DNA from: Acidimicrobiaceae bacterium
GTDB taxonomy: Bacteria > Actinomycetota > Acidimicrobiia > Acidimicrobiales > Poriferisodalaceae
Assembly: GCA_905182565.1 (NCBI GenBank)
Contig: CAJJCB010000024.1
Span: 1-64,000, forward strand
DNA length: 64,000 bases
Reading direction: 5' to 3'
Position numbers and translations under genes: made by a program. The notes beneath the pieces are model-generated. The model saw only the letters and a program-made list of their open reading frames with translations. It was not told the origin of the DNA and did no database searches. Of the stretch, positions 1 through 64,000 are shown piece by piece. Each line of letters starts with the position of its first letter. Positions within the stretch are counted from its first letter, which is position 1.

Positions 1-1
1 A

Positions 2-460
2 AAAGTTATTTATTCTCTGAAGCCAGACCAAAATGTGTGGTCCTCAAACTTGACGGACCCGACAGCTAGCTACTGGATGCGGCGAATGTGTGTAGAAGCA
101 GCGATTCATCGTTGGGATGCTCAATCAGTTACTAATTCCGAAAGTGAAATAGATGCTGACCTGGCTATTGAAGGGATAGATGAATTCCTTGATTTCTTTA
201 TCCCACAGCGAATCCCTACATCTTTTGCTGGCGTTGGAACCGTTCATTTCCATTGCACAGATGGTCCGGGTGAGTGGCTAATCACTCGAACTTCTGAAGG
301 CATAGAGGTAGATCGATCGCATGCAAAAGGCGATGTAGCGTTAAGGGGTGCTGCTAGCGATCTGTTACTGTGGGTGTGGGGTAGAAAGAATTTCTCGGAA
401 TTGGAAACGTTTGGGGACACTAATTTATTGGAAGAATGGCAAGCCAAGGTTCAAATATAA
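2..460 (+). CDS. MDMPI / TIGR03083-type protein, C-terminal part (truncated by window edge)
   Basis: The reading frame is open to the left edge, so the gene starts outside the window and only about 152 C-terminal residues are visible; an internal GTG at 35 is not a convincing start. The stretch reading WMRRMCVEAAIHRWDA and the later VALRGAASDLLLWVWGR are typical of the C-terminal half of actinobacterial maleylpyruvate isomerase-like (MDMPI) proteins, DinB-fold enzymes often tied to mycothiol or other low-molecular-weight thiol chemistry. The metal-binding DinB half would lie upstream and cannot be checked. The next gene begins 41 bases downstream on the same strand. The family call is good; the substrate is unknown. 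Confidence 0.75.
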   Translation, partial: KVIYSLKPDQNVWSSNLTDPTASYWMRRMCVEAAIHRWDAQSVTNSESEIDADLAIEGIDEFLDFFIPQRIPTSFAGVGTVHFHCTDGPGEWLITRTSEGIEVDRSHAKGDVALRGAASDLLLWVWGRKNFSELETFGDTNLLEEWQAKVQI

Positions 461-501
461 CCGCCTTGCCCCTACAGCGAACTATTGAAAAGGTGACACA
501 G

Positions 502-894
502 ATGGAAACTAACCTAGTAAACGAATTGTTATGTCAACAACTGGCAGACGCTGCATTTGGAAAGACAGGACGAAGGTCTTTCTTCGAATATAGAGATACA
601 GGACTCGGTGATCTCACTGAGGGTAAATATAGGGCGCAGGTTATGCGCTCAACAGACGTTATGGAATCAACAGGCTGGCACTACCACGAGTGCGATCTTC
701 AATTCGTATACGTTCTTAAAGGATGGGTCGATCTTGAGTTTGAAGATGGTCGATCTGAAAGGCTTTCGGAAGGTGGAGCGATGGCCATTCCTTCAGGTAT
801 GGTCCACAACGAAACGGGTTGCTCAAATGATTTTGAGGCCCTGGAAGTTGTTGCTCCATCGGAAATGGTCACTGTCTCTGTGGATCGACCCTGA
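502..894 (+). CDS. Small cupin-domain protein
   Basis: A 130-residue single-domain cupin. The first cupin motif carries H60 and H62 in GWHYHECDLQFVYVLKG, with Q67 where the glutamate usually sits, and H102 in PSGMVHNETG belongs to the second motif, so a mononuclear metal site is plausible. I chose the ATG at 502 because an AAAAGG-like ribosome site lies about nine bases upstream; an ATG at 436 is also open but overlaps the preceding gene and would add a tail unlike a cupin. No substrate can be assigned; such proteins act as small isomerases, dioxygenases or sensory domains. It converges on the CoA-transferase gene that follows. Confidence 0.75.
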   Translation: METNLVNELLCQQLADAAFGKTGRRSFFEYRDTGLGDLTEGKYRAQVMRSTDVMESTGWHYHECDLQFVYVLKGWVDLEFEDGRSERLSEGGAMAIPSGMVHNETGCSNDFEALEVVAPSEMVTVSVDRP

Positions 895-1029
895 TCAGAA
901 GACAACTACTTTACTAATTGGTTTGATTTAGCTATTCGTGAGAGGCAGCCGAACTCGCCCTGCCAAGAACCATCCAACTAGTTATAATATGAGTTGCGAA
1001 AATAGTACTTAGCCACGACCTGTTTGTTC

Positions 1030-2295
1030 CTAATCACCTTTTTTGTTTGTCGCAAAGCTACTTACCCCTTGACTAGAGGGCCTAGTAGAAATGGGCTCTT
1101 CGAAAAGTACTCCGCTATCAGTCAGCGAAGCTATCGAATCTGGCTCTCTAATAAAGTTACTGAGAATCTCTTCGTTGTGCTCGCCAAGAAAAGCAGCCTC
1201 AAAACTATGTCCAGTTTCTGCTCCTGAAAAATGAATTGGAAATGCAGGCACGACGATGGTGCCCAATACGGGGTCAGAGACTACTTCGATTGCTCCAGAT
1301 GCTCGTAGCTCAGGAAGATTGCCTACTTCGTCGATGCTCAAAATAGGACCACTCGGAACTCTATGTTTTTGGAGCCGCTCTAATGCTTGATCTCTTGAAA
1401 GGTTAGATGACCATAACTCCACTAGCGGGTTAACCAAATCACGCTCGGCCTCTCGTGTGAATCGGTCTTGCCACCGGTGTTGGGGGTCTAACAAATCAGT
1501 TCTATCCATAGCGCTGCACAAGTCATTCCAATGGTTGTCAGCCGCAGCCGCAATGAATACGTAGCCGTTTTCAGTTGCGAAAATGCCGTATGGGCAAACT
1601 AGAGCGTGAAACCTACCATTTCGTGTTTGGATTGTTTGACCCTCAGTAACTGACCAAGTCTGCAGCGCAGTGTCATGAGCCTGTAAATAGGATTCAAGGA
1701 CTGAAGTTTCAATTTTCTGGCCACGTTGTGTTTTTTCTCTCATGAAGAGAGCTCCAAGTATCCCTGCAGTTGCGTTTGTGCCGGTCAGAACATCTCCGAC
1801 AGGAACTCCGACCGGAACGGGTGCGCCTCCTAATTCTCCATTTAAGGAACCAATCCCTGCGTATGCTTGAGCGATGCCGTCGTAGCCCGGAAGCTCAGAG
1901 AGTGGACCTGTCTGTCCAAACCCTGAGATAGAGCACATTATTAGCTTTGGGTTTGTAGATGAGAGTTCTTCCCAACCTAGTCCGAGTCGGTCCATTGTCC
2001 CTGGGGTGAAATTTTCGACAATCACATCAAATTCATCCGTGATAGATCGAATTAGCTGGACACCGCGCTCATCCTTTAAGTTCACACATATCGATCTTTT
2101 GCCTCGGTTGTGCGTTGCGAAATATCCGCTTCTACCATTTTTTTGAGTTACTGAATTTCTTGTTAAATCACCGCTAGTAGGCGCTTCAACTTTGACGACT
2201 TCAGCTCCCATCTCCAATAGGTATCGAGTGGCAGTTGGGCCGGAAAGGACTCGGGTAAAGTCAAGAACTTTGATTCCCTCAAGAATTGCTCGCAT
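1030..2295 (-). CDS. Class III (CaiB/BaiF) CoA-transferase
   Basis: 421 residues, the normal length for a single-domain family III CoA-transferase, which moves CoA between acyl-CoA and a carboxylic acid through an enzyme-bound anhydride. The N-terminal Rossmann-type segment (GIKVLDFTRVLSGPTATRYL, then AEVVKVEAP) and the middle SISGFGQTGPLSELPGYDGIAQAYAG are diagnostic. The catalytic aspartate is D168 in VGDVLTG, where the formyl-CoA transferase nucleophile lies. The gene stands alone on the minus strand, so the acyl substrate is not indicated. It is one of four CaiB-type genes in the window, two of them tandem-domain proteins. Confidence 0.9.
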   Translation of the reverse strand: MRAILEGIKVLDFTRVLSGPTATRYLLEMGAEVVKVEAPTSGDLTRNSVTQKNGRSGYFATHNRGKRSICVNLKDERGVQLIRSITDEFDVIVENFTPGTMDRLGLGWEELSSTNPKLIMCSISGFGQTGPLSELPGYDGIAQAYAGIGSLNGELGGAPVPVGVPVGDVLTGTNATAGILGALFMREKTQRGQKIETSVLESYLQAHDTALQTWSVTEGQTIQTRNGRFHALVCPYGIFATENGYVFIAAAADNHWNDLCSAMDRTDLLDPQHRWQDRFTREAERDLVNPLVELWSSNLSRDQALERLQKHRVPSGPILSIDEVGNLPELRASGAIEVVSDPVLGTIVVPAFPIHFSGAETGHSFEAAFLGEHNEEILSNFIREPDSIASLTDSGVLFEEPISTRPSSQGVSSFATNKKGD

Positions 2296-2613
2296 AGTCA
2301 GATACTAAGTGCCCAATGACATCTTTGCCCAGACCTTCGATAGCTGCCGCAAGTTTACTACTCGAGCGCTAAAAGAAATAGTGTGCAGCGCTCTTAGCGA
2401 AGAAACGAGATCTAGCGTTGCGATGATAATCTAGCTAATCGAGCTTGGGCCATTTCCAAGATCCAAGTCGAACACCGTAAACCAATCAAAGTGAAAGTAT
2501 TGCCTCTTAACGCAGAGGGTATCGCCGTTAGTATTTGTTGGGAAGCGGATCTTACGACTGGTAATAAATAACAACTTTTGGATTTTCAGAGAAACTCGAT
2601 AATCTGACAGAAT
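2296..2613. other. Intergenic region, 318 bases, with a short unexplained open stretch
   Basis: No recognisable gene. One plus-strand frame is open from 2416 to the TAA at 2569-2571 (51 codons, reading ...NRAWAISKIQVEHRKP..., with a possible GTG at 2491). It has protein-like composition but no start near its beginning and no family I recognise. It may be a gene remnant or chance. The 5' regions of the CoA-transferase (2295) and the 3' end of the phosphotriesterase-like gene (2614) border it. Confidence 0.35.
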
Positions 2614-3588
2614 CTAGTAACCGCCCTTGTTCACTGAATCCAAAAACCGGTGAGGAGTCCGTATCAGCATTTCATCTATTTGGCCATCGGTAACTCCAAT
2701 CTGCAGGAGCGCCGGAACCACGTCTTGGCTTATGTGTAGGTAGTGCCAATTAGGCAACGGCGCAAGAGGAACTTCACCTTCAATCCAATCGATATAGCAT
2801 GATGCGTCGTGGCTAAGAACAAGCTGGCTGGCATGCCCTCGTTTGCAAAGTTCGGCGACCACTTCAACTCTTTGCTGCGTGTTGAGGTACCCATCTATTC
2901 CGAACCTGTCCATTCCTAGAATGCTTCCTTGGTCGAGTAGCGCTTGGAGGTAGTCAATGTCATTAGTATCTCCACAGTGTCCAATGACAACGCGAGAAAG
3001 ATCCACGCCTTCTTCTGCGAATATTTTTTGTTGATCTAAGCCTCGTTTCGTTTCGGCATTCGTATGAGTAGTGATAGGGCAGCCCGTTTCGCGATGTGCT
3101 TGTGCGCAGGCTCGTAGGGTTCTTTCCACATCAGGAGTAAGTCCCAGTTTGTCGGTAGCACACTTGATGACACCAGCCTTTATTCCCGTATCAGCAAACC
3201 CATTCGTAATATCTTGAACGAAGTGAGTGGCCATCGGGTCAACACCGTTAACGGGACTGCGTCTTTGGTAATAATGTGGCAACTCATTGAAAGTGTATAA
3301 ACCAGTTGCACAAACAATATTGATATCCGTGCGAGCTGCGACTAACTGTATACGCGGTATATACCTACCGAGACCTATTGCTGTGGGATCTAGAATTGTG
3401 TCAATTCCAGCTGCTTTTAATTCGTTGAGCCGGTCGGCTGCATCACTAATCCTTGTCTCTTCATCCCCCCACTCGTCTGGGTAGTTATTTTGAATTTCTG
3501 TTGAGATAACAAACACATGTTCATGCATCAGCACTCGACCAAGATTCGTACTTACGACGGACCCTTTAGCAGTTTCAACGGAAGTCAT
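2614..3588 (-). CDS. Phosphotriesterase-family metal-dependent hydrolase
   Basis: 324 residues, a TIM-barrel amidohydrolase of the phosphotriesterase (PTE/PHP) family. All expected binuclear-metal ligands can be seen: H22 and H24 in LMHEHVF, the carbamylated-lysine candidate K142 in GVIKCATD, H175 in THTNA, H204 in VIGHCGD and D261 in LSHDAS. Bacterial members are mostly lactonases or sugar-lactone hydrolases and only rarely true organophosphate hydrolases, so a lactonase role is the more likely inference. It starts 38 bases from the divergent DUF427 gene. The active site appears complete; the substrate is unassigned. Confidence 0.88.
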   Translation of the reverse strand: MTSVETAKGSVVSTNLGRVLMHEHVFVISTEIQNNYPDEWGDEETRISDAADRLNELKAAGIDTILDPTAIGLGRYIPRIQLVAARTDINIVCATGLYTFNELPHYYQRRSPVNGVDPMATHFVQDITNGFADTGIKAGVIKCATDKLGLTPDVERTLRACAQAHRETGCPITTHTNAETKRGLDQQKIFAEEGVDLSRVVIGHCGDTNDIDYLQALLDQGSILGMDRFGIDGYLNTQQRVEVVAELCKRGHASQLVLSHDASCYIDWIEGEVPLAPLPNWHYLHISQDVVPALLQIGVTDGQIDEMLIRTPHRFLDSVNKGGY

Positions 3589-3626
3589 GTCAACATTGTT
3601 TCACCTAAGGGTCTAAGTTGCTTGAT

Positions 3627-3974
3627 ATGAGTAACTCGATCGAACTTAAACCACATGAAGGGTTAGTTAAGGTGCTGATAGGTGCTGTGGCAATAGCGGA
3701 ATCTAAATCTGCGATACAGCTACTTGAAGGAGACTTGCCGACCTGTTTCTACTTTCCCTCAAGCGATGTCAGCTTTGATCTGTTAACTGCATCAACGACA
3801 GTAACTCATTGTCCCTATAAAGGCGATGCAAATTACTGGCACGTCACAGTCGACGGCGTTACTCACGAAAATATTGTTTGGGCTTACCATTCTCCAATTT
3901 CAAGTGTTTTACCGATTGCTGGCTATATGTCATTTTATAACAACAGAGTTGAGTTTGTAGGCCTGTCTAAGTAG
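3627..3974 (+). CDS. DUF427 domain protein
   Basis: 115 residues from the ATG at 3627. An in-frame TTG at 3618 has an AAGG ribosome site six bases upstream and could be the true start, adding three residues. The motifs TVTHCPYKGDANYWHV, ENIVWAYHSP and IAGYMSFYNNRVEF are the signature of DUF427 (PF04248), small beta-rich proteins common in actinobacteria and cyanobacteria and of unknown function. The gene diverges from the phosphotriesterase-like gene, so the two promoters must overlap in about 38 bases. Confidence 0.82.
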   Translation: MSNSIELKPHEGLVKVLIGAVAIAESKSAIQLLEGDLPTCFYFPSSDVSFDLLTASTTVTHCPYKGDANYWHVTVDGVTHENIVWAYHSPISSVLPIAGYMSFYNNRVEFVGLSK

Positions 3975-4038
3975 CGATTTTGCTCTCGGGCCAGATGGTT
4001 AAACAAATATGAGAAACCATGCGCCAAACCTCTATCGG

Positions 4039-5043
4039 CTAAGAATTCTTGTTCGCGTGGGTCAATCGTTCAACATGAATTTTTTTAATCTCTGGTGTCT
4101 GTCCTTGCACTAGAAGAAAGAGAGCCTCTCTAGCGAGTCTTTGCGCGTGCTGATCAACGATCATTCCAGAGCCTCCACGTGAGGCCAGAAGTGCAGCTGT
4201 GGAGCGGATGCATAAATCTCCTAGCCGCCCTCGCGCTGCTGGCAACTCGGATGCCGATGCTCCGTCCAACATAGAACGGGTGGCTTTGAGCTCATCATCA
4301 AGAGCAGATGGACCTAATAGGCTCAACGCCCGGCCAGTAACTCCAAGGCCAAGTGACCCATTAGCTCGTAAACCCGATTGGTATTGCCGGTACCAAGAAT
4401 CAAATTCCTCTATTTGAGTGACTTGAGTTTCATCTACGTGAAGGGAATCGAAAGAAAGTTCAACTGTGCGTGTGGAGTTAAGAGCGGCCAACGAAAGGTC
4501 TCTACTGCGAATGCAACTTGTTTCGTTTGCTTCGACTAATGCCCAGACAATGTTATTTTCGTGACGTGCAGCAACGAGAATCACATCAATATCTCCCCAA
4601 CCAGTAACAAAGGGTGCAGTACCTGAAAAATGCCAACCATTTGATTTGCTTTCGGCAACAAGAGTTGGAGGGCCTGGGCGCACTAAATGAGCAAAAGCTA
4701 CCCCACCTCTTGCTTCGCCGGACGCAAGAGGGTTCGCCCATTTGTCTTTCATAGGTCCTTCGACGCTAGCGGCGGCTTTGGACGCACCACCATGCTGAAC
4801 CCAACAAAACGTGGTGGTCAAACACCCACTTGCGAGGATCTCTACCACCTGATGTTGTGTCGCTACATCTACGCCAGCGCCGCCAACATGTGCAGGGGAG
4901 AACAGCCCGTAAAATCCGGCTGACCTTAGAATCTCTAGTTGCTGAACTGGCACTAAACCGGAAACATCTGCCTCGATGGCCCTCGGGAATAGCTCCTGAT
5001 CTGAGACGAATCTTGCTGTGTCTATCAGGGATGGATCCAACAC
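4039..5043 (-). CDS. Acyl-CoA dehydrogenase-like flavoprotein, short form
   Basis: 334 residues, about 50 shorter than a standard acyl-CoA dehydrogenase. The N-terminal helical domain (GFYGLFSPAHVGGAGVD) and a middle beta domain (GWHFSGTAPFVTGWGDIDVILVAA) can be followed. The C-terminal helices lack the usual catalytic-glutamate and GGTSEI-type flavin signatures and end in FLLVQGQTPEIKK. It starts with GTG, overlapping the TAG of the upstream dehydrogenase gene by one base (TAGTG), so the two are translationally coupled. It could be a specialised dehydrogenase or a flavin monooxygenase relative. The pairing with a 3-hydroxyisobutyrate dehydrogenase-type enzyme hints at branched or beta-hydroxy acid oxidation. 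Confidence 0.72.
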   Translation of the reverse strand: MLDPSLIDTARFVSDQELFPRAIEADVSGLVPVQQLEILRSAGFYGLFSPAHVGGAGVDVATQHQVVEILASGCLTTTFCWVQHGGASKAAASVEGPMKDKWANPLASGEARGGVAFAHLVRPGPPTLVAESKSNGWHFSGTAPFVTGWGDIDVILVAARHENNIVWALVEANETSCIRSRDLSLAALNSTRTVELSFDSLHVDETQVTQIEEFDSWYRQYQSGLRANGSLGLGVTGRALSLLGPSALDDELKATRSMLDGASASELPAARGRLGDLCIRSTAALLASRGGSGMIVDQHAQRLAREALFLLVQGQTPEIKKIHVERLTHANKNS

Positions 5044-5927
5044 TATTCATCCTCAAATAGTTGATAGATGACAGGTGAGTACAAATTGCCGAGACCGCGT
5101 CGAATCACTTCTTCGAATCTATCTTGAACTAAGGACGCACCGGCTGCATCTACGCCAAGCTCTGAAGCTAAATCAAGAAGGTACCCGAGGTCCTTGTGGG
5201 AATAAGTCGTAGGGAACCTGTCAGTTGGATACTCGCCGCTAGTGATGTGCTCTCCATGGCGCCTTAGGGCGAAACTGTCAGCGGACCCTAACGAAAGATA
5301 TTTAAAAACGTCATTTCGATCTATTCCGGCTCGAGTTGCAATCGCCATTGCCTCGGCAAGCGCCGAAACATTCTGAAATAGCACCATGTTGTTTATGAGC
5401 TTCATTACTGTTCCGCTTCCGATTGGCCCGCAGTGAGATATTTCAGTGCCCATTAAGAAGAGCCATTCTTCGATCAGACGAAAAGTCTCCGCTGACGCGC
5501 CTACGGTAATGGAGAGTGTGCCCTCAACTGCGTTCAGTACTCCTCGAGCGACAGGAGCATCAGCGAAACTGACGCCTACGTTGTTCAACGCGTTAGCAAT
5601 CAAATGATTAGAACTAACTGTTGTGGTAGTGCAATCGACGAGAGTCTTATCCGGGGTCATATGTTGCAGGAGGCCATCTTTTGCAACGCATACTTCCAGA
5701 GTTTCTGATTCACCTGGAAGGCATACAAAAATTAAATCTGCTGTTGCTACCTGGGCAAGGTCGTTAGCTGCGATAGCGCCATGATCAATCGCTTGATCGA
5801 TGCGGTTGCGGTCTAGATCAAAAGCCATAACAGGCACTGACGCTTTTCGGGCAAGATTGTGACACATGGGAGCTCCCATAGCTCCGAGTCCGATAAAGCC
5901 AATGCTGCCGATGGAAGAGTTAGCCAT
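5043..5927 (-). CDS. 3-hydroxyisobutyrate dehydrogenase-family NAD(P)-dependent oxidoreductase
   Basis: 294 residues, the standard length of the beta-hydroxyacid dehydrogenase family (3-hydroxyisobutyrate, tartronate-semialdehyde, 6-phosphogluconate-like). The dinucleotide loop is GFIGLGAMGAPM (residues 10-21), the substrate motif lies around D123-APVARG, and the catalytic lysine is K176 in GSGTVMKLINN with N180 beside it. These reductases interconvert a beta-hydroxy acid and its semialdehyde. It is the first gene of a two-gene unit, its stop overlapping the next start by one base. The precise substrate cannot be told from sequence. Confidence 0.88.
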   Translation of the reverse strand: MANSSIGSIGFIGLGAMGAPMCHNLARKASVPVMAFDLDRNRIDQAIDHGAIAANDLAQVATADLIFVCLPGESETLEVCVAKDGLLQHMTPDKTLVDCTTTTVSSNHLIANALNNVGVSFADAPVARGVLNAVEGTLSITVGASAETFRLIEEWLFLMGTEISHCGPIGSGTVMKLINNMVLFQNVSALAEAMAIATRAGIDRNDVFKYLSLGSADSFALRRHGEHITSGEYPTDRFPTTYSHKDLGYLLDLASELGVDAAGASLVQDRFEEVIRRGLGNLYSPVIYQLFEDE

Positions 5928-6004
5928 AGCAATGTCCTTTGTTCGCTCTTTGAGCTCTATTGAATTATGTAAGTCTCAGCGTTGAAATGTACTACCGATC
6001 TACA

Positions 6005-7024
6005 ATGAAGCTAGAAGGGAATCGAATGTCGGCTATCGCACAAGCAGATTATACATCTAACGCTTTTCAAGAGTTAGATACGTCGGGAACAGCGAAGGCC
6101 CTTAAATTCCCTAATCGAGACCCAGTCTAGTTTGAGAGTAATGGGTCGATTAGTGAAGAAAATATTGAGACTTGCACGAGTATGGCTTTTGTGTTTTTGA
6201 GAAAGCCATATCAGAAGGTGAGCTAGCTGAATGGCGACGTGAAGTCGACAATCTTTTCGCCATAGCTCCATTCCTAGATAGAAATTCTTTATTAGACCAC
6301 CAAGGCAAGTTGGCATTAGCGCCTCATCTAGTGATTAATCCATGGGTGATGACCAACCTATTGAGCTATTCGGTGAAAGGCACGAGCCAGAATAATGGCC
6401 GATGTCCTGCCAAGGTGCATGAACCAGAACCTCCTGAAGGTGGTCCTGTATCCGTTCCGTATCTTGTTTCTGGTTGTCTGCACCTGCTGCCTAGTTTTTG
6501 TCTGTATTTGGACACCCCGAGTTGATGGCAGCCGCTCTAGCTATTAATGGAGAAAACTTCACTCCGTTTACTCAAGTGCTTTTCGTTAAAGAACTTGGAC
6601 TGGGGCCCTCTGAGGCTTGGCGCTAAGTCGGTCAGATACATTCGGGAAGCCTAAATTGGGATCAAGATGTATACGGTTTCAACTTTTAAGTGCAACCTTA
6701 AGAAAGCACCAGTGCTGACGGTGTATGGGTTATTTCAGAAAGTTGGAACATGGCAAAGTAGATGTTGTAAAATTAGTTGCTGAAAATAATGGGAACGGCC
6801 TGTTTCTCAAATGTATTCCACTGATATGTGGCCCTGGAGATGCTTTTACAACTAATGGGCAAATTCTTCATGGGTCGTATACGAACACTTCGAAGGATCG
6901 ACGAGTGACGATGAACTTCGTATTTCATCGATACATCTCCGGAATCGGGATAGAGGGAAAACTTAGTTGCGCTGGTAATTATTGTGATAAAAAGTACTTA
7001 CGAGGCAGTTGCCGGACGATGTAA
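6005..7024 (+). pseudogene. Degenerate phytanoyl-CoA dioxygenase (PhyH) gene
   Basis: A PhyH-family gene can be read in pieces across all three plus frames. The first part starts at the ATG at 6005, hits TAG at 6128-6130, continues as SNGSISEENIE, and shifts frame near 6170 (a lost T would restore ETLHEYGFCVFEKAISEGEL). A central piece (6525-6626) reads NGENFTPFTQVLFVKELGLGPSEAW and ends at TAA 6624-6626 exactly where the iron-binding HxD should follow. NWDQDVYGFNF follows, then more stops. The 3' piece (to 7024) keeps GPGDAFTTNGQILHGSY and RRVTMNF, the distal His and 2-oxoglutarate Arg region. Several independent lesions rule out a single sequencing error. An intact family member is at 20329. 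Confidence 0.85.
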
Positions 7025-7183
7025 ATTGCCATAAATGCTTGAGCACACTCATATCCACATGAAAAAAGCTATATTTGTAAAATGTTCGCCCGTTCGAGGC
7101 AAGACGACCAGTTTAATTTAAAAAAATATTCAGTCAATGCCAAAAAATTACAATCTGCAAGATCTAGGAATTTGAGGGAACCA

Positions 7184-9109
7184 ATGCCTAACCGAGATGA
7201 AGAGAAAATATTCGAAGAAGCAATCAATGTTGCCAATATCCCTACGCTGCTTATGGTCATTGTTCAACTAACTGGTGAGTTGCATTGGTTAGATGCGCCC
7301 TATGCACCTGCGAGAGCGGCCGGTCTGGGCGATAACGACACTGGTGGGCTTAGCGAAGAACACCAAATAGAAGTTCGCGAAGCTGCTTTAGAAGCAATTC
7401 TTGCCTGGAGAGATGGAAGGCCGTTAGCACTAGCTGCTCCAGATGAAGAGTTAATTGTTCGAATGTTGAGTGTGGCTATGGCTGAACCTGTGCCCGAGGA
7501 GTACGGCCAGTTCACAGCTGCTCAACTAGGACAAGTTAAGTTTTTGGACCGTGACCCGATCGAAACTCCAGAGGGGTTCAAGGTCTTAGTTATTGGAGCT
7601 GGCGTGTCAGGCCTATGCGCAGCGATAAACTTGAAACAATTGGGAGTTGATTACCAGGTCATAGAGCGTAATGCCACCGTTGGCGGTGTCTGGTGGGAAA
7701 ATAGGTACCCAGGCGCCGGAGTAGATACTCCTAATCACCTTTATTCATACTCCTTTGCGCCTTTTGATTGGGATAAGTATTTTTGTTTGCGCAGTGAACT
7801 GCATGACTATCTAGAGCATGTTTGCGATCAATTCGAGGTTCGAGACACGATTCGTTTTTCTACATCGGTAGACCATATTGAATACCAAAGCAGCAGGCAG
7901 ACCTGGCAGGTGCAAATCAGATCTGAAAATGGCGAAGTTGAACTATTGGAAGCCAACGTAGTGATAAGCGCTGCTGGGATATTCAACCCTCCTGTTTCCC
8001 CTGACATCGATGGCCTGGATAGTTGGGTAGGAGAAAAATGGCATACTGCTAGGTGGCCTGAAGAAGCTGACCTCAAAGATAAACGTGTGGCGATTATCGG
8101 TAACGGTGCCAGCTGTATGCAAACAGCTCCAGAGATTCAAGATGATGTTGAATCTCTTGCTATCTACCAGCGTTCAGTGCACTGGGCAGCTCCCTTCGAT
8201 CAATTTAGGAAACCGGTTCCAGAAGCGCTCCGGTTTCTCTTGCGAGAGGTTCCTCTTTACAGAAATTGGTACCGCGTGCGATTAGGTTGGACTTTTAATG
8301 ACCGGATTCATTCTGCTCTGCAAAAAGATCCGAATTGGGAGCATCCAGAACGATCTCTAAATGCCCAGAACGATGCACATCGAGCCTATTTCAGTAAGTA
8401 TGTCGAAGATGAGCTTGGTGATAAAGCTGATGAGCTTCTAGAGAAGGTCCTTCCGACCTACCCTCCATTTGGAAAAAGAATGCTAATGGACAACGGCTGG
8501 TATCGGATGCTGCGTAAAGACAACGTGGAGCTAATCGATGATCGGATAGAACGGATAGACAAGAATAAAATTATTTCTTCGAATGGTGAAGAGCGAGAAG
8601 CTGATGTTTTAATTCTGGCTACTGGGTTCGATGTCTTGAATTTCATCACAACCTACGATGCTGTGGGACGAACAGGGGAGAGCCTGGCGAGCCAATGGCA
8701 AAATGATAACGCTAAAGCTTATCTAGGGACTGTTGTTCCTGATTTTCCTAATCTCTTCACACTGTATGGTCCGAATCTGCAACCAGGTCATGGGGGCAGC
8801 TTGATTTTCGTAGTCGAAATGCAAGTCCGGTATATCATGGACATCATTTCAAAGATGACTAAAGAGGGAATTGGTGCAGTCGAAATTCGTCAAGATGTGC
8901 ATGATGAATACAACGCGAAGGTTGATGCAGCACATGAGAACATGGTCTGGACGCATGAAGGAATGACTTCCTACTACCGAAATGACCGAGGTCGTATAGT
9001 CGTTAACTCGCCATGGAGAAATGTGGACTATTACGAAATGACGCGCGAGGCTGATCTTGATGAGTACATAGTCGAGCCCTTGAGATCGAACGAACTCATC
9101 GCAGATTGA
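7184..9109 (+). CDS. Flavin-containing Baeyer-Villiger monooxygenase (HAPMO-like)
   Basis: 641 residues from the ATG at 7184, which follows a GAGGGA ribosome site; an in-frame ATG at 7082 lacks one. After an N-terminal extension of about 125 residues come the FAD loop VIGAGVSGLCAA, the family element NATVGGVWWENRYPGAGVDTP, a Baeyer-Villiger fingerprint variant WVGEKWHTARWP, and the NADPH loop IIGNGASCMQTAPE. The 640-residue length with this extension resembles 4-hydroxyacetophenone monooxygenase, which inserts oxygen next to an aryl ketone to give an ester. Smaller ketones are equally possible. It lies just downstream of the dead PhyH gene; a linked ester hydrolase is not adjacent. Confidence 0.85.
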   Translation: MPNRDEEKIFEEAINVANIPTLLMVIVQLTGELHWLDAPYAPARAAGLGDNDTGGLSEEHQIEVREAALEAILAWRDGRPLALAAPDEELIVRMLSVAMAEPVPEEYGQFTAAQLGQVKFLDRDPIETPEGFKVLVIGAGVSGLCAAINLKQLGVDYQVIERNATVGGVWWENRYPGAGVDTPNHLYSYSFAPFDWDKYFCLRSELHDYLEHVCDQFEVRDTIRFSTSVDHIEYQSSRQTWQVQIRSENGEVELLEANVVISAAGIFNPPVSPDIDGLDSWVGEKWHTARWPEEADLKDKRVAIIGNGASCMQTAPEIQDDVESLAIYQRSVHWAAPFDQFRKPVPEALRFLLREVPLYRNWYRVRLGWTFNDRIHSALQKDPNWEHPERSLNAQNDAHRAYFSKYVEDELGDKADELLEKVLPTYPPFGKRMLMDNGWYRMLRKDNVELIDDRIERIDKNKIISSNGEEREADVLILATGFDVLNFITTYDAVGRTGESLASQWQNDNAKAYLGTVVPDFPNLFTLYGPNLQPGHGGSLIFVVEMQVRYIMDIISKMTKEGIGAVEIRQDVHDEYNAKVDAAHENMVWTHEGMTSYYRNDRGRIVVNSPWRNVDYYEMTREADLDEYIVEPLRSNELIAD

Positions 9110-9133
9110 TATGAGCTGCGCTTATTGATGGGT

Positions 9134-10132
9134 TTAAACTAATTTTGCGAAGGCTTCAGTAACTTTGTCTATGTCGTTCTCTGTGACGTCTATGTGGGTT
9201 ACTAGCCTGCAGCGAGATTTATTCCAGATAGTGCAAATACCAAGGTCATGTAAGTCAGCTTGTATAAATTTATTCTCTTCTCTCAATTGAATAAATACCA
9301 TATTAGTCTCGTTGGCTTCGACGGTTATTCCATTATTTTGCTCTAAGCCAGTTGCCAGTAAGGCTGCATTTTTGTGGTCTTGTGCCAAACGGTTGACATT
9401 ATTTTGGATGGCGAATAAGCCAGCAGCAGCTATCAGTCCTGTTTGCCTCATTCCTCCGCCAAGCATTTTGCGCCACTTTCGGGCCTCGTCGATGAAAGGT
9501 GATTTACCGACTAGAACTGATCCAATTGGTGCGCCAAGCCCTTTGGATAAGCAAACTGATATTGAGTCAAAAAAGGCAGTGATCTGATTAACTTCAACTT
9601 CTAGCGAAATAGCTGCATTCCAAAGTCGAGCTCCATCAAGGTGGTAGAAAAGGCTATTATCTGAAGCAGTCTCGGCGCCAGCGGCTAATTCTTCCAAACT
9701 GATAGCTTTACCGTTCGTTGTGTTTTCTATGCACAGCAAACGGCTTCGCGGAAAGTGAATATCGTTAGGCTTCACAGCTTCACGGACTCGGTTTAAGTCC
9801 AGCATCCCAGATTCAAGCATCGGAATAGGCTGAGGCTGAATACTTCCTAGGACTGCCGCCCCTCCGCCTTCATACATGTACGTATGAGCGTGGTCACCGA
9901 CAATGTACTCGTCGCCGCGCTGACAATGAGCCAGTAGAGCGCAGAGATTAGATTGCGTCCCGCTCGGCACAAACATGGCTGCTTCTTTGTCCAAAAGCTT
10001 AGCCGTAAAACTCTCTAGCTCATTTACTGTTGGGTCATCACCAAAAACGTCATCGCCTACTGCTGCATGCGCAATTGCTTCTCTCATAGCTTCACTGGGT
10101 TGGGAGACTGTGTCTGAACGTAAATCGATCAC
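9134..10132 (-). CDS. ltaE: Low-specificity L-threonine aldolase
   Basis: 332 residues, PLP fold type I. The opening IDLRSDTVSQPSEAMREA and GDDVFGDDPTVNELE are hallmarks of threonine aldolase, which cleaves threonine or allo-threonine to glycine and acetaldehyde. H81 stacks on the cofactor (GDHAHTY), D166 binds the pyridine nitrogen (HLDGARLWN) and K197 in CLSKGLGAPIGS forms the Schiff base. The start is GTG at 10132, with GGAG very close upstream. It is convergent with the monooxygenase (25-base gap), and its 5' side has a 264-base stretch before the next gene in which I see only tiny open frames. Confidence 0.9.
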   Translation of the reverse strand: MIDLRSDTVSQPSEAMREAIAHAAVGDDVFGDDPTVNELESFTAKLLDKEAAMFVPSGTQSNLCALLAHCQRGDEYIVGDHAHTYMYEGGGAAVLGSIQPQPIPMLESGMLDLNRVREAVKPNDIHFPRSRLLCIENTTNGKAISLEELAAGAETASDNSLFYHLDGARLWNAAISLEVEVNQITAFFDSISVCLSKGLGAPIGSVLVGKSPFIDEARKWRKMLGGGMRQTGLIAAAGLFAIQNNVNRLAQDHKNAALLATGLEQNNGITVEANETNMVFIQLREENKFIQADLHDLGICTIWNKSRCRLVTHIDVTENDIDKVTEAFAKLV

Positions 10133-10396
10133 AACTCCAGGCTGCCATGTATCGACGTAATCGCGTAGCTTTATTGCGTGAAGTCCATTTATATTGTCAA
10201 AGTGCTTCCATCGCTGATGCTAGAATCTTGCGGTGGCGCTCCATCTATGAGCCCATTTCTAGAGGAGTGCTTGAAATTAGTAGCTGCTGATGCCTCCACT
10301 ATTTTGTGTGATGTGGTTATTGTTTAAGTTCGCCACAAACATTGGGCGGTTCTGCGAGGCGAATGCTTCCAGGTGAACCGAGGCAGGTGTCTAGAT

Positions 10397-11998
10397 CTAT
10401 GGACGTACTGCTCGCTTGTCTCGCTTAGCTAGTTCAGAAAGTTTCGGCTGAGCTAACTTGACAAAACGAGCGGCTATTGCCCTTGTGTCTCGAGGGTCTA
10501 TAAGGTCCACAACATCGCCTTTATGAGCAGCGCGAAAAGGAGACCTAAGCTTCAGCAGTCGATTTTCGATATTCTCGCGATGCGCATCTGGATCTTCTGC
10601 TTCAGCTATCTCACGTCGATAAGCGGCCGCCACTCCGCCCTCAATCGGTATTCCTCCCCATTCACCGGAAGGCCAACCAAATCTCAGGTTAATACCGTTG
10701 GGTAAGCCAATGGAATTAGGTGCATCTGCAGCCACTCCATAACTTTTTCGCACCATAAATTCTATTTTTGGTACCTTGCACTCTGCTGATGCGATCAGGG
10801 CCCGAGCGCCCCTTCTCATTGTTGCCATGCGTTCAGCGTGGGAGCCGAGCATGAAGCCCGGCATGTCCAAAAAAATGACGAGTGGTAAATTGAAGGTGTC
10901 GCACAAGTCAATAAAATGAGCGTACTTGTCCGCCCCATTGCCATCCATCGCTCCAGCTTTGGAAAGTGGGTCAGAACCAATTACTCCAACCGAAAACCCA
11001 TCGAGCCTCGCAAAACCTGTGATGATGCCACTTGCATAATGGCGTCGCATCTCAAAAAAGTCACCGTTGTCAACTACGTGGCGAATCAAACTTCGAGCGT
11101 CATAGCCTTGGCGTCGATTTGTCGGAATGATGTTGAGGAGTTCTTCAGGTCTACGTTTCGGATCATCGTTTGTTTCAACGCGCGGAGCTGTGTCGTGAAC
11201 AGTGTTCGGAAGAAAAGAGAGAAACTTTTGGATTTGCTCAAAAGCCTCTGCTTCAGTGTCTGCAACATTATCTACTTGCCCGCTTTCGACGACGTGCATT
11301 CGCCAACCGCCGAGTTCTTCTTTCGTAAGTTTTTCTCCGATGGCGCGTTCCACCACCGGTGGACCCGATGGAAAAATTTGAGATTTGTCTTTAATCATTA
11401 CGGAGAAGTGAGAAAGTAAAGCGCCCGCTGCAGGCCAACCTGCTACTGACCCCATGATGGCTGAGGCAACGGGAACGTTTGCCAAAAGCTCAACGCTTTG
11501 GTGCCATAGATCACCTTGGGGCAGCCCCATATGCCCATCTTGTTCATCTTGTTTAGATGAATGCCCAACTCCTTCGCGCAGTTGGACGTAAGGAATTCCA
11601 TACTGAAGAGCTAAAGGCTGAGCAAAATTGTGGGGAATCTTAAAGACATCATGAGGACTTCCCCCAGACAAAGTGAAGTCATCTCCGCCAATGGCTATAG
11701 GCCGACCATCTACTTCTCCAAGGCCCATAACGTATCCGCCGGGAGAAAAACTTTGAAGATTCCCTTCGGAGTCGTACTCAGCGGCACCCATAAGCTCGCC
11801 CATCTCCAAAAATGAGCCAGCGTCACAGAATTGTTCTAGGCGTTCTCGGACGGTGCCCCGCCCAGCAGCGTGTTGCCTTTCAACACGATCTTTTCCACCC
11901 ATTTCGGAAGCGAGGTCTCTGATATAGGCAACATCTTCGAGAGCTTTCTCCCAGCTCATGCCAGGCTTCCAAAAATCTCGATTTGGATCGACGGGCAT
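10397..11998 (-). CDS. Acyl-CoA carboxylase carboxyltransferase subunit (no partner nearby)
   Basis: 533 residues, crotonase-fold carboxyltransferase of the propionyl/acetyl/methylcrotonyl-CoA carboxylase beta type. The N-lobe contains ERQHAAGRGTVRERLEQFCDAGSFLE; the C-lobe has LVIFLDMPGFMLGSHAERMATMRRGARAL and an unusual PNGINLRFGWPSGEWGGIPIEGG. Such subunits transfer CO2 from carboxybiotin to an acyl-CoA. It lies six bases downstream of the amidohydrolase gene and is surely co-transcribed with it. No biotin carboxylase or BCCP lies nearby, so it must borrow one (for instance that at 32627) or act as a biotin-free thioester enzyme. Odd for the family: it is paired with a D-aminoacylase-type protein. 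Confidence 0.85.
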   Translation of the reverse strand: MPVDPNRDFWKPGMSWEKALEDVAYIRDLASEMGGKDRVERQHAAGRGTVRERLEQFCDAGSFLEMGELMGAAEYDSEGNLQSFSPGGYVMGLGEVDGRPIAIGGDDFTLSGGSPHDVFKIPHNFAQPLALQYGIPYVQLREGVGHSSKQDEQDGHMGLPQGDLWHQSVELLANVPVASAIMGSVAGWPAAGALLSHFSVMIKDKSQIFPSGPPVVERAIGEKLTKEELGGWRMHVVESGQVDNVADTEAEAFEQIQKFLSFLPNTVHDTAPRVETNDDPKRRPEELLNIIPTNRRQGYDARSLIRHVVDNGDFFEMRRHYASGIITGFARLDGFSVGVIGSDPLSKAGAMDGNGADKYAHFIDLCDTFNLPLVIFLDMPGFMLGSHAERMATMRRGARALIASAECKVPKIEFMVRKSYGVAADAPNSIGLPNGINLRFGWPSGEWGGIPIEGGVAAAYRREIAEAEDPDAHRENIENRLLKLRSPFRAAHKGDVVDLIDPRDTRAIAARFVKLAQPKLSELAKRDKRAVRP

Positions 11999-12004
11999 TG
12001 AGAA

Positions 12005-13678
12005 TCAGCCTTTCCCATTTCGAAGTAGCTTGCCCGGCAGAGAATCTGAGCTGCTCACCGTGTCTGCGCCGTCTTCCCTAATCAGAGTTCCGTTTACGAT
12101 CACGGCGTTTATGCCTACGGCATCAGAAATTAATCGGTCAGCTCCGCTTGGCAAGTCAAACACACGGCGCTTCCCATTGTGACCAACTTCATCAGCATCG
12201 AAAATCACTACGTCAGCGAAACCATCCTCAGCTAAGAATCCTCGATCCTCAATGCCAAAGACTTGTGCTGGTCGTTGGCTAAGCATGTGAACCGCAGTTT
12301 CCAAGTCGAAACTTTGCCGATCGCGAACAAAGGTTGACAAAAATTCGGTTGAGTATTTAGCATCGCAAAGTTGGCTGGCATGAGCGCCAGCATCAGAAAG
12401 CCCTATCACAGTGGTTGCGTCATGCAAAAGCTCATCGATTTCATCACGATCATGATTCAAAACGTCCTGGACGATTCGCATATCTAGATTCGCGTCTAAA
12501 GCCATATCGAGCATAAGGTCAACTGGGTCTTGTCCCATTTCATCTGCCATTTGTTGAACATTGCGCCCTTCCATAGAAGGGTCTAATGGGTAAGAACTTA
12601 TTTCGGTTCGAGCCCAACGGTCTCCAATTTTGCCACCGTTTCCAGCTTTTTCTTTAAACAGAGCTCGCCAGTCTTGGTCCGCATAGTAAGCCTTTCTTCC
12701 TTCGAAGTCGCTTTGGGCAACTGGTTGGAAGAGACGCATTCCTTCGTATATAAAGGGTGCTTTCCAACTCATGTCGAATTGAACCGGCTGAACTGCTACT
12801 TGAGGGTAGACCGGCAACCCCCTAGCCGCTAATGCGTGTGCTTCTTCAACATCTTTTAAATGGGAGCCGGGCCCAACGGCGCTGGCAAGCAAAGCAGTCC
12901 AACTCACATTTGCTCCGGTGGTTTCAGCTACTCGAGCAAACTCGTCGTGGCTTAGCCCTCTTCCCTGGGTGGCTTGCATTACGCCGCCTACATCGCCCAA
13001 CGCTTGTGCTATCTCAATTATTTCTTCCGGAGTTGCCATTCTGCTAGGAACTGGCCGGCCCCCATAGCCAACATGGGTATTGGCTCTACTGGTGGCGAAC
13101 CCCAATGCGCCTGCTTCAAGTGCTTCAGTAACAAGGCGTCTTTGTGTCGCAATCTCTTCAGCAGTGGCTTCTCGTTCTGTTGCATCTTCACCCATTACGT
13201 ACATTCTCAACGCGGTGTGGCCGATCATCGCAGCCATGTTTACGGCGCAGCCATTGTTTTGTAAGGCATCTAGATACTCAGGAAATGTTTCAAAGCCCCA
13301 ATCTCCTAAGCCGGCGCGTAGAGCTTCAACGCTCATACCTTCGACGTTCTCAAGAGTTCGCATAATGAGATCACGATGCTCCGGCCGGGTTGGGGCAACC
13401 GAAAATCCACAGTTTCCCATAACGATTGTCGTAACCCCATGCCACGGCGAACATGAGACCATCGGGTCCCACATGACCTGAGCGTCATAGTGAGTGTGTA
13501 TGTCAACAAATCCCGGAGAAACGATCTTCCCAGTAGCATCGATTGTTCGGACTGCTTCAGACGGAGCAGAACCCATGGCTACAACTTTGCCATTTTTAAT
13601 TCCGAGGTCTCCCAGAAACCTTGGAGCTCCTGTGCCATCAATTATTGTTCCGCCAGTGACCTTTAGATCGTAGGACAT
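12005..13678 (-). CDS. N-acyl-D-amino-acid deacylase family amidohydrolase
   Basis: 557 residues, amidohydrolase-3 family. The N-terminal beta-sandwich segment (LKVTGGTIIDGTGAPRFLGDLGI) leads to GFVDIHTHYDAQVMWDP with metal ligands H61 and H63, and C90 in VMGNCGFSVAPTRPEH matches the metal-ligand cysteine of D-aminoacylases. Further barrel histidines lie in MIGHTALRMYV, and the catalytic aspartate is in GLSDAGAHASQ. It hydrolyses an amide or cyclic amide bond; many environmental members are annotated as D-aminoacylase without proof. It is the first gene of a two-gene unit with the carboxyltransferase; AGGAGAACGTT lies directly before the ATG. Confidence 0.85.
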   Translation of the reverse strand: MSYDLKVTGGTIIDGTGAPRFLGDLGIKNGKVVAMGSAPSEAVRTIDATGKIVSPGFVDIHTHYDAQVMWDPMVSCSPWHGVTTIVMGNCGFSVAPTRPEHRDLIMRTLENVEGMSVEALRAGLGDWGFETFPEYLDALQNNGCAVNMAAMIGHTALRMYVMGEDATEREATAEEIATQRRLVTEALEAGALGFATSRANTHVGYGGRPVPSRMATPEEIIEIAQALGDVGGVMQATQGRGLSHDEFARVAETTGANVSWTALLASAVGPGSHLKDVEEAHALAARGLPVYPQVAVQPVQFDMSWKAPFIYEGMRLFQPVAQSDFEGRKAYYADQDWRALFKEKAGNGGKIGDRWARTEISSYPLDPSMEGRNVQQMADEMGQDPVDLMLDMALDANLDMRIVQDVLNHDRDEIDELLHDATTVIGLSDAGAHASQLCDAKYSTEFLSTFVRDRQSFDLETAVHMLSQRPAQVFGIEDRGFLAEDGFADVVIFDADEVGHNGKRRVFDLPSGADRLISDAVGINAVIVNGTLIREDGADTVSSSDSLPGKLLRNGKG

Positions 13679-13828
13679 AACGTTCTCCTTTTTGACGCAT
13701 CGCTTTTATAAGTGAATATTCGAGTCAAGTTCTAATTTAGCCTTAATGGAGCTTCCGATGCTTATCTAGCGCTGATTGGCTTCACACCGGTAACATAGGG
13801 TGTTGGCTTTCTACGAAGGGAAAAGGGT

Positions 13829-14053
13829 TTGCCTAAACAGAAAGATGATGCCATTCTGCTCGAAGGAAAGACTGTGGAGGCGCTTAAAGGCGGCCACTTC
13901 CGAATCGAGTTAGATAATGGTCATCACGTATTAGGTCACTTGAGCGGAAAAATGCGGAAGCACCATATTCGTATTCTGCCAGGAGACAGGGTTCAAGTTG
14001 AAGTGTCTGCTTATGACTTAACTAGAGGCAGAATCACCTACCGCTATAAGTAG
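13829..14053 (+). CDS. infA: Translation initiation factor IF-1, stand-alone copy
   Basis: 74 residues, full length for IF-1: an OB-fold protein that binds the ribosomal A site during initiation. [39 protein letters not shown] and [13 protein letters not shown] are unmistakable. The start is TTG at 13829 with AAGGG eight bases upstream. In most actinobacteria infA lies in the ribosomal-protein cluster; here it is isolated between catabolic genes, so this is either a relocated gene or a second paralogue. The basic KMRKHH patch and the RGR/YRYK tail are intact, so it should be functional. The 150 bases upstream hold its promoter and that of the divergent amidohydrolase. Confidence 0.93.
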
Positions 14054-14115
14054 GCGACGCCGTTATGTAGTCAATTCGCGAGAAAACGTGCTCAATTTGG
14101 GTCTATTCTCTGGAC

Positions 14116-15366
14116 GTGCATAATCAATCTTTCCAACACGTCCCCGGAGAAACACCTTATTTAGAGGGTGTGAGAGTTCTGGATTTTACCCAGTACCTCG
14201 CCGGCCCATCTTGTACGCGTTTGTTAGCCGAAATGGGCGCCGATGTTATAAAGGTAGAGTTTCCACCTTACGGAGATCCTACGCGGCCCAGCCCACCCAG
14301 AAAGAATGGCCGTTCTGCATATCATGTGCAACAGAACCGAGGTAAAAGAAGTCTTTCAGTAGATTTAACTCGACCAGAAGGCCTTGATCTTGTTAAGGAG
14401 CTAATACCCGAAGTTGATGTGGTAGTGGAAAACTATAGTCCTGGGGTGATGGAACGCCGAGGGCTTGGCTACGCGGATTTGAAGGCCATAAACCCTAGCG
14501 TCATAATGGTCTCCATCTCAGGGTTTGGGCAGACTGGCCCGTTGAGAGAAAAAACGGCATTCGATTTTATTGCCCAGGCCTACTCGGGTTTGATGCATAT
14601 GACCGGGGAGCCGGAGGGCCCGCCGATGCTTATCGGGGCGGGAATCGCCGATACGGCGACAGGGGTTCATGCCTTTGCCGCATTGGGGTACGCCTTGTAC
14701 CGTCGCGACCGCACTGGTGTTGGGTCGCACCTTGATATTGGCATGGTCGACTCGATGTATCACATGCAAGAGAGCGCAGTTTCAGGACCATCCCTATCAG
14801 AAGGAAATGTTACGGCGATGAGAAGTGGACGGCATTATCAGCCGGCCAGTCCAGCAGGAATATTTAAAGGTCCCGAGAGCTGGATTGTTGTGTTCGCTCT
14901 TGAGAACCAGATCAAAAATTTGTGGCAGGCGATGGGAAGGGTCGAGCTAGGAGATGACCCGCGCTTCACTACGAACACAAACCGTTTAGCTAACCGAGAT
15001 GATTTGACTGTACTTATAGAAGATTGGATGAGCCATTTTGGCACCGATCAAGACGTTCTTGATGTTTTGGAAGAGCATAGAGTTCCATGTGGGCCGGTTG
15101 TAGAACCAGTCAAGTTAGCTGAAACGCATCCTCATTTTTTGGAACGTGGAACGGTTCGAGAGGTAGACGATCCTGTTGCGGGAAAGATGCTAATACCAGG
15201 GTTTCCAATTCGATTTTCAGATGCCCCGGCCTTGCCGGACTTAACAGCGGCGGAAGTTGGTGAGCACAACAGCGAGGTGCTAGAGGAGATACTTGGCCAT
15301 TCTGCTGAGGTCGTCCAAAACTTGGAGAATGATGGGATTCTCTACCGGCGACCTCCGAGAAACTGA
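14116..15366 (+). CDS. Class III (CaiB/BaiF) CoA-transferase
   Basis: 416 residues with a GTG start. The motifs GVRVLDFTQYLAGPSCTRLLAEMGADVIKVE, NRGKRSLSVDL and SISGFGQTGPL are typical, and the nucleophile is D179 in GIADTATG. It leads a four-gene plus-strand run (CoA-transferase, enoyl-CoA hydratase, acyl-CoA dehydrogenase, enoyl-CoA isomerase-like) with gaps of 45-55 bases. A reasonable inference is activation of a carboxylic acid to its CoA thioester followed by beta-oxidation-type steps. The acid itself is unknown. No good ribosome site is visible before the GTG. Confidence 0.9.
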   Translation: MHNQSFQHVPGETPYLEGVRVLDFTQYLAGPSCTRLLAEMGADVIKVEFPPYGDPTRPSPPRKNGRSAYHVQQNRGKRSLSVDLTRPEGLDLVKELIPEVDVVVENYSPGVMERRGLGYADLKAINPSVIMVSISGFGQTGPLREKTAFDFIAQAYSGLMHMTGEPEGPPMLIGAGIADTATGVHAFAALGYALYRRDRTGVGSHLDIGMVDSMYHMQESAVSGPSLSEGNVTAMRSGRHYQPASPAGIFKGPESWIVVFALENQIKNLWQAMGRVELGDDPRFTTNTNRLANRDDLTVLIEDWMSHFGTDQDVLDVLEEHRVPCGPVVEPVKLAETHPHFLERGTVREVDDPVAGKMLIPGFPIRFSDAPALPDLTAAEVGEHNSEVLEEILGHSAEVVQNLENDGILYRRPPRN

Positions 15367-15411
15367 ATTCAGAGCAGGCAGAAATCAGTTCATTAAGCTA
15401 GCTTTTCTCTC

Positions 15412-16233
15412 ATGACGAATATTTCTATGCCCAACGAGACCGTCCTATTTGATAATAAAGACGGCGTCGCCACTGTCACCCTCAATAGGCCTGAGTCATT
15501 AAACTCTATGAATGATGCGCTGATGCAAGATATTAGTAGCGCAATGAATATCGTTGAAGAAGACGAGAGCATCCGAGTGCTCGTTGTAACTGGCGCAGGG
15601 CGAGGCTTCTGCTCGGGCGCAGATTTGAATGAAGCAGCGCTAGTTGATGAGGGTTCCACTGGTGCTGAGGTGGCCGGAGAAATCTCGATGCAAGAATTCT
15701 TTAACCCTGCTCTTGCATCGATTAAGAATTGTTCGGTGCCGACGATAGCGCGAGTTAATGGTGTGGCGGCGGGCGGAGGTTTGGGTATTGCCTTGGCTTG
15801 TGACCTGACAATCGCTGTGAAGTCAACTTTTTTTGTAGCCACATTTGGTCCAAGACTAGGAATAGTGCCCGATATGGGTTCAACGTGGAGTCTGCCGATG
15901 CGGGCTGGGCGAGCTCGTGCTATGGGCATGGCGATGCTTGGCGAACGAATCGATGCGGCACAAGCAGAGGAGTGGGGCTTGATCTGGAAGGCCGTTGATG
16001 ATGACCAGCTAGATATCGAAGTTGCAAAAGCTACTGCAATCTTGCGAAATTCATCTCCGGTGGCGATGCAAAGAATTAGAACCTCTATTGATAATTCTTC
16101 GTTACATACCTTTGTTGAACAACTGTCAATTGAGCTAGATCATCAATCAGTTTTGATTCCTAAAAATATGGCTGAAGGCGCTCAAGCATTCTTAGAAAAG
16201 CGTGAACCAGTGTTTAATTCTGACAGGACTTAA
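15412..16233 (+). CDS. Enoyl-CoA hydratase/isomerase family protein
   Basis: 273 residues, crotonase fold. VTLNRPESLNSMNDALMQDI opens the fold. The oxyanion-hole segments are GRGFCSGADL and [20 protein letters not shown], and the CoA-side loop is PRLGIVPDMGSTWSLPMRAGRARAMGMAMLG. The second catalytic glutamate position carries D in VPDMG, which in related proteins goes with isomerase or thioesterase-like rather than classical hydratase activity. It is the second gene of the 14.1-18.3 kb catabolic run. The start is the ATG at 15412; a second in-frame ATG at 15427 is possible. Confidence 0.87.
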   Translation: MTNISMPNETVLFDNKDGVATVTLNRPESLNSMNDALMQDISSAMNIVEEDESIRVLVVTGAGRGFCSGADLNEAALVDEGSTGAEVAGEISMQEFFNPALASIKNCSVPTIARVNGVAAGGGLGIALACDLTIAVKSTFFVATFGPRLGIVPDMGSTWSLPMRAGRARAMGMAMLGERIDAAQAEEWGLIWKAVDDDQLDIEVAKATAILRNSSPVAMQRIRTSIDNSSLHTFVEQLSIELDHQSVLIPKNMAEGAQAFLEKREPVFNSDRT

Positions 16234-16286
16234 TTAATGGGCCATTCGGCTGTCAAACTAAGTCGAAATGGCGGCAGACTGTTGTA

Positions 16287-17510
16287 ATGACAGAGACTTT
16301 AAATAACGAAGCTTCGGTTGAGGAAGCAAAGGTTACTAACGCTCTAGAAATTTTGTTAGCGTCGAACGACCCCAAAGAAATGACTTATGAGGAGTTCCGT
16401 GGTGCTCAATTCGACCACGGGCTTGCATGGGTCCAGTTTGATGCGGGCGCTGGCGGTTTAGAAGTCAGTCCATCTTTACAACGGCAAGTAGAAGGGCGAC
16501 TGCGTGAAGCCGGGGCAAAACCTATGCACCCGGCAATGTTTTTCATGCACTTGGCAGGACCTACTATCCACACTCACGGTGATGCAGCGAATAAGAAACG
16601 TTTTTTGCGACCAATGTTTACTGGAGAGCAACGATGGTGCCAACTATTTAGTGAGCCAGGGGCTGGTAGCGATTTCGCTGGACTAGCCACGCGAGCCATA
16701 GCTGATGGAGAAGAGTGGGTAGTCAACGGGCAAAAAGTGTGGAACACGATAGCTCACTTAGCGGATTGGGGCATGCTCGTTACCCGAACCAACCCAGAAG
16801 TACCGAAACATCGAGGTTTGACCTATTTCGCGGTTGACATGCGTAGCGACGGAGTTGAAGTTCGTCCTCTTCGCCAAATCACGGGTGAAGCAGAGTTTAA
16901 TGAGGTGTACCTAACAGACGCCAAGATACCTGATTCAAATAGGATCGGAGACGTTGGCGATGGATGGCGAGTTTCATTAACAACGTTGATGAACGAACGA
17001 AACGCAATCGGGGTTGGGAGCGGAGTGCCGCCCAAGGCAGGTTCAGGCCCAGTGAGTTTACTAACCAAACTTTGGAGCGAAAAATCAGAAGAAGACCGAG
17101 ATCCTGTCACTCTAGACACAATGATGAAACTTTATGTGCGTTCTGAAGCGCAGCGACTCACGAACATGAGAGCAAGCGCTAACAGCCGAAAGGGAAACCC
17201 CGGACCTGAAATGTCAATCGCAAAGCTCGCTTTCGCAGAGCTAAATAAAGACGTGCTATCAACAGCAGTCGACATGATGGGAATGTTAGGTCAAATCGGT
17301 CTCGACTATACATTCAGACGGCCTGAAGATCTTTCAGTAGATGGCTCAGAAAGCGGCATACAACACGGATTCTTACGAGTTAGAGCGAACTCTATAGAAG
17401 GCGGAACCTCTGAAATTATGAGAAATATTTTAGGAGAGCAAGTTCTCGGCCTCCCGGGAGAGCCTCGCGTTGACAAAGATGTTGCATGGATTGAAGTGCC
17501 GAGGAACTAA
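16287..17510 (+). CDS. Acyl-CoA dehydrogenase
   Basis: 407 residues, full-length acyl-CoA dehydrogenase with an N-terminal helical domain, a beta domain containing QLFSEPGAGSDFAGLATRA and WVVNGQKVWNT (FAD and substrate contacts), and C-terminal helices ending in EGGTSEIMRNILGEQVLGLPGEPR. It would desaturate an acyl-CoA at C2-C3, passing electrons to ETF. The form with the insert LSVDGSESGIQHGFLRVRANS is common in actinobacterial steroid and branched-chain acyl-CoA pathways, but the substrate cannot be set here. It lies 53 bases downstream of the enoyl-CoA hydratase gene. Confidence 0.9.
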   Translation: MTETLNNEASVEEAKVTNALEILLASNDPKEMTYEEFRGAQFDHGLAWVQFDAGAGGLEVSPSLQRQVEGRLREAGAKPMHPAMFFMHLAGPTIHTHGDAANKKRFLRPMFTGEQRWCQLFSEPGAGSDFAGLATRAIADGEEWVVNGQKVWNTIAHLADWGMLVTRTNPEVPKHRGLTYFAVDMRSDGVEVRPLRQITGEAEFNEVYLTDAKIPDSNRIGDVGDGWRVSLTTLMNERNAIGVGSGVPPKAGSGPVSLLTKLWSEKSEEDRDPVTLDTMMKLYVRSEAQRLTNMRASANSRKGNPGPEMSIAKLAFAELNKDVLSTAVDMMGMLGQIGLDYTFRRPEDLSVDGSESGIQHGFLRVRANSIEGGTSEIMRNILGEQVLGLPGEPRVDKDVAWIEVPRN

Positions 17511-17556
17511 ACATTCCGGCGATAATAAGACAGCACTTGAGAACACGGTCTACGGT

Positions 17557-18309
17557 ATGGCGATGAGCGATCTTGTAACCCTAGAAAATTTAGGTGAAGT
17601 TAGTCTGATTACTTTAGACAATGATGAGAACAAGTGGACTACAACTCTTGTCCGAGAAATTGATGCAGCATTAGATGAAATCGAGAAAACAGAAGGCCCT
17701 CATGCTGTAGTAACAGCGTCAAGCAATCCAAAATTCTTTTCGAATGGCCTAGACCTAGAGTGGGTCATGGGAACAGGTGAACACCCAGGAGGTGTTCGGA
17801 AGCCATTCGCGGAGGAGTTCATGAAGCTAGCTGCTCGCATGATTACATTCCCCATGCCTACCGTTTGCGCCGTTAATGGTCACGCATTCGGAGCTGGTTT
17901 CATGTGGGCCTTGTGTCACGATCAAAGAATCATGAGAGAAGATCGCGGTTTGCTGTGCGCAAACGAAGTGGAAATTGGATTGGCTATCCCTGAGCCAGAG
18001 CTCGCTTTATTTCACCACAAAATGCCTCAAAATGTTTTCTACGAGACAGTTCAACTCGCTAGACGCTGGACTGGGGAAGCCGCATATGAGGCAGGGATAG
18101 TTCAATCGCTAGCTCAAGAAGGTGAGGTTACGGAGGCTGCGGTGAAGAGCGCAAACCAACTGTCAAAACTTGCGAAGCGACGAGATGTATTTGGCTGGAT
18201 GAAAGAGCATATTTGGGGCGAGAATGCGGCTATAAAAGGGCCCCACGGACCTGCCCATATGCTACGAAATATGCATGATTACGCTGAAGGGCCTCAGTTC
18301 GGCTCGTAG
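17557..18309 (+). CDS. Delta3-delta2-enoyl-CoA isomerase-like crotonase
   Basis: About 251 residues from the ATG at 17557 (a second ATG lies two codons on); upstream in-frame codons would overlap the preceding gene. Crotonase features are NPKFFSNGLDLEWV and NGHAFGAGFMWALCHDQRIM. The segment LLCANEVEIGLAIPEPELALFHHKM has a glutamate in NEVEIG, the position of the catalytic base in eukaryotic peroxisomal delta3-delta2-enoyl-CoA isomerases. It probably repositions a double bond during breakdown of an unsaturated acyl chain. It is the last gene of the 14.1-18.3 kb run, with its stop only four bases from the stop of the convergent gene. Confidence 0.82.
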   Translation: MAMSDLVTLENLGEVSLITLDNDENKWTTTLVREIDAALDEIEKTEGPHAVVTASSNPKFFSNGLDLEWVMGTGEHPGGVRKPFAEEFMKLAARMITFPMPTVCAVNGHAFGAGFMWALCHDQRIMREDRGLLCANEVEIGLAIPEPELALFHHKMPQNVFYETVQLARRWTGEAAYEAGIVQSLAQEGEVTEAAVKSANQLSKLAKRRDVFGWMKEHIWGENAAIKGPHGPAHMLRNMHDYAEGPQFGS

Positions 18310-18313
18310 CCAG

Positions 18314-19192
18314 TTACTCGTTCACTTCCAGTGAATACGAGTCGCCGTCTCGCTTTAGGATCCCTGCTGTAGGCGATCCGAAATGAGTGCCGATTACTAG
18401 AGTTTCGCCATCGGCCCAATCGAGAAAGGCGTCATATCTGCTTTGGCGTGCTAGATCCGGATCGGTATCAAAACTTGAACTCAATTCAGGGTTCGCAATT
18501 TGGATAGGGCTGTGTGTCATATCTCCGGTAATAATCGCACGTTTTCCCTGATCCTGAATGACTACCGAGACATGGCCCGGAGTGTGGCCCGGGGTCGACT
18601 GAAAACTAACGCCGGGACACAACTCGAAATCTTGGCTGACTAGATCTGCCAGCCCTGCATCGGTTATTGGTGCTACTGAGTCTTCAAAGACAGGATCTCC
18701 AAACAAATCTTCAGTGACACTCCAATGATCGAATTCTTCCTTAACGAAAACGTATTGTGCATTTGGAAAAGTTGGGATCCATTCTCCATCAACTAACCGA
18801 GTGTTCCACCCGACGTGATCCACGTGAAGGTGCGTGCAAACCACGTGTGTGATCGTGTCAGGGGCATAACCTGCGTCGACTAAATCTTCAAGGAAAGGCC
18901 CTTGGCTTTCATGCCACAGCGGGTTACCGCGCTGTTTGTCGTTGCCCACGCATGTGTCAACAGCAATTCTGTAATCGCCAGTATCAATGATGCAACAATG
19001 AATTTTCTGCAGAAGGTAGCCATTTTCATCAACGAAATGCGGTTGAAGCCATGTTGCTTTTTCGGCCAGCTCTAGAACTGCTGTGCGGTCGAACCCCTTA
19101 AACATGAACTTAGGAGAGGTTGGAGTCGAGGACTCGGGTACTGAAGTAATAGTGATGCCGCCGACGGACCACGTCAGAATGTCGGTATTCAT
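18314..19192 (-). CDS. Metallo-beta-lactamase-fold hydrolase
   Basis: 292 residues from the ATG at 19192, chosen over a GTG at 19201 because GAAAGG lies eight bases before the ATG but touches the GTG. The metal motif is CTHLHVDHVGW (HxHxDH), followed by the histidine in STPGHTPGHVSV and an aspartate in IITGDMTH. The zinc/iron site looks complete. Members of this branch include lactonases and aryl- or thioester hydrolases. It stands alone, convergent with the beta-oxidation run, and has a short palindrome (19215-19227) just upstream that may be an operator. Confidence 0.85.
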   Translation of the reverse strand: MNTDILTWSVGGITITSVPESSTPTSPKFMFKGFDRTAVLELAEKATWLQPHFVDENGYLLQKIHCCIIDTGDYRIAVDTCVGNDKQRGNPLWHESQGPFLEDLVDAGYAPDTITHVVCTHLHVDHVGWNTRLVDGEWIPTFPNAQYVFVKEEFDHWSVTEDLFGDPVFEDSVAPITDAGLADLVSQDFELCPGVSFQSTPGHTPGHVSVVIQDQGKRAIITGDMTHSPIQIANPELSSSFDTDPDLARQSRYDAFLDWADGETLVIGTHFGSPTAGILKRDGDSYSLEVNE

Positions 19193-19555
19193 ATTGAGCA
19201 CCTTTCGAATGCATAACTAACTTAGTTAAGTTGAGCGTGTGGAAAAATATAGCCTTGTGCCAGAGGTTTGGTTCAAGACTCGTATCGTATGTCGCAATTC
19301 GAGTCTGTGCATTTTCAAAAGAAGGGGGTACATGGATCGTCATCTCGGTCGATGCCTTAAACACAAGATATTTCGTCTTGCTGGGGGATAAATAAAATTT
19401 AAATAGGTGGTGATCTGACGTGGGGACCGGCATGTTGCAAGTACTCAAGCAAGATTTTACTCGATGTGGGCTAACTCAAAAAGAAGAAAAGCCTTAAGTG
19501 GTTAACAGGCCTAGAAGAGTGCGCATTTACGTTGTTTTTCTGTAAAGATGCGTGC
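19193..19555. other. Intergenic region between divergent genes, 363 bases
   Basis: No gene recognised. It separates the minus-strand metallo-beta-lactamase gene from the plus-strand aldolase operon and so should hold both promoters. It contains the palindrome at 19215-19227. The rest is A+T-richer than the flanking genes, with no convincing coding frame in either direction. Confidence 0.5.
19215..19227. promoter_or_regulatory. Candidate operator palindrome AACTAACTTAGTT
   Basis: A 13-base inverted repeat with arms AACTAA and TTAGTT around a single central base, 23 bases upstream of the chosen start of the metallo-beta-lactamase gene. Size and placement suit a dimeric repressor of the TetR or MarR type. 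No regulator gene is adjacent, so this rests only on symmetry. Confidence 0.3.
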
Positions 19556-20329
19556 ATGCGTTCGAACCAAGTAAAGGACCTCTTAGCTCAAGGTGAAACG
19601 GTCTACGGGACCATGATCTTTGAATTTCTAAGCGCCGGACTACCACAAATTTTGCAGAATGGGGGAGCTCAATTTGTCTTTTATGACATGGAACACAGTG
19701 GGTTTTCCATGTCAGAAATGAAGACCCAGCTTGCCCTCTGTCGAGGACTGGGTATTACTCCTTTGGTGAGACCTCCGGACACGACTTACCAGTACACATC
19801 TCGACTTTTGGATCTCGGGGCTATGGGAATGCTTTTCCAAATGTGTGAGACGGCTGAGCAAGCAGAAGAATTCGTAAAGTGGACGCGATACCCGCCATCT
19901 GGAAGGCGCGGAGCAATGTTTGGTGGAGCACATGATGACTACAGCTCTCTGACGGTTCCAGAAATAATTGAAGGAGCCCATGACAGGACAATGGTATGTG
20001 TCCTCATAGAGTCAGAAAAAGGAGTAGCTAACGCGGAAGAAATTATGGCTGTGCCAGGTGTTGATGTTGCTCACCTTGGCCACGGAGATCTTTCATTGTC
20101 GCTAGAGGTACCAGGAGAAACAGAGCATCCCAGGATGCAGGACTCTATTGACAAGATTCTTGAAGCTTGCGAAAATAACGGTAAGGCAGCTGCTTGCCTT
20201 GCGGGTGACGTCGCAACGGGGCAGGACTGGATCCGGCGAGGTTTTCGAATGGTGAGCTACAGCTATGATATCGGGCTAATGACCTCTGCCTTGGCCAGTG
20301 GGATTCAGGCATTAAGAGGAGATAGCTGA
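19556..20329 (+). CDS. HpcH/HpaI-family aldolase
   Basis: 257 residues from the ATG at 19556; a GTG/TTG-type start at 19532 is open but no better. TIM-barrel class II pyruvate aldolase family: FVFYDMEHSGFSMSEM, PLVRPPD (substrate-carboxylate arginine), and the metal ligands E in VCVLIESEKGVANAEEI and D in VAHLGHGDLSLSL. These enzymes split or make C-C bonds using pyruvate or glyoxylate-type ketoacids (HpaI, GarL, citramalyl-CoA-lyase relatives). Its TGA overlaps the ATG of the next gene by one base (TGATG), so it is the first gene of a coupled aldolase-dioxygenase-dioxygenase unit. Confidence 0.85.
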   Translation: MRSNQVKDLLAQGETVYGTMIFEFLSAGLPQILQNGGAQFVFYDMEHSGFSMSEMKTQLALCRGLGITPLVRPPDTTYQYTSRLLDLGAMGMLFQMCETAEQAEEFVKWTRYPPSGRRGAMFGGAHDDYSSLTVPEIIEGAHDRTMVCVLIESEKGVANAEEIMAVPGVDVAHLGHGDLSLSLEVPGETEHPRMQDSIDKILEACENNGKAAACLAGDVATGQDWIRRGFRMVSYSYDIGLMTSALASGIQALRGDS

Positions 20330-21126
20330 TGCTAACAGATGAACAGAAACACGAATTTAAGGACACAGGTTGGCTAATACTCAGCGACGTTTTCGATAAC
20401 TCTGAAGTCGAAATGCTTAGCGAAGCAGCGCTTGAGGTGCTTGAGAGAACAGGACCAGAAGTAGGGCGCGAAGCAGATGGGAGTCCCCACGTTTGCTGGG
20501 GCATGCATTTATTTGATGAACGACTCAAAGCATTAACTCACCACCCTGCGATTGTTGAAAGCAGCCGAGAAATACTGGAGAATGACATATACATTCACCA
20601 GTCCCGTATCAATATGAAACAAACAAACGGTTCTATCGTGGCATGGCATCAAGATTTTGGCACTTACCATCGCGTAGACGGAGTACCGGATCCTCGTGGG
20701 ATTATGATCGCCGTTTTTTTAGATGATGTAACTGATGTAAATGCTCCGCTGCTCGCTGTGCCTGGCTCTCACAAAGAAGGCCTGGTCTCAACAGCGAACC
20801 TTGATCCCTCTTCGGCAGATTTTGAGCAAGTCTCTAAATATCGCTATGACATTACTACTGAGACAATGAGAAGCCTGGTTAAGGCCAATGGTTTGACATC
20901 AATTACTGCTAAGGCAGGATCGGTGTTGCTCATGGACATGACGGTGGTTCACGGATCGACGGTAAACATTAGTCCTTTCAGACGTCTACTGCTATACATC
21001 AACGTGTGCCCGGTAGATAATCGAGGAGAAAGTTTTGAGAGACCAGAATACTACGCAGCGCGCGACTTTTCGCCTATCGAAGCGAGTTCTCCTGAAGGCC
21101 TTCGACAATACGTAGCCGCCAGATGA
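20329..21126 (+). CDS. Phytanoyl-CoA dioxygenase (PhyH) family Fe(II)/2OG oxygenase
   Basis: 265 residues. The iron facial triad is visible as WHQD (HxD) in VAWHQDFGTYHRVDG and a distal His in VVHGSTVN, with the 2-oxoglutarate arginine in PFRRLLLYIN. The core strand ends LLMDMTVVHGS and the central LLAVPGSHKEG is typical of the family, which hydroxylates diverse substrates (phytanoyl-CoA, ectoine, secondary metabolites). It is the middle gene of a coupled three-gene unit: it overlaps the aldolase stop by one base and the next start by four (ATGA). The neighbours argue for a catabolic hydroxylation rather than alpha-oxidation of phytanate, but the substrate is unknown. Confidence 0.88.
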   Translation: MLTDEQKHEFKDTGWLILSDVFDNSEVEMLSEAALEVLERTGPEVGREADGSPHVCWGMHLFDERLKALTHHPAIVESSREILENDIYIHQSRINMKQTNGSIVAWHQDFGTYHRVDGVPDPRGIMIAVFLDDVTDVNAPLLAVPGSHKEGLVSTANLDPSSADFEQVSKYRYDITTETMRSLVKANGLTSITAKAGSVLLMDMTVVHGSTVNISPFRRLLLYINVCPVDNRGESFERPEYYAARDFSPIEASSPEGLRQYVAAR

Positions 21127-21992
21127 CAACTGGATCTGTCACCCCGATAGATAAATCTGGGTTTGGTGCATATGTGAATCTTTCGGTAGAAGGTCAAGTC
21201 TTTGATGGCTCATTTTCCAAGTTTTTATTAGATGCCTTGGAATCTCATTCGGTATTAGTTCTTAAGGAGTCAGCTCTGAAGTCTGAAACGTTTGTGGGTT
21301 TAGCCGCAAGCATGGGGAACTTGGAGATTTTGCCAGAAGCTGAAAAACGAAATACTGAATTTCCTGCGATTTTTGACTTAACAAATGTTGGGGAAGATGG
21401 TCACATAGTTCAATTCGATGAGCCTCAGTCAGTTTTCCTGAGGGGAACTGAGCGCTGGCACACAGATAGTTCTTTCCGAGAAATTCCTTGTTTGTGTACT
21501 TTGCTTAATGCCGTAGAAGTTCCGGAACAAGGTGGGAATACTTTATTCGCAGACATGCGCGCCGCCTATGAAGCCATTCCCGAAGATTTGAAACTCATTG
21601 TGGATTCACTAAAAGTGGTTCACAGCTACGCTTATTCTCGGGCTAACAATCCTGGAAAGCTAGAGGAGATGAGCCAGGCTGAATTAGCTAAGTACCCTCC
21701 TGCTACACATCCTCTCATTCGAACTCATGCAGACGGTAGCCGTTCTTTCTATATGGGCGGGCACGCCTCTCATCTAGAGGGCATGCCAGTTGATGAAGGA
21801 AGAAATTTGCTTTCAGAACTGCTGGAAATCTCAACGCAGAAACAATTTGTTTACAGCCATCAATGGAGTCCCGGGGATCTTGTGATTTGGGATAATCGTT
21901 CAACGCTGCATCGTCTAGAACCCTATGATATAGCTGGCCATAGACGCATCATGCGAAGAATAACTGTTAAAGGAACGGAAATAGTTCGGTAG
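21123..21992 (+). CDS. TauD/TfdA-family Fe(II)/2OG dioxygenase
   Basis: 289 residues. HxD is in ERWHTDSSFREIPC, and the distal His and Arg lie in SPGDLVIWDNRSTLHRLEPYDIAGHRRIMRRI. The order and spacing fit the taurine/2,4-D dioxygenase family, which couples 2-oxoglutarate decarboxylation to substrate hydroxylation and often cleavage of a C-S or C-O bond. It starts four bases inside the PhyH gene (ATGA), so translation is coupled. Two different 2OG oxygenases in series after an aldolase suggest sequential oxidation and carbon-carbon cleavage of one substrate (inference). Confidence 0.9.
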   Translation: MTTGSVTPIDKSGFGAYVNLSVEGQVFDGSFSKFLLDALESHSVLVLKESALKSETFVGLAASMGNLEILPEAEKRNTEFPAIFDLTNVGEDGHIVQFDEPQSVFLRGTERWHTDSSFREIPCLCTLLNAVEVPEQGGNTLFADMRAAYEAIPEDLKLIVDSLKVVHSYAYSRANNPGKLEEMSQAELAKYPPATHPLIRTHADGSRSFYMGGHASHLEGMPVDEGRNLLSELLEISTQKQFVYSHQWSPGDLVIWDNRSTLHRLEPYDIAGHRRIMRRITVKGTEIVR

Positions 21993-22051
21993 ATAATGAT
22001 GTGCTGTTGTTTGCATTAACAAAGCTATCAGGGTGAATCAATGCTCTGGGA

Positions 22052-22609
22052 CTAGTTGGGGTTGCGTCCGATTAAAGCAAGAAACTTGTCAGGCTCACTT
22101 GAACCATCAGGCACCGCTACTGGCGCTTTAACTAACTTCCATTTCAAGGCGGTCTCGTGCATCGCTCCAATTATCGCAGCTGAAATTTCGCAGAGGTCGC
22201 TTGGTAGCTCTGGATCTATAGCCACGGCTTTTCCAATATCCCAAGCATGGGCTAACGAGTCCCATTGGACAATTTGAATCCACTTGTCGACGGACATCGG
22301 ACCGAACCAGAAAGTTCCTTCATGGTTGAGAACATCTGGCTGGTCTAAGGCTTCAAGGACAGCGTCTCTAGCTTGACCCCAGCGATCCACAGGCTGATCT
22401 GCTTCAGCAGCCATTGAAGGCGGAACTGTTTCCCCAGTCTTCAAAGTGGCTGTCATGGCATCCAAGACTCCACAATGGTGCTTTAACACATCTCTGGCTG
22501 ACCATTCATCGCAGGGTGAGTCGAAATCCCAAGAGTCATCGGGAACCCGACGCACGACTGCATCAAAAACGTAAATGGCCCTAGTGAAATTTGTGAGATT
22601 GGTAGTCAT
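22052..22609 (-). CDS. TIGR03086-family DinB-fold protein
   Basis: 185 residues. The N-terminal helix with CDEWSARDVLKHHCGVLDAM is the signature of actinobacterial TIGR03086/MDMPI-N proteins; the histidine in this helix is the usual metal ligand. Later VDKWIQIVQWDSLAHAWDIGKAVAID fits the fold's third and fourth helices. DinB proteins often use metal-bound small thiols for isomerisation or conjugation. It lies 32 bases downstream of a VOC gene on the same strand and may be co-transcribed with it. No substrate is indicated. Confidence 0.82.
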   Translation of the reverse strand: MTTNLTNFTRAIYVFDAVVRRVPDDSWDFDSPCDEWSARDVLKHHCGVLDAMTATLKTGETVPPSMAAEADQPVDRWGQARDAVLEALDQPDVLNHEGTFWFGPMSVDKWIQIVQWDSLAHAWDIGKAVAIDPELPSDLCEISAAIIGAMHETALKWKLVKAPVAVPDGSSEPDKFLALIGRNPN

Positions 22610-22641
22610 AGTGTTCCCCCTTGGATCAGAACTAACTTTAT

Positions 22642-23421
22642 TTAGTCTCGAAGATAGACTCGGAGACCAGCAATCATAAGTTGATCATCGTTAACGTAAC
22701 AATTTCTTTGCTTGGCAGAAGCTAACACGGCATCTCGATCGGCGCAGACTAAGTCAATTCCACCCAGACCTTCGCCTCGACCATCGGTGTCTTCAACGAA
22801 TCGCACAGTGGCGTTTTCGAATGCGATGTTATATACACCGTCGGATTCGCTCCAAACTTCGGTTTGAGCTATCTGCCCCCACCTGGTTGCCAACCTCAGT
22901 GGATCAGGACTTTGCAATTCTGCTGCGGCTATTGCTTTGACTCTGTCATCTCGCACGTAAGGCTGCCAGTAACTTCCGGCAGGCCACCATGGTCCGCCAG
23001 GCTCTTCAGTTGTATCTGAAGTCATCTGGTCCATTTCGAAGAAACTACCGCCCGTGTCTGCCGGGTGAAGTTGAATACCGTGAAAGCCACTTTTTTGGTA
23101 GTTCATGTCATTCGCTATGCGCACGCCCAACTGATTTACGTGGTTTATTCTGACTTCCACGTCATCTACCTGGTTGATAACCATATACCCGCCGTCACCT
23201 TTACGGCGGTCTATATAGCGTCCCCCAGCGGTGTTCTCTTCCACCGGTGTCACGCATTCAATAAACTGACTGCCTATAGGCCACAACGTATTCTTAAGTC
23301 CAAATGCCCCGACTCCAGGGTCCATATGGCAGGCCTCTAAACCTAAAATGTTCTGAATGTCAAGAGCTGTTTCTCGAAGGTCAGTAGTTACTACTGCGAT
23401 TTGCCGTAATCGAATCCACAT
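22642..23421 (-). CDS. VOC (glyoxalase/bleomycin-resistance fold) protein
   Basis: 259 residues, long enough for two VOC modules. The start RLRQIAVVTTDLRETALDIQNILGLEACH is a classic VOC strand-helix, followed by KSGFHGIQLHPADTGGSFFEMDQM, which supplies the metal H and E of the first half. The second half, from about residue 170, is more divergent (YNIAFENATVRFVEDTDGRGEGLGGIDLV). VOC proteins are metal-dependent isomerases, dioxygenases or lyases. It shares a strand with the DinB-fold gene and lies near another VOC gene and an AhpD-like gene, suggesting a small module for modifying an unknown metabolite. Confidence 0.8.
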   Translation of the reverse strand: MWIRLRQIAVVTTDLRETALDIQNILGLEACHMDPGVGAFGLKNTLWPIGSQFIECVTPVEENTAGGRYIDRRKGDGGYMVINQVDDVEVRINHVNQLGVRIANDMNYQKSGFHGIQLHPADTGGSFFEMDQMTSDTTEEPGGPWWPAGSYWQPYVRDDRVKAIAAAELQSPDPLRLATRWGQIAQTEVWSESDGVYNIAFENATVRFVEDTDGRGEGLGGIDLVCADRDAVLASAKQRNCYVNDDQLMIAGLRVYLRD

Positions 23422-23567
23422 AGCAAATACATTATGCCTAGAACAAGGTTTGTGCTCGAAGTCTGGCTAACAAATTCCTTTGTTCTCGCGACCTATTGAG
23501 TAATAAAAACTATCCCAACGAACCAATAACGAAGGTTTCTGTTCTGAGGACTGCTCAGATTCGCAAC

Positions 23568-23960
23568 TTAGTGGCTATGCGGTTCAGGGCGAGTCGAGTT
23601 GTCCGAACGTCCTGCAAGGTACTCATCCAAGGCCTCCACCGCATAGTTGGCATGAACCAACGCGGACCCATCCCCCTGCATAACTGCGACGTTAAGTACC
23701 TCATAGATCTCTTCACGCGAAGCTTTAGCTTTGAGGCAAGCACGAACATGAAACGTAATGCATACATCGCATTTCATAGTTACGACAAGAGCCAACGCCA
23801 CTAGTTCTTTTGTGCGCTGGTCCAAAGCCCCAGCCTTCATGGATAGGTCATGAGTTGCCCAGTAACTCTCATACATCTCAGGATTATGGTCAACTAGTTT
23901 CTTGCCGGCGGAAGCATTTCGCTTCAAGCGGCTTCGAAAGCCATCTGAATTGTGTGACAT
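23568..23960 (-). CDS. Carboxymuconolactone decarboxylase / AhpD-family protein
   Basis: 130 residues. LDQRTKELVALALVVTMKCDVCITFHVRACLKAKASREEI is the family core; C64 and C67 form a CxxC with H71 placed as in AhpD-type thiol peroxidase partners. This redox version of the fold is more likely an alkylhydroperoxidase-like protein than a true decarboxylase, which usually lacks the CxxC. It diverges from the VOC gene at 23991 across just 30 bases containing a perfect inverted repeat (23970-23982), so the pair may share one regulator. Confidence 0.86.
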   Translation of the reverse strand: MSHNSDGFRSRLKRNASAGKKLVDHNPEMYESYWATHDLSMKAGALDQRTKELVALALVVTMKCDVCITFHVRACLKAKASREEIYEVLNVAVMQGDGSALVHANYAVEALDEYLAGRSDNSTRPEPHSH

Positions 23961-23969
23961 AAAAGAGAC

Positions 23970-23982
23970 GTTAGCGCCTAAC
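23970..23982. promoter_or_regulatory. Candidate operator GTTAG-CGC-CTAAC between divergent genes
   Basis: Two perfect 5-base arms around a 3-base spacer fill much of the 30-base gap between the AhpD-like gene (start 23960, minus) and the VOC gene (start 23991, plus). The position would let one bound dimer affect both genes. The element is short, so chance is possible. Confidence 0.35.
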
Positions 23983-23990
23983 CTTGTGTC

Positions 23991-24686
23991 ATGGCCTTAC
24001 ATCCCAACGGCGTTAATCATTTAGCCATATCAACAACTGATATGAAAGCACAGTTGACTTTTTTTGCTGAAGTTCTTGGATGCCCGACGAAAGCACTGTA
24101 TTGGATGCACGGCGTAGACGGCTGTTACCACGGCTTCGCTGAGCTATCTACAGATAGTTATGTAGCGTTTGTGCAACATCCAGACAATAGTGAAAAAATT
24201 GAATGGGGAATAACGCATGCAGGTAACGGGGCCTTACCAGTCACGCGAGGAGCGATGCAACACGTAGCGTTTAACGTGGATAACAGCGACGAACTTCTAA
24301 CGATGAGAGACAGAATACGAGCTAACAATATTCAAGTGCTAGGGCCGCTTGATCATGGTTTTATCCAATCCATATACTTCGCCGGTCCTGAAGGACTAAG
24401 TCTCGAAATTTGCGTTGGGAGTGATATCGATGAAGAAGCTTGGATCGATCCGGAGGTAAAGGATCTCTGCGAGATTACTGATGTCGAAATGGAAGCCCTG
24501 AAAAACCCTGAGGAATACACAGCCGCTGATGAGCTTCTTCCTAATCCAGCCTTTGATAGCTCTCAGCCTCACATGCATTACCCGCCCGGGATTTTAGAAA
24601 AAGTTATGAGTGTCCCTGACGAAGTCGTATGGGAACGATTCAGCGAGACACAACCGCCCGTAGTGAACCAAGCCATGGAAAGTTAA
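23991..24686 (+). CDS. VOC-family protein
   Basis: 231 residues. NGVNHLAISTTDMKAQLTFFAEVLGCPTKALYWM gives the first VOC strand with a metal histidine, GAMQHVAFNVDNSDELLTMRDRIRANNIQVLGP the second module, and SIYFAGPEGLSLEICVG the closing glutamate motif. So one complete VOC metal site (H..H..E) is likely. The C-terminal 80 residues are an acidic extension of unknown role. Its TAA overlaps the ATG of the MFS transporter by one base (TAATG), indicating that enzyme and transporter are made together, perhaps handling the same small molecule. Confidence 0.85.
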   Translation: MALHPNGVNHLAISTTDMKAQLTFFAEVLGCPTKALYWMHGVDGCYHGFAELSTDSYVAFVQHPDNSEKIEWGITHAGNGALPVTRGAMQHVAFNVDNSDELLTMRDRIRANNIQVLGPLDHGFIQSIYFAGPEGLSLEICVGSDIDEEAWIDPEVKDLCEITDVEMEALKNPEEYTAADELLPNPAFDSSQPHMHYPPGILEKVMSVPDEVVWERFSETQPPVVNQAMES

Positions 24687-25966
24687 TGCCGACTGCGGCA
24701 CGTCTGAACGAGCCACACGTTTTTAGAGTCGAGGTAGTTTCTGCTGGTTCGCTTAGTCGATCGCAGGTCGTGGGAAATCAAAACCAACGCCTTTTGACCG
24801 CACATTTCCTGATACTTTGCTTTTCGGCATTTTTTTCTGCCCTAGGTTTTTCCTCTGCATTACCATTGATCTCTCGTTTCGTATCGACTGACTTAGGCGG
24901 GGGAGATCTAAAAATTGGAATAGCGTTTGGTATTTTTTCATTTTCTGCAGTGCTGATGCGTCCCTGGATCGGGCGGTTAGGGGATTGGAAGGGTAGACGA
25001 GTACTCATCGCTGGGGGCAGTTTTGTTACAGCGGTGATTCTGGCGCTACATGCCTTAGCCGATACTTACACGTGGTTACTTGTTGCTCGCTTAGCAATGG
25101 GCGCAGTTCAGGGTGCTTTCTTTGTCGGTACTGTTACTTTGACCACTGACCTTGCGCCGGAAAGTAGGCGCGGAGAAGCAGCAAGCTATTTTTCGGTGGC
25201 TATCTATGGTGGGATGGCTTTCGGCCCTTGGGTAGGAGAACTAGCCTCAGACCGATGGGGGTTTGATGGAGGGTTTCTCATCGGTGCGATCTGCATGGGT
25301 ATAGCTGCGGTGATCGGGTGCTGGCTACCTGACTTCGTAAATCCTGATGATCGAGTGAAGGCGGCTGAAGGACCTAATCCGAAACAGAAACAAAAATTAC
25401 TCTATCGTTCTGCTCTATGGCCGGGAGCCGTCTTAGCCATGGGGCTAATGATATTTCCGGCGATGCAAGGGTTCATGCCGAAATTGCTAGATGAACGCTC
25501 CCTAGGTGATGCTGGCCCAATTTTCGCTTCCTACGGAATGATAGTTCTGTTTATGCGTCTTATCTGTAGCAAACTCCCTGACATCTTAGGCACTGCCAAA
25601 ACCGTAGCAATCGCACTTATAGGTTCATCTATTGGAATGCTGATAATGGGAAGTTTTGTAAGCCGGACCGGAATGTTTGTTGGTGCTGCCGTAATCGCCG
25701 CTGGAGGATCGTTGCTTTATCCAGCTCTAATGGTCGCAGCTGTAGATGGCGTGCCGTCTAACGAGCGTGCAAGAGCAATGGGTACTTTCACAATGTTTTT
25801 TGAACTATCAGGTGGAGTCGGAGGACCGATACTAGGGATAGTTGCGTGGACGGCAGGCACGACTGTGGCTGCTTTCTATGGCGCATCTCTAATAGCTCTC
25901 TTGGGCCTTCCAGTGCTATTCGCATGGAACCGTAATCAAATCTCTAAACAAGACAATAGACAGTAA
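24686..25966 (+). CDS. MFS transporter
   Basis: 426 residues from the ATG at 24686, which overlaps the preceding stop by one base; an upstream in-frame start at 24629 would lie inside that gene. About twelve hydrophobic segments are visible, beginning near residue 35 (HFLILCFSAFFSALGFSSALPLI). The loop after the second helix, MRPWIGRLGDWKGRRVLI, is the conserved MFS motif (RxGDxxGRR). It most resembles sugar- or drug-efflux type proton antiporters. Coupling to the VOC gene suggests export or uptake of that enzyme's product or substrate. Confidence 0.88.
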   Translation: MPTAARLNEPHVFRVEVVSAGSLSRSQVVGNQNQRLLTAHFLILCFSAFFSALGFSSALPLISRFVSTDLGGGDLKIGIAFGIFSFSAVLMRPWIGRLGDWKGRRVLIAGGSFVTAVILALHALADTYTWLLVARLAMGAVQGAFFVGTVTLTTDLAPESRRGEAASYFSVAIYGGMAFGPWVGELASDRWGFDGGFLIGAICMGIAAVIGCWLPDFVNPDDRVKAAEGPNPKQKQKLLYRSALWPGAVLAMGLMIFPAMQGFMPKLLDERSLGDAGPIFASYGMIVLFMRLICSKLPDILGTAKTVAIALIGSSIGMLIMGSFVSRTGMFVGAAVIAAGGSLLYPALMVAAVDGVPSNERARAMGTFTMFFELSGGVGGPILGIVAWTAGTTVAAFYGASLIALLGLPVLFAWNRNQISKQDNRQ

Positions 25967-26024
25967 TTTTCAGTTGTTTTAAGCTCCATGCGAACCGTAG
26001 CGAAAGCAGCTATAGATATGCGGG

Positions 26025-26921
26025 CTAACGGCTCTCTTCATTAAAGGTGGGGGAGAAGTGCTTTAAAAGGAATTTCGCAACTGCGGAAGTAAACGCGTCG
26101 TTATCATCGCCAGCGACCATGTGTCCAGTTCCGGCGACGTCAACGAATTCGGCTTCGGGTTTTATATCCAAAAATTTTTTGACGGCTTCAGGAGTTACTA
26201 AATCTGACTGCTGGCCTCGAACTAATAGCACTGGCGTCTCCACTGCGCGCAGTCCTTCTGCCATTATTTTGCTAGTACGTGCCATAGAAATGCTCATTAA
26301 GTCAGGCGAATTTGTGTCGAACCAAGGTTTAGAGGAAACATATGCAGGATCCCATCGCCATATCCACCTGCCGTCTTCACGTTGTTGAAGCACTTTACTC
26401 AAACCAGCTGAGTTGGTCGCTTTTTTCCGATGGGGGTTATAAGCGGCAATAGCGGACGCAGCCTCGTCAAGCGTTCGGAAGCCCTCAGGATGCCCGGCCA
26501 TGAATGAGATCACTCGCCTGGCGCCTTCTACATCAAAGTCCGGAGTTATGTCTACGAGAACTACAGCTTCGAATAGCTGCTGGTTGTGTAAACGCTGTGC
26601 CGCTAAGCAGCCCATTCCGCCCATGGAAGCCCCAACGACAGCGGGACGCCTGGACAAACTTGAAACTAGTGCTTGTATGTCTCTTCCGACATCGTCGGAG
26701 TCGTAGTGAGCGTCCGGTGACCAATCGCTGTCCCCATGACCTCTTGCATCTACTGTGATGACAAAGTAACCCTGTCCAGACAGCGAAGAGGCAGTCTTTT
26801 TCCAAGCGTGCCGATTCTGGCCAGCTCCATGGAACATCATTACGGGTGGGTTTTTAGGGTCTCCCCACTGATCGGCCGTTAGATAAAGACCTTCTGAGGC
26901 AGCGATTCTAATTGTGTGCAC
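26025..26921 (-). CDS. Alpha/beta hydrolase
   Basis: 298 residues. The oxyanion region is MMFHGAGQNRHAW, a second loop is VDARGHGDSDWSPDAHY, the nucleophile S99 is in VVGASMGGMG, the acid is probably in LVRGQQSDLVTPE, and the histidine is in VAGTGHMVAGDDND near residue 272. The catalytic triad appears intact. The GHGDSD loop and the C-terminal layout are those of general esterase, haloperoxidase-like and C-C hydrolases, so the substrate is open. It is followed 24 bases upstream by an SDR gene on the same strand, so the SDR and this gene probably form a pair. Confidence 0.87.
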   Translation of the reverse strand: MHTIRIAASEGLYLTADQWGDPKNPPVMMFHGAGQNRHAWKKTASSLSGQGYFVITVDARGHGDSDWSPDAHYDSDDVGRDIQALVSSLSRRPAVVGASMGGMGCLAAQRLHNQQLFEAVVLVDITPDFDVEGARRVISFMAGHPEGFRTLDEAASAIAAYNPHRKKATNSAGLSKVLQQREDGRWIWRWDPAYVSSKPWFDTNSPDLMSISMARTSKIMAEGLRAVETPVLLVRGQQSDLVTPEAVKKFLDIKPEAEFVDVAGTGHMVAGDDNDAFTSAVAKFLLKHFSPTFNEESR

Positions 26922-26945
26922 GAGAAGACATACTACGCATATCTT

Positions 26946-27635
26946 CTACCAGGGGTGAGTTGAACCATCCCATCTCAAAAATAAACCGGACTGTTCGGGA
27001 GTTAACGCAGCGATAGTTGTGCTGATTGCTTGAGCAGCCTGCTCAGATGATAGGTCTGCCCCAGAACCACCCATGTCAGTTCTCACCCAGCCGGGATGGA
27101 AACAGACTACAGTCACATTATTTTTTTTCAGATGGCTAGCTAACTGGACCGTGACCATATTCATAACCGCTTTCGATGTTGAATATGGAAGGTCATCGAA
27201 TCTAGCTCCAACGACCATTGAACCAATTTGGCTGCTTATGTTAGCTACCTTGGCTCCTGGGTTTAGCTTGTCCGCTAACTCTCGTGTGACCATGGCGGCG
27301 CTCAAGCCATTGATCTTTATCATCTCCAATGTAAGGTCAATTGGCGCATTCATGACTCCAGCTTGAGCGCGTTCTAATCCCATGTTCGAAACGCTTGTCC
27401 CAGCGTTATTGATTAAAACGTCGACTGGATAGTCGATGTTTTGTGCAAAGGCTTTGACCGACTGCTCATCGCCTACGTCAATCGGAAAAATACTTGTCGG
27501 GTTAAGGCTGGCGAGCTCCGCCGCCTCGCTTGGTTGTCTGCATCCAATGACTACCTGATCTCCATTAAGAATGTATGCTTTTGCGAGCTCAAGTCCTATG
27601 CCCCGGTTGCCTCCGGTAATAACGATTCTTGACAT
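26946..27635 (-). CDS. Short-chain dehydrogenase/reductase
   Basis: 229 residues from the ATG at 27635, preceded by AGAGAGGA; a longer open frame to 27680 has no ribosome site. The dinucleotide motif TGGNRGIGLELA, the NNAGTS motif, and the catalytic Y and K in LPYSTSKAVMNM are all present, with an active-site serine in NISSQIGSMV. NAD(P)-dependent oxidoreductase; the C-terminal WVRTDMGGSGADLSSEQAAQ is common to a branch related to C-factor-type SDRs. It probably forms a two-gene unit with the alpha/beta hydrolase. Confidence 0.88.
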   Translation of the reverse strand: MSRIVITGGNRGIGLELAKAYILNGDQVVIGCRQPSEAAELASLNPTSIFPIDVGDEQSVKAFAQNIDYPVDVLINNAGTSVSNMGLERAQAGVMNAPIDLTLEMIKINGLSAAMVTRELADKLNPGAKVANISSQIGSMVVGARFDDLPYSTSKAVMNMVTVQLASHLKKNNVTVVCFHPGWVRTDMGGSGADLSSEQAAQAISTTIAALTPEQSGLFLRWDGSTHPW

Positions 27636-27730
27636 ACAATCCTCTCTAGCGTTTGTGAGCAGCCTAGACCGACTGGCCAATCGTATGTGCTTTGGCAGTT
27701 CTCGGTTTTGGGTCCCAGCGGATAGAGAAA

Positions 27731-28660
27731 CTAAGCCAATCCTACCAACAACATAGTTCCCGCATATAAGGCGAGGAGTAAAGCCCCCTTGCTTCTTGAG
27801 ATTTTTCTACCCCAAACGCATAGTAGATACGCAAAAAAGATAACTGCCAGCATTAGGTAAATCCCTCGCCCACGCATAGTTGCATCTTCTAAAACGCCGC
27901 CGCCTACTAGTCCCATTGATCCACCGACTGCGAGCGAATTGAATAAATTTGAGCCAAACAAATTTCCTATTATGAGACCAGTTTCCTTTTGCCGAGCGGC
28001 GGCAATGGTGGTGACTAGCTCCGGGAGGGATGTTCCTAACGCCACTATAGAGAATCCTATGAATCCACCGGATAGACCCCATCCCGTAGCTAGCCGTGTG
28101 GCACCGGTTACAGCGAGTTGAGCCCCTATGAGAACTCCAGTTAGCCCAACAAGAGCAAGTACCAAGTTTGGTGTAACCATGTGGGTGCTGTTTTTGCTGA
28201 AAACTTCTGTTGTTGTTGAAGGAGATTTTATTAGGTAGAGAATTACGGCTAAGAGCGTTACCAAAAGAATAATGCCGTCGATGCGAGATAATGTGCCGTC
28301 GATAACAACTAAGGAGAAAAGTAAAGCAGCGCCAAGGGAGATAGGGCCTTCGCGTCTGATGGCAGACTTAGATATTGCAACCGAAGAGATCAGACCTGCT
28401 ACGCCGAGCCCAAGGCTCAAATTAGCTACGTTAGAACCAACTATGTTGCCTAATCCGAGATCTAGATTACCTCGCCAAGCTGCTAGTCCAGAAACAACCA
28501 TTTCAGGTGCGGAAGTACCGAAGCCTAGGACTAGGGCCCCAACAATCACCGGACTTATTTGCAGTGCGGCAGCCATTCGAGATGCACCCGTTACGAAGTG
28601 GTCGCCTGCGTACATGAGCAGAGCTAAACCTAAGACCAAAAAAATAGCTGCTGCTATCAC
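27731..28660 (-). CDS. yrbG: Calcium/sodium antiporter (CaCA family, YrbG type)
   Basis: 309 residues with about ten transmembrane helices. The two inverted alpha-repeats are clear: GFGTSAPEMVVSGLAAW with GNIVGSNVANLSLGLG near the N-terminus, and ALGTSLPELVTTIAAAR with GNLFGSNLFNSLAVGG in the second half. The acidic residues in SAPE and SLPE are the ion-coordinating glutamates of Na+/Ca2+ exchangers. It would sit in the cytoplasmic membrane and move Ca2+ or another cation against Na+. It lies 12 bases downstream of the sugar-acid dehydratase gene on the same strand, an unrelated partner. Confidence 0.92.
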   Translation of the reverse strand: MIAAAIFLVLGLALLMYAGDHFVTGASRMAAALQISPVIVGALVLGFGTSAPEMVVSGLAAWRGNLDLGLGNIVGSNVANLSLGLGVAGLISSVAISKSAIRREGPISLGAALLFSLVVIDGTLSRIDGIILLVTLLAVILYLIKSPSTTTEVFSKNSTHMVTPNLVLALVGLTGVLIGAQLAVTGATRLATGWGLSGGFIGFSIVALGTSLPELVTTIAAARQKETGLIIGNLFGSNLFNSLAVGGSMGLVGGGVLEDATMRGRGIYLMLAVIFFAYLLCVWGRKISRSKGALLLALYAGTMLLVGLA

Positions 28661-28672
28661 GAAAACCTTTCC

Positions 28673-30472
28673 CTAATGATTGTTTCGGGGAGAGCCGAAG
28701 GTTCGAGCGGTATCTTGAAAGGCTACCGCCGGTTTCAGTACCATACCTTCATCTAGCTGGGAGACCATACCTCTTTGGATTTCCTGCCAAGGTGTGTGAC
28801 TGGGAGGGTAAGGGAATCCGCCTTTCTCTTCAAGTTCTCGGTATCTTTCGGCAAGTATTTTCTCAGAAAGTAGAATATTTGCAGATCCTTCGTTGAGGTC
28901 AATGCGTATCGGGTCACCGGTTTTGAGAATGCCTAGACCACCACCTGCGGCGGCTTCAGGAGAAGCGTTTAGGATCGAAGGCGATCCTGAGGTGCCTGAT
29001 TGTCGCCCGTCGCCGATACATGGCAAAGAGTGAATCCCTCGTACTAGTAGAGCTGCGGGAGGTTGCATGTTTACGACCTCGGCGGCACCGGGGTAACCAA
29101 TTGGGCCGGCGCCCCGAATGATGAGCAGGGATCTCTCATCTATTTCTAGCGAAGGGTCATCTATGCGGTCGTGGTAATCTTCGGGTCCCTCGAAAACAAC
29201 AGCGCGCCCTTCGAAAGCATTTAAGTCCGAAGGGTTAGATAAGTAGCGCTCCCTAAATTCTGTACCAATAACGCTGGTCTTCATAATCGCACTATCGAAC
29301 AGATTTCCTGAGAGATTGATAAAGCCAGCATTGTTGAGGAGAGGATCACTAACGGCGTAGATAACAGAAGAGTCAGTTACCTTAGTGTGTTCACAATTCT
29401 GTCCGATGGTAGATCCGTTGACGGTCATTGCGTCTGGGTAGGGCAATAGACCAGAATTAAGTAGCTCATTGATAACAGCAGGAACGCCTCCCGCGTGGTG
29501 GTAGTCCTCACCGAGATATTCGCCTGCCGGTTGCATATTCACTAAGAGCGGAATGTCGAACCCTATAGATTGCCAGTCGTCGTTGTTTAACGGGACATTT
29601 AAATGCCTTGCTATTGCGTTCAAGTGAATAGGCGCATTAGTCGAACCGCCTATAGCGGAGTTCACAACGATGGCATTTTCAAATGCTCCTCTAGTCATGA
29701 TGTCTGAAGGTCGAACATCTTCCTTGACTAAGTCAACTATTCGCAAACCCGTGAGGTACGCCATCTGGGCCCGCTCTCGATATGGAGCTGGGATAGCGGC
29801 CGAGCCTGTTAGCTGCATGCCTAATGCCTCAGTTAGGGAGTTCATCGTCGTGGCTGTGCCCATAGTGGAGCAGTAACCGGTTGAAGTTACGGACGTGGCA
29901 ACTAAATCAGCGAATTCATTATCGTCAATTTCGCCTGCTGCGTGCATTTCACGCGCTTTCCAAACGATAGTTCCAGAACCAGTTCTTTCTCCTTGGAACC
30001 GTCCGTTAAGCATGGGCCCAACCGATAGAGCAATAGCTGGAATATTTACAGTTGCTGCCGCCATAAGACAAGCTGGGGTGGTTTTGTCGCAACCAATAGT
30101 CAGCACTACCCCGTCTAAGGGATAACCTTGCAATATTTCAACTAGACCCAGATAAGCAAGATTTCTATCTAGTGAAGCTGTGGGTCTCTTCCCTGTCTCT
30201 TGAATAGGGTGGACAGGAAATTCGAAACAAATTCCACCGGCTTCTCGAATTCCTTCGCGTGTTCGCTTAGCCAACTCCAGATGGTGGCGGTTGCATGGCG
30301 ATAAGTCTGAGCCAGTTTGAGCAATCCCTATTATCGGTTTGCCTGACTGCAACTCCTCTCGTGTCAGCCCAAAATTTACGTACCGTTCGAGGTATAGGGC
30401 CGTCATTAATGGATCATCTGGGATGTCGAACCAAGCTTTTGAACGAAGGGGGGGTCGTGACTCACTGTCCAT
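28673..30472 (-). CDS. IlvD/Edd-family dehydratase of the L-arabinonate / D-xylonate type
   Basis: 599 residues. The opening [32 protein letters not shown] is typical of the pentonate-dehydratase branch rather than the shorter valine-pathway IlvD. [2Fe-2S] ligands are C60 (SDLSPCN), C128 (IGCDKTTPA) and C201 ([15 protein letters not shown]), with K130 as the carbamylated Mg ligand. The enzyme removes water from a sugar acid to give a 2-keto-3-deoxy acid. GGAG lies seven bases before the ATG. A 19-base near-perfect palindrome (30545-30563) lies about 73 bases upstream. No sugar transporter or aldolase is adjacent, though an HpcH-type aldolase is about 9 kb away. Confidence 0.9.
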
Positions 30473-30544
30473 TATTTTTCTCCAGAATGATGTCGTGAAT
30501 GTGCTGAATTGCTAACCGGCTTGTGCGCAAATCATTGCGACAGT

Positions 30545-30563
30545 ACAAACAGTAATTGTTTGT
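30545..30563. promoter_or_regulatory. Candidate operator: 19-base palindrome upstream of the dehydratase
   Basis: ACAAACAGTAATTGTTTGT has seven-base perfect arms (ACAAACA / TGTTTGT) around a five-base centre with one mismatched pair. It is 73 bases upstream of the sugar-acid dehydratase start on the minus strand, where a LacI-, GntR- or IclR-type repressor could act. No regulator is encoded next to it. Confidence 0.45.
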
Positions 30564-30671
30564 GCGGGGCAGGGAGCCCTAGTAGCAATTTTAATTGTCA
30601 GGAAAGCAAGAACTGGAATGGGCTTCAGGCCTATATCTCTGAGGGAAGCTTCAAGCGTCTTTATTTCTAAG

Positions 30672-31382
30672 TTATTCGTCGATGATCTCAAGAAGAATGT
30701 TTGCTAATTCATCCGGGCGGTTTATCGCAACTAAATGGTTAGTGGGGATTTCAAAGTATTTCCAATTTTTTGAATTTCGTGCATGTCTAGCTGATTGCCA
30801 AAAATGGGAGCTATCTTTTTCATTTTCATCAGCAGTTGCTTTGATGTATGTGCGAGACAGCGGAAAGTCTTCTAACGGTTTTGAAAGAGTGACCTTTTGG
30901 GTGAAAGTTCCTAGAGGCTGCATTGACCGTCGAGGCCCGAACCATTGCGTGTCTTCGAGTTTTTCTGCCTCTCTGGGGACAGGTGGAATGAGCCACTTAG
31001 TGCCCGGGTCAAGAGAATTTTCTGTTGCCCATCGTCCAGTTATTTGAGTAACGCTTTGGCCGTCTGTAGGAACGAAGGCATCTAGGTATACAAGGTGCTT
31101 AACTCGGTCGGCTATCATCTCCAACGCGCCGGTTACTACCATTCCTCCATACGAAAAACCGAGTAGTAAAATGTCAGTAATGTCCTCGTATAAAATAGTG
31201 TTGACCACATCTGTGATATGAGTTTCCAGCGTGATCGAAGGGTTCACGAGGTGAGAACGTTCACCGATCCCAGTCAAACTGGGAGTAAAGACCTGGTGCC
31301 CTTGTGCAGTCAATAATGGCCTAAGTTTTTTGAAGCCGTAAGAACCGCCCCAGGCGCCATGTATAAGAACTATTTCAGACAT
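30672..31382 (-). CDS. Alpha/beta hydrolase, salicylate-esterase/EstA-like
   Basis: 236 residues. LIHGAWGGSYGFKKLRPLLTAQGHQVFTPSLTGIGERSH is typical of the plant methyl-salicylate esterase-like branch. Nucleophile S77 lies in LLGFSYGGMV, and the histidine is in IPTNHLVAINRPDELA near residue 218. It hydrolyses an ester of unknown identity. It lies 70 bases downstream of the acyl-CoA dehydrogenase of the carboxylase operon and may be its last gene, although the gap is the widest in that unit. Confidence 0.85.
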   Translation of the reverse strand: MSEIVLIHGAWGGSYGFKKLRPLLTAQGHQVFTPSLTGIGERSHLVNPSITLETHITDVVNTILYEDITDILLLGFSYGGMVVTGALEMIADRVKHLVYLDAFVPTDGQSVTQITGRWATENSLDPGTKWLIPPVPREAEKLEDTQWFGPRRSMQPLGTFTQKVTLSKPLEDFPLSRTYIKATADENEKDSSHFWQSARHARNSKNWKYFEIPTNHLVAINRPDELANILLEIIDE

Positions 31383-31452
31383 TTGTTAAGTTAGTTTCTG
31401 AGTCGAGATCATTTTTAATTCTAAAGTTATGGGTCTGGAGAGCCAACTCCGA

Positions 31453-32616
31453 CTATGCGTAGCTACGTTTTGCTACTTCTTCCAACATGACTTCAGTAGC
31501 ACCGCCTCCTATGGGCAAGATGCGTGCATCGCGCGTCATGCGCTCTACTGGTGAGTCACGCATGTATCCGCTGCCACCATGAAATTGAAGACAGTCGTAC
31601 ATGACTTGATTGACTACCTCGCATCCCCAGGCTTTGACTCCCGACATTTCTTTAACGTTGTCTAGGCCCTGCTCTTCCATCCAGGCTGCATGGTACATGG
31701 AGGCGCGAACGGCATCGACCTTGGCTTGGTTCATGGCAAGGCGCTGACGGATAGCACCTAAATCATAAAGGTGTCCGCCAAAAGCTTTCCTACTTTGTGT
31801 GTACTGGTTCGTCAGATTGATGGCAGTTTGCGCAGCGCCTACACCCATTCCCACTAAAACCATTCTCTCATTTTGGAAATTTTGCATCGTGGCGTAGAAG
31901 CCTCGGTGAGGAGTTCCTAAAAGTTGCTCATCTGAAACCCAAATATCATTGAGTGAAAGTTCGGCGGTATCAGAACAAAGCCATCCGTGTTTATCTAGCT
32001 TCCTTGTTACTTCGAAGCCTTCTGTCTGAGCAGGAACTAAGAACATAGAAATTCCATAACGGTCATCTGGGTCTGTTCGTGCGGCAACTATTGTCAGGTC
32101 CCCATATACAGCGTTAGTTATAAAAGTTTTTGAGCCGTTAATCCTCCAGCCATCACCATCTTTCACTGCTGTGCTTCGGATACCTGCAACATCAGAACCC
32201 GCATCAGGCTCGGTCACACCAATTGATAAAATAGTTTCCCCGGCAAGTATCCCAGGTAGCAAATCCTGCAGTTGTGACTCTGACCCGGAGTTAACCAGAT
32301 GGGGCCCAGACATGTCTGTGTGAACGAGAACTGTTACATCGAACCCGGCGAAGGTAGAGCTTCCTAGTGCTTCCGCAAAGGTTGCAGAAGCAAGAGGTCC
32401 CATGCCCAGCCCACCGTGTTGTTCGGGTACTCGAAGGCTAAGCATTCCTAGCGAACCCATTTTTTTCAGAACCTCTCTCGGAACCATTCCAGACTTCTCC
32501 CATGATTCACCAAAAGGAGTTACTTCATTCGCTACAAAGGCAACTGTTTGGTCATATATCTGTTGCAGCTCATCAGTCATGTAAACATTACGATTCGTAA
32601 AAGAACTATTTGCCAT
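31453..32616 (-). CDS. Acyl-CoA dehydrogenase of the carboxylase operon
   Basis: 387 residues, full-length. FAD/substrate motifs are IGVTEPDAGSDVAGIRSTA and WRINGSKTFITNAVYGD. The C-terminal QFHGGSGYMRDSPVERMTRDARILPIGGGATEVMLEEV is typical, with IGGG replacing the more usual YEG before the T-E pair. It starts ten bases after the biotin carboxylase stop and so belongs to the TetR-controlled operon. In leucine or acyclic-isoprenoid breakdown an isovaleryl- or citronellyl-CoA dehydrogenase precedes a methylcrotonyl- or geranyl-CoA carboxylase, so that role is a good inference. Confidence 0.9.
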   Translation of the reverse strand: MANSSFTNRNVYMTDELQQIYDQTVAFVANEVTPFGESWEKSGMVPREVLKKMGSLGMLSLRVPEQHGGLGMGPLASATFAEALGSSTFAGFDVTVLVHTDMSGPHLVNSGSESQLQDLLPGILAGETILSIGVTEPDAGSDVAGIRSTAVKDGDGWRINGSKTFITNAVYGDLTIVAARTDPDDRYGISMFLVPAQTEGFEVTRKLDKHGWLCSDTAELSLNDIWVSDEQLLGTPHRGFYATMQNFQNERMVLVGMGVGAAQTAINLTNQYTQSRKAFGGHLYDLGAIRQRLAMNQAKVDAVRASMYHAAWMEEQGLDNVKEMSGVKAWGCEVVNQVMYDCLQFHGGSGYMRDSPVERMTRDARILPIGGGATEVMLEEVAKRSYA

Positions 32617-32626
32617 TTGGTTGCCT

Positions 32627-34507
32627 TTAGCTATCAGATTCTGTGTTGTTGAATGTCATGAGAATTTGTTTCGATTGAACTGCATCACCTGTCGCTACCC
32701 GAAGCGTGGCTACTGTTCCGTGTCCGGTTGCAGTGAGGGAGTGAAGCATTTTCATTGCTTCGATCACTAATACAATGTCGCCGGGTTCGACCTCATCGCC
32801 GGCTTGAACTGGAGTTTCAATTATTACTGCAGGGAATGGAGCGATTAGGTCGCCGATGTTTCCAAGACTTATTGAGGAATCGAGCATCCAGGCTTCAGTA
32901 CGATCAGCTAGCTGAAAGACATGTGTCGCTCCGCGTTCATTGACAGCTGCAGTCTTAGTATTGAGATCGACACTAAGGCTGTTCCTAGATGCAGAGAAAT
33001 TAGCTTGGACTTCGTGTAATTTTCCTTCGGTATCTCTTAGGAGAACATCAAATGCTGGTTTATGATTAGTTACTCTGAATGATCTAACCGATGCCCACGG
33101 TCCCAGCTCACTCGATCGGACAGATCTCAAGAGCGCGGCGGCGGCGGTGCCTTTAGACGCCGAGTCGATAGTGGCTATTGGCACATCAATCTCATCAAGG
33201 AATCGTGAAGTTATAGACCCTTCGCAGAATTGATCTTGGCTAAGGAGCCAATAAAGAAGGCTTGCGTTGTTGACAACTGGTCCTATGAGAAGATTTTCAA
33301 GTGCTGTTGCAGCGGCGGTTAGAGTCTCTGACCTCGTAGGAGCTGAAATTATCAATTTTGCGATCATCGAGTCATAAAAAGGACTTATTTCTGAGCCAAC
33401 TTCTATGCCGCTATCCCATCTAACAAATTCGGGAACTGACAGATGGTCGATGACGCCGGTTCTAGGCGAAAAATTATCTGATGGATCTTCAGCGTTTAAT
33501 CTGAATTCAATCGCGTGCCCAGTGAACGTGATGTCATCTTGTCGAATCGCTAGTTCCTTGCCAGTTGCGCTTAACATTTGGAGTTCCACTAGATCTAGAC
33601 CAGTAACCATCTCGGTGATTGGGTGTTCGACTTGGAGGCGTGTGTTCATTTCTAGGAAAAAATATTCTCCAGTAGCTGCATCGACGATAAACTCAACTGT
33701 TCCGATGTTGTCGTAGCCTATGTTTCTGGCCAGTTTGGTAGCCGTTTCTCTTAATCCACGCTCGATTTCAGGATTAAGGTTTGAAGCTGGAGCCTCTTCA
33801 ACTATTTTTTGATATCGGCGCTGGACCGAACAATCTCTTGTTCCTAAGTCGATGATGTTCCCAAAGGTATCTCCGACAATTTGAACTTCGATGTGTCTAG
33901 GTTGTTGTATATATCGCTCGACTATGACATCACTGTCGTTAAAGGATCGTGACGCCTCGTTACGAGCTTCATCCAACGCTTTGGAAAAATGTTCTTGAGC
34001 GTGAGCAACTCGGATACCCTTGCCGCCGCCGCCCGCCGAAGCTTTTATTAATACTGGATAGCCGATGCGGTTAGCCGCTGTTTGCAGATCATCGGATTGT
34101 TGACTACCTGAGAAACCGGGTATTATTGGCACTCCGGCCGTTTCAGCAATTTTCCTTGCTTCAATCTTGGACCCCATCATCGCTATAAGAGCTGGGCTTG
34201 GCCCAATCCAGATGAGGCCAGCGTCTTTAACTTGTTGGGCGAAGTCAGCGTTTTCAGACAGGAACCCGTAACCGGGATGTATGGCCGTTGCTTCAGTTGC
34301 TTTTGCGGCACTGAGAATAGCTTCGGCAGAAAGGTAGGACTCGCTGAGCGCAGACGGGCCTATGCGAATTGACTCGGAGGCTTCGAGTACAAAAGGAGCG
34401 TTGGCATCTGGGTCAGCGTAACCGGCAACTGTAACCCAGTTCAGCTTTCGTGCAGTTCGTATTATACGGCGGGCGATTTCTCCGCGATTAGCGATAAAAA
34501 GTTTCAT
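32627..34507 (-). CDS. Acyl-CoA carboxylase alpha subunit: biotin carboxylase + biotin carrier
   Basis: 626 residues. The N-terminal biotin carboxylase starts KLFIANRGEIARRIIRTARKLN; the ATP-grasp glycine loop is KASAGGGGKGIRVA, and EMNTRLQVEHPITEMVTGLD is the active-site strand. A less conserved linker (about 450-550) leads to the carrier domain with the biotinylation site VIEAMKMLHSL near the C-terminus. It carboxylates biotin with ATP and bicarbonate for the carboxyltransferase encoded three bases upstream. Methylcrotonyl-, geranyl- or propionyl-CoA carboxylase are all possible; the neighbours favour a branched-chain substrate. It may also serve the orphan carboxyltransferase at 10397. Confidence 0.93.
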   Translation of the reverse strand: MKLFIANRGEIARRIIRTARKLNWVTVAGYADPDANAPFVLEASESIRIGPSALSESYLSAEAILSAAKATEATAIHPGYGFLSENADFAQQVKDAGLIWIGPSPALIAMMGSKIEARKIAETAGVPIIPGFSGSQQSDDLQTAANRIGYPVLIKASAGGGGKGIRVAHAQEHFSKALDEARNEASRSFNDSDVIVERYIQQPRHIEVQIVGDTFGNIIDLGTRDCSVQRRYQKIVEEAPASNLNPEIERGLRETATKLARNIGYDNIGTVEFIVDAATGEYFFLEMNTRLQVEHPITEMVTGLDLVELQMLSATGKELAIRQDDITFTGHAIEFRLNAEDPSDNFSPRTGVIDHLSVPEFVRWDSGIEVGSEISPFYDSMIAKLIISAPTRSETLTAAATALENLLIGPVVNNASLLYWLLSQDQFCEGSITSRFLDEIDVPIATIDSASKGTAAAALLRSVRSSELGPWASVRSFRVTNHKPAFDVLLRDTEGKLHEVQANFSASRNSLSVDLNTKTAAVNERGATHVFQLADRTEAWMLDSSISLGNIGDLIAPFPAVIIETPVQAGDEVEPGDIVLVIEAMKMLHSLTATGHGTVATLRVATGDAVQSKQILMTFNNTESDS

Positions 34508-34510
34508 ACA

Positions 34511-36133
34511 TTACATCCGATACACGAGGCCGTGGCCATCTGAGGGAGCGTCTTCTCTGGCAGCCAGCGAGAGGCATAGCCCTAGAGCATCTCTGGTGTC
34601 ACAAGGATCAATGATTCCATCGTCCCATAGTCGACTTGTCGCGTAATAGGGGTCGCTTTGAGTTTCGTATTGGTTAGCTATCTCTGAGCGGATAGCTTCA
34701 ATTTCTGACTCGGTTGTCTGCTGCCCCTTCATGCCCGCTAGCCGGATGTCAACTAATACCGTTTGTGCAGTATCTGCTGACATCGTTGCTATTCTGCTGT
34801 TTGGCCATGCGAAAAGAAAACGTGGATTGAAACCACGGCCACACATTCCATAGTTACCTGCGCCGTATGAGTTACCGATAAGAACCGTGTATTTGGGAAC
34901 GGTTGCATTAGCTACAGCGGCTACCATTTTGGCGCCATGTTTTGCGATACCGCTAGCTTCAGCATCGCTTCCAACCATGTAGCCGGTTGTGTTTTGGAGA
35001 AACAGCAAAGGAATTTTTCTCTGCTGGCATAGCTCAATGAAGTGGGTGGCTTTTTGGGCGCTTTCACTAAAAATTATTCCGTTGTTCGCAATAATACCGA
35101 TGGGGTGACCCCAGAGCTTGCTCCATCCGCAGGTTATGGAATCACCCCAATCGGGTTTAAACTCGGCGTATTCAGATCCATCAACTAGTCGGGCGATAAT
35201 TTCTCGGGCATCGAAGCCAACGCGATCATCAGCGCTTATGATTCCGTAAATTTCTTTGGGATCATACCGAGGTGCTTCAGGAGAAGCCCATTGGATCCAT
35301 GGTTGACGATCTTGGATCTTGCGTTGGTTCGTTGTCTCACATATTTCTCGTAGCTTGCCATAAGCTGCTTTTTCGTTGGCTGCGATGTAGTCGGAAACAC
35401 CAGAAACCTTTGTGTGCAGGGCGGCTCCTCCGAGTTCATCCGCGTCAATAATTTCGCCTAATGCTGCTTTGACGATTGGCGGTCCGCCAAGAAATATTCG
35501 ACCGATGCCATCTACCATGATGACTTCGTCACTTAGCGCTGGCACATAGGCGCCCCCTGCTGTGCAGCCGCCGAGAACTACAGAAATTTGAGGTAGGCCT
35601 TGAGCAGACATACGCGCTTGGCGGTAGAAGCTGCCGCCAAAATGATCTTTGTCAGGAAAAATTTCGTCTTGCAAGGGGAGGAAAGCTCCTCCAGAGTCAA
35701 CCAGATAGATCACGCCAAGGTTTTGCTCTAAAGCGATGTCTTGAGCTCGAACATGTTTTTTGATGCTTATAGGGAGAAGAGAGCCGCCTTTTACCGTGGC
35801 GTCATTTGCAATAAACATGTACGGGACTTCATGAATCAATCCGATGCCTGTGATGATTCCAGCGCCAGGCGCTTCATCATTGTGTTGACCCCATGAGGCC
35901 AGGGTGGAAAGTTCTAAGAAGGGAGACTCAGAATCGACAATCAGATCGATTCTGTCTCTAGCAAGAACTTTGTTTCTATTTAAGTGCCTTTGAATCGATT
36001 TGGCGCGGCCTGGCCCGCCGCTCATAGCGATTTCTTGTCTCTGTCGTAGCTGCTCGATTAGTTCCATGTATTTATCTTTGTTATCTAAATACTGCTTTGA
36101 AGAGGTGTCAGTCTTACTTGTCCAACATTTCAC
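34511..36133 (-). CDS. Acyl-CoA carboxylase beta subunit, methylcrotonyl-CoA carboxylase type
   Basis: 540 residues, starting at GTG 36133 with AAGGAG ten bases upstream; an ATG at 36067 has no ribosome site. The GTG overlaps the TGA of the TetR gene by four bases. LGVIYLVDSGGAFLPLQDEIFPDKDHFGGSFYRQARMS, VLGGCTAGGAYVPALSDE and FLQNTTGYMVGSDAEASGIAKHGAKM are the signature of methylcrotonyl/geranyl-CoA carboxylase carboxyltransferases, distinct from the propionyl type. Together with the alpha subunit it would carboxylate a 3-methyl-branched enoyl-CoA. Confidence 0.9.
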   Translation of the reverse strand: MKCWTSKTDTSSKQYLDNKDKYMELIEQLRQRQEIAMSGGPGRAKSIQRHLNRNKVLARDRIDLIVDSESPFLELSTLASWGQHNDEAPGAGIITGIGLIHEVPYMFIANDATVKGGSLLPISIKKHVRAQDIALEQNLGVIYLVDSGGAFLPLQDEIFPDKDHFGGSFYRQARMSAQGLPQISVVLGGCTAGGAYVPALSDEVIMVDGIGRIFLGGPPIVKAALGEIIDADELGGAALHTKVSGVSDYIAANEKAAYGKLREICETTNQRKIQDRQPWIQWASPEAPRYDPKEIYGIISADDRVGFDAREIIARLVDGSEYAEFKPDWGDSITCGWSKLWGHPIGIIANNGIIFSESAQKATHFIELCQQRKIPLLFLQNTTGYMVGSDAEASGIAKHGAKMVAAVANATVPKYTVLIGNSYGAGNYGMCGRGFNPRFLFAWPNSRIATMSADTAQTVLVDIRLAGMKGQQTTESEIEAIRSEIANQYETQSDPYYATSRLWDDGIIDPCDTRDALGLCLSLAAREDAPSDGHGLVYRM

Positions 36134-36762
36134 TTTGACGACACTCCTTCCCAGAACTGATCGGTAATTGCATTTGCTAGGGAGTCGAGGCTGTAGTCGC
36201 CATTTGGGTCAAACCATTCGATACTGCTATTCATCGCTCCAAAAAGAATAAGCCGGTGAAGGGCAACGCTCGTTGGCACGGACATCTGGTCTTTGGTATT
36301 AAGTTCGTTGAGCAGAGAGGTCCAGAGTGCTTCGTATCCGTCACGAATTGGGACTATCTGTTCTTTCACGATAGGCGGAGCGAAGTGAAAGCTAGATACG
36401 TGAACTGCGGTATAGGGACCATGCTCAAATAAGGCTCCTAGATGAGCTCGTATGTGAAGACGAAGCTGCTCTTTGGCATCAAGGCTTTTTGATGTGGACT
36501 TCGCAATATCAAAAGATTCGACCATTACTTCGATTCCTCTAATAAGAATCGATTCAAATACTTCGTCTTTGGAACCAAAGTGATGGTAGAGCGAGGCGGC
36601 TTTGATGCCGACTGCTCCGGCTATGCGCCGCACTGTTGTTTCTGCGTATCCGATAGTCAGGAAAAGGTGAGCGGCCTGGTCCAAAATACGTGTTCGCACG
36701 GCTTCCTGATTAGGAGGTTGCGGGCTGATAGGAGTTTTTCGAATATCTAGAGTTCTGGCCAT
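36130..36762 (-). CDS. TetR-family transcriptional regulator
   Basis: 210 residues. The N-terminal helix-turn-helix is AAHLFLTIGYAETTVRRIAGAVGIKAASLYHHFGSKDEVFESI (about residues 31-73), followed by an all-helical ligand domain typical of acyl-CoA-responsive TetR repressors. It is the first gene of the carboxylase operon (overlap of four bases with the next gene) and faces the divergent lactonase-like gene. Three direct copies of a 15-base element in the shared promoter (36779-36835) are its most likely binding sites, so it probably represses both units until a CoA thioester or acid accumulates. Confidence 0.92.
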   Translation of the reverse strand: MARTLDIRKTPISPQPPNQEAVRTRILDQAAHLFLTIGYAETTVRRIAGAVGIKAASLYHHFGSKDEVFESILIRGIEVMVESFDIAKSTSKSLDAKEQLRLHIRAHLGALFEHGPYTAVHVSSFHFAPPIVKEQIVPIRDGYEALWTSLLNELNTKDQMSVPTSVALHRLILFGAMNSSIEWFDPNGDYSLDSLANAITDQFWEGVSSK

Positions 36763-36778
36763 TGATTTGAGACGCTAT

Positions 36779-36835
36779 CAAACGGCCGTTAGGTAGTCAA
36801 ACAATTGTTAGGGAGGCTATTAAACGGTCGTTAGG
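36779..36835. promoter_or_regulatory. Three direct copies of a 15-base operator-like element
   Basis: CAAACGGCCGTTAGG (36779-36793), CAAACAATTGTTAGG (36798-36812) and TAAACGGTCGTTAGG (36821-36835) share yAAACnnnnGTTAGG. Each has a palindromic AAC-NNNN-GTT core; the first and second cores are perfect 10-base palindromes. The outer two copies are 42 bases apart, about four helical turns. They lie in the 175-base gap between the TetR gene and the divergent lactonase-like gene, so a TetR array controlling both promoters is the natural reading. Confidence 0.65.
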
Positions 36836-36937
36836 TATAAGTGTTGTTTGCTAGCCAGACATGGAAAACCTTATCTACGGCAATTTTTTTCGATACGCAC
36901 TATCTTGCTAACAGTGACAACAGTCAGGGCAGAATTG

Positions 36938-37729
36938 ATGGGCTATTCGGTTTACGCAATCAAGTATGCGCAGAGAGATGCTGTCCGAAGCGAACATTTC
37001 TTGGGTGGTGACCCACATGAAGGTTCACCAATGCCGATGGATTACTTTATCTGGTTGATCCGTGACTCTAAGGGACGAACTTGGGTTGTTGATACTGGCT
37101 TTGATCGCTCTGATGCCCAGGAAAGAAATAGAACGCTGCTTCGCACTGCAGAAGAAGCTCTGGCATTATTTGACGTTAAAGCAAGCGAAGTAGATGATGT
37201 GATTTTGACACATTTTCATTATGACCATGCTGGTGGCGTTAAGCAGTTTCCGAACGCAACGTTTCATGTTCAAGACGAAGAAATGTCGTTTGCGACAGGA
37301 AGAGATATGGGGCGAAAAGCCCTCCGGCACGCGTTTACAGTTGAGCACATTAAAGATTTAGTAGAACGGGTATTCGATGAGAAAGTTCGCTTCCATAACG
37401 GTGATGTAGAGCTTGCCCCTGGCCTTTCGTTGCACCACATAGGCGGGCATACACGCGGTTTGCAAGTAGTCCGAGTCGATACGGGTTCTGGCATTGTTGT
37501 TTTGGCCTCCGACGCCACTCACTATTATGCGAATATGGATGAAGAGCGGCCCTTCCCAATCGTTCTAGACGTAGGCAAGATGATAGATGGCTACGACATT
37601 TTGAGGGAATTAGCTGGCGAAGATGGGGTCATTGTTCCCGGTCATGACCCTCTAGTGTTTGAGCGTTTTCCGTCGGCGACATCGGCGCTGTCAGGTATAG
37701 CGGTCATTTTGCACAGATCTAGGGCATGA
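36938..37729 (+). CDS. Metallo-beta-lactamase-fold lactonase-like hydrolase
   Basis: 263 residues from the ATG at 36938 (AGGG eight bases upstream); an earlier in-frame start at 36848 would add a tail unlike the family. The metal motif is LTHFHYDHAGGV (HxHxDH), then a histidine in HIGGHTRGLQV, an aspartate in LASDATHYYAN and the final histidine in VPGHDPLV. The layout is that of N-acyl-homoserine-lactone lactonases and related lactone or ester hydrolases. Because it diverges from the acyl-CoA carboxylase regulator, hydrolysis of a pathway lactone or ester is more likely than quorum quenching, though the latter cannot be excluded. Confidence 0.85.
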   Translation: MGYSVYAIKYAQRDAVRSEHFLGGDPHEGSPMPMDYFIWLIRDSKGRTWVVDTGFDRSDAQERNRTLLRTAEEALALFDVKASEVDDVILTHFHYDHAGGVKQFPNATFHVQDEEMSFATGRDMGRKALRHAFTVEHIKDLVERVFDEKVRFHNGDVELAPGLSLHHIGGHTRGLQVVRVDTGSGIVVLASDATHYYANMDEERPFPIVLDVGKMIDGYDILRELAGEDGVIVPGHDPLVFERFPSATSALSGIAVILHRSRA

Positions 37730-37748
37730 GAAAACTGATGAACGAAAG

Positions 37749-38897
37749 TTAAAACGAACGATCCTCTGAATCAAGTCCGAGTAGTACTCTTCCTGCAGTA
37801 TCGATTTGGTAGCTTCCAACCGTGAAATGGCCGGCAACAGCTTTGATATCTGCAGCTAGCTGAGAGAGTGGTGATGTTTCAAAATTTGAACTACTGCCGG
37901 CAGCTAACGTAATGAGCTCAACTGCGGCTACAGAATTTTGCACGGACCACGAGCAAGCTAGCCGGGCTAAAGCATGTTGATCAGAAGTCACTTCAGATCC
38001 GGCTGCGACGCTGTCCCACAGATCATGGAGTGTCTCAGCAACCCATGCCTTTCCGGAGCGAACTAACGCCTCGGCCTTAGCGACAGCGGAAGCAGCGTCA
38101 GGTCGATTACGCAGCTCAAGTTTTGAGTTCAGAGGTTTTTTGGTACTGCAGAGTTTCTTGAATTCGTGAATCGCTCGAAATGCCAAACCAGTTGCGATGC
38201 CGGTTTTAGGAAAGGGAAATCTTAGCCCGGAAGGCAGTCGGTAGAACGGAGTTTCGGGAATAGGTAGAGAGTGATTGGCCACTACTCCAACGGAGTCAGA
38301 CGGAACAAAGTGATTATGAAGTACCACATCGTTGGACCCAGTGCCTCTAAGCCCAGACGTGAACCACGTTTTTTCTATTAAAGAATAATCTGCGGTAAGC
38401 AAAGCAAAACATAACTGAAGTGGAGATGAATCCTGGACGATGCTATTGAGTATCCATTTATCAGAAGAGGTGCACCCGCTCACAAAATTCCACCGCCCTG
38501 ACAATTCCCAGCCGCCCTCAACTTTTTGAGCTCTTCCATGAGGAACACCGGAACCGGCGATTACAACGTCAGGCTGACACGGCCATAAGTTTTTAAGGTT
38601 CTCCGGAGGTAAGTATGCCGCAGCGATACCAGCTTCCTCGTTGCAAGTCATTGCTACCCAGGCAGTCGAGCCATGAGAGAATGCCAGCGCCTCTGAGAAT
38701 TCGACAAGAACAGAAAGATGTTCTTCTCTCCCACCGTATTCTCTAGGCACCAATAGTTTCAAAAGATTACTCTCAGCAAGTTTTTTGATGACTTCTGGGT
38801 CTGGTTGGCGAAGCTGATCGGCAGCGCTAGCTTTGCTCTCCACCAGTTTCAGCATTGGTTTGAGCTCTTCTCTTATTGAACTGCACCCATCGGTCAT
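37749..38897 (-). CDS. Acyl-CoA dehydrogenase-like flavoprotein (HsaA/group D monooxygenase type)
   Basis: 382 residues. The acyl-CoA dehydrogenase fold is seen in NLLKLLVPREYGGREEHLSVLVEFSEALAFSHGSTAWVAM, GGWELSGRWNFVSGCTSSDKWIL and the FTSGLRGTGSNDVVLHNHFVP segment. The last is common to the HsaA / p-hydroxyphenylacetate-monooxygenase-like branch that uses reduced flavin and oxygen rather than CoA substrates. The typical catalytic glutamate motif is absent. It diverges from the first gene of the nine-gene array at 38951 across 53 bases and may act on the same substrate. A flavin reductase is not adjacent. Confidence 0.78.
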   Translation of the reverse strand: MTDGCSSIREELKPMLKLVESKASAADQLRQPDPEVIKKLAESNLLKLLVPREYGGREEHLSVLVEFSEALAFSHGSTAWVAMTCNEEAGIAAAYLPPENLKNLWPCQPDVVIAGSGVPHGRAQKVEGGWELSGRWNFVSGCTSSDKWILNSIVQDSSPLQLCFALLTADYSLIEKTWFTSGLRGTGSNDVVLHNHFVPSDSVGVVANHSLPIPETPFYRLPSGLRFPFPKTGIATGLAFRAIHEFKKLCSTKKPLNSKLELRNRPDAASAVAKAEALVRSGKAWVAETLHDLWDSVAAGSEVTSDQHALARLACSWSVQNSVAAVELITLAAGSSSNFETSPLSQLAADIKAVAGHFTVGSYQIDTAGRVLLGLDSEDRSF

Positions 38898-38950
38898 CTA
38901 ATCAAACTATCGTCTATTGGAGAAGACGTGAAGGGGCAATTGAGAGATCA

Positions 38951-41425
38951 ATGAAACGAGCAAACTCAAGCAAGCTAATGGAAGATATTTCTGCGGCGTT
39001 ACCACTCGATGGAATGCGCGTTTTAGACCTCACTGATGAACGTGGAGAACTAGGCCCCTGGATGCTTGGAGAGCTAGGCGCAGACGTAATAAAAGTTGAA
39101 CCTGTCGGAGGTGCTAGAAGCCGAGGCGCCTTGCCATTGCAAAAAGACGACGAGTCGGACCTTCGAAGCTTACAATTTTGCGCCTACAACTCGAACAAAC
39201 GGTCAATCGTGATTGATCTAAATGCGCATAGCGGCCGGCTTTTAATGGAGGATCTTATAGAGACTGCTGATTTTATTTTTGAATCTGATACCCCAGGGCT
39301 GCTTGCTCAAGCAGGGATTTCTAGTGAAGACATTTTAGAAAAAAACCAGAAACTAGTCCACGTGTTGATAACTCCATTCGGTGAGTCTGGGCCTCGTGTC
39401 GGTGATCCGTGTTCAGAACTTACCCTGGCTGCCCTAGGCGGGCCAGCAAACGTGCAGGGTGTACCTGACCGTCCACCTGTCAAAGCCACAATTCCCCAAG
39501 TTTGGAGACATGCAGGAGCGGAAGCTGCAGTGGCAGCTTTGGTTAGCCACAGGAGAATGCTGACAACCGGAGCAGGGCAAAAAGTAGTTGTTTCTGCTCA
39601 GGCTGTAATGACGTGGACTTTACTCAACGCAATGGAAGCCTATGAAATTCAAGGAAAAGATATTCACCGCACAGGAACAGAAGTTCGGCTGGCGATTCCC
39701 CTGCAGCTTCGTGTTCCCACTCTCGACGGTTGGTTAATAGCCATATGTCGAGGCGAGTTGATTGAATCGTTGCTTCCCTGGCTGATAGTGGAAGGCATCG
39801 TTGATGAAAGCTGGAGACATGAAGACTGGATGACATTCGATAATCGTGTGCTTAACGGCGAACCTGCTGAACACACTTTCGAAGATCTTTACAATGCAGT
39901 GGCAAGCCTGTGTAAGCGCTACCCGAAAGACACCTTGATGCGCAGCGCATTGAAATTAGGCGCCACCTTAGCCCCGATCAATGATGCTGAAGATCTAATG
40001 AATTTCGATCACCTAGCTATCAGAAAATTTTGGGTTGATTCCGAAACGGGCAGAGGTTTGGATAATGTGAAGTTGCCTGGCGGTTATGTTTCCTTTGACA
40101 ACGAACGGGTGAAAGCGAACCGAAAGCCGCCACATGTCAACGAACATTCAAAAGAGATACGAGATGAGCTGGCTGCTCACTCGACCTTTCCTCAAGATCG
40201 TGAAATCCCCAAGTCGGTCTTGCCTTTAGAAGGACTAAAAGTAGCTGATTTCGCATGGGTTGGGGTAGGACCGATAACTGCTAAAGCGCTTGCGGACCAT
40301 GGAGCAACCGTAGTCAGAGTTGAATCAAGTTCTCGTATAGACCCGTTGAGATTAAACCCACCTTTTAAAGACAATATTAACGATGAGAACATGTCTCATT
40401 TCTTCGGAACCTTCAACACTTCGAAACTGGGTATCGACATCGATATGAAAAACCCAAGTGGGTTGGAGGTTGCGAAGAGTCTTGTGGAATGGGCCGATGT
40501 AGTCATAGAATCCTGGAGTCCTGGAGCGTTTGGTCGAACGGGTCTAGATGATGAAACAATTAGAGCCTTGAACCCAGACGTAATAATTGTTCACACATCG
40601 TTGCTTTCGACTGGGGGCCCCTTGTCGCCCTTGGCGGGCTATGGGTATCATGCCGCTGCAATAGCTGGGTTCTATGAAGTGTTTGGCTGGTCTGATCTTC
40701 CACCAGATGGGCCATATCTTGCATATACCGACACGATCGCTCCTCGTTTTCTAACTCCTGCAGTGCTTGCTGCTATTGACCGACTTGAACGAACTGGCAA
40801 AGGTTGCACAATTGATGCGGCTCAGCTTGAATGCGGCCTGCAACTACTAGCTCCAGAACTTTTGGCGTACCAAGTATCGGGTGAAAAACCGATGCGCTCA
40901 GGTAACAGAGACCCCCAAAATGTTCCTCAAGGCGTGTATCCAGTCGATGGCGAAGATCGATGGATAGCAATCACTATTGAAGATGATGCTAATTGGTCTG
41001 ACCTATGTCGGTTGATGAACAAACCCGATTGGGCAGAAGATCACTCGCTGCGTACCAGAGAGGGAAGATACGGCGCGCACGATCAAATAGATAACGAAAT
41101 AGCTACATGGACCAGAGCCGCCGATGGTAAGCAACTGGAGTCAACCTTATTGGAAGCTGGTATTCCAGCAGGTTTAGTGCAACGTAGTAGCGACCTGCTT
41201 GTCGACAAGCAGTATGAGCATATGAAGTTCTACAGAAGGCACGTTCATGGAGCTATGGGAGAAGTGCCGTATGCAGGCCATCAGTACATGATTGACAAAT
41301 ATGATCACGGGCCGTTAAGCGCGTCACCATTGCTTGGTGAGCATACTTTTGAAATTCTTGCTGACCACTTAAAGCTAACGTCAGATGAAATAGCTGATAT
41401 TGCAGTTAGCGGTGCGCTGGGATGA
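38951..41425 (+). CDS. Tandem-domain class III CoA-transferase A
   Basis: 824 residues from the ATG at 38951, two fused CaiB/BaiF domains. Domain 1 starts LDGMRVLDLTDERGELGPWMLGELGADVIKVEP; domain 2 starts near residue 423 with LEGLKVADFAWVGVGPITAKALADHGATVVRVE. The catalytic aspartate is present only in domain 2 (D594 in AYTDTIAPR); the equivalent of domain 1 reads TIPQVWRHAG with no aspartate. The DMSP CoA-transferase/lyase DddD has the same two-domain architecture, but so do many uncharacterised actinobacterial proteins. First gene of a nine-gene array; its TGA overlaps the next ATG (ATGA). A paralogue is at 43590. Confidence 0.88.
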   Translation: MKRANSSKLMEDISAALPLDGMRVLDLTDERGELGPWMLGELGADVIKVEPVGGARSRGALPLQKDDESDLRSLQFCAYNSNKRSIVIDLNAHSGRLLMEDLIETADFIFESDTPGLLAQAGISSEDILEKNQKLVHVLITPFGESGPRVGDPCSELTLAALGGPANVQGVPDRPPVKATIPQVWRHAGAEAAVAALVSHRRMLTTGAGQKVVVSAQAVMTWTLLNAMEAYEIQGKDIHRTGTEVRLAIPLQLRVPTLDGWLIAICRGELIESLLPWLIVEGIVDESWRHEDWMTFDNRVLNGEPAEHTFEDLYNAVASLCKRYPKDTLMRSALKLGATLAPINDAEDLMNFDHLAIRKFWVDSETGRGLDNVKLPGGYVSFDNERVKANRKPPHVNEHSKEIRDELAAHSTFPQDREIPKSVLPLEGLKVADFAWVGVGPITAKALADHGATVVRVESSSRIDPLRLNPPFKDNINDENMSHFFGTFNTSKLGIDIDMKNPSGLEVAKSLVEWADVVIESWSPGAFGRTGLDDETIRALNPDVIIVHTSLLSTGGPLSPLAGYGYHAAAIAGFYEVFGWSDLPPDGPYLAYTDTIAPRFLTPAVLAAIDRLERTGKGCTIDAAQLECGLQLLAPELLAYQVSGEKPMRSGNRDPQNVPQGVYPVDGEDRWIAITIEDDANWSDLCRLMNKPDWAEDHSLRTREGRYGAHDQIDNEIATWTRAADGKQLESTLLEAGIPAGLVQRSSDLLVDKQYEHMKFYRRHVHGAMGEVPYAGHQYMIDKYDHGPLSASPLLGEHTFEILADHLKLTSDEIADIAVSGALG

Positions 41426-41925
41426 GAGAACCTACGTTTCTCGACCTGGTTAGGGCGGCAGAAGGTCTGGCAGGCCTATTGCGTAAAGCAAATCAAAAAA
41501 TAGCAGTTTCAGAATCTGCATCTGGCGGGCTTATAAACGCAGCTTTAGTCGGAGTTGATGGTGCCAGCGATTTTTATGTTGGCGGGATGATTGTGTACAC
41601 CTCAGTCGGAAGAAAAATTTTATCTCAGGATCAACCGACTCCCCGAGGCATGAGAGGAGCTACAGAACTGTTCGCGCTTTATCAAGCGGAACGGGCGAGC
41701 GAGATTTACGAGGCCACTTGGGGGATCGGGGAAACTGGCGCTACCGGGCCACAAGGCAATCCTTATGGAGATCCTCCAGGTCATGGGTGGGTCGCTTGTG
41801 TAGGGCCAGTGCGCAAAGTTCAGAAGCTTTCGATACCGGATAATTTGCGAGTAGTTAACATGCACAAGTTTGCGTTAGCGGCAATTGAGCTTGCTAGCCA
41901 GACGGTAAAGACAGCGACCGAATGA
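41422..41925 (+). CDS. CinA-like (nicotinamide-nucleotide amidase domain) protein
   Basis: 167 residues, the C-terminal CinA/PncC-type domain alone. Core motifs are recognisable but altered: AVSESASGGLINAALVGV where classic PncC has AESCTGG, VGGMIVYTSVGRKIL where it has Y-S-N-x-x-K, and GETGATGPQGNPYG where it has TGIAGPGG. True PncC deamidates NMN. The changes and the location inside a CoA-transferase operon suggest another amidase, lactamase or hydrolase role. It overlaps both neighbours by four bases (ATGA), so its product is made in step with them. Confidence 0.75.
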   Translation: MREPTFLDLVRAAEGLAGLLRKANQKIAVSESASGGLINAALVGVDGASDFYVGGMIVYTSVGRKILSQDQPTPRGMRGATELFALYQAERASEIYEATWGIGETGATGPQGNPYGDPPGHGWVACVGPVRKVQKLSIPDNLRVVNMHKFALAAIELASQTVKTATE

Positions 41926-42560
41926 ATTCTGTTAATGGCAGTAATCGCTACAGCAATTTTCCTGTCGACTTTTTTGCCCGTGCTGATGATGGCTTAGATG
42001 CTACTTTTTACAGCTCGCCACGATTCGTTGCTCACATTGACGAAGCTGCAATTACATGCATCGGCAAGCTATATGAGGAACTAGAGATAAGCGGCGCAGT
42101 GCTTGATCTCATGAGCTCTTGGATCAGTCACTTCACGACAACGCCAAAAGAACTAGTTGCACTCGGAATGAATGAACAAGAGTTGCAGCAGAATCCCGCA
42201 GCGGCTTCATGGGTGCAACAGGATCTCAACGTAAACACAGTTTTACCTTTTGCCGATTCATCTTTTGACGCTGTCGTTTGCTGCGTGTCGGTTGACTATC
42301 TAACTAAACCACTTGAAGTCTTCGACGAGGTGCATCGGGTTCTTCGTCCAGGAGGCAAGTTTGTTAATACCTTTTCGAACAGATGCTTCCCCACCAAAGC
42401 CATTAATGGTTGGTCTCGGACTGATGATGAAGGCCACGCAACGATCGTTGGAGAGTATTATCGCTTGACAGGGCCCTGGGAGAACCTTCAGGCCCAGAGA
42501 AGAACCCAGTCTGGTCATCAAGGAGATCCGGTTTATGCTCTTTGGGCCGACGCAACATGA
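41922..42560 (+). CDS. SAM-dependent methyltransferase-fold protein with atypical motif I
   Basis: 212 residues. The class I methyltransferase fold is shown by LPFADSSFDAVVCCVSVDYLTKPLEVFDEVHRVLRPGGKFVNTFSNR (motifs III-V). The usual SAM-binding GxGxG loop is replaced by VLDLMSSWISHF, and ELVALGMNEQELQQNP follows. This variant occurs in a conserved bacterial family with no proven reaction, so it is doubtful whether SAM is used in the usual way. It overlaps the CinA-like gene by four bases and is followed after 23 bases by the luciferase-like gene. Confidence 0.75.
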   Translation: MNSVNGSNRYSNFPVDFFARADDGLDATFYSSPRFVAHIDEAAITCIGKLYEELEISGAVLDLMSSWISHFTTTPKELVALGMNEQELQQNPAAASWVQQDLNVNTVLPFADSSFDAVVCCVSVDYLTKPLEVFDEVHRVLRPGGKFVNTFSNRCFPTKAINGWSRTDDEGHATIVGEYYRLTGPWENLQAQRRTQSGHQGDPVYALWADAT

Positions 42561-42583
42561 TTAACCAGGTCTAGCTTATTAAT

Positions 42584-43585
42584 ATGACGTTACTCCCTCT
42601 ATCTGTTCTTGACCTTGCCACAGTCGCGAGCGATGCGAGTAGCGCTCAAGCATTGAGTGAGGCCACGACTACAGCCCAAATAGCTGAAGAACTGGGCTAT
42701 AAACGGTTCTGGGTCGCTGAACATCACAATATGAATACAGTTGCAAGCACATCTCCGGCGGTTCTGATGGCCCATATTGCAGCCACAACTTCGAAAATAA
42801 AAGTTGGCTCAGGCGGAGTAATGCTGCCGAATCACGCTCCGTTAGTGATAGCCGAACAATTTGCGCTCTTAGAAGCGTTGCATCCCGGAAGAATAGATCT
42901 TGGCATCGGACGAGCTCCAGGAAGTGACCGCGAAACTATGATCGCTGTGAGGGGCTCAGCTGCAGCGATGTCGGTCGAAGATTTCCCGCGTGACCTGGTT
43001 GACGTTTTGGGTTTGCTGGGTGATGTGAGGAGCGAAGAAGGTCTGTGGAAGAAATTTGCAGCAACGCCATTAGCGGTTTCCTCACCGGACGTTCTCCTCC
43101 TTGGATCTAGTGGCTACAGCGCTCAATTAGCAGGAATATTAGGTCTCCCATTCGCGTTCGCTAACCATTTTGATACTGGAGGAACTCTTGAGGCAGCAAA
43201 GTTGTACCAACAAGCTTTTCGGCCATCCCCAATTCTTGAAGAACCCTACACAATCATTACAGCCGCAGCGATAGCAGCCTCAACACACGATGAAGCTGAG
43301 CGATTAGCTGCACCATCTCGTTTACGTAAATACGGTATGAGAACCGGAAGATTCTGGGCGCTCATGCCACCTGAAGAAGCATTGGCGCACCCAGAATGGG
43401 AACGAGCCAACGCAATGCCAAGTAACTCGCTGCTTGGTACGGCAGAAGATATAAAAAGCGGACTCATCGAGTTAGCAAAGGCTGCAGAGGCCTCAGAAGT
43501 TATGATTTACGGTGCTACCTACGGCGTAACGGAACGAATAAAAAGCCTTGAACTAATCGCTGACGCTTGGGATTTGGGTAAATAA
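42584..43585 (+). CDS. LLM-class flavin-dependent monooxygenase (group 1)
   Basis: 333 residues. LSVLDLATVASDASSAQALSEATTTAQIAEELGYKRFWVAEHHNMNTVASTSPAVLMAHIAATTSKIKVGSGGVMLPNHAPLVIAEQFALLEALHPGRIDLGIGRAPGS is the signature of luciferase family oxidoreductase group 1, a TIM-barrel flavin or F420 enzyme. It is shorter than, and distinct from, DMS monooxygenase DmoA of the NtaA/SnaA branch. It would oxidise an unknown substrate with reduced flavin and oxygen. It is followed after four bases by the second tandem CoA-transferase. Confidence 0.85.
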   Translation: MTLLPLSVLDLATVASDASSAQALSEATTTAQIAEELGYKRFWVAEHHNMNTVASTSPAVLMAHIAATTSKIKVGSGGVMLPNHAPLVIAEQFALLEALHPGRIDLGIGRAPGSDRETMIAVRGSAAAMSVEDFPRDLVDVLGLLGDVRSEEGLWKKFAATPLAVSSPDVLLLGSSGYSAQLAGILGLPFAFANHFDTGGTLEAAKLYQQAFRPSPILEEPYTIITAAAIAASTHDEAERLAAPSRLRKYGMRTGRFWALMPPEEALAHPEWERANAMPSNSLLGTAEDIKSGLIELAKAAEASEVMIYGATYGVTERIKSLELIADAWDLGK

Positions 43586-43589
43586 AAAA

Positions 43590-46001
43590 GTGACTGCTCT
43601 ATTGGCTAAATATCGGGTATTGGATTTAACCGATGCCAGGGGCGCGTTCACAGGTTCGCTTTTGGCTCAGTTGGGAGCAGAGGTGATATTAGTTGAGCCA
43701 CCAACCGGCAATAATATCCGCAAGACCGAACCATATGCTGAAGATAAGCGAGACCTCGATAATTCTCTAGTCCATCATTCTTTTAGCCGAGGCAAAGCTT
43801 CGGTTATGCTCGACCCGGATAATTCGAAGGATAAAAAAAAGTTCCTAGATTTAGCGTCTTCTGCAGATGTAATTCTTCGTTCAGGTAGACCATCAGAGAT
43901 AGACACTCTCGGCTACCCCTCGACCAGTGAACTCGAAGACATGTTCCCTCATTTGGTGCAAGCGACTGTTAGCCCCTTCGGGTTAACAGGCCCCAAGGCT
44001 GAATGGCTTGATTCAGATCTGGTTCTCGCAGCAGCTGGTGTGCAGATGTCTATCAATGGAGACGCTGACGCTCCGCCATTGCGAACCGCTGTGCCTCAGG
44101 TCTGGTCTCATGCATGCGCAGATGCAGCAATTGGAGTAGCGGTTGCATTAAGAGAACGTTCTCATTCTCAATTAGGTCAACGAGTCGACGTTTCAGCGCA
44201 ACAGTCATGGACCTACGCAGCCTTCCACTACCCGCTCTTCCCTAGCTGGGGAGCTGAAGAGGTTACTCGGAACGGTAGCCATGTCCGTATTGGGGAAGTC
44301 GCGTCGACTTTCCACTTTCCGGCTAAAGATGGAACCGTAACTCTGACCTATCTATTTGGAGCTGCAGTTGGACCTTTTACAAACCGCTTTGTTGAATGGA
44401 TGGTTGACGAAGGTGCGATAGACCCAGCATTCCAAAGCATCGATTATTCAACTTGGTCTCCTGTCGATGACCTTGACCACTACGAAAAGTTAACAAAAGC
44501 TATTTACTATTTCTGCGAATCAAAAACAAAGGCTGAATTGTTGGAGGCAGCCAAGCAAAGACGACTTTTAGTGATGCCAGTCTCAACTTTAAGCGAAGTG
44601 ATTTCTAACACACAATTCGAAGAACGAGGTTTATGGGAGTCAGTTCAGATTGGCGAGTCATCAGCAAAACTACCAGGCCCTTTTGTTCATGCGATACCGA
44701 GGTTACCTTCCTTAGGTAGTGCTCCAAAGATCGGCGAAAACCAAGCGCTCCTCCAAAATTTAGAACCTAAGTCTTTCATAGCTGACACTCAATCAAAACC
44801 ATTTAAGCGTCCGCTGGATGGTGTGAAAGTTTTAGATATGACTATTTCTTTCGCTGGACCGACTGTGGGCAGAACACTCGCAGACCATGGCGCAACGGTA
44901 ATCAAAGTCGAGTCAGAGCACCGTCCCGACTTAACAAGAACTGCCGGCGTTTTTCTCAATGGCGATGGTGTGGACAACTCTGCCTGTTTCGCTGAGTACA
45001 ACGCCGGAAAAAAAAGTATTGCCTTAGACCTTTCCAAAAAAGAAAGTTCTATTCCGATTTTGCATGAGCTCGTGAAGTGGGCAGACGTTCTGATCGAAAG
45101 TTTCGCTCCAGGTTCATTAGGCCGATTGGGGCTTGATTCGAAAGCGAGAAAAAATCTAAATCCGAATTTAGTAACTCTTCAGTCAACCATGGTCGGACAG
45201 ACAGGCCCCTTTAGCTCTTTTCCTGGATATGGGAACATGGCAGCGGCGTTATGTGGCTTTTTCGCAACCACCGGTTGGCCCGGCCGACTTAGAGTCGGAC
45301 CGGTTGGAGCCTACACAGACATTATTTCTCCACGTTTTGCTGTACTAGCGGTTCTGTCAGCGTTAGACCATTTGGAAGCCACTGGTAATCCAACTGATTT
45401 TGATTTCGGACAAGGGGAGTCAGCTATCCAACTGCTAAATGTTGGGCTTCTTGATTCGCAAATTAACGGACGGCAATGGGAAGGGATAGGTAACGCAGAC
45501 CATTTCCTAGCCCCTCACGGTGTTTACCCATGCAGTGAAGAAGACACCTGGGTCGCTGTCAGCTGTTCCAACGACGAGCAGTGGGAACTGCTTTCGTCGT
45601 ATTTGAAAATTAATTCCCTAAAGAAACTGAGCGTCAGTGATCGATTGATGCGTCAGAAAGAAATCAATGCAGCTATAGAAGCATGGACCACCCAGAGGTC
45701 CAGTAAGGATGCGGCAGAGACGCTTCAGCAACTTGGGGTAGCGGCTCACCAAGTCCAGGGGGGCAAAGAATGTGCTTCGGACGAGCAGCTCAGACACCGA
45801 AATTGGACCGTAAACGTTGATCATGAACTCATGGGATCAATACCAGTGAGAAACAGCGCTATACATCTGTCTCGAACTCCGGCATTGATATCGGAACCAG
45901 GCCCTAGGATCGGTCAACACACTTTCGAGATCTTACTGAATAATTTAAACAAGAATCCTGATCAGATCGCGGAGCTCGCGATAAAGGAAATATTTGAATG
46001 A
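43590..46001 (+). CDS. Tandem-domain class III CoA-transferase B
   Basis: 803 residues with a GTG start, paralogous to the protein at 38951. Domain 1 opens KYRVLDLTDARGAFTGSLLAQLGAEVILVEP; domain 2 begins near residue 405 with LDGVKVLDMTISFAGPTVGRTLADHGATVIKVE. As in its paralogue, the nucleophilic aspartate is present only in domain 2 (D577 in AYTDIISPR), while domain 1 has AVPQVWSHACAD. The two proteins may form one heteromer or act on successive substrates. The stop overlaps the start of the molybdoenzyme by four bases (ATGA). Confidence 0.88.
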   Translation: MTALLAKYRVLDLTDARGAFTGSLLAQLGAEVILVEPPTGNNIRKTEPYAEDKRDLDNSLVHHSFSRGKASVMLDPDNSKDKKKFLDLASSADVILRSGRPSEIDTLGYPSTSELEDMFPHLVQATVSPFGLTGPKAEWLDSDLVLAAAGVQMSINGDADAPPLRTAVPQVWSHACADAAIGVAVALRERSHSQLGQRVDVSAQQSWTYAAFHYPLFPSWGAEEVTRNGSHVRIGEVASTFHFPAKDGTVTLTYLFGAAVGPFTNRFVEWMVDEGAIDPAFQSIDYSTWSPVDDLDHYEKLTKAIYYFCESKTKAELLEAAKQRRLLVMPVSTLSEVISNTQFEERGLWESVQIGESSAKLPGPFVHAIPRLPSLGSAPKIGENQALLQNLEPKSFIADTQSKPFKRPLDGVKVLDMTISFAGPTVGRTLADHGATVIKVESEHRPDLTRTAGVFLNGDGVDNSACFAEYNAGKKSIALDLSKKESSIPILHELVKWADVLIESFAPGSLGRLGLDSKARKNLNPNLVTLQSTMVGQTGPFSSFPGYGNMAAALCGFFATTGWPGRLRVGPVGAYTDIISPRFAVLAVLSALDHLEATGNPTDFDFGQGESAIQLLNVGLLDSQINGRQWEGIGNADHFLAPHGVYPCSEEDTWVAVSCSNDEQWELLSSYLKINSLKKLSVSDRLMRQKEINAAIEAWTTQRSSKDAAETLQQLGVAAHQVQGGKECASDEQLRHRNWTVNVDHELMGSIPVRNSAIHLSRTPALISEPGPRIGQHTFEILLNNLNKNPDQIAELAIKEIFE

Positions 46002-48310
46002 GTGAGATTCAGACGACAACTACAGGAACTCATTTCGGGACTTACGAAATCGATAGCAGGGATGGAGACATTGTTGAAGTTCGTGGTCAGGGATTAGACC
46101 CTGACCCGTCGCCTATCGGACAGGCTTTCCGTGCCCGCAAAAGCTTACGAGTTGAACGCCCGGCAGTCAGACTCTCTTGGTTAACAAATGGACCAGGGTC
46201 CAACAATAACCTCAGGGGCTCGGATCCTTTTGTGGAGGTCAGCTGGGAAAAAGTTTTCGAACTCGTAGCAGCCGAGTTGGAACGGGTACGAGACAAGCAT
46301 GGAAACAACTCGATTTTTGCGGGTTCCTATGGTTGGGGTTCTTCAGGTAGGGTCCACGCTCCTCTCGCTTTATTGTCTAGATTTTTGCGAATGTTTGGTG
46401 GTTATACGGATACGAAAGGTACGTATTCGTCGTCTGCGGCCGAAACAGTTGTTCCATATTTTCTTGGAATGGGATACCACGAGGCAATAGGAAAAGGAAC
46501 CTCATGGTCAGTTATTGCTGAACATACCGATCTCTTTGTAAGTTTTGGTGGCTTGAGGCTCAGCAATACTGAAGTCACTTATGGAGGTCAAGGAACTCAC
46601 CACACCCGTGACTGGATGAGGACTGCTATCGAGCAAGAAACTGAGTTCTTAAATATCGGTCCGCTAAAAGATGATGTAGCCGAAGAATTCAAATCTCGTT
46701 GGCAACCTATTCGCCCGGGCACCGATGTGGCTCTTATGGCTGCGTTAGTCCATACGTTGATAACTGAAGAAAAAACTGACACGCAATTTCTAGAAACGTA
46801 TTGCCATGGGTGGGAAATTTTCGAAGAATATATTCTTGGCGGTTCTGACGGCGTTGCCAAAGACGCAGCCTGGGCGAGTGCCATAACCGCAATCCCTGAG
46901 CAGGAAATAAAAAACCTTGCTACAGAAATGTCTGAGAAACGGACGCTAATAAACTTAACTTTGTCCGTTCAGCGCGCTGATCACGGAGAGCAGAGCTATT
47001 GGATGGCGATGGCTTTGGCCTGTGCTTTAGGCCAAGTGGGTTTGCCGGGAGGGGGTCTCGCTTTTCCATTTGGAACCCAAGGCAATGTTGGATCTGGACA
47101 AGTTCGAAAACGCGTTGCTGGCATGCCGCTTCCTCCAAAACCTAAGAATGGCACTGTCATCTCGGTTTCGCGAGTAAGCGAACTTCTAGAAGGCGCCGGA
47201 GCTACTCACCGATGGAATGGCACTGAGTTTACGTTGCCCGATATCCGTTTAGTGTGGTGGGCAGGTGGCAATCCTTTTCATCATCATCAAGATTTAAACC
47301 GATTGCAAAAAGCTTGGGAAAAACCAGACACAATTATTATCCAAGAACCATTCTGGACAGCCACAGCGCGTCGAGCGGATATTGTGCTGCCATCGAGCTT
47401 GTCGTTAGAGCGAAATGATATCGGGGGAGCGGAAACTCAACTAGTAGCTCACCAAAAAATGGCTAACCCCCCTGGAGAAGCGCTTGATGATTATGAGATA
47501 TTTGTTCGGCTAGCGAAAATCCTTCAATTTGGCGATCAGTACAGCGAAGGACGAAACGGCGATGAATGGGTTGAGACTGTCTATGAAATTTTTCGCGCCG
47601 ATAATACCTGGGCTCCTGCCTATGAGGAATTCAGAAAAATGCGATATCTCCAGTATCCAGATATGCCTGGCATGGGTGAGAAGGAGCAAGTGTTTCTCTC
47701 TGAGTTCCGCAGAGAACCTTTGTTGAATCCACTACGAACGCCCAGTGGGAAAATTGAAATTTTTTCAGAGCAGGTGGCGGCATTTGAATATCTCGAGTGT
47801 CCCGGACACCCAACGTGGATTGAACCCTTTGAGCGAGTTGGAGGTGCCGGGTCTGATAAGCACCCGCTTCATCTAATTTCTAACCAACCGCAATCGAGGT
47901 TGCATAGCCAATTTGACCATGCCGAGCCAAGCCAAGCGACTAAAGTTGCTGGTCGAGAGCCGGTTCGGCTTCATCCATCGACAGCTGCCGACCGGGATAT
48001 AAAAAACGGTGATGTAGTCCGGATTTTCAATGATCGAGGTGCATGTTTGGCGGGAGCTGTTCTAGATAATTCGTTAATGCCCGAAGTCATTCAACTTTCG
48101 ACTGGCGCCTGGTACGACCCAGACGAAGATGGAACTTGTCGTGCCGGTAATCCTAACGTTTTGACTCGCGACAAGGGAACTTCAGAACTCGCTCAGGGCC
48201 CGTCTGCACACACCTGCCTCGTGGACGTCGAATTGTTAGCTGGCGATGCACCCACGGTGGAGGTCTATAAGATGCCTTCGTTTACTGAAATACCTAAAGA
48301 CTTGATATGA
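45998..48310 (+). CDS. DMSO/TMAO/biotin-sulfoxide reductase-family molybdoenzyme
   Basis: 770 residues. GSYGWGSSGRVHAPLALLSRFL and the following GTYSSSAAETVVPYFLGM align by eye with DMSO reductase, putting S144 as the molybdenum ligand (serine class). QGNVGSGQVRKR, WAGGNPFHHHQDLNRLQKAW, ARRADIVLPSSLSLERNDIGG and the C-terminal LHLISNQPQSRLHSQFDH / VRIFNDRGACLAGAVL are bis-MGD-binding segments. There is no N-terminal cysteine cluster and no Tat signal, so it is cytoplasmic like BisC. Likely substrates are S- or N-oxides, used as a reductase, or in reverse as a hydroxylase. It overlaps both neighbours by four bases. Confidence 0.9.
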   Translation: MSEIQTTTTGTHFGTYEIDSRDGDIVEVRGQGLDPDPSPIGQAFRARKSLRVERPAVRLSWLTNGPGSNNNLRGSDPFVEVSWEKVFELVAAELERVRDKHGNNSIFAGSYGWGSSGRVHAPLALLSRFLRMFGGYTDTKGTYSSSAAETVVPYFLGMGYHEAIGKGTSWSVIAEHTDLFVSFGGLRLSNTEVTYGGQGTHHTRDWMRTAIEQETEFLNIGPLKDDVAEEFKSRWQPIRPGTDVALMAALVHTLITEEKTDTQFLETYCHGWEIFEEYILGGSDGVAKDAAWASAITAIPEQEIKNLATEMSEKRTLINLTLSVQRADHGEQSYWMAMALACALGQVGLPGGGLAFPFGTQGNVGSGQVRKRVAGMPLPPKPKNGTVISVSRVSELLEGAGATHRWNGTEFTLPDIRLVWWAGGNPFHHHQDLNRLQKAWEKPDTIIIQEPFWTATARRADIVLPSSLSLERNDIGGAETQLVAHQKMANPPGEALDDYEIFVRLAKILQFGDQYSEGRNGDEWVETVYEIFRADNTWAPAYEEFRKMRYLQYPDMPGMGEKEQVFLSEFRREPLLNPLRTPSGKIEIFSEQVAAFEYLECPGHPTWIEPFERVGGAGSDKHPLHLISNQPQSRLHSQFDHAEPSQATKVAGREPVRLHPSTAADRDIKNGDVVRIFNDRGACLAGAVLDNSLMPEVIQLSTGAWYDPDEDGTCRAGNPNVLTRDKGTSELAQGPSAHTCLVDVELLAGDAPTVEVYKMPSFTEIPKDLI

Positions 48311-48549
48311 CAGATAATCAAAATGGTATTAGCGGTCGCGACTGGATCGAGAAGTTCGCCGAGAAATTGGGAACTTTTCCACCAAACGAAAAAGAAATGG
48401 AAGCGTTACTGAACTTAGCTGGCGTTGCTGCGCATGATTCAGAAAGATTAGCTGCCCCTCTAGCCTGTTGGCTCACAGCAAAGGCAGGACTGAGCCCATC
48501 TGAAGGGCTGAAATTGGCAGAAGCCCTGGTGTCAGAACGAACTCGATAG
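48307..48549 (+). CDS. DUF6457-like small protein linked to the molybdoenzyme
   Basis: 80 residues. DWIEKFAEKLG, NLAGVAAHDSERLAAPLACWLTAKAGLSPSEGLKLAEAL follows the pattern of DUF6457 (DWI...L.LA..VAH...R.AAPL...L.G), a short actinobacterial family often encoded next to or fused with molybdenum-cofactor nucleotidyltransferases. Here it starts four bases inside the molybdoenzyme gene, strengthening the idea that it helps cofactor insertion or enzyme assembly. That function is an inference; no motif points to catalysis. Confidence 0.7.
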   Translation: MTDNQNGISGRDWIEKFAEKLGTFPPNEKEMEALLNLAGVAAHDSERLAAPLACWLTAKAGLSPSEGLKLAEALVSERTR

Positions 48550-48593
48550 AAACTTCTATCTCTTTGGCGATATCTGGCTCTAGACTGAGAAAC

Positions 48594-49880
48594 GTGACGG
48601 AAAGAAATTGGGGGTTTCGGACAAGGTCTCTTCATGCAGGAGGAAGACCTGACCCAGCTACTGGCGCTCGCGCTGTACCCATATACCAGTCAACTAGTTT
48701 CGTATTCGAAGACACAGCAGACGCTGCTGATCAATTCGCGTTGCAAAAATTTGGAACAATATATACGCGAATATCAAATCCGACTATTAATGCTTTCGAG
48801 GAACGAATAGCCAGTCTCGAAGGCGGAATTGGGTCAGTCGCAACAGCGTCAGGTATGTCCGCAGAGTTTCTAACAGCAGCTGCCCTCGCTGGCTCTGGAG
48901 ACAACTTTGTTACTTCTTCGGCGTTATACGGCGGCACCCACACGCTGTTTGATGTGACACTGGGAAGGTTCGGAGTTGAGGCTCGATTTATTAATGGCGA
49001 TGAGCCAGAGGCATACGCTCGCTCAATCGATGCGAAGACAAAGTTTCTGTATACCGAAATAATTGGAAATCCTTCAGGTTCCATTCCTGATCTTGATGCC
49101 ATCGCAGAAGTTGCACGAGCACATAATTTGCCGCTAGTGATAGACGGAACGTTCTCGACCCCATATCTCTGTCGACCAATGGAGCACGGCGCTGACATAG
49201 TCATTCATTCGGCTACAAAATTCATTGGAGGGCATGGAAACTCACTCGGTGGTGTTGTGACAGAATCTGGCAAGTTTGATTGGGGAAGTGGCCGATTCCC
49301 TTCAATGACTGATCCCGTGGCTAGCTATAACGGATTAAATTTTTGGGAAAATTTCGGAGAGTATGCTTTTTGCACTAAATTGCGATCTGAACAGCTACGA
49401 GATATCGGTGCAGCGATGTCTCCGACTAACGCCTTCTTACTACTTCAAGGTATCGAAACGCTTCCATTCAGAATGGATGCCCACGTGGCCAATGCCAAGT
49501 TAGTCGTGGAATTCTTGGATAACCATGAACTCGTAAGCTGGGTTAATTACGCAGGCCTCGAATCATCTCCGTACTTTGATTTGGCTCAAAAATATTTGCC
49601 CAAAGGGCCAGGAGCTGTATTCACTTTTGGTGTTAAAGGTGGCAGAGAAGCAGGTGCTCGTTTTATCGAGTCGCTTCAGTTGATTAGTCACCTTGCAAAC
49701 GTTGGTGATGCTCGAACCTTAGTTATCCACCCAGCCTCAACGACCCACCAGCAGCTCTCTGATGAAAATCTAGTATCTGGGGGAGTGACTCCTGACATGA
49801 TTCGTTTATCTATAGGCCTCGAAGATATTGAAGACATACTTTGGGACCTCGACCAGGCTCTACAAAAAGCGAGTCTGTGA
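48594..49880 (+). CDS. metY: O-acetyl/O-succinylhomoserine sulfhydrylase (MetY type)
   Basis: About 428 residues from the GTG at 48594; a TTG at 48564 would add ten residues unlike the family. Cys/Met-metabolism PLP enzyme: GFRTRSLHAGGRPDPATGARAVPIYQSTSFVFED, YTRISNPTINAFEERIASLEGG, and the PLP lysine (about K209) in VIHSATKFIGGHGN. The 430-residue length and EIIGNPSG favour the sulfhydrylase over the shorter gamma-synthase. MetY joins an activated homoserine to sulfide or methanethiol to give homocysteine or methionine. It continues the molybdoenzyme array and would take up reduced sulfur released there. Confidence 0.9.
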   Translation: MTERNWGFRTRSLHAGGRPDPATGARAVPIYQSTSFVFEDTADAADQFALQKFGTIYTRISNPTINAFEERIASLEGGIGSVATASGMSAEFLTAAALAGSGDNFVTSSALYGGTHTLFDVTLGRFGVEARFINGDEPEAYARSIDAKTKFLYTEIIGNPSGSIPDLDAIAEVARAHNLPLVIDGTFSTPYLCRPMEHGADIVIHSATKFIGGHGNSLGGVVTESGKFDWGSGRFPSMTDPVASYNGLNFWENFGEYAFCTKLRSEQLRDIGAAMSPTNAFLLLQGIETLPFRMDAHVANAKLVVEFLDNHELVSWVNYAGLESSPYFDLAQKYLPKGPGAVFTFGVKGGREAGARFIESLQLISHLANVGDARTLVIHPASTTHQQLSDENLVSGGVTPDMIRLSIGLEDIEDILWDLDQALQKASL

Positions 49881-49881
49881 T

Positions 49882-50391
49882 ATGGCCATAACTCATGTGC
49901 CAGTTCCCGGTTGGGCTGAACCCACTGCAGCGCAACGCTTGGAACTGTTAGACCGAACTCGGTCAATAGCGATAGTAGGTGTGTCAACTAATCCGGCTCG
50001 GCCGAGTAATTTCGTTGCGACCTATCTCATGGGCTCAAGCGCAGACTACGAGGTGTTTTTCGTCAACCCGTCCTTAACCGAAATTTTCGGTCAGCCGTGT
50101 TACCCAAGTTTAGAAGCGTTGCCAAAAACTCCTGACATGGTTGATGTGTTTCGAAAGTCTGAAGACTTACCTGCCGTAGCTAACGAAGTTGTCGCCATCG
50201 GTGCTTCATCTCTGTGGATCCAGTTGGGTCTATGGAGCGTTGAGGCCGCTCAGATAGCTCTCCAATCGGGAATCGAAGTCGTCATGGACCGATGTATCAA
50301 GATAGAACACGCTCGGTTCCATGGTGGGCTTCACCGTGCAGGCTTCGATACTGGTGTTATCGACTCGCGTCGGAAAATGAATAAACGTTGA
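49882..50391 (+). CDS. CoA-binding domain protein (YccU type)
   Basis: 169 residues from the ATG at 49882, one base after the MetY stop. A Rossmann-like CoA-binding domain: TRSIAIVGVSTNPARPSNFVATYLM, VFFVNPSLTEIFGQPCYPSLEALPKTPDMVDVFRKSEDLPAVANEVV, and the late VVMDRCIKIEHAR. These stand-alone homologues of the succinyl-CoA synthetase alpha N-domain are widespread, and their function is not established; they often sit beside homoserine sulfhydrylase genes. It is the last gene of the array. The next gene begins 36 bases on. Confidence 0.85.
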   Translation: MAITHVPVPGWAEPTAAQRLELLDRTRSIAIVGVSTNPARPSNFVATYLMGSSADYEVFFVNPSLTEIFGQPCYPSLEALPKTPDMVDVFRKSEDLPAVANEVVAIGASSLWIQLGLWSVEAAQIALQSGIEVVMDRCIKIEHARFHGGLHRAGFDTGVIDSRRKMNKR

Positions 50392-50427
50392 GTCCCAACG
50401 AGTCGATATGAAGACTGCGAATTAAGC

Positions 50428-52506
50428 ATGCGGCGGTTACTCACAGTTCTACTGATAAATGTACTTCTACTAAGTTCGTGTGCTGTTGACCAAAACCTTG
50501 GTAAAGCAACACCAAGCGATGGGCCCGACGAAAATTCGATCGGACAAAAGAATTCGAACGCAGGCGAACCGGTCTACACCTACGCTGGAACAGAGAAAGC
50601 ACCGGATGCTCCTCAGGGCTTGGATTGGTTCAACGTGGATCGCCCATTATCGTTATCAGGAGATTTAAGAGGCAAAATAATACTTCTCGATTTTTGGACG
50701 CAAGGCTGTATTAATTGCATCCACGTGGTACCTGAGTTGGCTCAGTTGGAGAAAGAGTTTGAAGAATCACTTGTAGTAATCGGCGTCCATTGGGCAAAAT
50801 TTGACCATGAACGATCATCGAGCGCAGTTAAGCAAGCGATTGCTCGATACGGAGTGGATCATCCTGTTGTTAACGATGACTATGAATATTTGCGACAGTC
50901 ATATCGGATAAAAGCATGGCCATCGACGGTTCTAATTGACCCCCTAGGGAAAGTAGTTGGGGTGCATTCAGGCGAAGGTGTTTATGATTTGTTTCAACCG
51001 GTAATTGAGACGATGTCATTAGAGTATGGCGCTGCTGGGTTATTGAACACTAGACCTATCAATGAAATCGCTGGGAAGCCGGCATTGTTGACCTCTGTTT
51101 TGCAATACCCCGGAAAAGTATTAGCCGACAAAAAACGGGATCGATTGTACATTGCCGATTCAGGGCACAATCGTATTCTGATAGCAGACCTGAAGGGTAA
51201 ATTACTGGAATCTGTAGGCTCTGGTGCGGCTGGTTTTCTTGATGGAAGCTTTGATGACGCTCAGTTTTCGCGACCCCAAGGAATGGAGATATCGGCGGAT
51301 GGTCGCAAGTTGTATGTGGCGGACAGAGAAAATCATTCCATCAGAGCCATAGATCTGGAATCAAAACTGGTCAGCACAATCGCCGGGACTGGAGAGCCGA
51401 CTAACCGCTTCACTTCTGGGTTTGGAGTACAGACTGCTCTTGCATCTCCATGGGACCTATTGGCAATCGAGGACCGATTATTTATTGCTGGCGCAGGTCG
51501 ACACCAGATATGGGACCTAGAGCTCGAGAGCGGCTGGTTAAGTCTTTTCGCAGGCTCGGGTCGTGAAGGAATTGAAGATGGCGCAAGGTTGTTAGCAACT
51601 CTTGCTCAGCCATCTGCATTGACCAGTGACGGGCAAAACATTTATTTTGCTGACTCAGAGTCCAGCGCAGTGCGCAAAATTGGGTTAGGGAAAGAAGGTA
51701 ATGTTGAGACCCTCGTAGGGACTGGACTGTTCGCCTGGGGAGACGAAATAGGCGATCTTGACATGACACAGTTGCAGCATCCAGTAGGCCTCGAATTGCT
51801 TGGCGATACCATCTATGTTGCAGATACTTATAACCACCGAATTAAATCAATTAATTTAACAAATGGAGAATCTCGCTACGTTGCTGGGTCCGGGAAACCC
51901 GGCTTAATGGATGGTTATGGAACTATCTCAGAAATGAATGAACCGAGTGGATTAAGCGCCGCTGGGAAACTTCTATATATTGCTGACACAAATAATCACC
52001 TAATAAGAAAACTGGATACTGTAACCGGGAAGTTGGACACACTCTCTTTATCGAACCTCGATGTAGCTCAACTTAAAAATATTGGGATAGCTGACGATTA
52101 CATAGAGTTATCAGAGCGCCAAGTCCGACCGGGAAAATTAAAAATAATTGTTGATTACTCGTTGCCTGAGGGTTACAAATTTAACACCGGAGGAACGTTT
52201 CGGTTTGAGTTGACTGTCGAAAAAGGATCAAAGTTCGCGATTGACGGATTGAACATATACGAAGCCAACGGTCCTAAGTTTCCACTTGAGTTCTTCGTTG
52301 AGGTACCTGAAGTTGGAACATCGGTCCTCCGAGCAGAATCGACGGTATTCTATTGTCCGATCGAAGAAGAAAGTTTTTGTCTTCTCAGAGATGTTGAGTT
52401 CAAGATTCCTATCGTTGCTACTGAAAACATATCTGTCAACGAGATACGACTGCAGCACGCGCTGCCCTCAGCTGAAAAACTAGAGAAAATACCTAGTCGC
52501 CGCTAA
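50428..52506 (+). CDS. Lipoprotein with thioredoxin-like domain and NHL-repeat propeller
   Basis: 692 residues. The N-terminus MRRLLTVLLINVLLLSSC is a lipoprotein signal with lipobox cysteine C18. A redoxin domain (about 55-200) has the active-site C94-I-N-C97 in LDFWTQGCINCIHVVPEL and the cis-proline region AWPSTVLIDPLGKVVG. NHL repeats (about 215-540) follow: LYIADSGHNRILIADL, LYVADRENHSIRAIDL, IYFADSESSAVRKI, IYVADTYNHRIKSINL, LYIADTNNHLIRKLD. The architecture is that of NHLRC2-like proteins, with an extra C-terminal beta domain. It is probably anchored on the outer face of the membrane, acting in extracytoplasmic thiol chemistry. Confidence 0.9.
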   Translation: MRRLLTVLLINVLLLSSCAVDQNLGKATPSDGPDENSIGQKNSNAGEPVYTYAGTEKAPDAPQGLDWFNVDRPLSLSGDLRGKIILLDFWTQGCINCIHVVPELAQLEKEFEESLVVIGVHWAKFDHERSSSAVKQAIARYGVDHPVVNDDYEYLRQSYRIKAWPSTVLIDPLGKVVGVHSGEGVYDLFQPVIETMSLEYGAAGLLNTRPINEIAGKPALLTSVLQYPGKVLADKKRDRLYIADSGHNRILIADLKGKLLESVGSGAAGFLDGSFDDAQFSRPQGMEISADGRKLYVADRENHSIRAIDLESKLVSTIAGTGEPTNRFTSGFGVQTALASPWDLLAIEDRLFIAGAGRHQIWDLELESGWLSLFAGSGREGIEDGARLLATLAQPSALTSDGQNIYFADSESSAVRKIGLGKEGNVETLVGTGLFAWGDEIGDLDMTQLQHPVGLELLGDTIYVADTYNHRIKSINLTNGESRYVAGSGKPGLMDGYGTISEMNEPSGLSAAGKLLYIADTNNHLIRKLDTVTGKLDTLSLSNLDVAQLKNIGIADDYIELSERQVRPGKLKIIVDYSLPEGYKFNTGGTFRFELTVEKGSKFAIDGLNIYEANGPKFPLEFFVEVPEVGTSVLRAESTVFYCPIEEESFCLLRDVEFKIPIVATENISVNEIRLQHALPSAEKLEKIPSRR

Positions 52507-52759
52507 AATCTCGGAAGTTCCCGCGTGAAGCTCTTCGCAGTTCTCTTCCTACGGTCGCAAAATAAAAACATGCGACTAGAGAGCCGATGATATAGAGAAA
52601 AGATGTTCCGCCAATGACCGACATCCATAGAACTCTTTCGCGCCCTGTGAGCGCCCAGACCCATGATGGTGTTCGAGCGATATCCAAGAAAGCAGCAAGG
52701 TTAAACACGAACGGAGATAAAACTACAATCCAAAAAGCTATAGCAGACAGTACGTTCAT
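52493..52759 (-). CDS. Small two-helix membrane protein
   Basis: 88 residues. Two hydrophobic segments (ILSAIAFWIVVLSPFVFNLAAFLDIA-type near the start, and WMSVIGGTSFLYIIGSLVACFYFATV) flank the loop RTPSWVWALTGRERVLW, with a basic C-terminus. The layout recalls short actinobacterial membrane proteins such as DUF2516, but the match is by eye only. It overlaps the 3' end of the convergent NHL lipoprotein gene by 14 bases. Its start is 21 bases downstream of the aldo-keto reductase stop, so they may share a transcript. Confidence 0.55.
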   Translation of the reverse strand: MNVLSAIAFWIVVLSPFVFNLAAFLDIARTPSWVWALTGRERVLWMSVIGGTSFLYIIGSLVACFYFATVGRELRRASRGNFRDFSGD

Positions 52760-52780
52760 GTCAGGTACTCCCAGTCTGAC

Positions 52781-53812
52781 TTACGAAGTTCCAATACTTA
52801 AAAGATTTTCGACAGGATGGTATAGCTCTTCAAGGTATTCGACTTCCGTCTCACTTAATTCGATCGTAGTCGCTTCTACCAGCTGATCAAGCTGGGCAAT
52901 TTTCGAAACTCCTACAACTGGCGAAACTACTCCTGGCTTGCTCAGCAACCACGCTATAGCTATCTGAGCAGGGGTCGATCCGAGGCGATCCGCTATCTCA
53001 ATTACACGATCTGCAATCGCAAAGTCCATGTCGCTGCGATATAAGCCTTCAGTCCTCTTTCTGTCTTGGCCAGTTGAACGATCGGTTGTTCCCTGGTCGA
53101 AGCCACCTCGATAAGCCCCGGCAAGGATTCCTCTCGCCAGTGGCGACCAAGGTTGAAGAGCAACCCCAGTGCTTAAACAATACGGATTCATTTCTCGTTC
53201 TTCTTCGCGATAAATCAAATTGTAATGATTTTGCATGGATATGAATTGCGTCCAGTCGTTTTGATCTGCTGTCATTTGGAGTTCAGCGAACTGCCAAGCA
53301 AACATTGATGAAGCTCCTAAGTAAAGAGCCTTACCTGCTTTGACCACGTCATGAAGCGCTTCCAAAGTTTCTTCGATCGGCGTTGTGGCTGCTCCCGGAA
53401 TTCCATGCGGATGTCTATGGATAATTAGCTGATCAACGTAGTCAATTCCTAGCCGATCAAGCGAGGCATCAATGGCTTCCATAATGTGCTTACGACTCAA
53501 ACCTCCATCATTGGGACCTGATCCCATTGGCATGGAAATTTTAGTGTTTAAAACATACTCATTACGAGGAAGTAGGTCTCGTAGTATTTGTCCTACGACC
53601 TGCTCGCAAGCTCCGATGCCGTAGACATCGGCGGTGTCGAAGTAAAAAAGTCCTCGCTCTATCGCTGCTTCGAATATGGGACGAGCTTCATCTATACCTA
53701 ATGTCCAGTCTCCTTGATGTCCGCGCCCAGGTTCGCCAAAGTTCATTGTTCCGAGACAAAGATTTGAAACACGTAAGCCAGATCTCGAGCCCAGTTGAAC
53801 TGTTTCTAACAC
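52781..53812 (-). CDS. Aldo/keto reductase
   Basis: 343 residues. NLCLGTMNFGEPGRGHQGDWTLGIDEARPIFEAAIERGLFYFDTADVYG carries the catalytic D and Y, followed by the lysine in YVLNTKISMPMG and the histidine in QLIIHRHPHG. The NADPH segment lies in LLSKPGVVSPVVGVSKIAQLDQLV. It is an intact member of the AKR family related to YajO/Tas-type aldehyde reductases, probably with broad carbonyl substrates. Confidence 0.9.
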   Translation of the reverse strand: MLETVQLGSRSGLRVSNLCLGTMNFGEPGRGHQGDWTLGIDEARPIFEAAIERGLFYFDTADVYGIGACEQVVGQILRDLLPRNEYVLNTKISMPMGSGPNDGGLSRKHIMEAIDASLDRLGIDYVDQLIIHRHPHGIPGAATTPIEETLEALHDVVKAGKALYLGASSMFAWQFAELQMTADQNDWTQFISMQNHYNLIYREEEREMNPYCLSTGVALQPWSPLARGILAGAYRGGFDQGTTDRSTGQDRKRTEGLYRSDMDFAIADRVIEIADRLGSTPAQIAIAWLLSKPGVVSPVVGVSKIAQLDQLVEATTIELSETEVEYLEELYHPVENLLSIGTS

Positions 53813-53866
53813 GCTAACTCCCTAAACCTCAGACAATAGTTGACCTTGTTTACTGGCATCGTAGCC

Positions 53867-54853
53867 TCATTCTGCTGGCGTATCAGATGTTCCTTTTTCA
53901 AGACTCTCGGTTGGAGATGATGGGTGCTTCATAGCTTCTGCGATTCCAGCTACAGCCCCTAAAACTCCACTAAATTCAGTAGGAATAATCAATTTAGTGG
54001 CACGCCCGTCAGCCATCTGGGAAAGCGTTTCTAAATATCTGATTGCTAGAAGATCACTAGTCGGATCTCCATCATGGATGGCTTGAAACGTTTGTCGTGT
54101 TGCTTCAGCTTGACCTTCAGCTACCGTCTGAAGCCGATATTGTTCTGCATCTGCTATCGTCCGGACTGCTTGAGCTTGACCTTCAGCGCTAAGGATTTCA
54201 CTTTGTCGTAAGCCTTCTGCTTCGAGTATTCGAGAACCTTTTTCGCCCTCAGCTCTTGTGATTTCTGACTCTTTGAATCCTTCTGCTTCTGTCACGGTAG
54301 CTCGGCGGGTTCGTTCAGCCTTCATTTGTTCGTGCATAGCAGCCATAACATCTGGTGGGGGATCAATGCGTTGAAGTTCCACTCGAACGACTCGTACACC
54401 CCACTTATCAGTCGCTTCATCGAGAATTTCGCGTAAAGCCGTGTTAATTACGTCTCTTGACGTAAGAGCTTCGTCTAACTGAAGATCGCCGACCAAGTTA
54501 CGAAGATTAGTTTGAGCCAATTTAGTTATGGCCAACATGAAGTTAGCGACGTTGTAAACCAAGCGTTGAGGATCAGTGGGTTCGTAAAAAACAACCGCGT
54601 CGACAGACACGACGACGTTATCTGAGGTTATGACTTCTTGAGGCGGAACATCCACCACCTGTTCTCGCATATCGACTCGGCGAATCGTGTCAATGAATGG
54701 AAATATAATTTGCAAACCAGGTGGCTTTGAGTCTTTGTATTTGCCGAGCCTTTCTACCAAACCACGTTCATATGGTCTGACGATTCTTATCGATGTGAAC
54801 AAGATTAAGATGGCCAATATAGCTGCCAACGCTGGCACTAGTATTATAAACAT
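53867..54853 (-). CDS. SPFH / band-7 membrane protein (QmcA/slipin type)
   Basis: 328 residues. One N-terminal membrane segment (IILVPALAAILAILILFTSIRI) is followed by RPYERGLVERLGKYKDSKPPGLQIIFPFIDTIRRVDMREQVVDVPPQEVITSDNVVVSVDAVVFYEP, the classic SPFH start, then a long charged coiled-coil (VTEAEGFKESEITRAEGEKGSRILEAEGLRQSE). Such proteins oligomerise into membrane scaffolds and regulate proteases. Its ATG overlaps the stop of the NfeD-like gene by four bases or fewer, the usual NfeD-stomatin operon arrangement. Confidence 0.93.
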   Translation of the reverse strand: MFIILVPALAAILAILILFTSIRIVRPYERGLVERLGKYKDSKPPGLQIIFPFIDTIRRVDMREQVVDVPPQEVITSDNVVVSVDAVVFYEPTDPQRLVYNVANFMLAITKLAQTNLRNLVGDLQLDEALTSRDVINTALREILDEATDKWGVRVVRVELQRIDPPPDVMAAMHEQMKAERTRRATVTEAEGFKESEITRAEGEKGSRILEAEGLRQSEILSAEGQAQAVRTIADAEQYRLQTVAEGQAEATRQTFQAIHDGDPTSDLLAIRYLETLSQMADGRATKLIIPTEFSGVLGAVAGIAEAMKHPSSPTESLEKGTSDTPAE

Positions 54854-55326
54854 CAGGTATCGCTCTCTTCTTTCGGAAGGGGTCGGACGATTGCCCTGGT
54901 CCCACGTATTTCTGTTACTTCAACAAGTGTTCCAACTGGCAGGGACCCATTAGCTGAGATAGCACGCCACTGCTCTCCGCCAACTTGAATTAAGCCCGGA
55001 CCAATAGCTTCGGCGTCGACTGGCTTAAGCACCATTGCGTGCGATCCTATTAATCGGTCGTGCCCGGCACCGGGAGGAGACTCTAAAGAGTTCTGCGCTT
55101 TTTGGTTTTTTCTCCAAAAAAAAATGAAAAATGAGGTGCCAGCGATTAGGAACACCAACCAGCCAACATAAACAGGTGCACCCATAAGAGCGAGAATCAT
55201 CGCAAGAATAGCGCTAAAGCCAAATGGAATAAGAATGAACGTGCCAGCGATAAATGTTTCTCCGGTAATGAAGAAAGCTGCCGCTACTAGCCAAATCCAA
55301 CTCCAGCTTTCAGGCGAAATTTCCAT
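54853..55326 (-). CDS. NfeD-like membrane protein
   Basis: 157 residues, short NfeD form. Two or three hydrophobic stretches (WSWIWLVAAAFFITGETFIAGTFILIPFGFSAILAMILAL and WLVFLIAGTSFFIFFW) precede a C-terminal OB-fold domain, GLIQVGGEQWRAISANGSLPVGTLVEVTEIRGTRAIVRPL. NfeD proteins accompany SPFH proteins, and this gene directly precedes and overlaps one. No serine-protease domain is present, as expected for the short form. Confidence 0.92.
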   Translation of the reverse strand: MEISPESWSWIWLVAAAFFITGETFIAGTFILIPFGFSAILAMILALMGAPVYVGWLVFLIAGTSFFIFFWRKNQKAQNSLESPPGAGHDRLIGSHAMVLKPVDAEAIGPGLIQVGGEQWRAISANGSLPVGTLVEVTEIRGTRAIVRPLPKEESDT

Positions 55327-55351
55327 ACTAACTCCTAGCGTTACTCATATT

Positions 55352-55560
55352 CTAGAGAACGAGAGATGGCAATGGGACAAGTTTCGAAAGGGTCGGGTTC
55401 CGGTGTGTAGGGCCAGAGGATACTCAGGCAAGGGCCCTGGTCCTGCTCGACTATGTAAAAGTGCTGTGTGGGCTTGGAACCTAGACGACAAAACCTGTTT
55501 CATTTTAGAGCCCCAGAGTTACACTCTCGGGTGTGAAAGGTACTCTTTTAGCTATCGCAC
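55352..55560 (+). repeat. Leader repeat, copy A (upstream region and first codons of the LRR lipoprotein gene)
   Basis: From CTAGAGAACGAGAGA (55352) to the signal-peptide codons, this stretch is repeated at 57508 with almost no gaps (offset 2156, changing to 2155 after about 55514). I counted about 39 of 42 matches in the first block and about 51 of 60 in the block around CAAAACCTGTTTCATT. The middle is less alike, and here can form a GGGCC hairpin (55411-55440). It covers the promoter/leader of the lipoprotein gene, so the leader itself has been kept similar in both copies. Confidence 0.75.
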
Positions 55561-57416
55561 TGTGTCTTATCACTGGTTGCAGCAACAGCTCCGCTGAGGG
55601 TGCTAGGCCTGCAGAAGCGTTGGGTCGTGTCGAGTCTCCTGAGAAGGGACCTGATGTGGCGGTAACTACGACCGCTCTGCCTGCACCAACCATAACTACG
55701 ACTCCAACTACGACTCCAACTACGACTCCAAAGACCACTGAGTTGATGCTGTCATCTGTCGTTGACCTCATCGGGGCCGCAGACGCTACAGATTATGACT
55801 GGGGGGGCGCGTGGCAGCCTGATCTGAGCGTTGTCGGGTGTGCCGAACAGTCCGGGTTTTCAGTGAGTCAGCTTTCTTCTGAGGCTCGCCTCAACCTTGA
55901 ACTGGCAACGAATAAAAACATCGAGGACGTCACCGCTGCGGATCTCGGTGAGATCATCCAGCTGAGATTCTCTGATGTATTGTACTTTTTTGAAAGCGAT
56001 TTGTATGAAGCGCCCGAATATGTCAGACCCGAGGGTCTCGTTTCATATGATGGCCTTGAGTATCTGACCTGCCTTCAATGGTTAGATCTCGGGGGTCAAA
56101 ATTTTGGTCGTGATTTCAGGTTCCTGACCTCTCTCACTGAGCTCCGCTACCTCGACCTAATGCTGGCCTCTACGTTTCAAGACATCGAACTGTTGAACTC
56201 GATGACTAAACTTGAGTCCCTTGTGTTGCCGCCGTCGTTTCAATCGCTTCAGGGCTTGGCGCAGCTCACTAGCCTCCGTCGAATCAGTGCGAGAGCGAGT
56301 AAGTCCTGTAATATCGAACCGCTTGTGGGTATGTCGCAACTGGAGACACTGCTGCTTGGGGGAAATTCTGATTTTCAGAACTGGGTTGAAATCACTGAGT
56401 TAGGTAGCGACTTCGATGTTTCTGTTGATCCCACTGGCCGCTACATGCAACTCCTTATCGAAGGTGGGGCCTCAGCTTTCAACCCTGAGTTCAATTTTGA
56501 AAACCTCGGTGGAATTCATGACTCCCAATATGTCATGGACGTTGTTCAGTCGATCTACGAGACCACAGACGATGTCTATGATGCGATTATTTTCGTCGGC
56601 AACGTGGACACCGCCGACGTTTCATACAGCGGTTTTGCTCGCCAGGTTAGTAACAACGTTGACGGGTTGGGGGTGCCTGTTTGGTCGTCGGCAAGTTGTT
56701 TCGGTTCCGCCGGCCGACTTAGAGGAGTCGTCACCATTCCGGCTATTGACGGACTATGGCAAGACTTTGACTCTGGACCTAACGCGACGGCTTACGGCTC
56801 TCTGATACATGAGGTCCTGCACCTTTGGGGCGGGGGGGATCTTCTTCCAGTAATCGAAGATCTCAATGGCAACATCGTGGGAGGTCACTGGGGGGTGTCT
56901 TCGGCCAACGGTATCCTGGGAGGGTTTGATCTGGAATCATTCAGCATGATCGAGGACAGAACCTATCGAGCGGACTATTTCTCCGATATGGGCAACCAGA
57001 ACCTTGACTTATTTCTCTCACCGTTGGAGCTCTATATGATGGGCGTGTTGCCGTCTAACGAGGTTCCAGACACTGCAGTCTTTAGCGGCGTGTCTCAAGT
57101 TAACGACACCGCCTCGTGTGAGGACTACGGCTACCAATGGTGGGACGGTAAATGCTTCACCGCTGCGAAGCAAACCATGGTGAGTATTGAAGACATCATT
57201 GATGTATTCGGTGAGCGCCCCTATGAAAGGGAAGTAGATATCTCGCTGCTTTTTGTTGCCGTCAGCGAAGACCCGCTAACCGAAGCTGAATGGTCCCGAA
57301 TCGATGAGCGCATCTCCTGGTATGTCGAACCTTCAGCCGTAGATGACTTCAACAACAACATGTGGGAGGCCTCACTCGGAAAGGTACGATTTACGCTTCC
57401 CCCTCCGACCGGTTGA
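55533..57416 (+). CDS. Surface lipoprotein with leucine-rich repeats and a metzincin-like HExxHxxGxxD motif
   Basis: 627 residues, GTG start. A short lipoprotein signal (ALCLITGC, lipid cysteine C16) is followed by a Thr/Pro linker (about 44-71) made by a 12-base tandem repeat, then internalin-like leucine-rich repeats at about 175-280 (LEYLTCLQWLDLGG, LTSLTELRYLDLM, LTSLRRI, MSQLETLLLGG). At residues 426-436 HEVLHLWGGGD fits the metzincin consensus HExxHxxGxxH/D, with Asp as third ligand as in snapalysin. Later GGHWGVSS and LSPLELYMMGVLP may supply a Met-turn-like element. I infer an anchored extracellular metalloprotease that uses LRRs for binding. Its base composition looks more G+C-rich than its neighbours. 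Confidence 0.72.
   Translation: MKGTLLAIALCLITGCSNSSAEGARPAEALGRVESPEKGPDVAVTTTALPAPTITTTPTTTPTTTPKTTELMLSSVVDLIGAADATDYDWGGAWQPDLSVVGCAEQSGFSVSQLSSEARLNLELATNKNIEDVTAADLGEIIQLRFSDVLYFFESDLYEAPEYVRPEGLVSYDGLEYLTCLQWLDLGGQNFGRDFRFLTSLTELRYLDLMLASTFQDIELLNSMTKLESLVLPPSFQSLQGLAQLTSLRRISARASKSCNIEPLVGMSQLETLLLGGNSDFQNWVEITELGSDFDVSVDPTGRYMQLLIEGGASAFNPEFNFENLGGIHDSQYVMDVVQSIYETTDDVYDAIIFVGNVDTADVSYSGFARQVSNNVDGLGVPVWSSASCFGSAGRLRGVVTIPAIDGLWQDFDSGPNATAYGSLIHEVLHLWGGGDLLPVIEDLNGNIVGGHWGVSSANGILGGFDLESFSMIEDRTYRADYFSDMGNQNLDLFLSPLELYMMGVLPSNEVPDTAVFSGVSQVNDTASCEDYGYQWWDGKCFTAAKQTMVSIEDIIDVFGERPYEREVDISLLFVAVSEDPLTEAEWSRIDERISWYVEPSAVDDFNNNMWEASLGKVRFTLPPPTG
55694..55732 (+). repeat. 12-base tandem repeat (ACTCCAACTACG) encoding a Thr/Pro linker
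   Basis: Two full units at 55701-55712 and 55713-55724, with partial units on both sides, encode TTP-TTP-type residues in the linker just after the lipoprotein signal. In-frame repeats of this kind can change copy number by slippage and so vary stalk length without shifting the frame. Confidence 0.7.
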
Positions 57417-57507
57417 TAACCCCAGACTTTTTAATAGGGCGACTTTTCGTTTTTCTTGCACCCTGGAGCTTCATGCTTTCGATAATGTTCGGGTCAAGGC
57501 CGGCGGG

Positions 57508-57715
57508 CTAGAGAACGAGAGACGGCAATGAGACAAGTTTCGTAAGGGTTCAGTTCCTGTGCCTGGGTGCAGCGTGTACCCATCTACAAGCCCTCGCTCT
57601 GCTTGACTATGCGAAAGTGCTGAGTGGACTTGCAAACTAGAGGACAAAACCTGGTTCATTGCATATCTCAGAGCTGCACTCTCTGCTCTGAAGAGACCTC
57701 TTTTAACTATGGCTT
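57508..57715 (+). repeat. Leader repeat, copy B
   Basis: Second copy of the sequence upstream of the LRR lipoprotein gene: CTAGAGAACGAGAGA at 57508, then GACTATGCGAAAGTGCTG at 57605 and CAAAACCTGGTTCATT near 57645. Spacing to copy A is constant apart from one single-base gap. Its less conserved middle can form a different hairpin, TGGGT...ACCCA (57564-57582). It leads into a truncated copy of the same signal-peptide coding region. Confidence 0.75.
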
Positions 57716-57780
57716 TGGTGGTTGGTCTGTGTTGGTGTGAAATACCAATCGAGACAGCACACTCACAGAAAGACTACTAG
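57688..57780 (+). pseudogene. Stub of a second lipoprotein gene (signal-peptide region only)
   Basis: Aligned to the GTG start of the LRR lipoprotein, this frame reads LKRPLLTMALVVGLCWCEIP and stops at TAG 57778-57780. The first eight or nine residues match MKGTLLAIAL of the intact gene. The start codon has become CTG and the rest of the gene is gone. This indicates an ancestral tandem pair of which one member was lost, or a partial duplication. Confidence 0.55.
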
Positions 57781-58024
57781 AGGTTGCTTCGAGCTCTTGC
57801 AGTCTCGTTGCCGACTGTGAATTCAGGCCTATGAAAATGTGGGGTTGTGAACTTCGCAAATGCTTGGCAGATTTTTAATGAGGTGGCTAGACATACTGGA
57901 AGAGTCGCATATGGATGGAGTCTTTAGAGACTAAAGGTTAGAGAGAAGTGATCAGAGAACGTGACCAGCTGCGGAAGATTACGGTGAGAAGCCAACACGC
58001 TCACCATGAGTAAAGGTTGGAGCC

Positions 58025-59185
58025 TCAGTTTCTGGGGAGAGTTACCTGTACTTCCGGCGGTTCTAGCTCAATGCCACTGGAAGCAAAGTCGACTACTTGC
58101 TTCCATGTGAGCTGCCAAACAGCCCACAATGGGCCTATACGCCATTCGTCAACCAAGGGCGCCTGAACCGTCTCGCCAAATGCTTTCCAGCCATCTGTTC
58201 GTGCAATGTCGGTGCGCGAAGGCCTACTCCCGAAACGATCTGGGATATTGTATTGAAAAAGTGGCTCGACCATAGCGTCCAAAAGTCGGCCGGCGTTGCG
58301 CCTAGCTGGAGTTCCAGCCACGAGGCCTGCATAGTTGACGATGCGCACGCAATCATTGGGAACTACAGCTATGTCTAAACTTTCAGGCAAGCGAGGCTGA
58401 AAGCGAACTGTTACAGCCTTCATCCCAGCCGACCCCCAGGTCCAGGAGTGATTTTCCTCAGCCGCCACTTCTTGATCCGCAGAGTAGAAGCTAAACCAAG
58501 CTTGTTCCCATGTTGGAACTATGGTTACTCCCCACCTCACCATTTGATCTACGAACTCAGGCCAAGGCAATTCGCTGTTTTCTGGGTGCGACCTTTCGAG
58601 TGCCAACAAAAAATAGAGGCCCATCCTGCTACTTAAAGGGCTTGGAATCACCACAGAAGTTGCGTGTTTAGGGTCTAAGAGAGAGTCCAAACTTTCCGGG
58701 GGCGCTAACCACAATCTCGATGAGTCAGGAAGTTCATCTAACTTTCTTTTAGGCTCGATATAAGAACTCACGGAACGGTTGAGGCATGCCTCTAGCGAGC
58801 TGACAGGTGTGAGCATATTGTCGCGGAGCCTTAAGGAGCTATCTAAGAATTGCGAGTCAATCGGCTCGTATGGTTCGACTAGCAGCTCTTCTGTAACTCT
58901 TCTTCGTTCTAAGCTGTCTATTCCAATGACCACATCGGCGATCGGAGCTGTTCTGGTCTTTACGAGAAGGTCAACCAAGGCAGTCGCATCGGGTTCCCTG
59001 AAGATAACTACCTGAATTCCTGTGCGTCTAGTGAACTCTGCAATCGCTTCTTCGGGCACATGGAAGTCTCTATGAGTCAAAAGTCGAAGAGGCAATGCCT
59101 GATTCGAAGGTTGAGCACAGGCTGCGATGGCGCAAACCAAAAAGACCAAGACTACCCGCCGAAGTGAAAGCAGGTTGTTGCTCAT
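58025..59185 (-). CDS. Thiamine-type ABC transporter substrate-binding lipoprotein
   Basis: 386 residues. Signal peptide SLRRVVLVFLVCAIAAC with lipid cysteine C23. The start of the mature protein, LPLRLLTHRDFHVPEEAIAEFTRRTGIQVVIFREPDATALVDLLV, and IADVVIGIDSLERRRVTEELL resemble ThiB/TbpA periplasmic thiamine-binding proteins (iron/thiamine cluster of type 2 binding proteins). It overlaps the thiamine pyrophosphokinase stop by four bases (ATGA), which supports thiamine or thiamine phosphate as ligand. The permease and ATPase are not in this window beside it. A lone binding protein coupled to the kinase is unusual. Confidence 0.8.
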   Translation of the reverse strand: MSNNLLSLRRVVLVFLVCAIAACAQPSNQALPLRLLTHRDFHVPEEAIAEFTRRTGIQVVIFREPDATALVDLLVKTRTAPIADVVIGIDSLERRRVTEELLVEPYEPIDSQFLDSSLRLRDNMLTPVSSLEACLNRSVSSYIEPKRKLDELPDSSRLWLAPPESLDSLLDPKHATSVVIPSPLSSRMGLYFLLALERSHPENSELPWPEFVDQMVRWGVTIVPTWEQAWFSFYSADQEVAAEENHSWTWGSAGMKAVTVRFQPRLPESLDIAVVPNDCVRIVNYAGLVAGTPARRNAGRLLDAMVEPLFQYNIPDRFGSRPSRTDIARTDGWKAFGETVQAPLVDEWRIGPLWAVWQLTWKQVVDFASSGIELEPPEVQVTLPRN

Positions 59186-59850
59186 GCTGCTGTAACGATA
59201 ACGATCGCAGACCCTCTCGAGACCCGAATCGAGGCATCACCGGTAATCTCGTTGCTCAGTCCATGGCTGCTACCTGGTTTAACGATGGTGTCATCGCTAA
59301 GATTCCAACGTAAACCTTTAGTAGTGCACCTTAAATCTGGACCTACAGTAATAATCGACACTAGATTTCCGACCGGTTCATTTATTGTTCTAATCTCGCC
59401 GTGAGGAACAGCAAAAACTTTACTCCCTGCTACATGTGCAGTAATCGGCAGGTGCAAATAGTTTGAGTTAGCGATGAGTAAGGTACTCACAAGAAGATGG
59501 TCAAGTCTTCCATTACCTCCACTAAGAATTTCGATTCGCTTTGGTTCCAACATTGAAGCAAATCTCAGAGCGTGTTCTAAGTCACTCGCATCTTTGTCGG
59601 TCGGTAACGATTCGATTAAAGGCTTAGTGCTGCTTTTAAGTAACGCGACTTTGTCTACCGAATCTAAATCACCGATAACTAAGTCCACCGAGAGGTCAAG
59701 GGCATGTGCATGGTCGAAGCCTCGGTCAACCGCTAAGACCAATGAAGGCATAGGACAATCAGGAATCATCGGCAGGTGGGGTCCACCATCAACAATCCAT
59801 ATGCAAGAGCAGTCTGACGTTCGAAAACTATTTAAGTGAAGATAAGTCAA
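59182..59850 (-). CDS. thiN: Thiamine pyrophosphokinase
   Basis: 222 residues. LVLAVDRGFDHA, LVIGDLDSVDK, LPTDKDASDLEHALRFA and SGGNGRLDHLLVS are the ordered motifs of thiamine pyrophosphokinase, which turns thiamine and ATP into thiamine diphosphate and AMP. The C-terminal beta domain (TKGLRWNLSDDTIVKPGSSHGLSNEITGDASIRVSRGSAIVIV) binds substrate. Unlike the biosynthetic kinase ThiL it serves salvage, matching the adjacent binding protein. It is the first gene of the pair; I see no TPP riboswitch upstream. Confidence 0.9.
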   Translation of the reverse strand: MTYLHLNSFRTSDCSCIWIVDGGPHLPMIPDCPMPSLVLAVDRGFDHAHALDLSVDLVIGDLDSVDKVALLKSSTKPLIESLPTDKDASDLEHALRFASMLEPKRIEILSGGNGRLDHLLVSTLLIANSNYLHLPITAHVAGSKVFAVPHGEIRTINEPVGNLVSIITVGPDLRCTTKGLRWNLSDDTIVKPGSSHGLSNEITGDASIRVSRGSAIVIVTAA

Positions 59851-59908
59851 CAGAGATCACATTACTCGCATCACGACACGAAACACGAATATCTGATTGC
59901 TTCGATGG

Positions 59909-59930
59909 TAAACACGTTAAACACGTTAAC
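59909..59930. promoter_or_regulatory. Tandem 9-base repeat TAAACACGT x2 + TAAC in a divergent promoter
   Basis: Two exact copies of TAAACACGT (59909-59917, 59918-59926) are followed by TAAC, in the 123 bases between the divergent thiamine kinase and penicillin-binding protein genes. A GTTAA...TTAAC inverted pair overlaps them (59916-59930). Direct repeats of this length could be a regulator site. Function is unproven. Confidence 0.35.
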
Positions 59931-59973
59931 CGCCCACATATTTGCTATCTGAGGAAGTATCTTCGTACATGTT

Positions 59974-62199
59974 GTGCAGTTCTTAAGGCGATTTATCCGC
60001 TTACCTATTTTGCTAGCGATGATCGGAGTCTGTTCGGTCTTATTTGTGGCGGTTGCCTACGCCATAGGCCCACATTCTGAACAAGCGCTGACCGCCGTTA
60101 CCGGAGAGCGCCGAGATGTTTCGTTAGATCTTTCCCCAGGCGCTCAACGCACTGAAGTTTATGATTCTATGGGTGAAAAAATGGGGATTCTGCGCTATGA
60201 CATAGACCGTGAATTAGTAACGTTAGCGACAATTCCCGCTGAAGCTATAGAAACTTTCTTAGCGGTTGAAGATGACAAATTTTGGCTGCACAACGGAGTT
60301 GACCTTCGAGCCACGGTAAGGGCGATGATTTCTAACGTTGCTGCAGGTGGTATCAACCAAGGAGGCTCGACGATCACGCAACAGATAGTAAAACTTCGAG
60401 TCGTAGGAAATGAAAGGAGCTTCAACAGAAAAATTCGTGAAGCAGTTCTAGCCTCTCGTCTAGAAGAAGAATTTTCGAAAGAGGAGATTCTCGAATTTTA
60501 TTTGAATGAAATCTATTTCGGTAATGGGGCATATGGTCTGCAAGCAGCAGCTGAAACATATTTCGGTAAGAGTGCTGATTCCCTAGATGTTGGAGATGCG
60601 GCGTTCCTGGCTGGGCTTATTCGTAGCCCAAGCATTTTTGACGGATTTCAAAATATTGGAATGATGAGTAAGCGTAGAAGCATGTCTCTTCAGCGAGCTG
60701 AGGATGAAGCAATAATAAATTCAGAAGAGAGAGCTGAGTACGAGAAACGAGCTCTTCCAGACAAAAACCGCAGCCCACAAAAAACCAACGACACTCTGAA
60801 ACGTGATTATTTCCTAGATGAAGTAACAGAAGCGCTGCTTAAACATCCGGCCTTGGGAGAGACGTACCAGGAAAGGTTCGCAAAGGTGTATGGAGGTGGC
60901 CTTCGCGTTTGGACAACATTCGACACTTCAATTCAACGGGCTATGGAAGAGGCACGTTCGAACATATTTAGCGTTGAGGGACTTGCTGAACAAGGCTGGT
61001 CTTTGGAACAATTCGAGAAATTAGAAGTTGCAATGGCAGCAGTCGAACCCTCTACCGGTGCTGTGCGGGCATTTGTCGGTGGCACGGAGTTCTCTGAGTC
61101 TCAATTCAACTTAGCAACTCAAGGAGAGAGGCAGCCGGGGTCTTCGTTTAAGCCGTATGTGCTTGCAAGTGCGATTGAGACATCCGGCTTAGTTCCATAT
61201 GACACAATCAGCGGTCTAGGCCCTTGCGAGTTTCCTAACCCGCCAAATGTGGATTACATCGTAAATAACTTCAACAAGAACGAAGGCCTAGTTGGTTCAT
61301 TAGAACAAATGGTTTTGAAGAGCTCTAACTGCGGATTTGTTCGACTCGGTTTGCGCACCGGGCTTGCCGAAGTGGCTGAAACAGCTGACCAGATACTTGG
61401 CCGTTCCAGTCAAGATAAATTCAAACCATTCATATCTATTTCGTTAGGAGCACAAGAAGTTACACCGCTCGAGCAAGCCGTCGGCTATTCCGTCTTCGCT
61501 AATGACGGGATAAGAATGGAGCCTTACTACATAAGTCGGATCGAAGACCCAAAGGGGGAGTTGATCTACTACCACGTGCCGACCGGAAAGCGTGTGCTGT
61601 CAGAGAACACAGCAGCCTGGGTGACTTCAGCTCTCAAATCAAATGTTGAACGGGGAACCGGTCGACGATCGCAGCTAGAAAATGGACAGGTATCCGCCGG
61701 CAAGACAGGCACAGCACAGGATTTTAGAGATGCTTGGTTCGTTGGCTATACGCCACAGCTATCAGCTGCCGTGTGGATAGGAAACCCCAAAGAGATGATG
61801 TCAATGGGTAAGTTCGGCACTGGAGGTAAGTTGCCGGCGACTATCTGGAGCTCTTTCATGAATAAAGTTTTACAGGACGAGCTATTAGAACCTTTTACGT
61901 CGCCTCCGCCGAGACAAAGAACTAGCCAACTAGTTTTTGTTCCTTCTGAAATATGTGAGGTTGACATTGAGTTGGGCAGAGAACGAGGTGCTATGAAATT
62001 TGAACTACCTTGTGGCATGGTTCGCCCCGACGAACTTTCTGGTAAATTTGTTCCCCACGAAGATGCAGTGTGTCGAATTGCAGAGGCGTGGTCAATGGAA
62101 GTCTTTAAGCATGAATATATTCCATGTGCTCTAGTCAATAGTAGGAATCCGGTTATTGATCCAGCTTCCCTTGTCGACGATGAGACTGAAGACAGTTGA
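59974..62199 (+). CDS. Class A penicillin-binding protein (bifunctional transglycosylase/transpeptidase)
   Basis: 741 residues, GTG start (a GAGGAAG site lies rather far upstream, about 16 bases). One membrane anchor at about 8-30. The GT51 domain has the catalytic E99 in AVEDDKFWLHNGVDLRATVRA, QGGSTITQQIVKL and FYLNEIYFGNGAYGLQAAAETYFGKSADSL. The transpeptidase domain has S390-S-F-K393, the SSNCGFVRLG motif and K577-T-G in SAGKTGTAQDFRDAWFVGYTP. It polymerises and cross-links peptidoglycan outside the membrane. A cysteine-containing C-terminal tail replaces the PASTA domains of many actinobacterial homologues. Confidence 0.95.
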   Translation: MQFLRRFIRLPILLAMIGVCSVLFVAVAYAIGPHSEQALTAVTGERRDVSLDLSPGAQRTEVYDSMGEKMGILRYDIDRELVTLATIPAEAIETFLAVEDDKFWLHNGVDLRATVRAMISNVAAGGINQGGSTITQQIVKLRVVGNERSFNRKIREAVLASRLEEEFSKEEILEFYLNEIYFGNGAYGLQAAAETYFGKSADSLDVGDAAFLAGLIRSPSIFDGFQNIGMMSKRRSMSLQRAEDEAIINSEERAEYEKRALPDKNRSPQKTNDTLKRDYFLDEVTEALLKHPALGETYQERFAKVYGGGLRVWTTFDTSIQRAMEEARSNIFSVEGLAEQGWSLEQFEKLEVAMAAVEPSTGAVRAFVGGTEFSESQFNLATQGERQPGSSFKPYVLASAIETSGLVPYDTISGLGPCEFPNPPNVDYIVNNFNKNEGLVGSLEQMVLKSSNCGFVRLGLRTGLAEVAETADQILGRSSQDKFKPFISISLGAQEVTPLEQAVGYSVFANDGIRMEPYYISRIEDPKGELIYYHVPTGKRVLSENTAAWVTSALKSNVERGTGRRSQLENGQVSAGKTGTAQDFRDAWFVGYTPQLSAAVWIGNPKEMMSMGKFGTGGKLPATIWSSFMNKVLQDELLEPFTSPPPRQRTSQLVFVPSEICEVDIELGRERGAMKFELPCGMVRPDELSGKFVPHEDAVCRIAEAWSMEVFKHEYIPCALVNSRNPVIDPASLVDDETEDS

Positions 62200-62284
62200 C
62201 TTTTGCGAATTATGCAAACAACTGAGCTAGGTGAGAATGGGATAAGCATGCTAAAACTGAGGTTCGTGAATAGTTGGAGGCAGA

Positions 62285-63001
62285 GTGGGTGACCTAGCGA
62301 TACTTGCAGACCTACAAACGTGTGATACTCGATTGTCCCAGCTGCGCCATCGTTTAGGAAACCTGCCGGAAGTAAGAGAACTCGCAGCAATCGAAGAAGA
62401 TGTTTCTGATGCAAAAGAAAAACTTACACACCTTGAATCAGAAATAAGTCAAATCAAAAAAGAGCAGAAGCGTTTGGAGCATGAAGTCATTTCGCTCGAG
62501 ACTAAGATTGCCAAAAGTAACGACGCTCTGTATGGAGGTGGTTTAACTTCTCCTAAAGAAGCTGAGGCGCTCCAAGATGAGATTAAGTCAGTGCAGCGAA
62601 GACAGACGATCGTAGAAGACCAAATCATTGAGTTGATGGAGAAGGAAGAGCCGATAGCACTCAGTTTCACTTCCGGGTCGAACGCAATTGAACGACTTGA
62701 AGAGCGTCGCGAAGAAATCAGTGGGCGCGTTCTCGGTATTCAATCAGAAATAGAAGCTGAGAAGTTTGAGGTTGAAACAGAGCGCGCCAGTTTAGTCAGC
62801 TCGGTCACGGCTGATTTAATTACCCTGTATGACAAGCAAACAGTAAGAATGGGTGGAAATATCGCCGTTGCTAGGCTTACTGGCACCACTTGTGGCGCTT
62901 GTTTCTTGGATCTTTCAGCGCTCGATCTGGACAAAATTCGCTCTGCTGATGAAAATGAAATAACTGAATGCCCCGAGTGCGGTGCATTTCTAGTTAAGTA
63001 A
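62285..63001 (+). CDS. Coiled-coil protein with C4 zinc ribbon (CT398/CdsZ-like)
   Basis: 238 residues from the GTG at 62285, with GGAGG four bases upstream. Two long antiparallel coiled-coil helices (about 5-180, rich in KLTHLESEISQIKKEQKRLEHEVISLETKI) are followed by a zinc ribbon with CGAC and CPEC pairs (TTCGACFLDLSALDLDKI ... ECPECGAFLV). This architecture is conserved in actinobacteria and chlamydiae; the family is thought to bind nucleic acid or secretion partners, with no settled function. In actinobacteria it is often followed by RNase H or histidine-phosphatase genes, as here. Confidence 0.9.
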   Translation: MGDLAILADLQTCDTRLSQLRHRLGNLPEVRELAAIEEDVSDAKEKLTHLESEISQIKKEQKRLEHEVISLETKIAKSNDALYGGGLTSPKEAEALQDEIKSVQRRQTIVEDQIIELMEKEEPIALSFTSGSNAIERLEERREEISGRVLGIQSEIEAEKFEVETERASLVSSVTADLITLYDKQTVRMGGNIAVARLTGTTCGACFLDLSALDLDKIRSADENEITECPECGAFLVK

Positions 63002-63019
63002 AACTAGGGAAGAGTCGAT

Positions 63020-63523
63020 TTGCTGTTTTGGTTTGCTGGGACCTCATTATTGGGAATGTGGTTTACTTTTAGAGATCCGGTCATAGACCACCGCCTAATA
63101 ATATTTGGTGCATTGCTACCAGATTTAATCGACTCCGTTAGAGGAAAGCAGTGGATAGCGCACACTTTAATGTTTCCGGTGGGGATATTGTTTTTAGTCA
63201 TGTTGCTTACCATCGGCCGTCGGGCGTCGCGTCGCCGATTGTTAGCCTTGCCAATAGGTTTATTTTGGCACCTTGTATTTGATGCGTCCTGGACAAATTC
63301 AAATATTTTTTGGTGGCCAGTCGCTGGAATTAGTTTTGGTGATCACGAAATACTGCTAGTTGGGGGCAATGTAGGACAGATAATTTTACTGGAGCTATCA
63401 GGCGTTTTGTGTCTGATGTGGCTATTTAATCGTTTCGGTTTGAGTGATGCGGAGCGAAGGAAAAAATTTGTCAGAACGGGACGGATAGACCGGTCAATTA
63501 CTGAAACAAGGATGAATAACTAA
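63020..63523 (+). CDS. Multi-pass membrane protein, YdjM-like
   Basis: 167 residues, TTG start. Four or five hydrophobic helices; conserved polar motifs within them are RDPVIDHRLIIFGALLPDLID, WIAHTL and LPIGLFWHLVFDASW, giving the H/D pattern of the YdjM-type (LexA-regulated inner-membrane, putative metal-dependent hydrolase) family. The basic tail RKKFVRTGRIDRSIT is cytoplasmic by the positive-inside rule. It lies between the zinc-ribbon gene and the histidine phosphatase, with only two bases to the latter. Confidence 0.7.
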   Translation: MLFWFAGTSLLGMWFTFRDPVIDHRLIIFGALLPDLIDSVRGKQWIAHTLMFPVGILFLVMLLTIGRRASRRRLLALPIGLFWHLVFDASWTNSNIFWWPVAGISFGDHEILLVGGNVGQIILLELSGVLCLMWLFNRFGLSDAERRKKFVRTGRIDRSITETRMNN

Positions 63524-63525
63524 AG

Positions 63526-64000
63526 ATGCTTACGATTGTGCGACATGGTCGAACAGCCGCAAACGCAGGTGGGTTATTGCAAGGGCATATAGATAACCCG
63601 TTGGATTCGCTTGGTAGGAGACAAGCAAGCGAAATAGCTGGTGCCCTTGGCGAAGTGGACGTGGTTGTGTGTTCACCTCTTACCCGAGCTATCGAAACCG
63701 CTAAGCCGTTAGGGATTACTCCGGTTGTCGACGAACGGTGGATCGAACTAGATTATGGCGATTGGGACGGCCAACCGGTGTCCAGCATCGGCAAAGATAC
63801 CTGGGCCCAATGGCGGTCCGATGACACTTTCACACCGCCCGGCGGCGAGTCACTGGCATCGTTAAATAGGCGTGTCCATAGCGCATGCGAAGATTTGCGA
63901 TCGTTAGCAGAGAGTCAGCATGTCGTCGTATTTACTCATGTGTCACCGATTAAATCTGCAATTTCGTGGGCGTTATCTTGTGAGCGAGAAATATCCTGGA
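63526..64000 (+). CDS. Histidine phosphatase (phosphoglycerate-mutase-like), truncated by window end
   Basis: The ATG at 63526 opens a frame that runs off the right edge after 158 codons. MLTIVRHGRTAANAGGLLQGHIDNPLDSLGRRQA has the phosphohistidine H7 in RHG; CSPLTRAIETA supplies the second arginine, ELDYGDWDGQ the acid, and VVFTHVSP the second histidine. Members include alpha-ribazole phosphatase (CobC), acid phosphatases and phosphoglycerate mutases; in actinobacteria a homologue is commonly fused to RNase H, which could lie beyond the edge or be absent. Confidence 0.9.
   Translation, partial: MLTIVRHGRTAANAGGLLQGHIDNPLDSLGRRQASEIAGALGEVDVVVCSPLTRAIETAKPLGITPVVDERWIELDYGDWDGQPVSSIGKDTWAQWRSDDTFTPPGGESLASLNRRVHSACEDLRSLAESQHVVVFTHVSPIKSAISWALSCEREISW

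Follow-up and report, generated by a model that had tools for sequence, protein, structure and literature searches.

Two proteins encoded in the window, the 64,000-nucleotide stretch of DNA that was analyzed, are most likely single-chain pseudo-heterodimeric class III CoA-transferases (CaiB/Frc family) of the BbsEF type, in which one half is catalytically dead and serves to complete its partner's active site; we put the probability of this reading at roughly 80%. Proteins A and B would each join the two subunits of such an enzyme head to tail, the inactive one (E) and the active one (F). The aspartate of the second half (D594 in A) would be the nucleophile that attacks the acyl-CoA donor, giving an aspartyl-CoA thioester, followed by transfer to the acceptor carboxylate. 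The first half would have lost its aspartate long before the A and B paralogues arose, with a Gln-x-aromatic motif in its place. Class III CoA-transferases form interlocked dimers (PMC9813914). In these dimers each active site sits where one protomer's Rossmann domain meets the small domain of its partner, and in A and B the dead half would give its small domain, and probably also the acceptor-side wall, to the single working site; the need for the partner's small domain would explain why the dead half is kept. We infer a composite site, an aromatic residue that fills the vacated position, and CoA transfer as the chemistry.

Domain organization and the catalytic position

A and B each consist of two full CoA-transferase family III domains, with no other recognizable part (Table 1). 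PF02515 matched A with 480 bits and B with 471 bits, in two stretches of each protein, and every half on its own exceeds the gathering score of the family. In A, the first half contains the motif PQVWRHA and the second half AYTDTIAPR, which includes D594. The tryptophan of PQVW lines up with the catalytic aspartate of Frc/YfdW in the phmmer alignment, and likewise with that of BbsF. At the position of Frc D169, an aspartate is found only in the second halves of A and B, and both first halves have a tryptophan. The domain alignments thus confirm the claim of an earlier, sequence-only reading that the nucleophilic aspartate is kept only in the second domain; that reading hinged on the lack of a first-domain aspartate in catalytic register, and no aspartate elsewhere in domain 1 of A or B aligns with this column.

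Table 1. Features of the locus encoding proteins A and B (positions in the window)
Feature	Position	Strand	Remarks
Acyl-CoA dehydrogenase/flavin monooxygenase-like protein	37749..38897	-	PF08028; divergent from A; conserved beside A
Protein A, fused E-F type class III CoA-transferase, 824 aa	38951..41425	+	ATG start; two PF02515 domains
A first half, BbsE-like, inactive, residues 1-405	38951..40165	+	W in catalytic column; Q183-V-W185 in place of catalytic loop
A second half, BbsF-like, active (predicted), residues 422-824	40214..41422	+	Nucleophile D594; BbsF D178 column
CinA C-terminal-domain (PncC-like) protein	41422..41925	+	PF02464; ATGA overlap with A stop; in conserved block
Small methyltransferase	41922..42560	+	PF08241; missing from block in other genera
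Luciferase-like flavin oxidoreductase (MsnO8 family)	42584..43585	+	TIGR03558 over cut-off; in conserved block
Protein B, second fused E-F type class III CoA-transferase, 803 aa	43590..46001	+	GTG start; two PF02515 domains
B first half, BbsE-like, inactive	43590..44765	+	PQVWSHA; W in catalytic column
B second half, BbsF-like, active (predicted)	44799..45998	+	AYTDIISPR; Asp codon 45318-45320; D in catalytic column
Molybdopterin S/N-oxide reductase-like protein (BisC family)	45998..48310	+	TIGR00509 839 bits, PF00384, below curated cut-offs; in conserved block

The closest solved relative of both proteins is BbsEF, the succinyl-CoA:(R)-benzylsuccinate CoA-transferase (PDB 9fn0, 9fol, 9fun), and the two halves match its two subunits separately. 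The best match of the first half of A is the BbsE chain (9fn0_A) and that of its second half the BbsF chain (9fn0_B). The first half of B matches 9fn0_A with an E-value of 5e-41, compared with 1e-8 for 9fn0_B, and its second half matches 9fn0_B with an E-value of 1e-51. A profile of the first halves scores 346 bits against BbsE and 157 against BbsF. The same assignment was obtained at the level of the fold: the nearest structure to the second half of A is a BbsF chain (9fol_D; Z 36.1, rmsd 1.9, 403 aligned residues), and the nearest to its first half, modeled separately, is a BbsE chain (9fol_A; Z 30.8, rmsd 5.0, 371 aligned residues), followed by other class III enzymes with Z scores of 24–29. 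As counted on the printed alignment numbering, BbsF D178, whose CoA adduct is named in the title of PDB entry 9fol, occupies the column of A D594, and Tyr171 of BbsE that of A W185. In both A and B, therefore, the E part lacks the aspartate, the F part has it, and each part is nearest to its own counterpart, which is the pattern by which the BbsEF type was recognized.

The division into a dead and a live half extends well beyond this locus. In a multiple alignment of the paralogues from the same genome, the aspartate is present in 0 of 18 first halves, in all 17 complete second halves and in all 22 single-domain paralogues examined. An alignment of 295 domains, which combined the own genome with related loci elsewhere, gave 106 of 109 second halves with the aspartate (the remaining three are masked or truncated sequences) and a single one among 108 first halves. 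The first halves have instead F (38), W (37), Y (16), M (6) or H (3), with eight others that include the one Asp and an alignment gap, so that an F, W or Y is found in 91 of 108. A glutamine two residues upstream of the catalytic column was present in 44 of 44 first halves, split E subunits included, with exceptions in the form of a His in one own-genome tandem and its frequent absence from more distant tandems; Q183 and D594 are invariant across the 56 tandem proteins of alignment A2. From these column counts and the conservation of the glutamine, Gln-x-aromatic is, at the level of sequence, the family-wide signature of the inactive half, and loss of the aspartate in one half is the rule for the family and not a peculiarity of the window locus. 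The question raised earlier, whether PQVWxHA is family-wide, is thus answered in part: the Gln-x-aromatic core is, and the exact motif is its local spelling. The same division is seen between separate genes in two gene pairs of the own genome, in which one partner has the aspartate; in the inactive partner the column holds F in one pair, and in the second pair L or I according to the alignment used.

A few tandem proteins deviate from this pattern. The first half encoded at L104:4915-7350 has an aspartate at the catalytic column (PQAD), a single base change away from the type of Tyr codon found in its nearest relative. This may be a reversion, which would leave both halves active, or an error in the sequence. 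Three tandem paralogues from related genomes contain in-frame stop codons (G006:C37:462818-465286, G007:C27:21900-24329 and G023:C451:3884-6352) and are possibly pseudogenes, or the match may run beyond the end of the gene.

In a midpoint-rooted tree of 125 domains with moderate individual support, BbsE and the split E subunits cluster with the dead halves, BbsF falls in a mirrored group with the live halves, and one tandem (C17:60939-62657) is an exception. Split E/F gene pairs come from Aromatoleum (L159) and from Binatota and Chloroflexota loci (listed as L055, L056, L107 and L159). Fused and split forms are mixed in the tree, so fusion or fission would have occurred more than once, and the two-gene state was accordingly treated as a feature of the characterized BbsEF and not as defining the lineage. 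Loss of the aspartate is best read as one ancient event that predates the split BbsE/BbsF enzymes. The argument that finding one replacement in A and B alike is informative in itself is not supported, as shared inheritance of this one loss is its best explanation.

Retention of the inactive half

The dead halves are under purifying selection and are not decaying, as indicated by dN/dS values between the window and a same-genus genome of 0.08 for the first half of A and 0.11 for that of B (0.16 and 0.09 for the respective second halves). Among orthologues, domain 1 is somewhat less conserved than domain 2, as would be seen if it were decaying after a recent loss of function, but its dN/dS values are similar to those of the live halves, its signature is conserved across phyla, and the loss of the aspartate is old. 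We therefore give recent decay next to no credence, and the earlier statement that domain 1 is not the product of random decay is borne out. The distances among E parts mirror those among F parts (48 pairs, r = 0.91; none of 5000 permutations exceeded 0.43), a correlation that owes part of its value to the common descent of the E and F parts. Purifying selection, the signature, this co-evolution and the likeness to BbsE together speak for a retained non-catalytic role of domain 1, as had been proposed.

If each chain has only one working site, conservation should be higher in the live than in the dead Rossmann domain and, conversely, higher in the dead than in the live small domain. Two groups were compared on this point, with domain limits mapped by homology: 16 orthologues of the A type and a distinct set of 54 tandem proteins. 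The live Rossmann domain is more conserved than the dead one in the two groups (p = 1e-6 and 0.004). For the small domains the order is reversed, the dead one being the more conserved, weakly in the A group (p = 0.049) and with p = 0.004 in the other; over all paralogues of alignment A2 this small-domain asymmetry nearly vanishes (1.84 bits for the N-terminal and 1.87 bits for the C-terminal small domain).

The AlphaFold2 model of full-length A has a pLDDT of 91.6 and a pTM of 0.93, with the two halves confidently placed relative to each other. When the first half was modeled alone, confidence dropped in loops 161–180 and 221–250 (block pLDDT of 46–63 compared with 78–92), a contrast that is suggestive only, as the two runs differ in alignment and length. 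By homology to Mct, these loops are the interlocking linker and the central loop. The conservation asymmetry and the structure models are consistent with one composite active site per chain, and the N-half of one molecule could alternatively pair with the C-half of another. A different role for domain 1, as a non-catalytic CoA or acyl-CoA binding site that regulates the enzyme or gates its substrate and does not complete it structurally, is in agreement with the fold and the many general CaiB residues (R58, K83, D107) kept in the dead half. We regard it as unlikely, since segments conserved in the live half are altered in the dead one (the WVxAGP region, which becomes DERG, the G563/G565 region and the catalytic loop) and since, of the two Rossmann domains, it is the dead one that is less conserved.

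Gene neighborhood and the relation of A to B

The genes from A to the BisC-family enzyme form one same-strand run with ends that overlap or nearly do so, the 3′ end of B overlapping the start of the molybdopterin oxidoreductase gene. The window's gene order from A through CinA, methyltransferase and LLM to B recurs in G001, a genome of the same genus, where an ORF with the N-terminal sequence of the methyltransferase is present. The nearest orthologues of A are from marine Acidimicrobiia metagenome-assembled genomes (MAGs). In five related acidimicrobiial MAGs the A locus comprises an MBL-fold protein, AcdH2, A, CinA, LLM and the Mo enzyme, and in a sixth only the upstream part is present before the contig ends; OAHS and a CoA-binding protein come after the block in four of the MAGs. 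The methyltransferase and B are missing from the A block of the five MAGs whose sequence extends far enough, which have no room for B. No bss- or bbs-like gene was recognized among the eight genes examined at the locus, and the window contains no Rfam match.

Among the related loci compared, B is present at this place only in the genus of the window. It is closest to other tandem paralogues of the genome (40–42% identity) and is 31–33% identical to A, so the description of the two as paralogous copies is loose. From the block that lacks B in related MAGs and from its greater similarity to other paralogues, B looks like a genus-level insertion into a conserved block, and the methyltransferase likewise interrupts this block only in the genus of the window. 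A wider search of the class with a strict E-value limit returned matches to B from its own genome only, and is weak evidence of absence with few candidates scored per genome.

By synteny and relatedness, A and B would be neither a duplicated pair nor a functional one. This bears on the suggestion that two copies in one operon form an obligate heteromer, with the dead halves as the interface between the two proteins. The compact gene run, found also in G001, is what favors such an arrangement, but five related MAGs keep A, CinA, LLM and the Mo enzyme with no space for B, the identity between A and B is lower than that of B to other paralogues, and each chain already contains both an E and an F part. 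Judged by synteny and relatedness, and given that A is conserved where B is lacking, an obligate A/B heteromer is very unlikely.

Genome setting and comparison with known systems

The own genome (2.65 Mb, 95.6% complete, 27 contigs) contains 73 CaiB/Frc-domain matches and some 18 tandem proteins, so that a single enzyme family is very strongly expanded. The plasmid matches H26 and H27, which are single-domain or unannotated, were left out of the analysis. A literature search for CaiB in Acidimicrobiia found no paper. Tentatively, and against the odds as we see them, the roughly 18 tandem proteins may have diversified into a system whose inactive halves, each with its Gln-x-aromatic plug and donated small domain, serve as evolvable acceptor-recognition modules, the dead-first layout having evolved at least twice. 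If this is true, one marine bacterium could activate many different carboxylates of dissolved organic matter; the prediction is that specificity depends in part on the dead half. The replacement of Asp by Gln-x-aromatic in any case offers a clear sequence rule for spotting the inactive partner in a very large and poorly annotated enzyme group, one that is strongly expanded in marine Acidimicrobiia.

Comparable CaiB expansions have been described in SAR202 Chloroflexota, some of the proteins being DddD-like (PMC5395668). They share with our genome the many CaiB paralogues of a marine oligotroph; the relatives here differ in being marine Acidimicrobiia, and dead and live halves do not feature in the passages considered.

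In the collection of related loci, an unannotated 862-aa tandem CaiB protein of Sinorhizobium fredii NGR234 (L173:7506-10094, pNGR234b) is probably the DddD of that strain; its neighboring ORFs look like those of a GMC-type oxidoreductase and a betaine-type ABC transporter. The tandem protein has Ser in the first half and Asp in the second at the catalytic column; the second-half aspartate of Marinomonas DddD is reportedly Asp602, in work by Alcolombri from 2014. A 677-aa tandem of the own genome (L033:2907-4937, that is, G000:C17:60939-62657) belongs to the same other lineage, with Ala in the first half and Asp in the second. The NGR234 candidate scores best with the single-domain profile and groups with this tandem inside the single-domain enzymes, outside the E and F groups (support 0.90, placement 0.73–0.80, with long branches). 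On the placement of this pair, the tandem layout with a dead first and a live second half seems to have at least two origins, the BbsEF type and the putative DddD type. The sequence-only reading had recommended alignment with DddD; the NGR234 candidate shows the dead/live pattern, on a branch separate from that of A and B.

The possibility that A and B are themselves DddD-type DMSP CoA-transferase/lyases has behind it the two-CaiB architecture that they share with DddD (PMC7174347) and the DddD-like best matches reported for SAR202 CaiB proteins (PMC5395668). With the NGR234 candidate falling outside the E and F groups and no recognizable DMSP-use gene among the neighbors examined, we consider it highly improbable. 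DddD, in its NGR234 candidate, resembles A and B as a tandem CaiB protein that lacks the aspartate in the first half and has it in the second, and differs in that its type seems to have come from a separate duplication, beyond the BbsE/BbsF-type groups.

The homodimeric class III CoA-transferases (Frc, YfdW, CaiB, SUGCT and Mct) have the fold, the catalytic aspartate and the interlocked pairing in common with A and B, and differ in being built of identical protomers that are both active. The closest parallel is BbsEF, which likewise has two CaiB-fold parts, one with the nucleophilic aspartate and one with an aromatic residue in its place, preceded in the inactive part by a glutamine two residues before. 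The two systems differ in that BbsEF is encoded by adjacent separate genes and A and B by single fused ORFs, at ∼30–34% identity. A and B are fused members of this known kind and of modest novelty, and the surprise that they hold is limited because BbsEF already embodies the biochemical principle.
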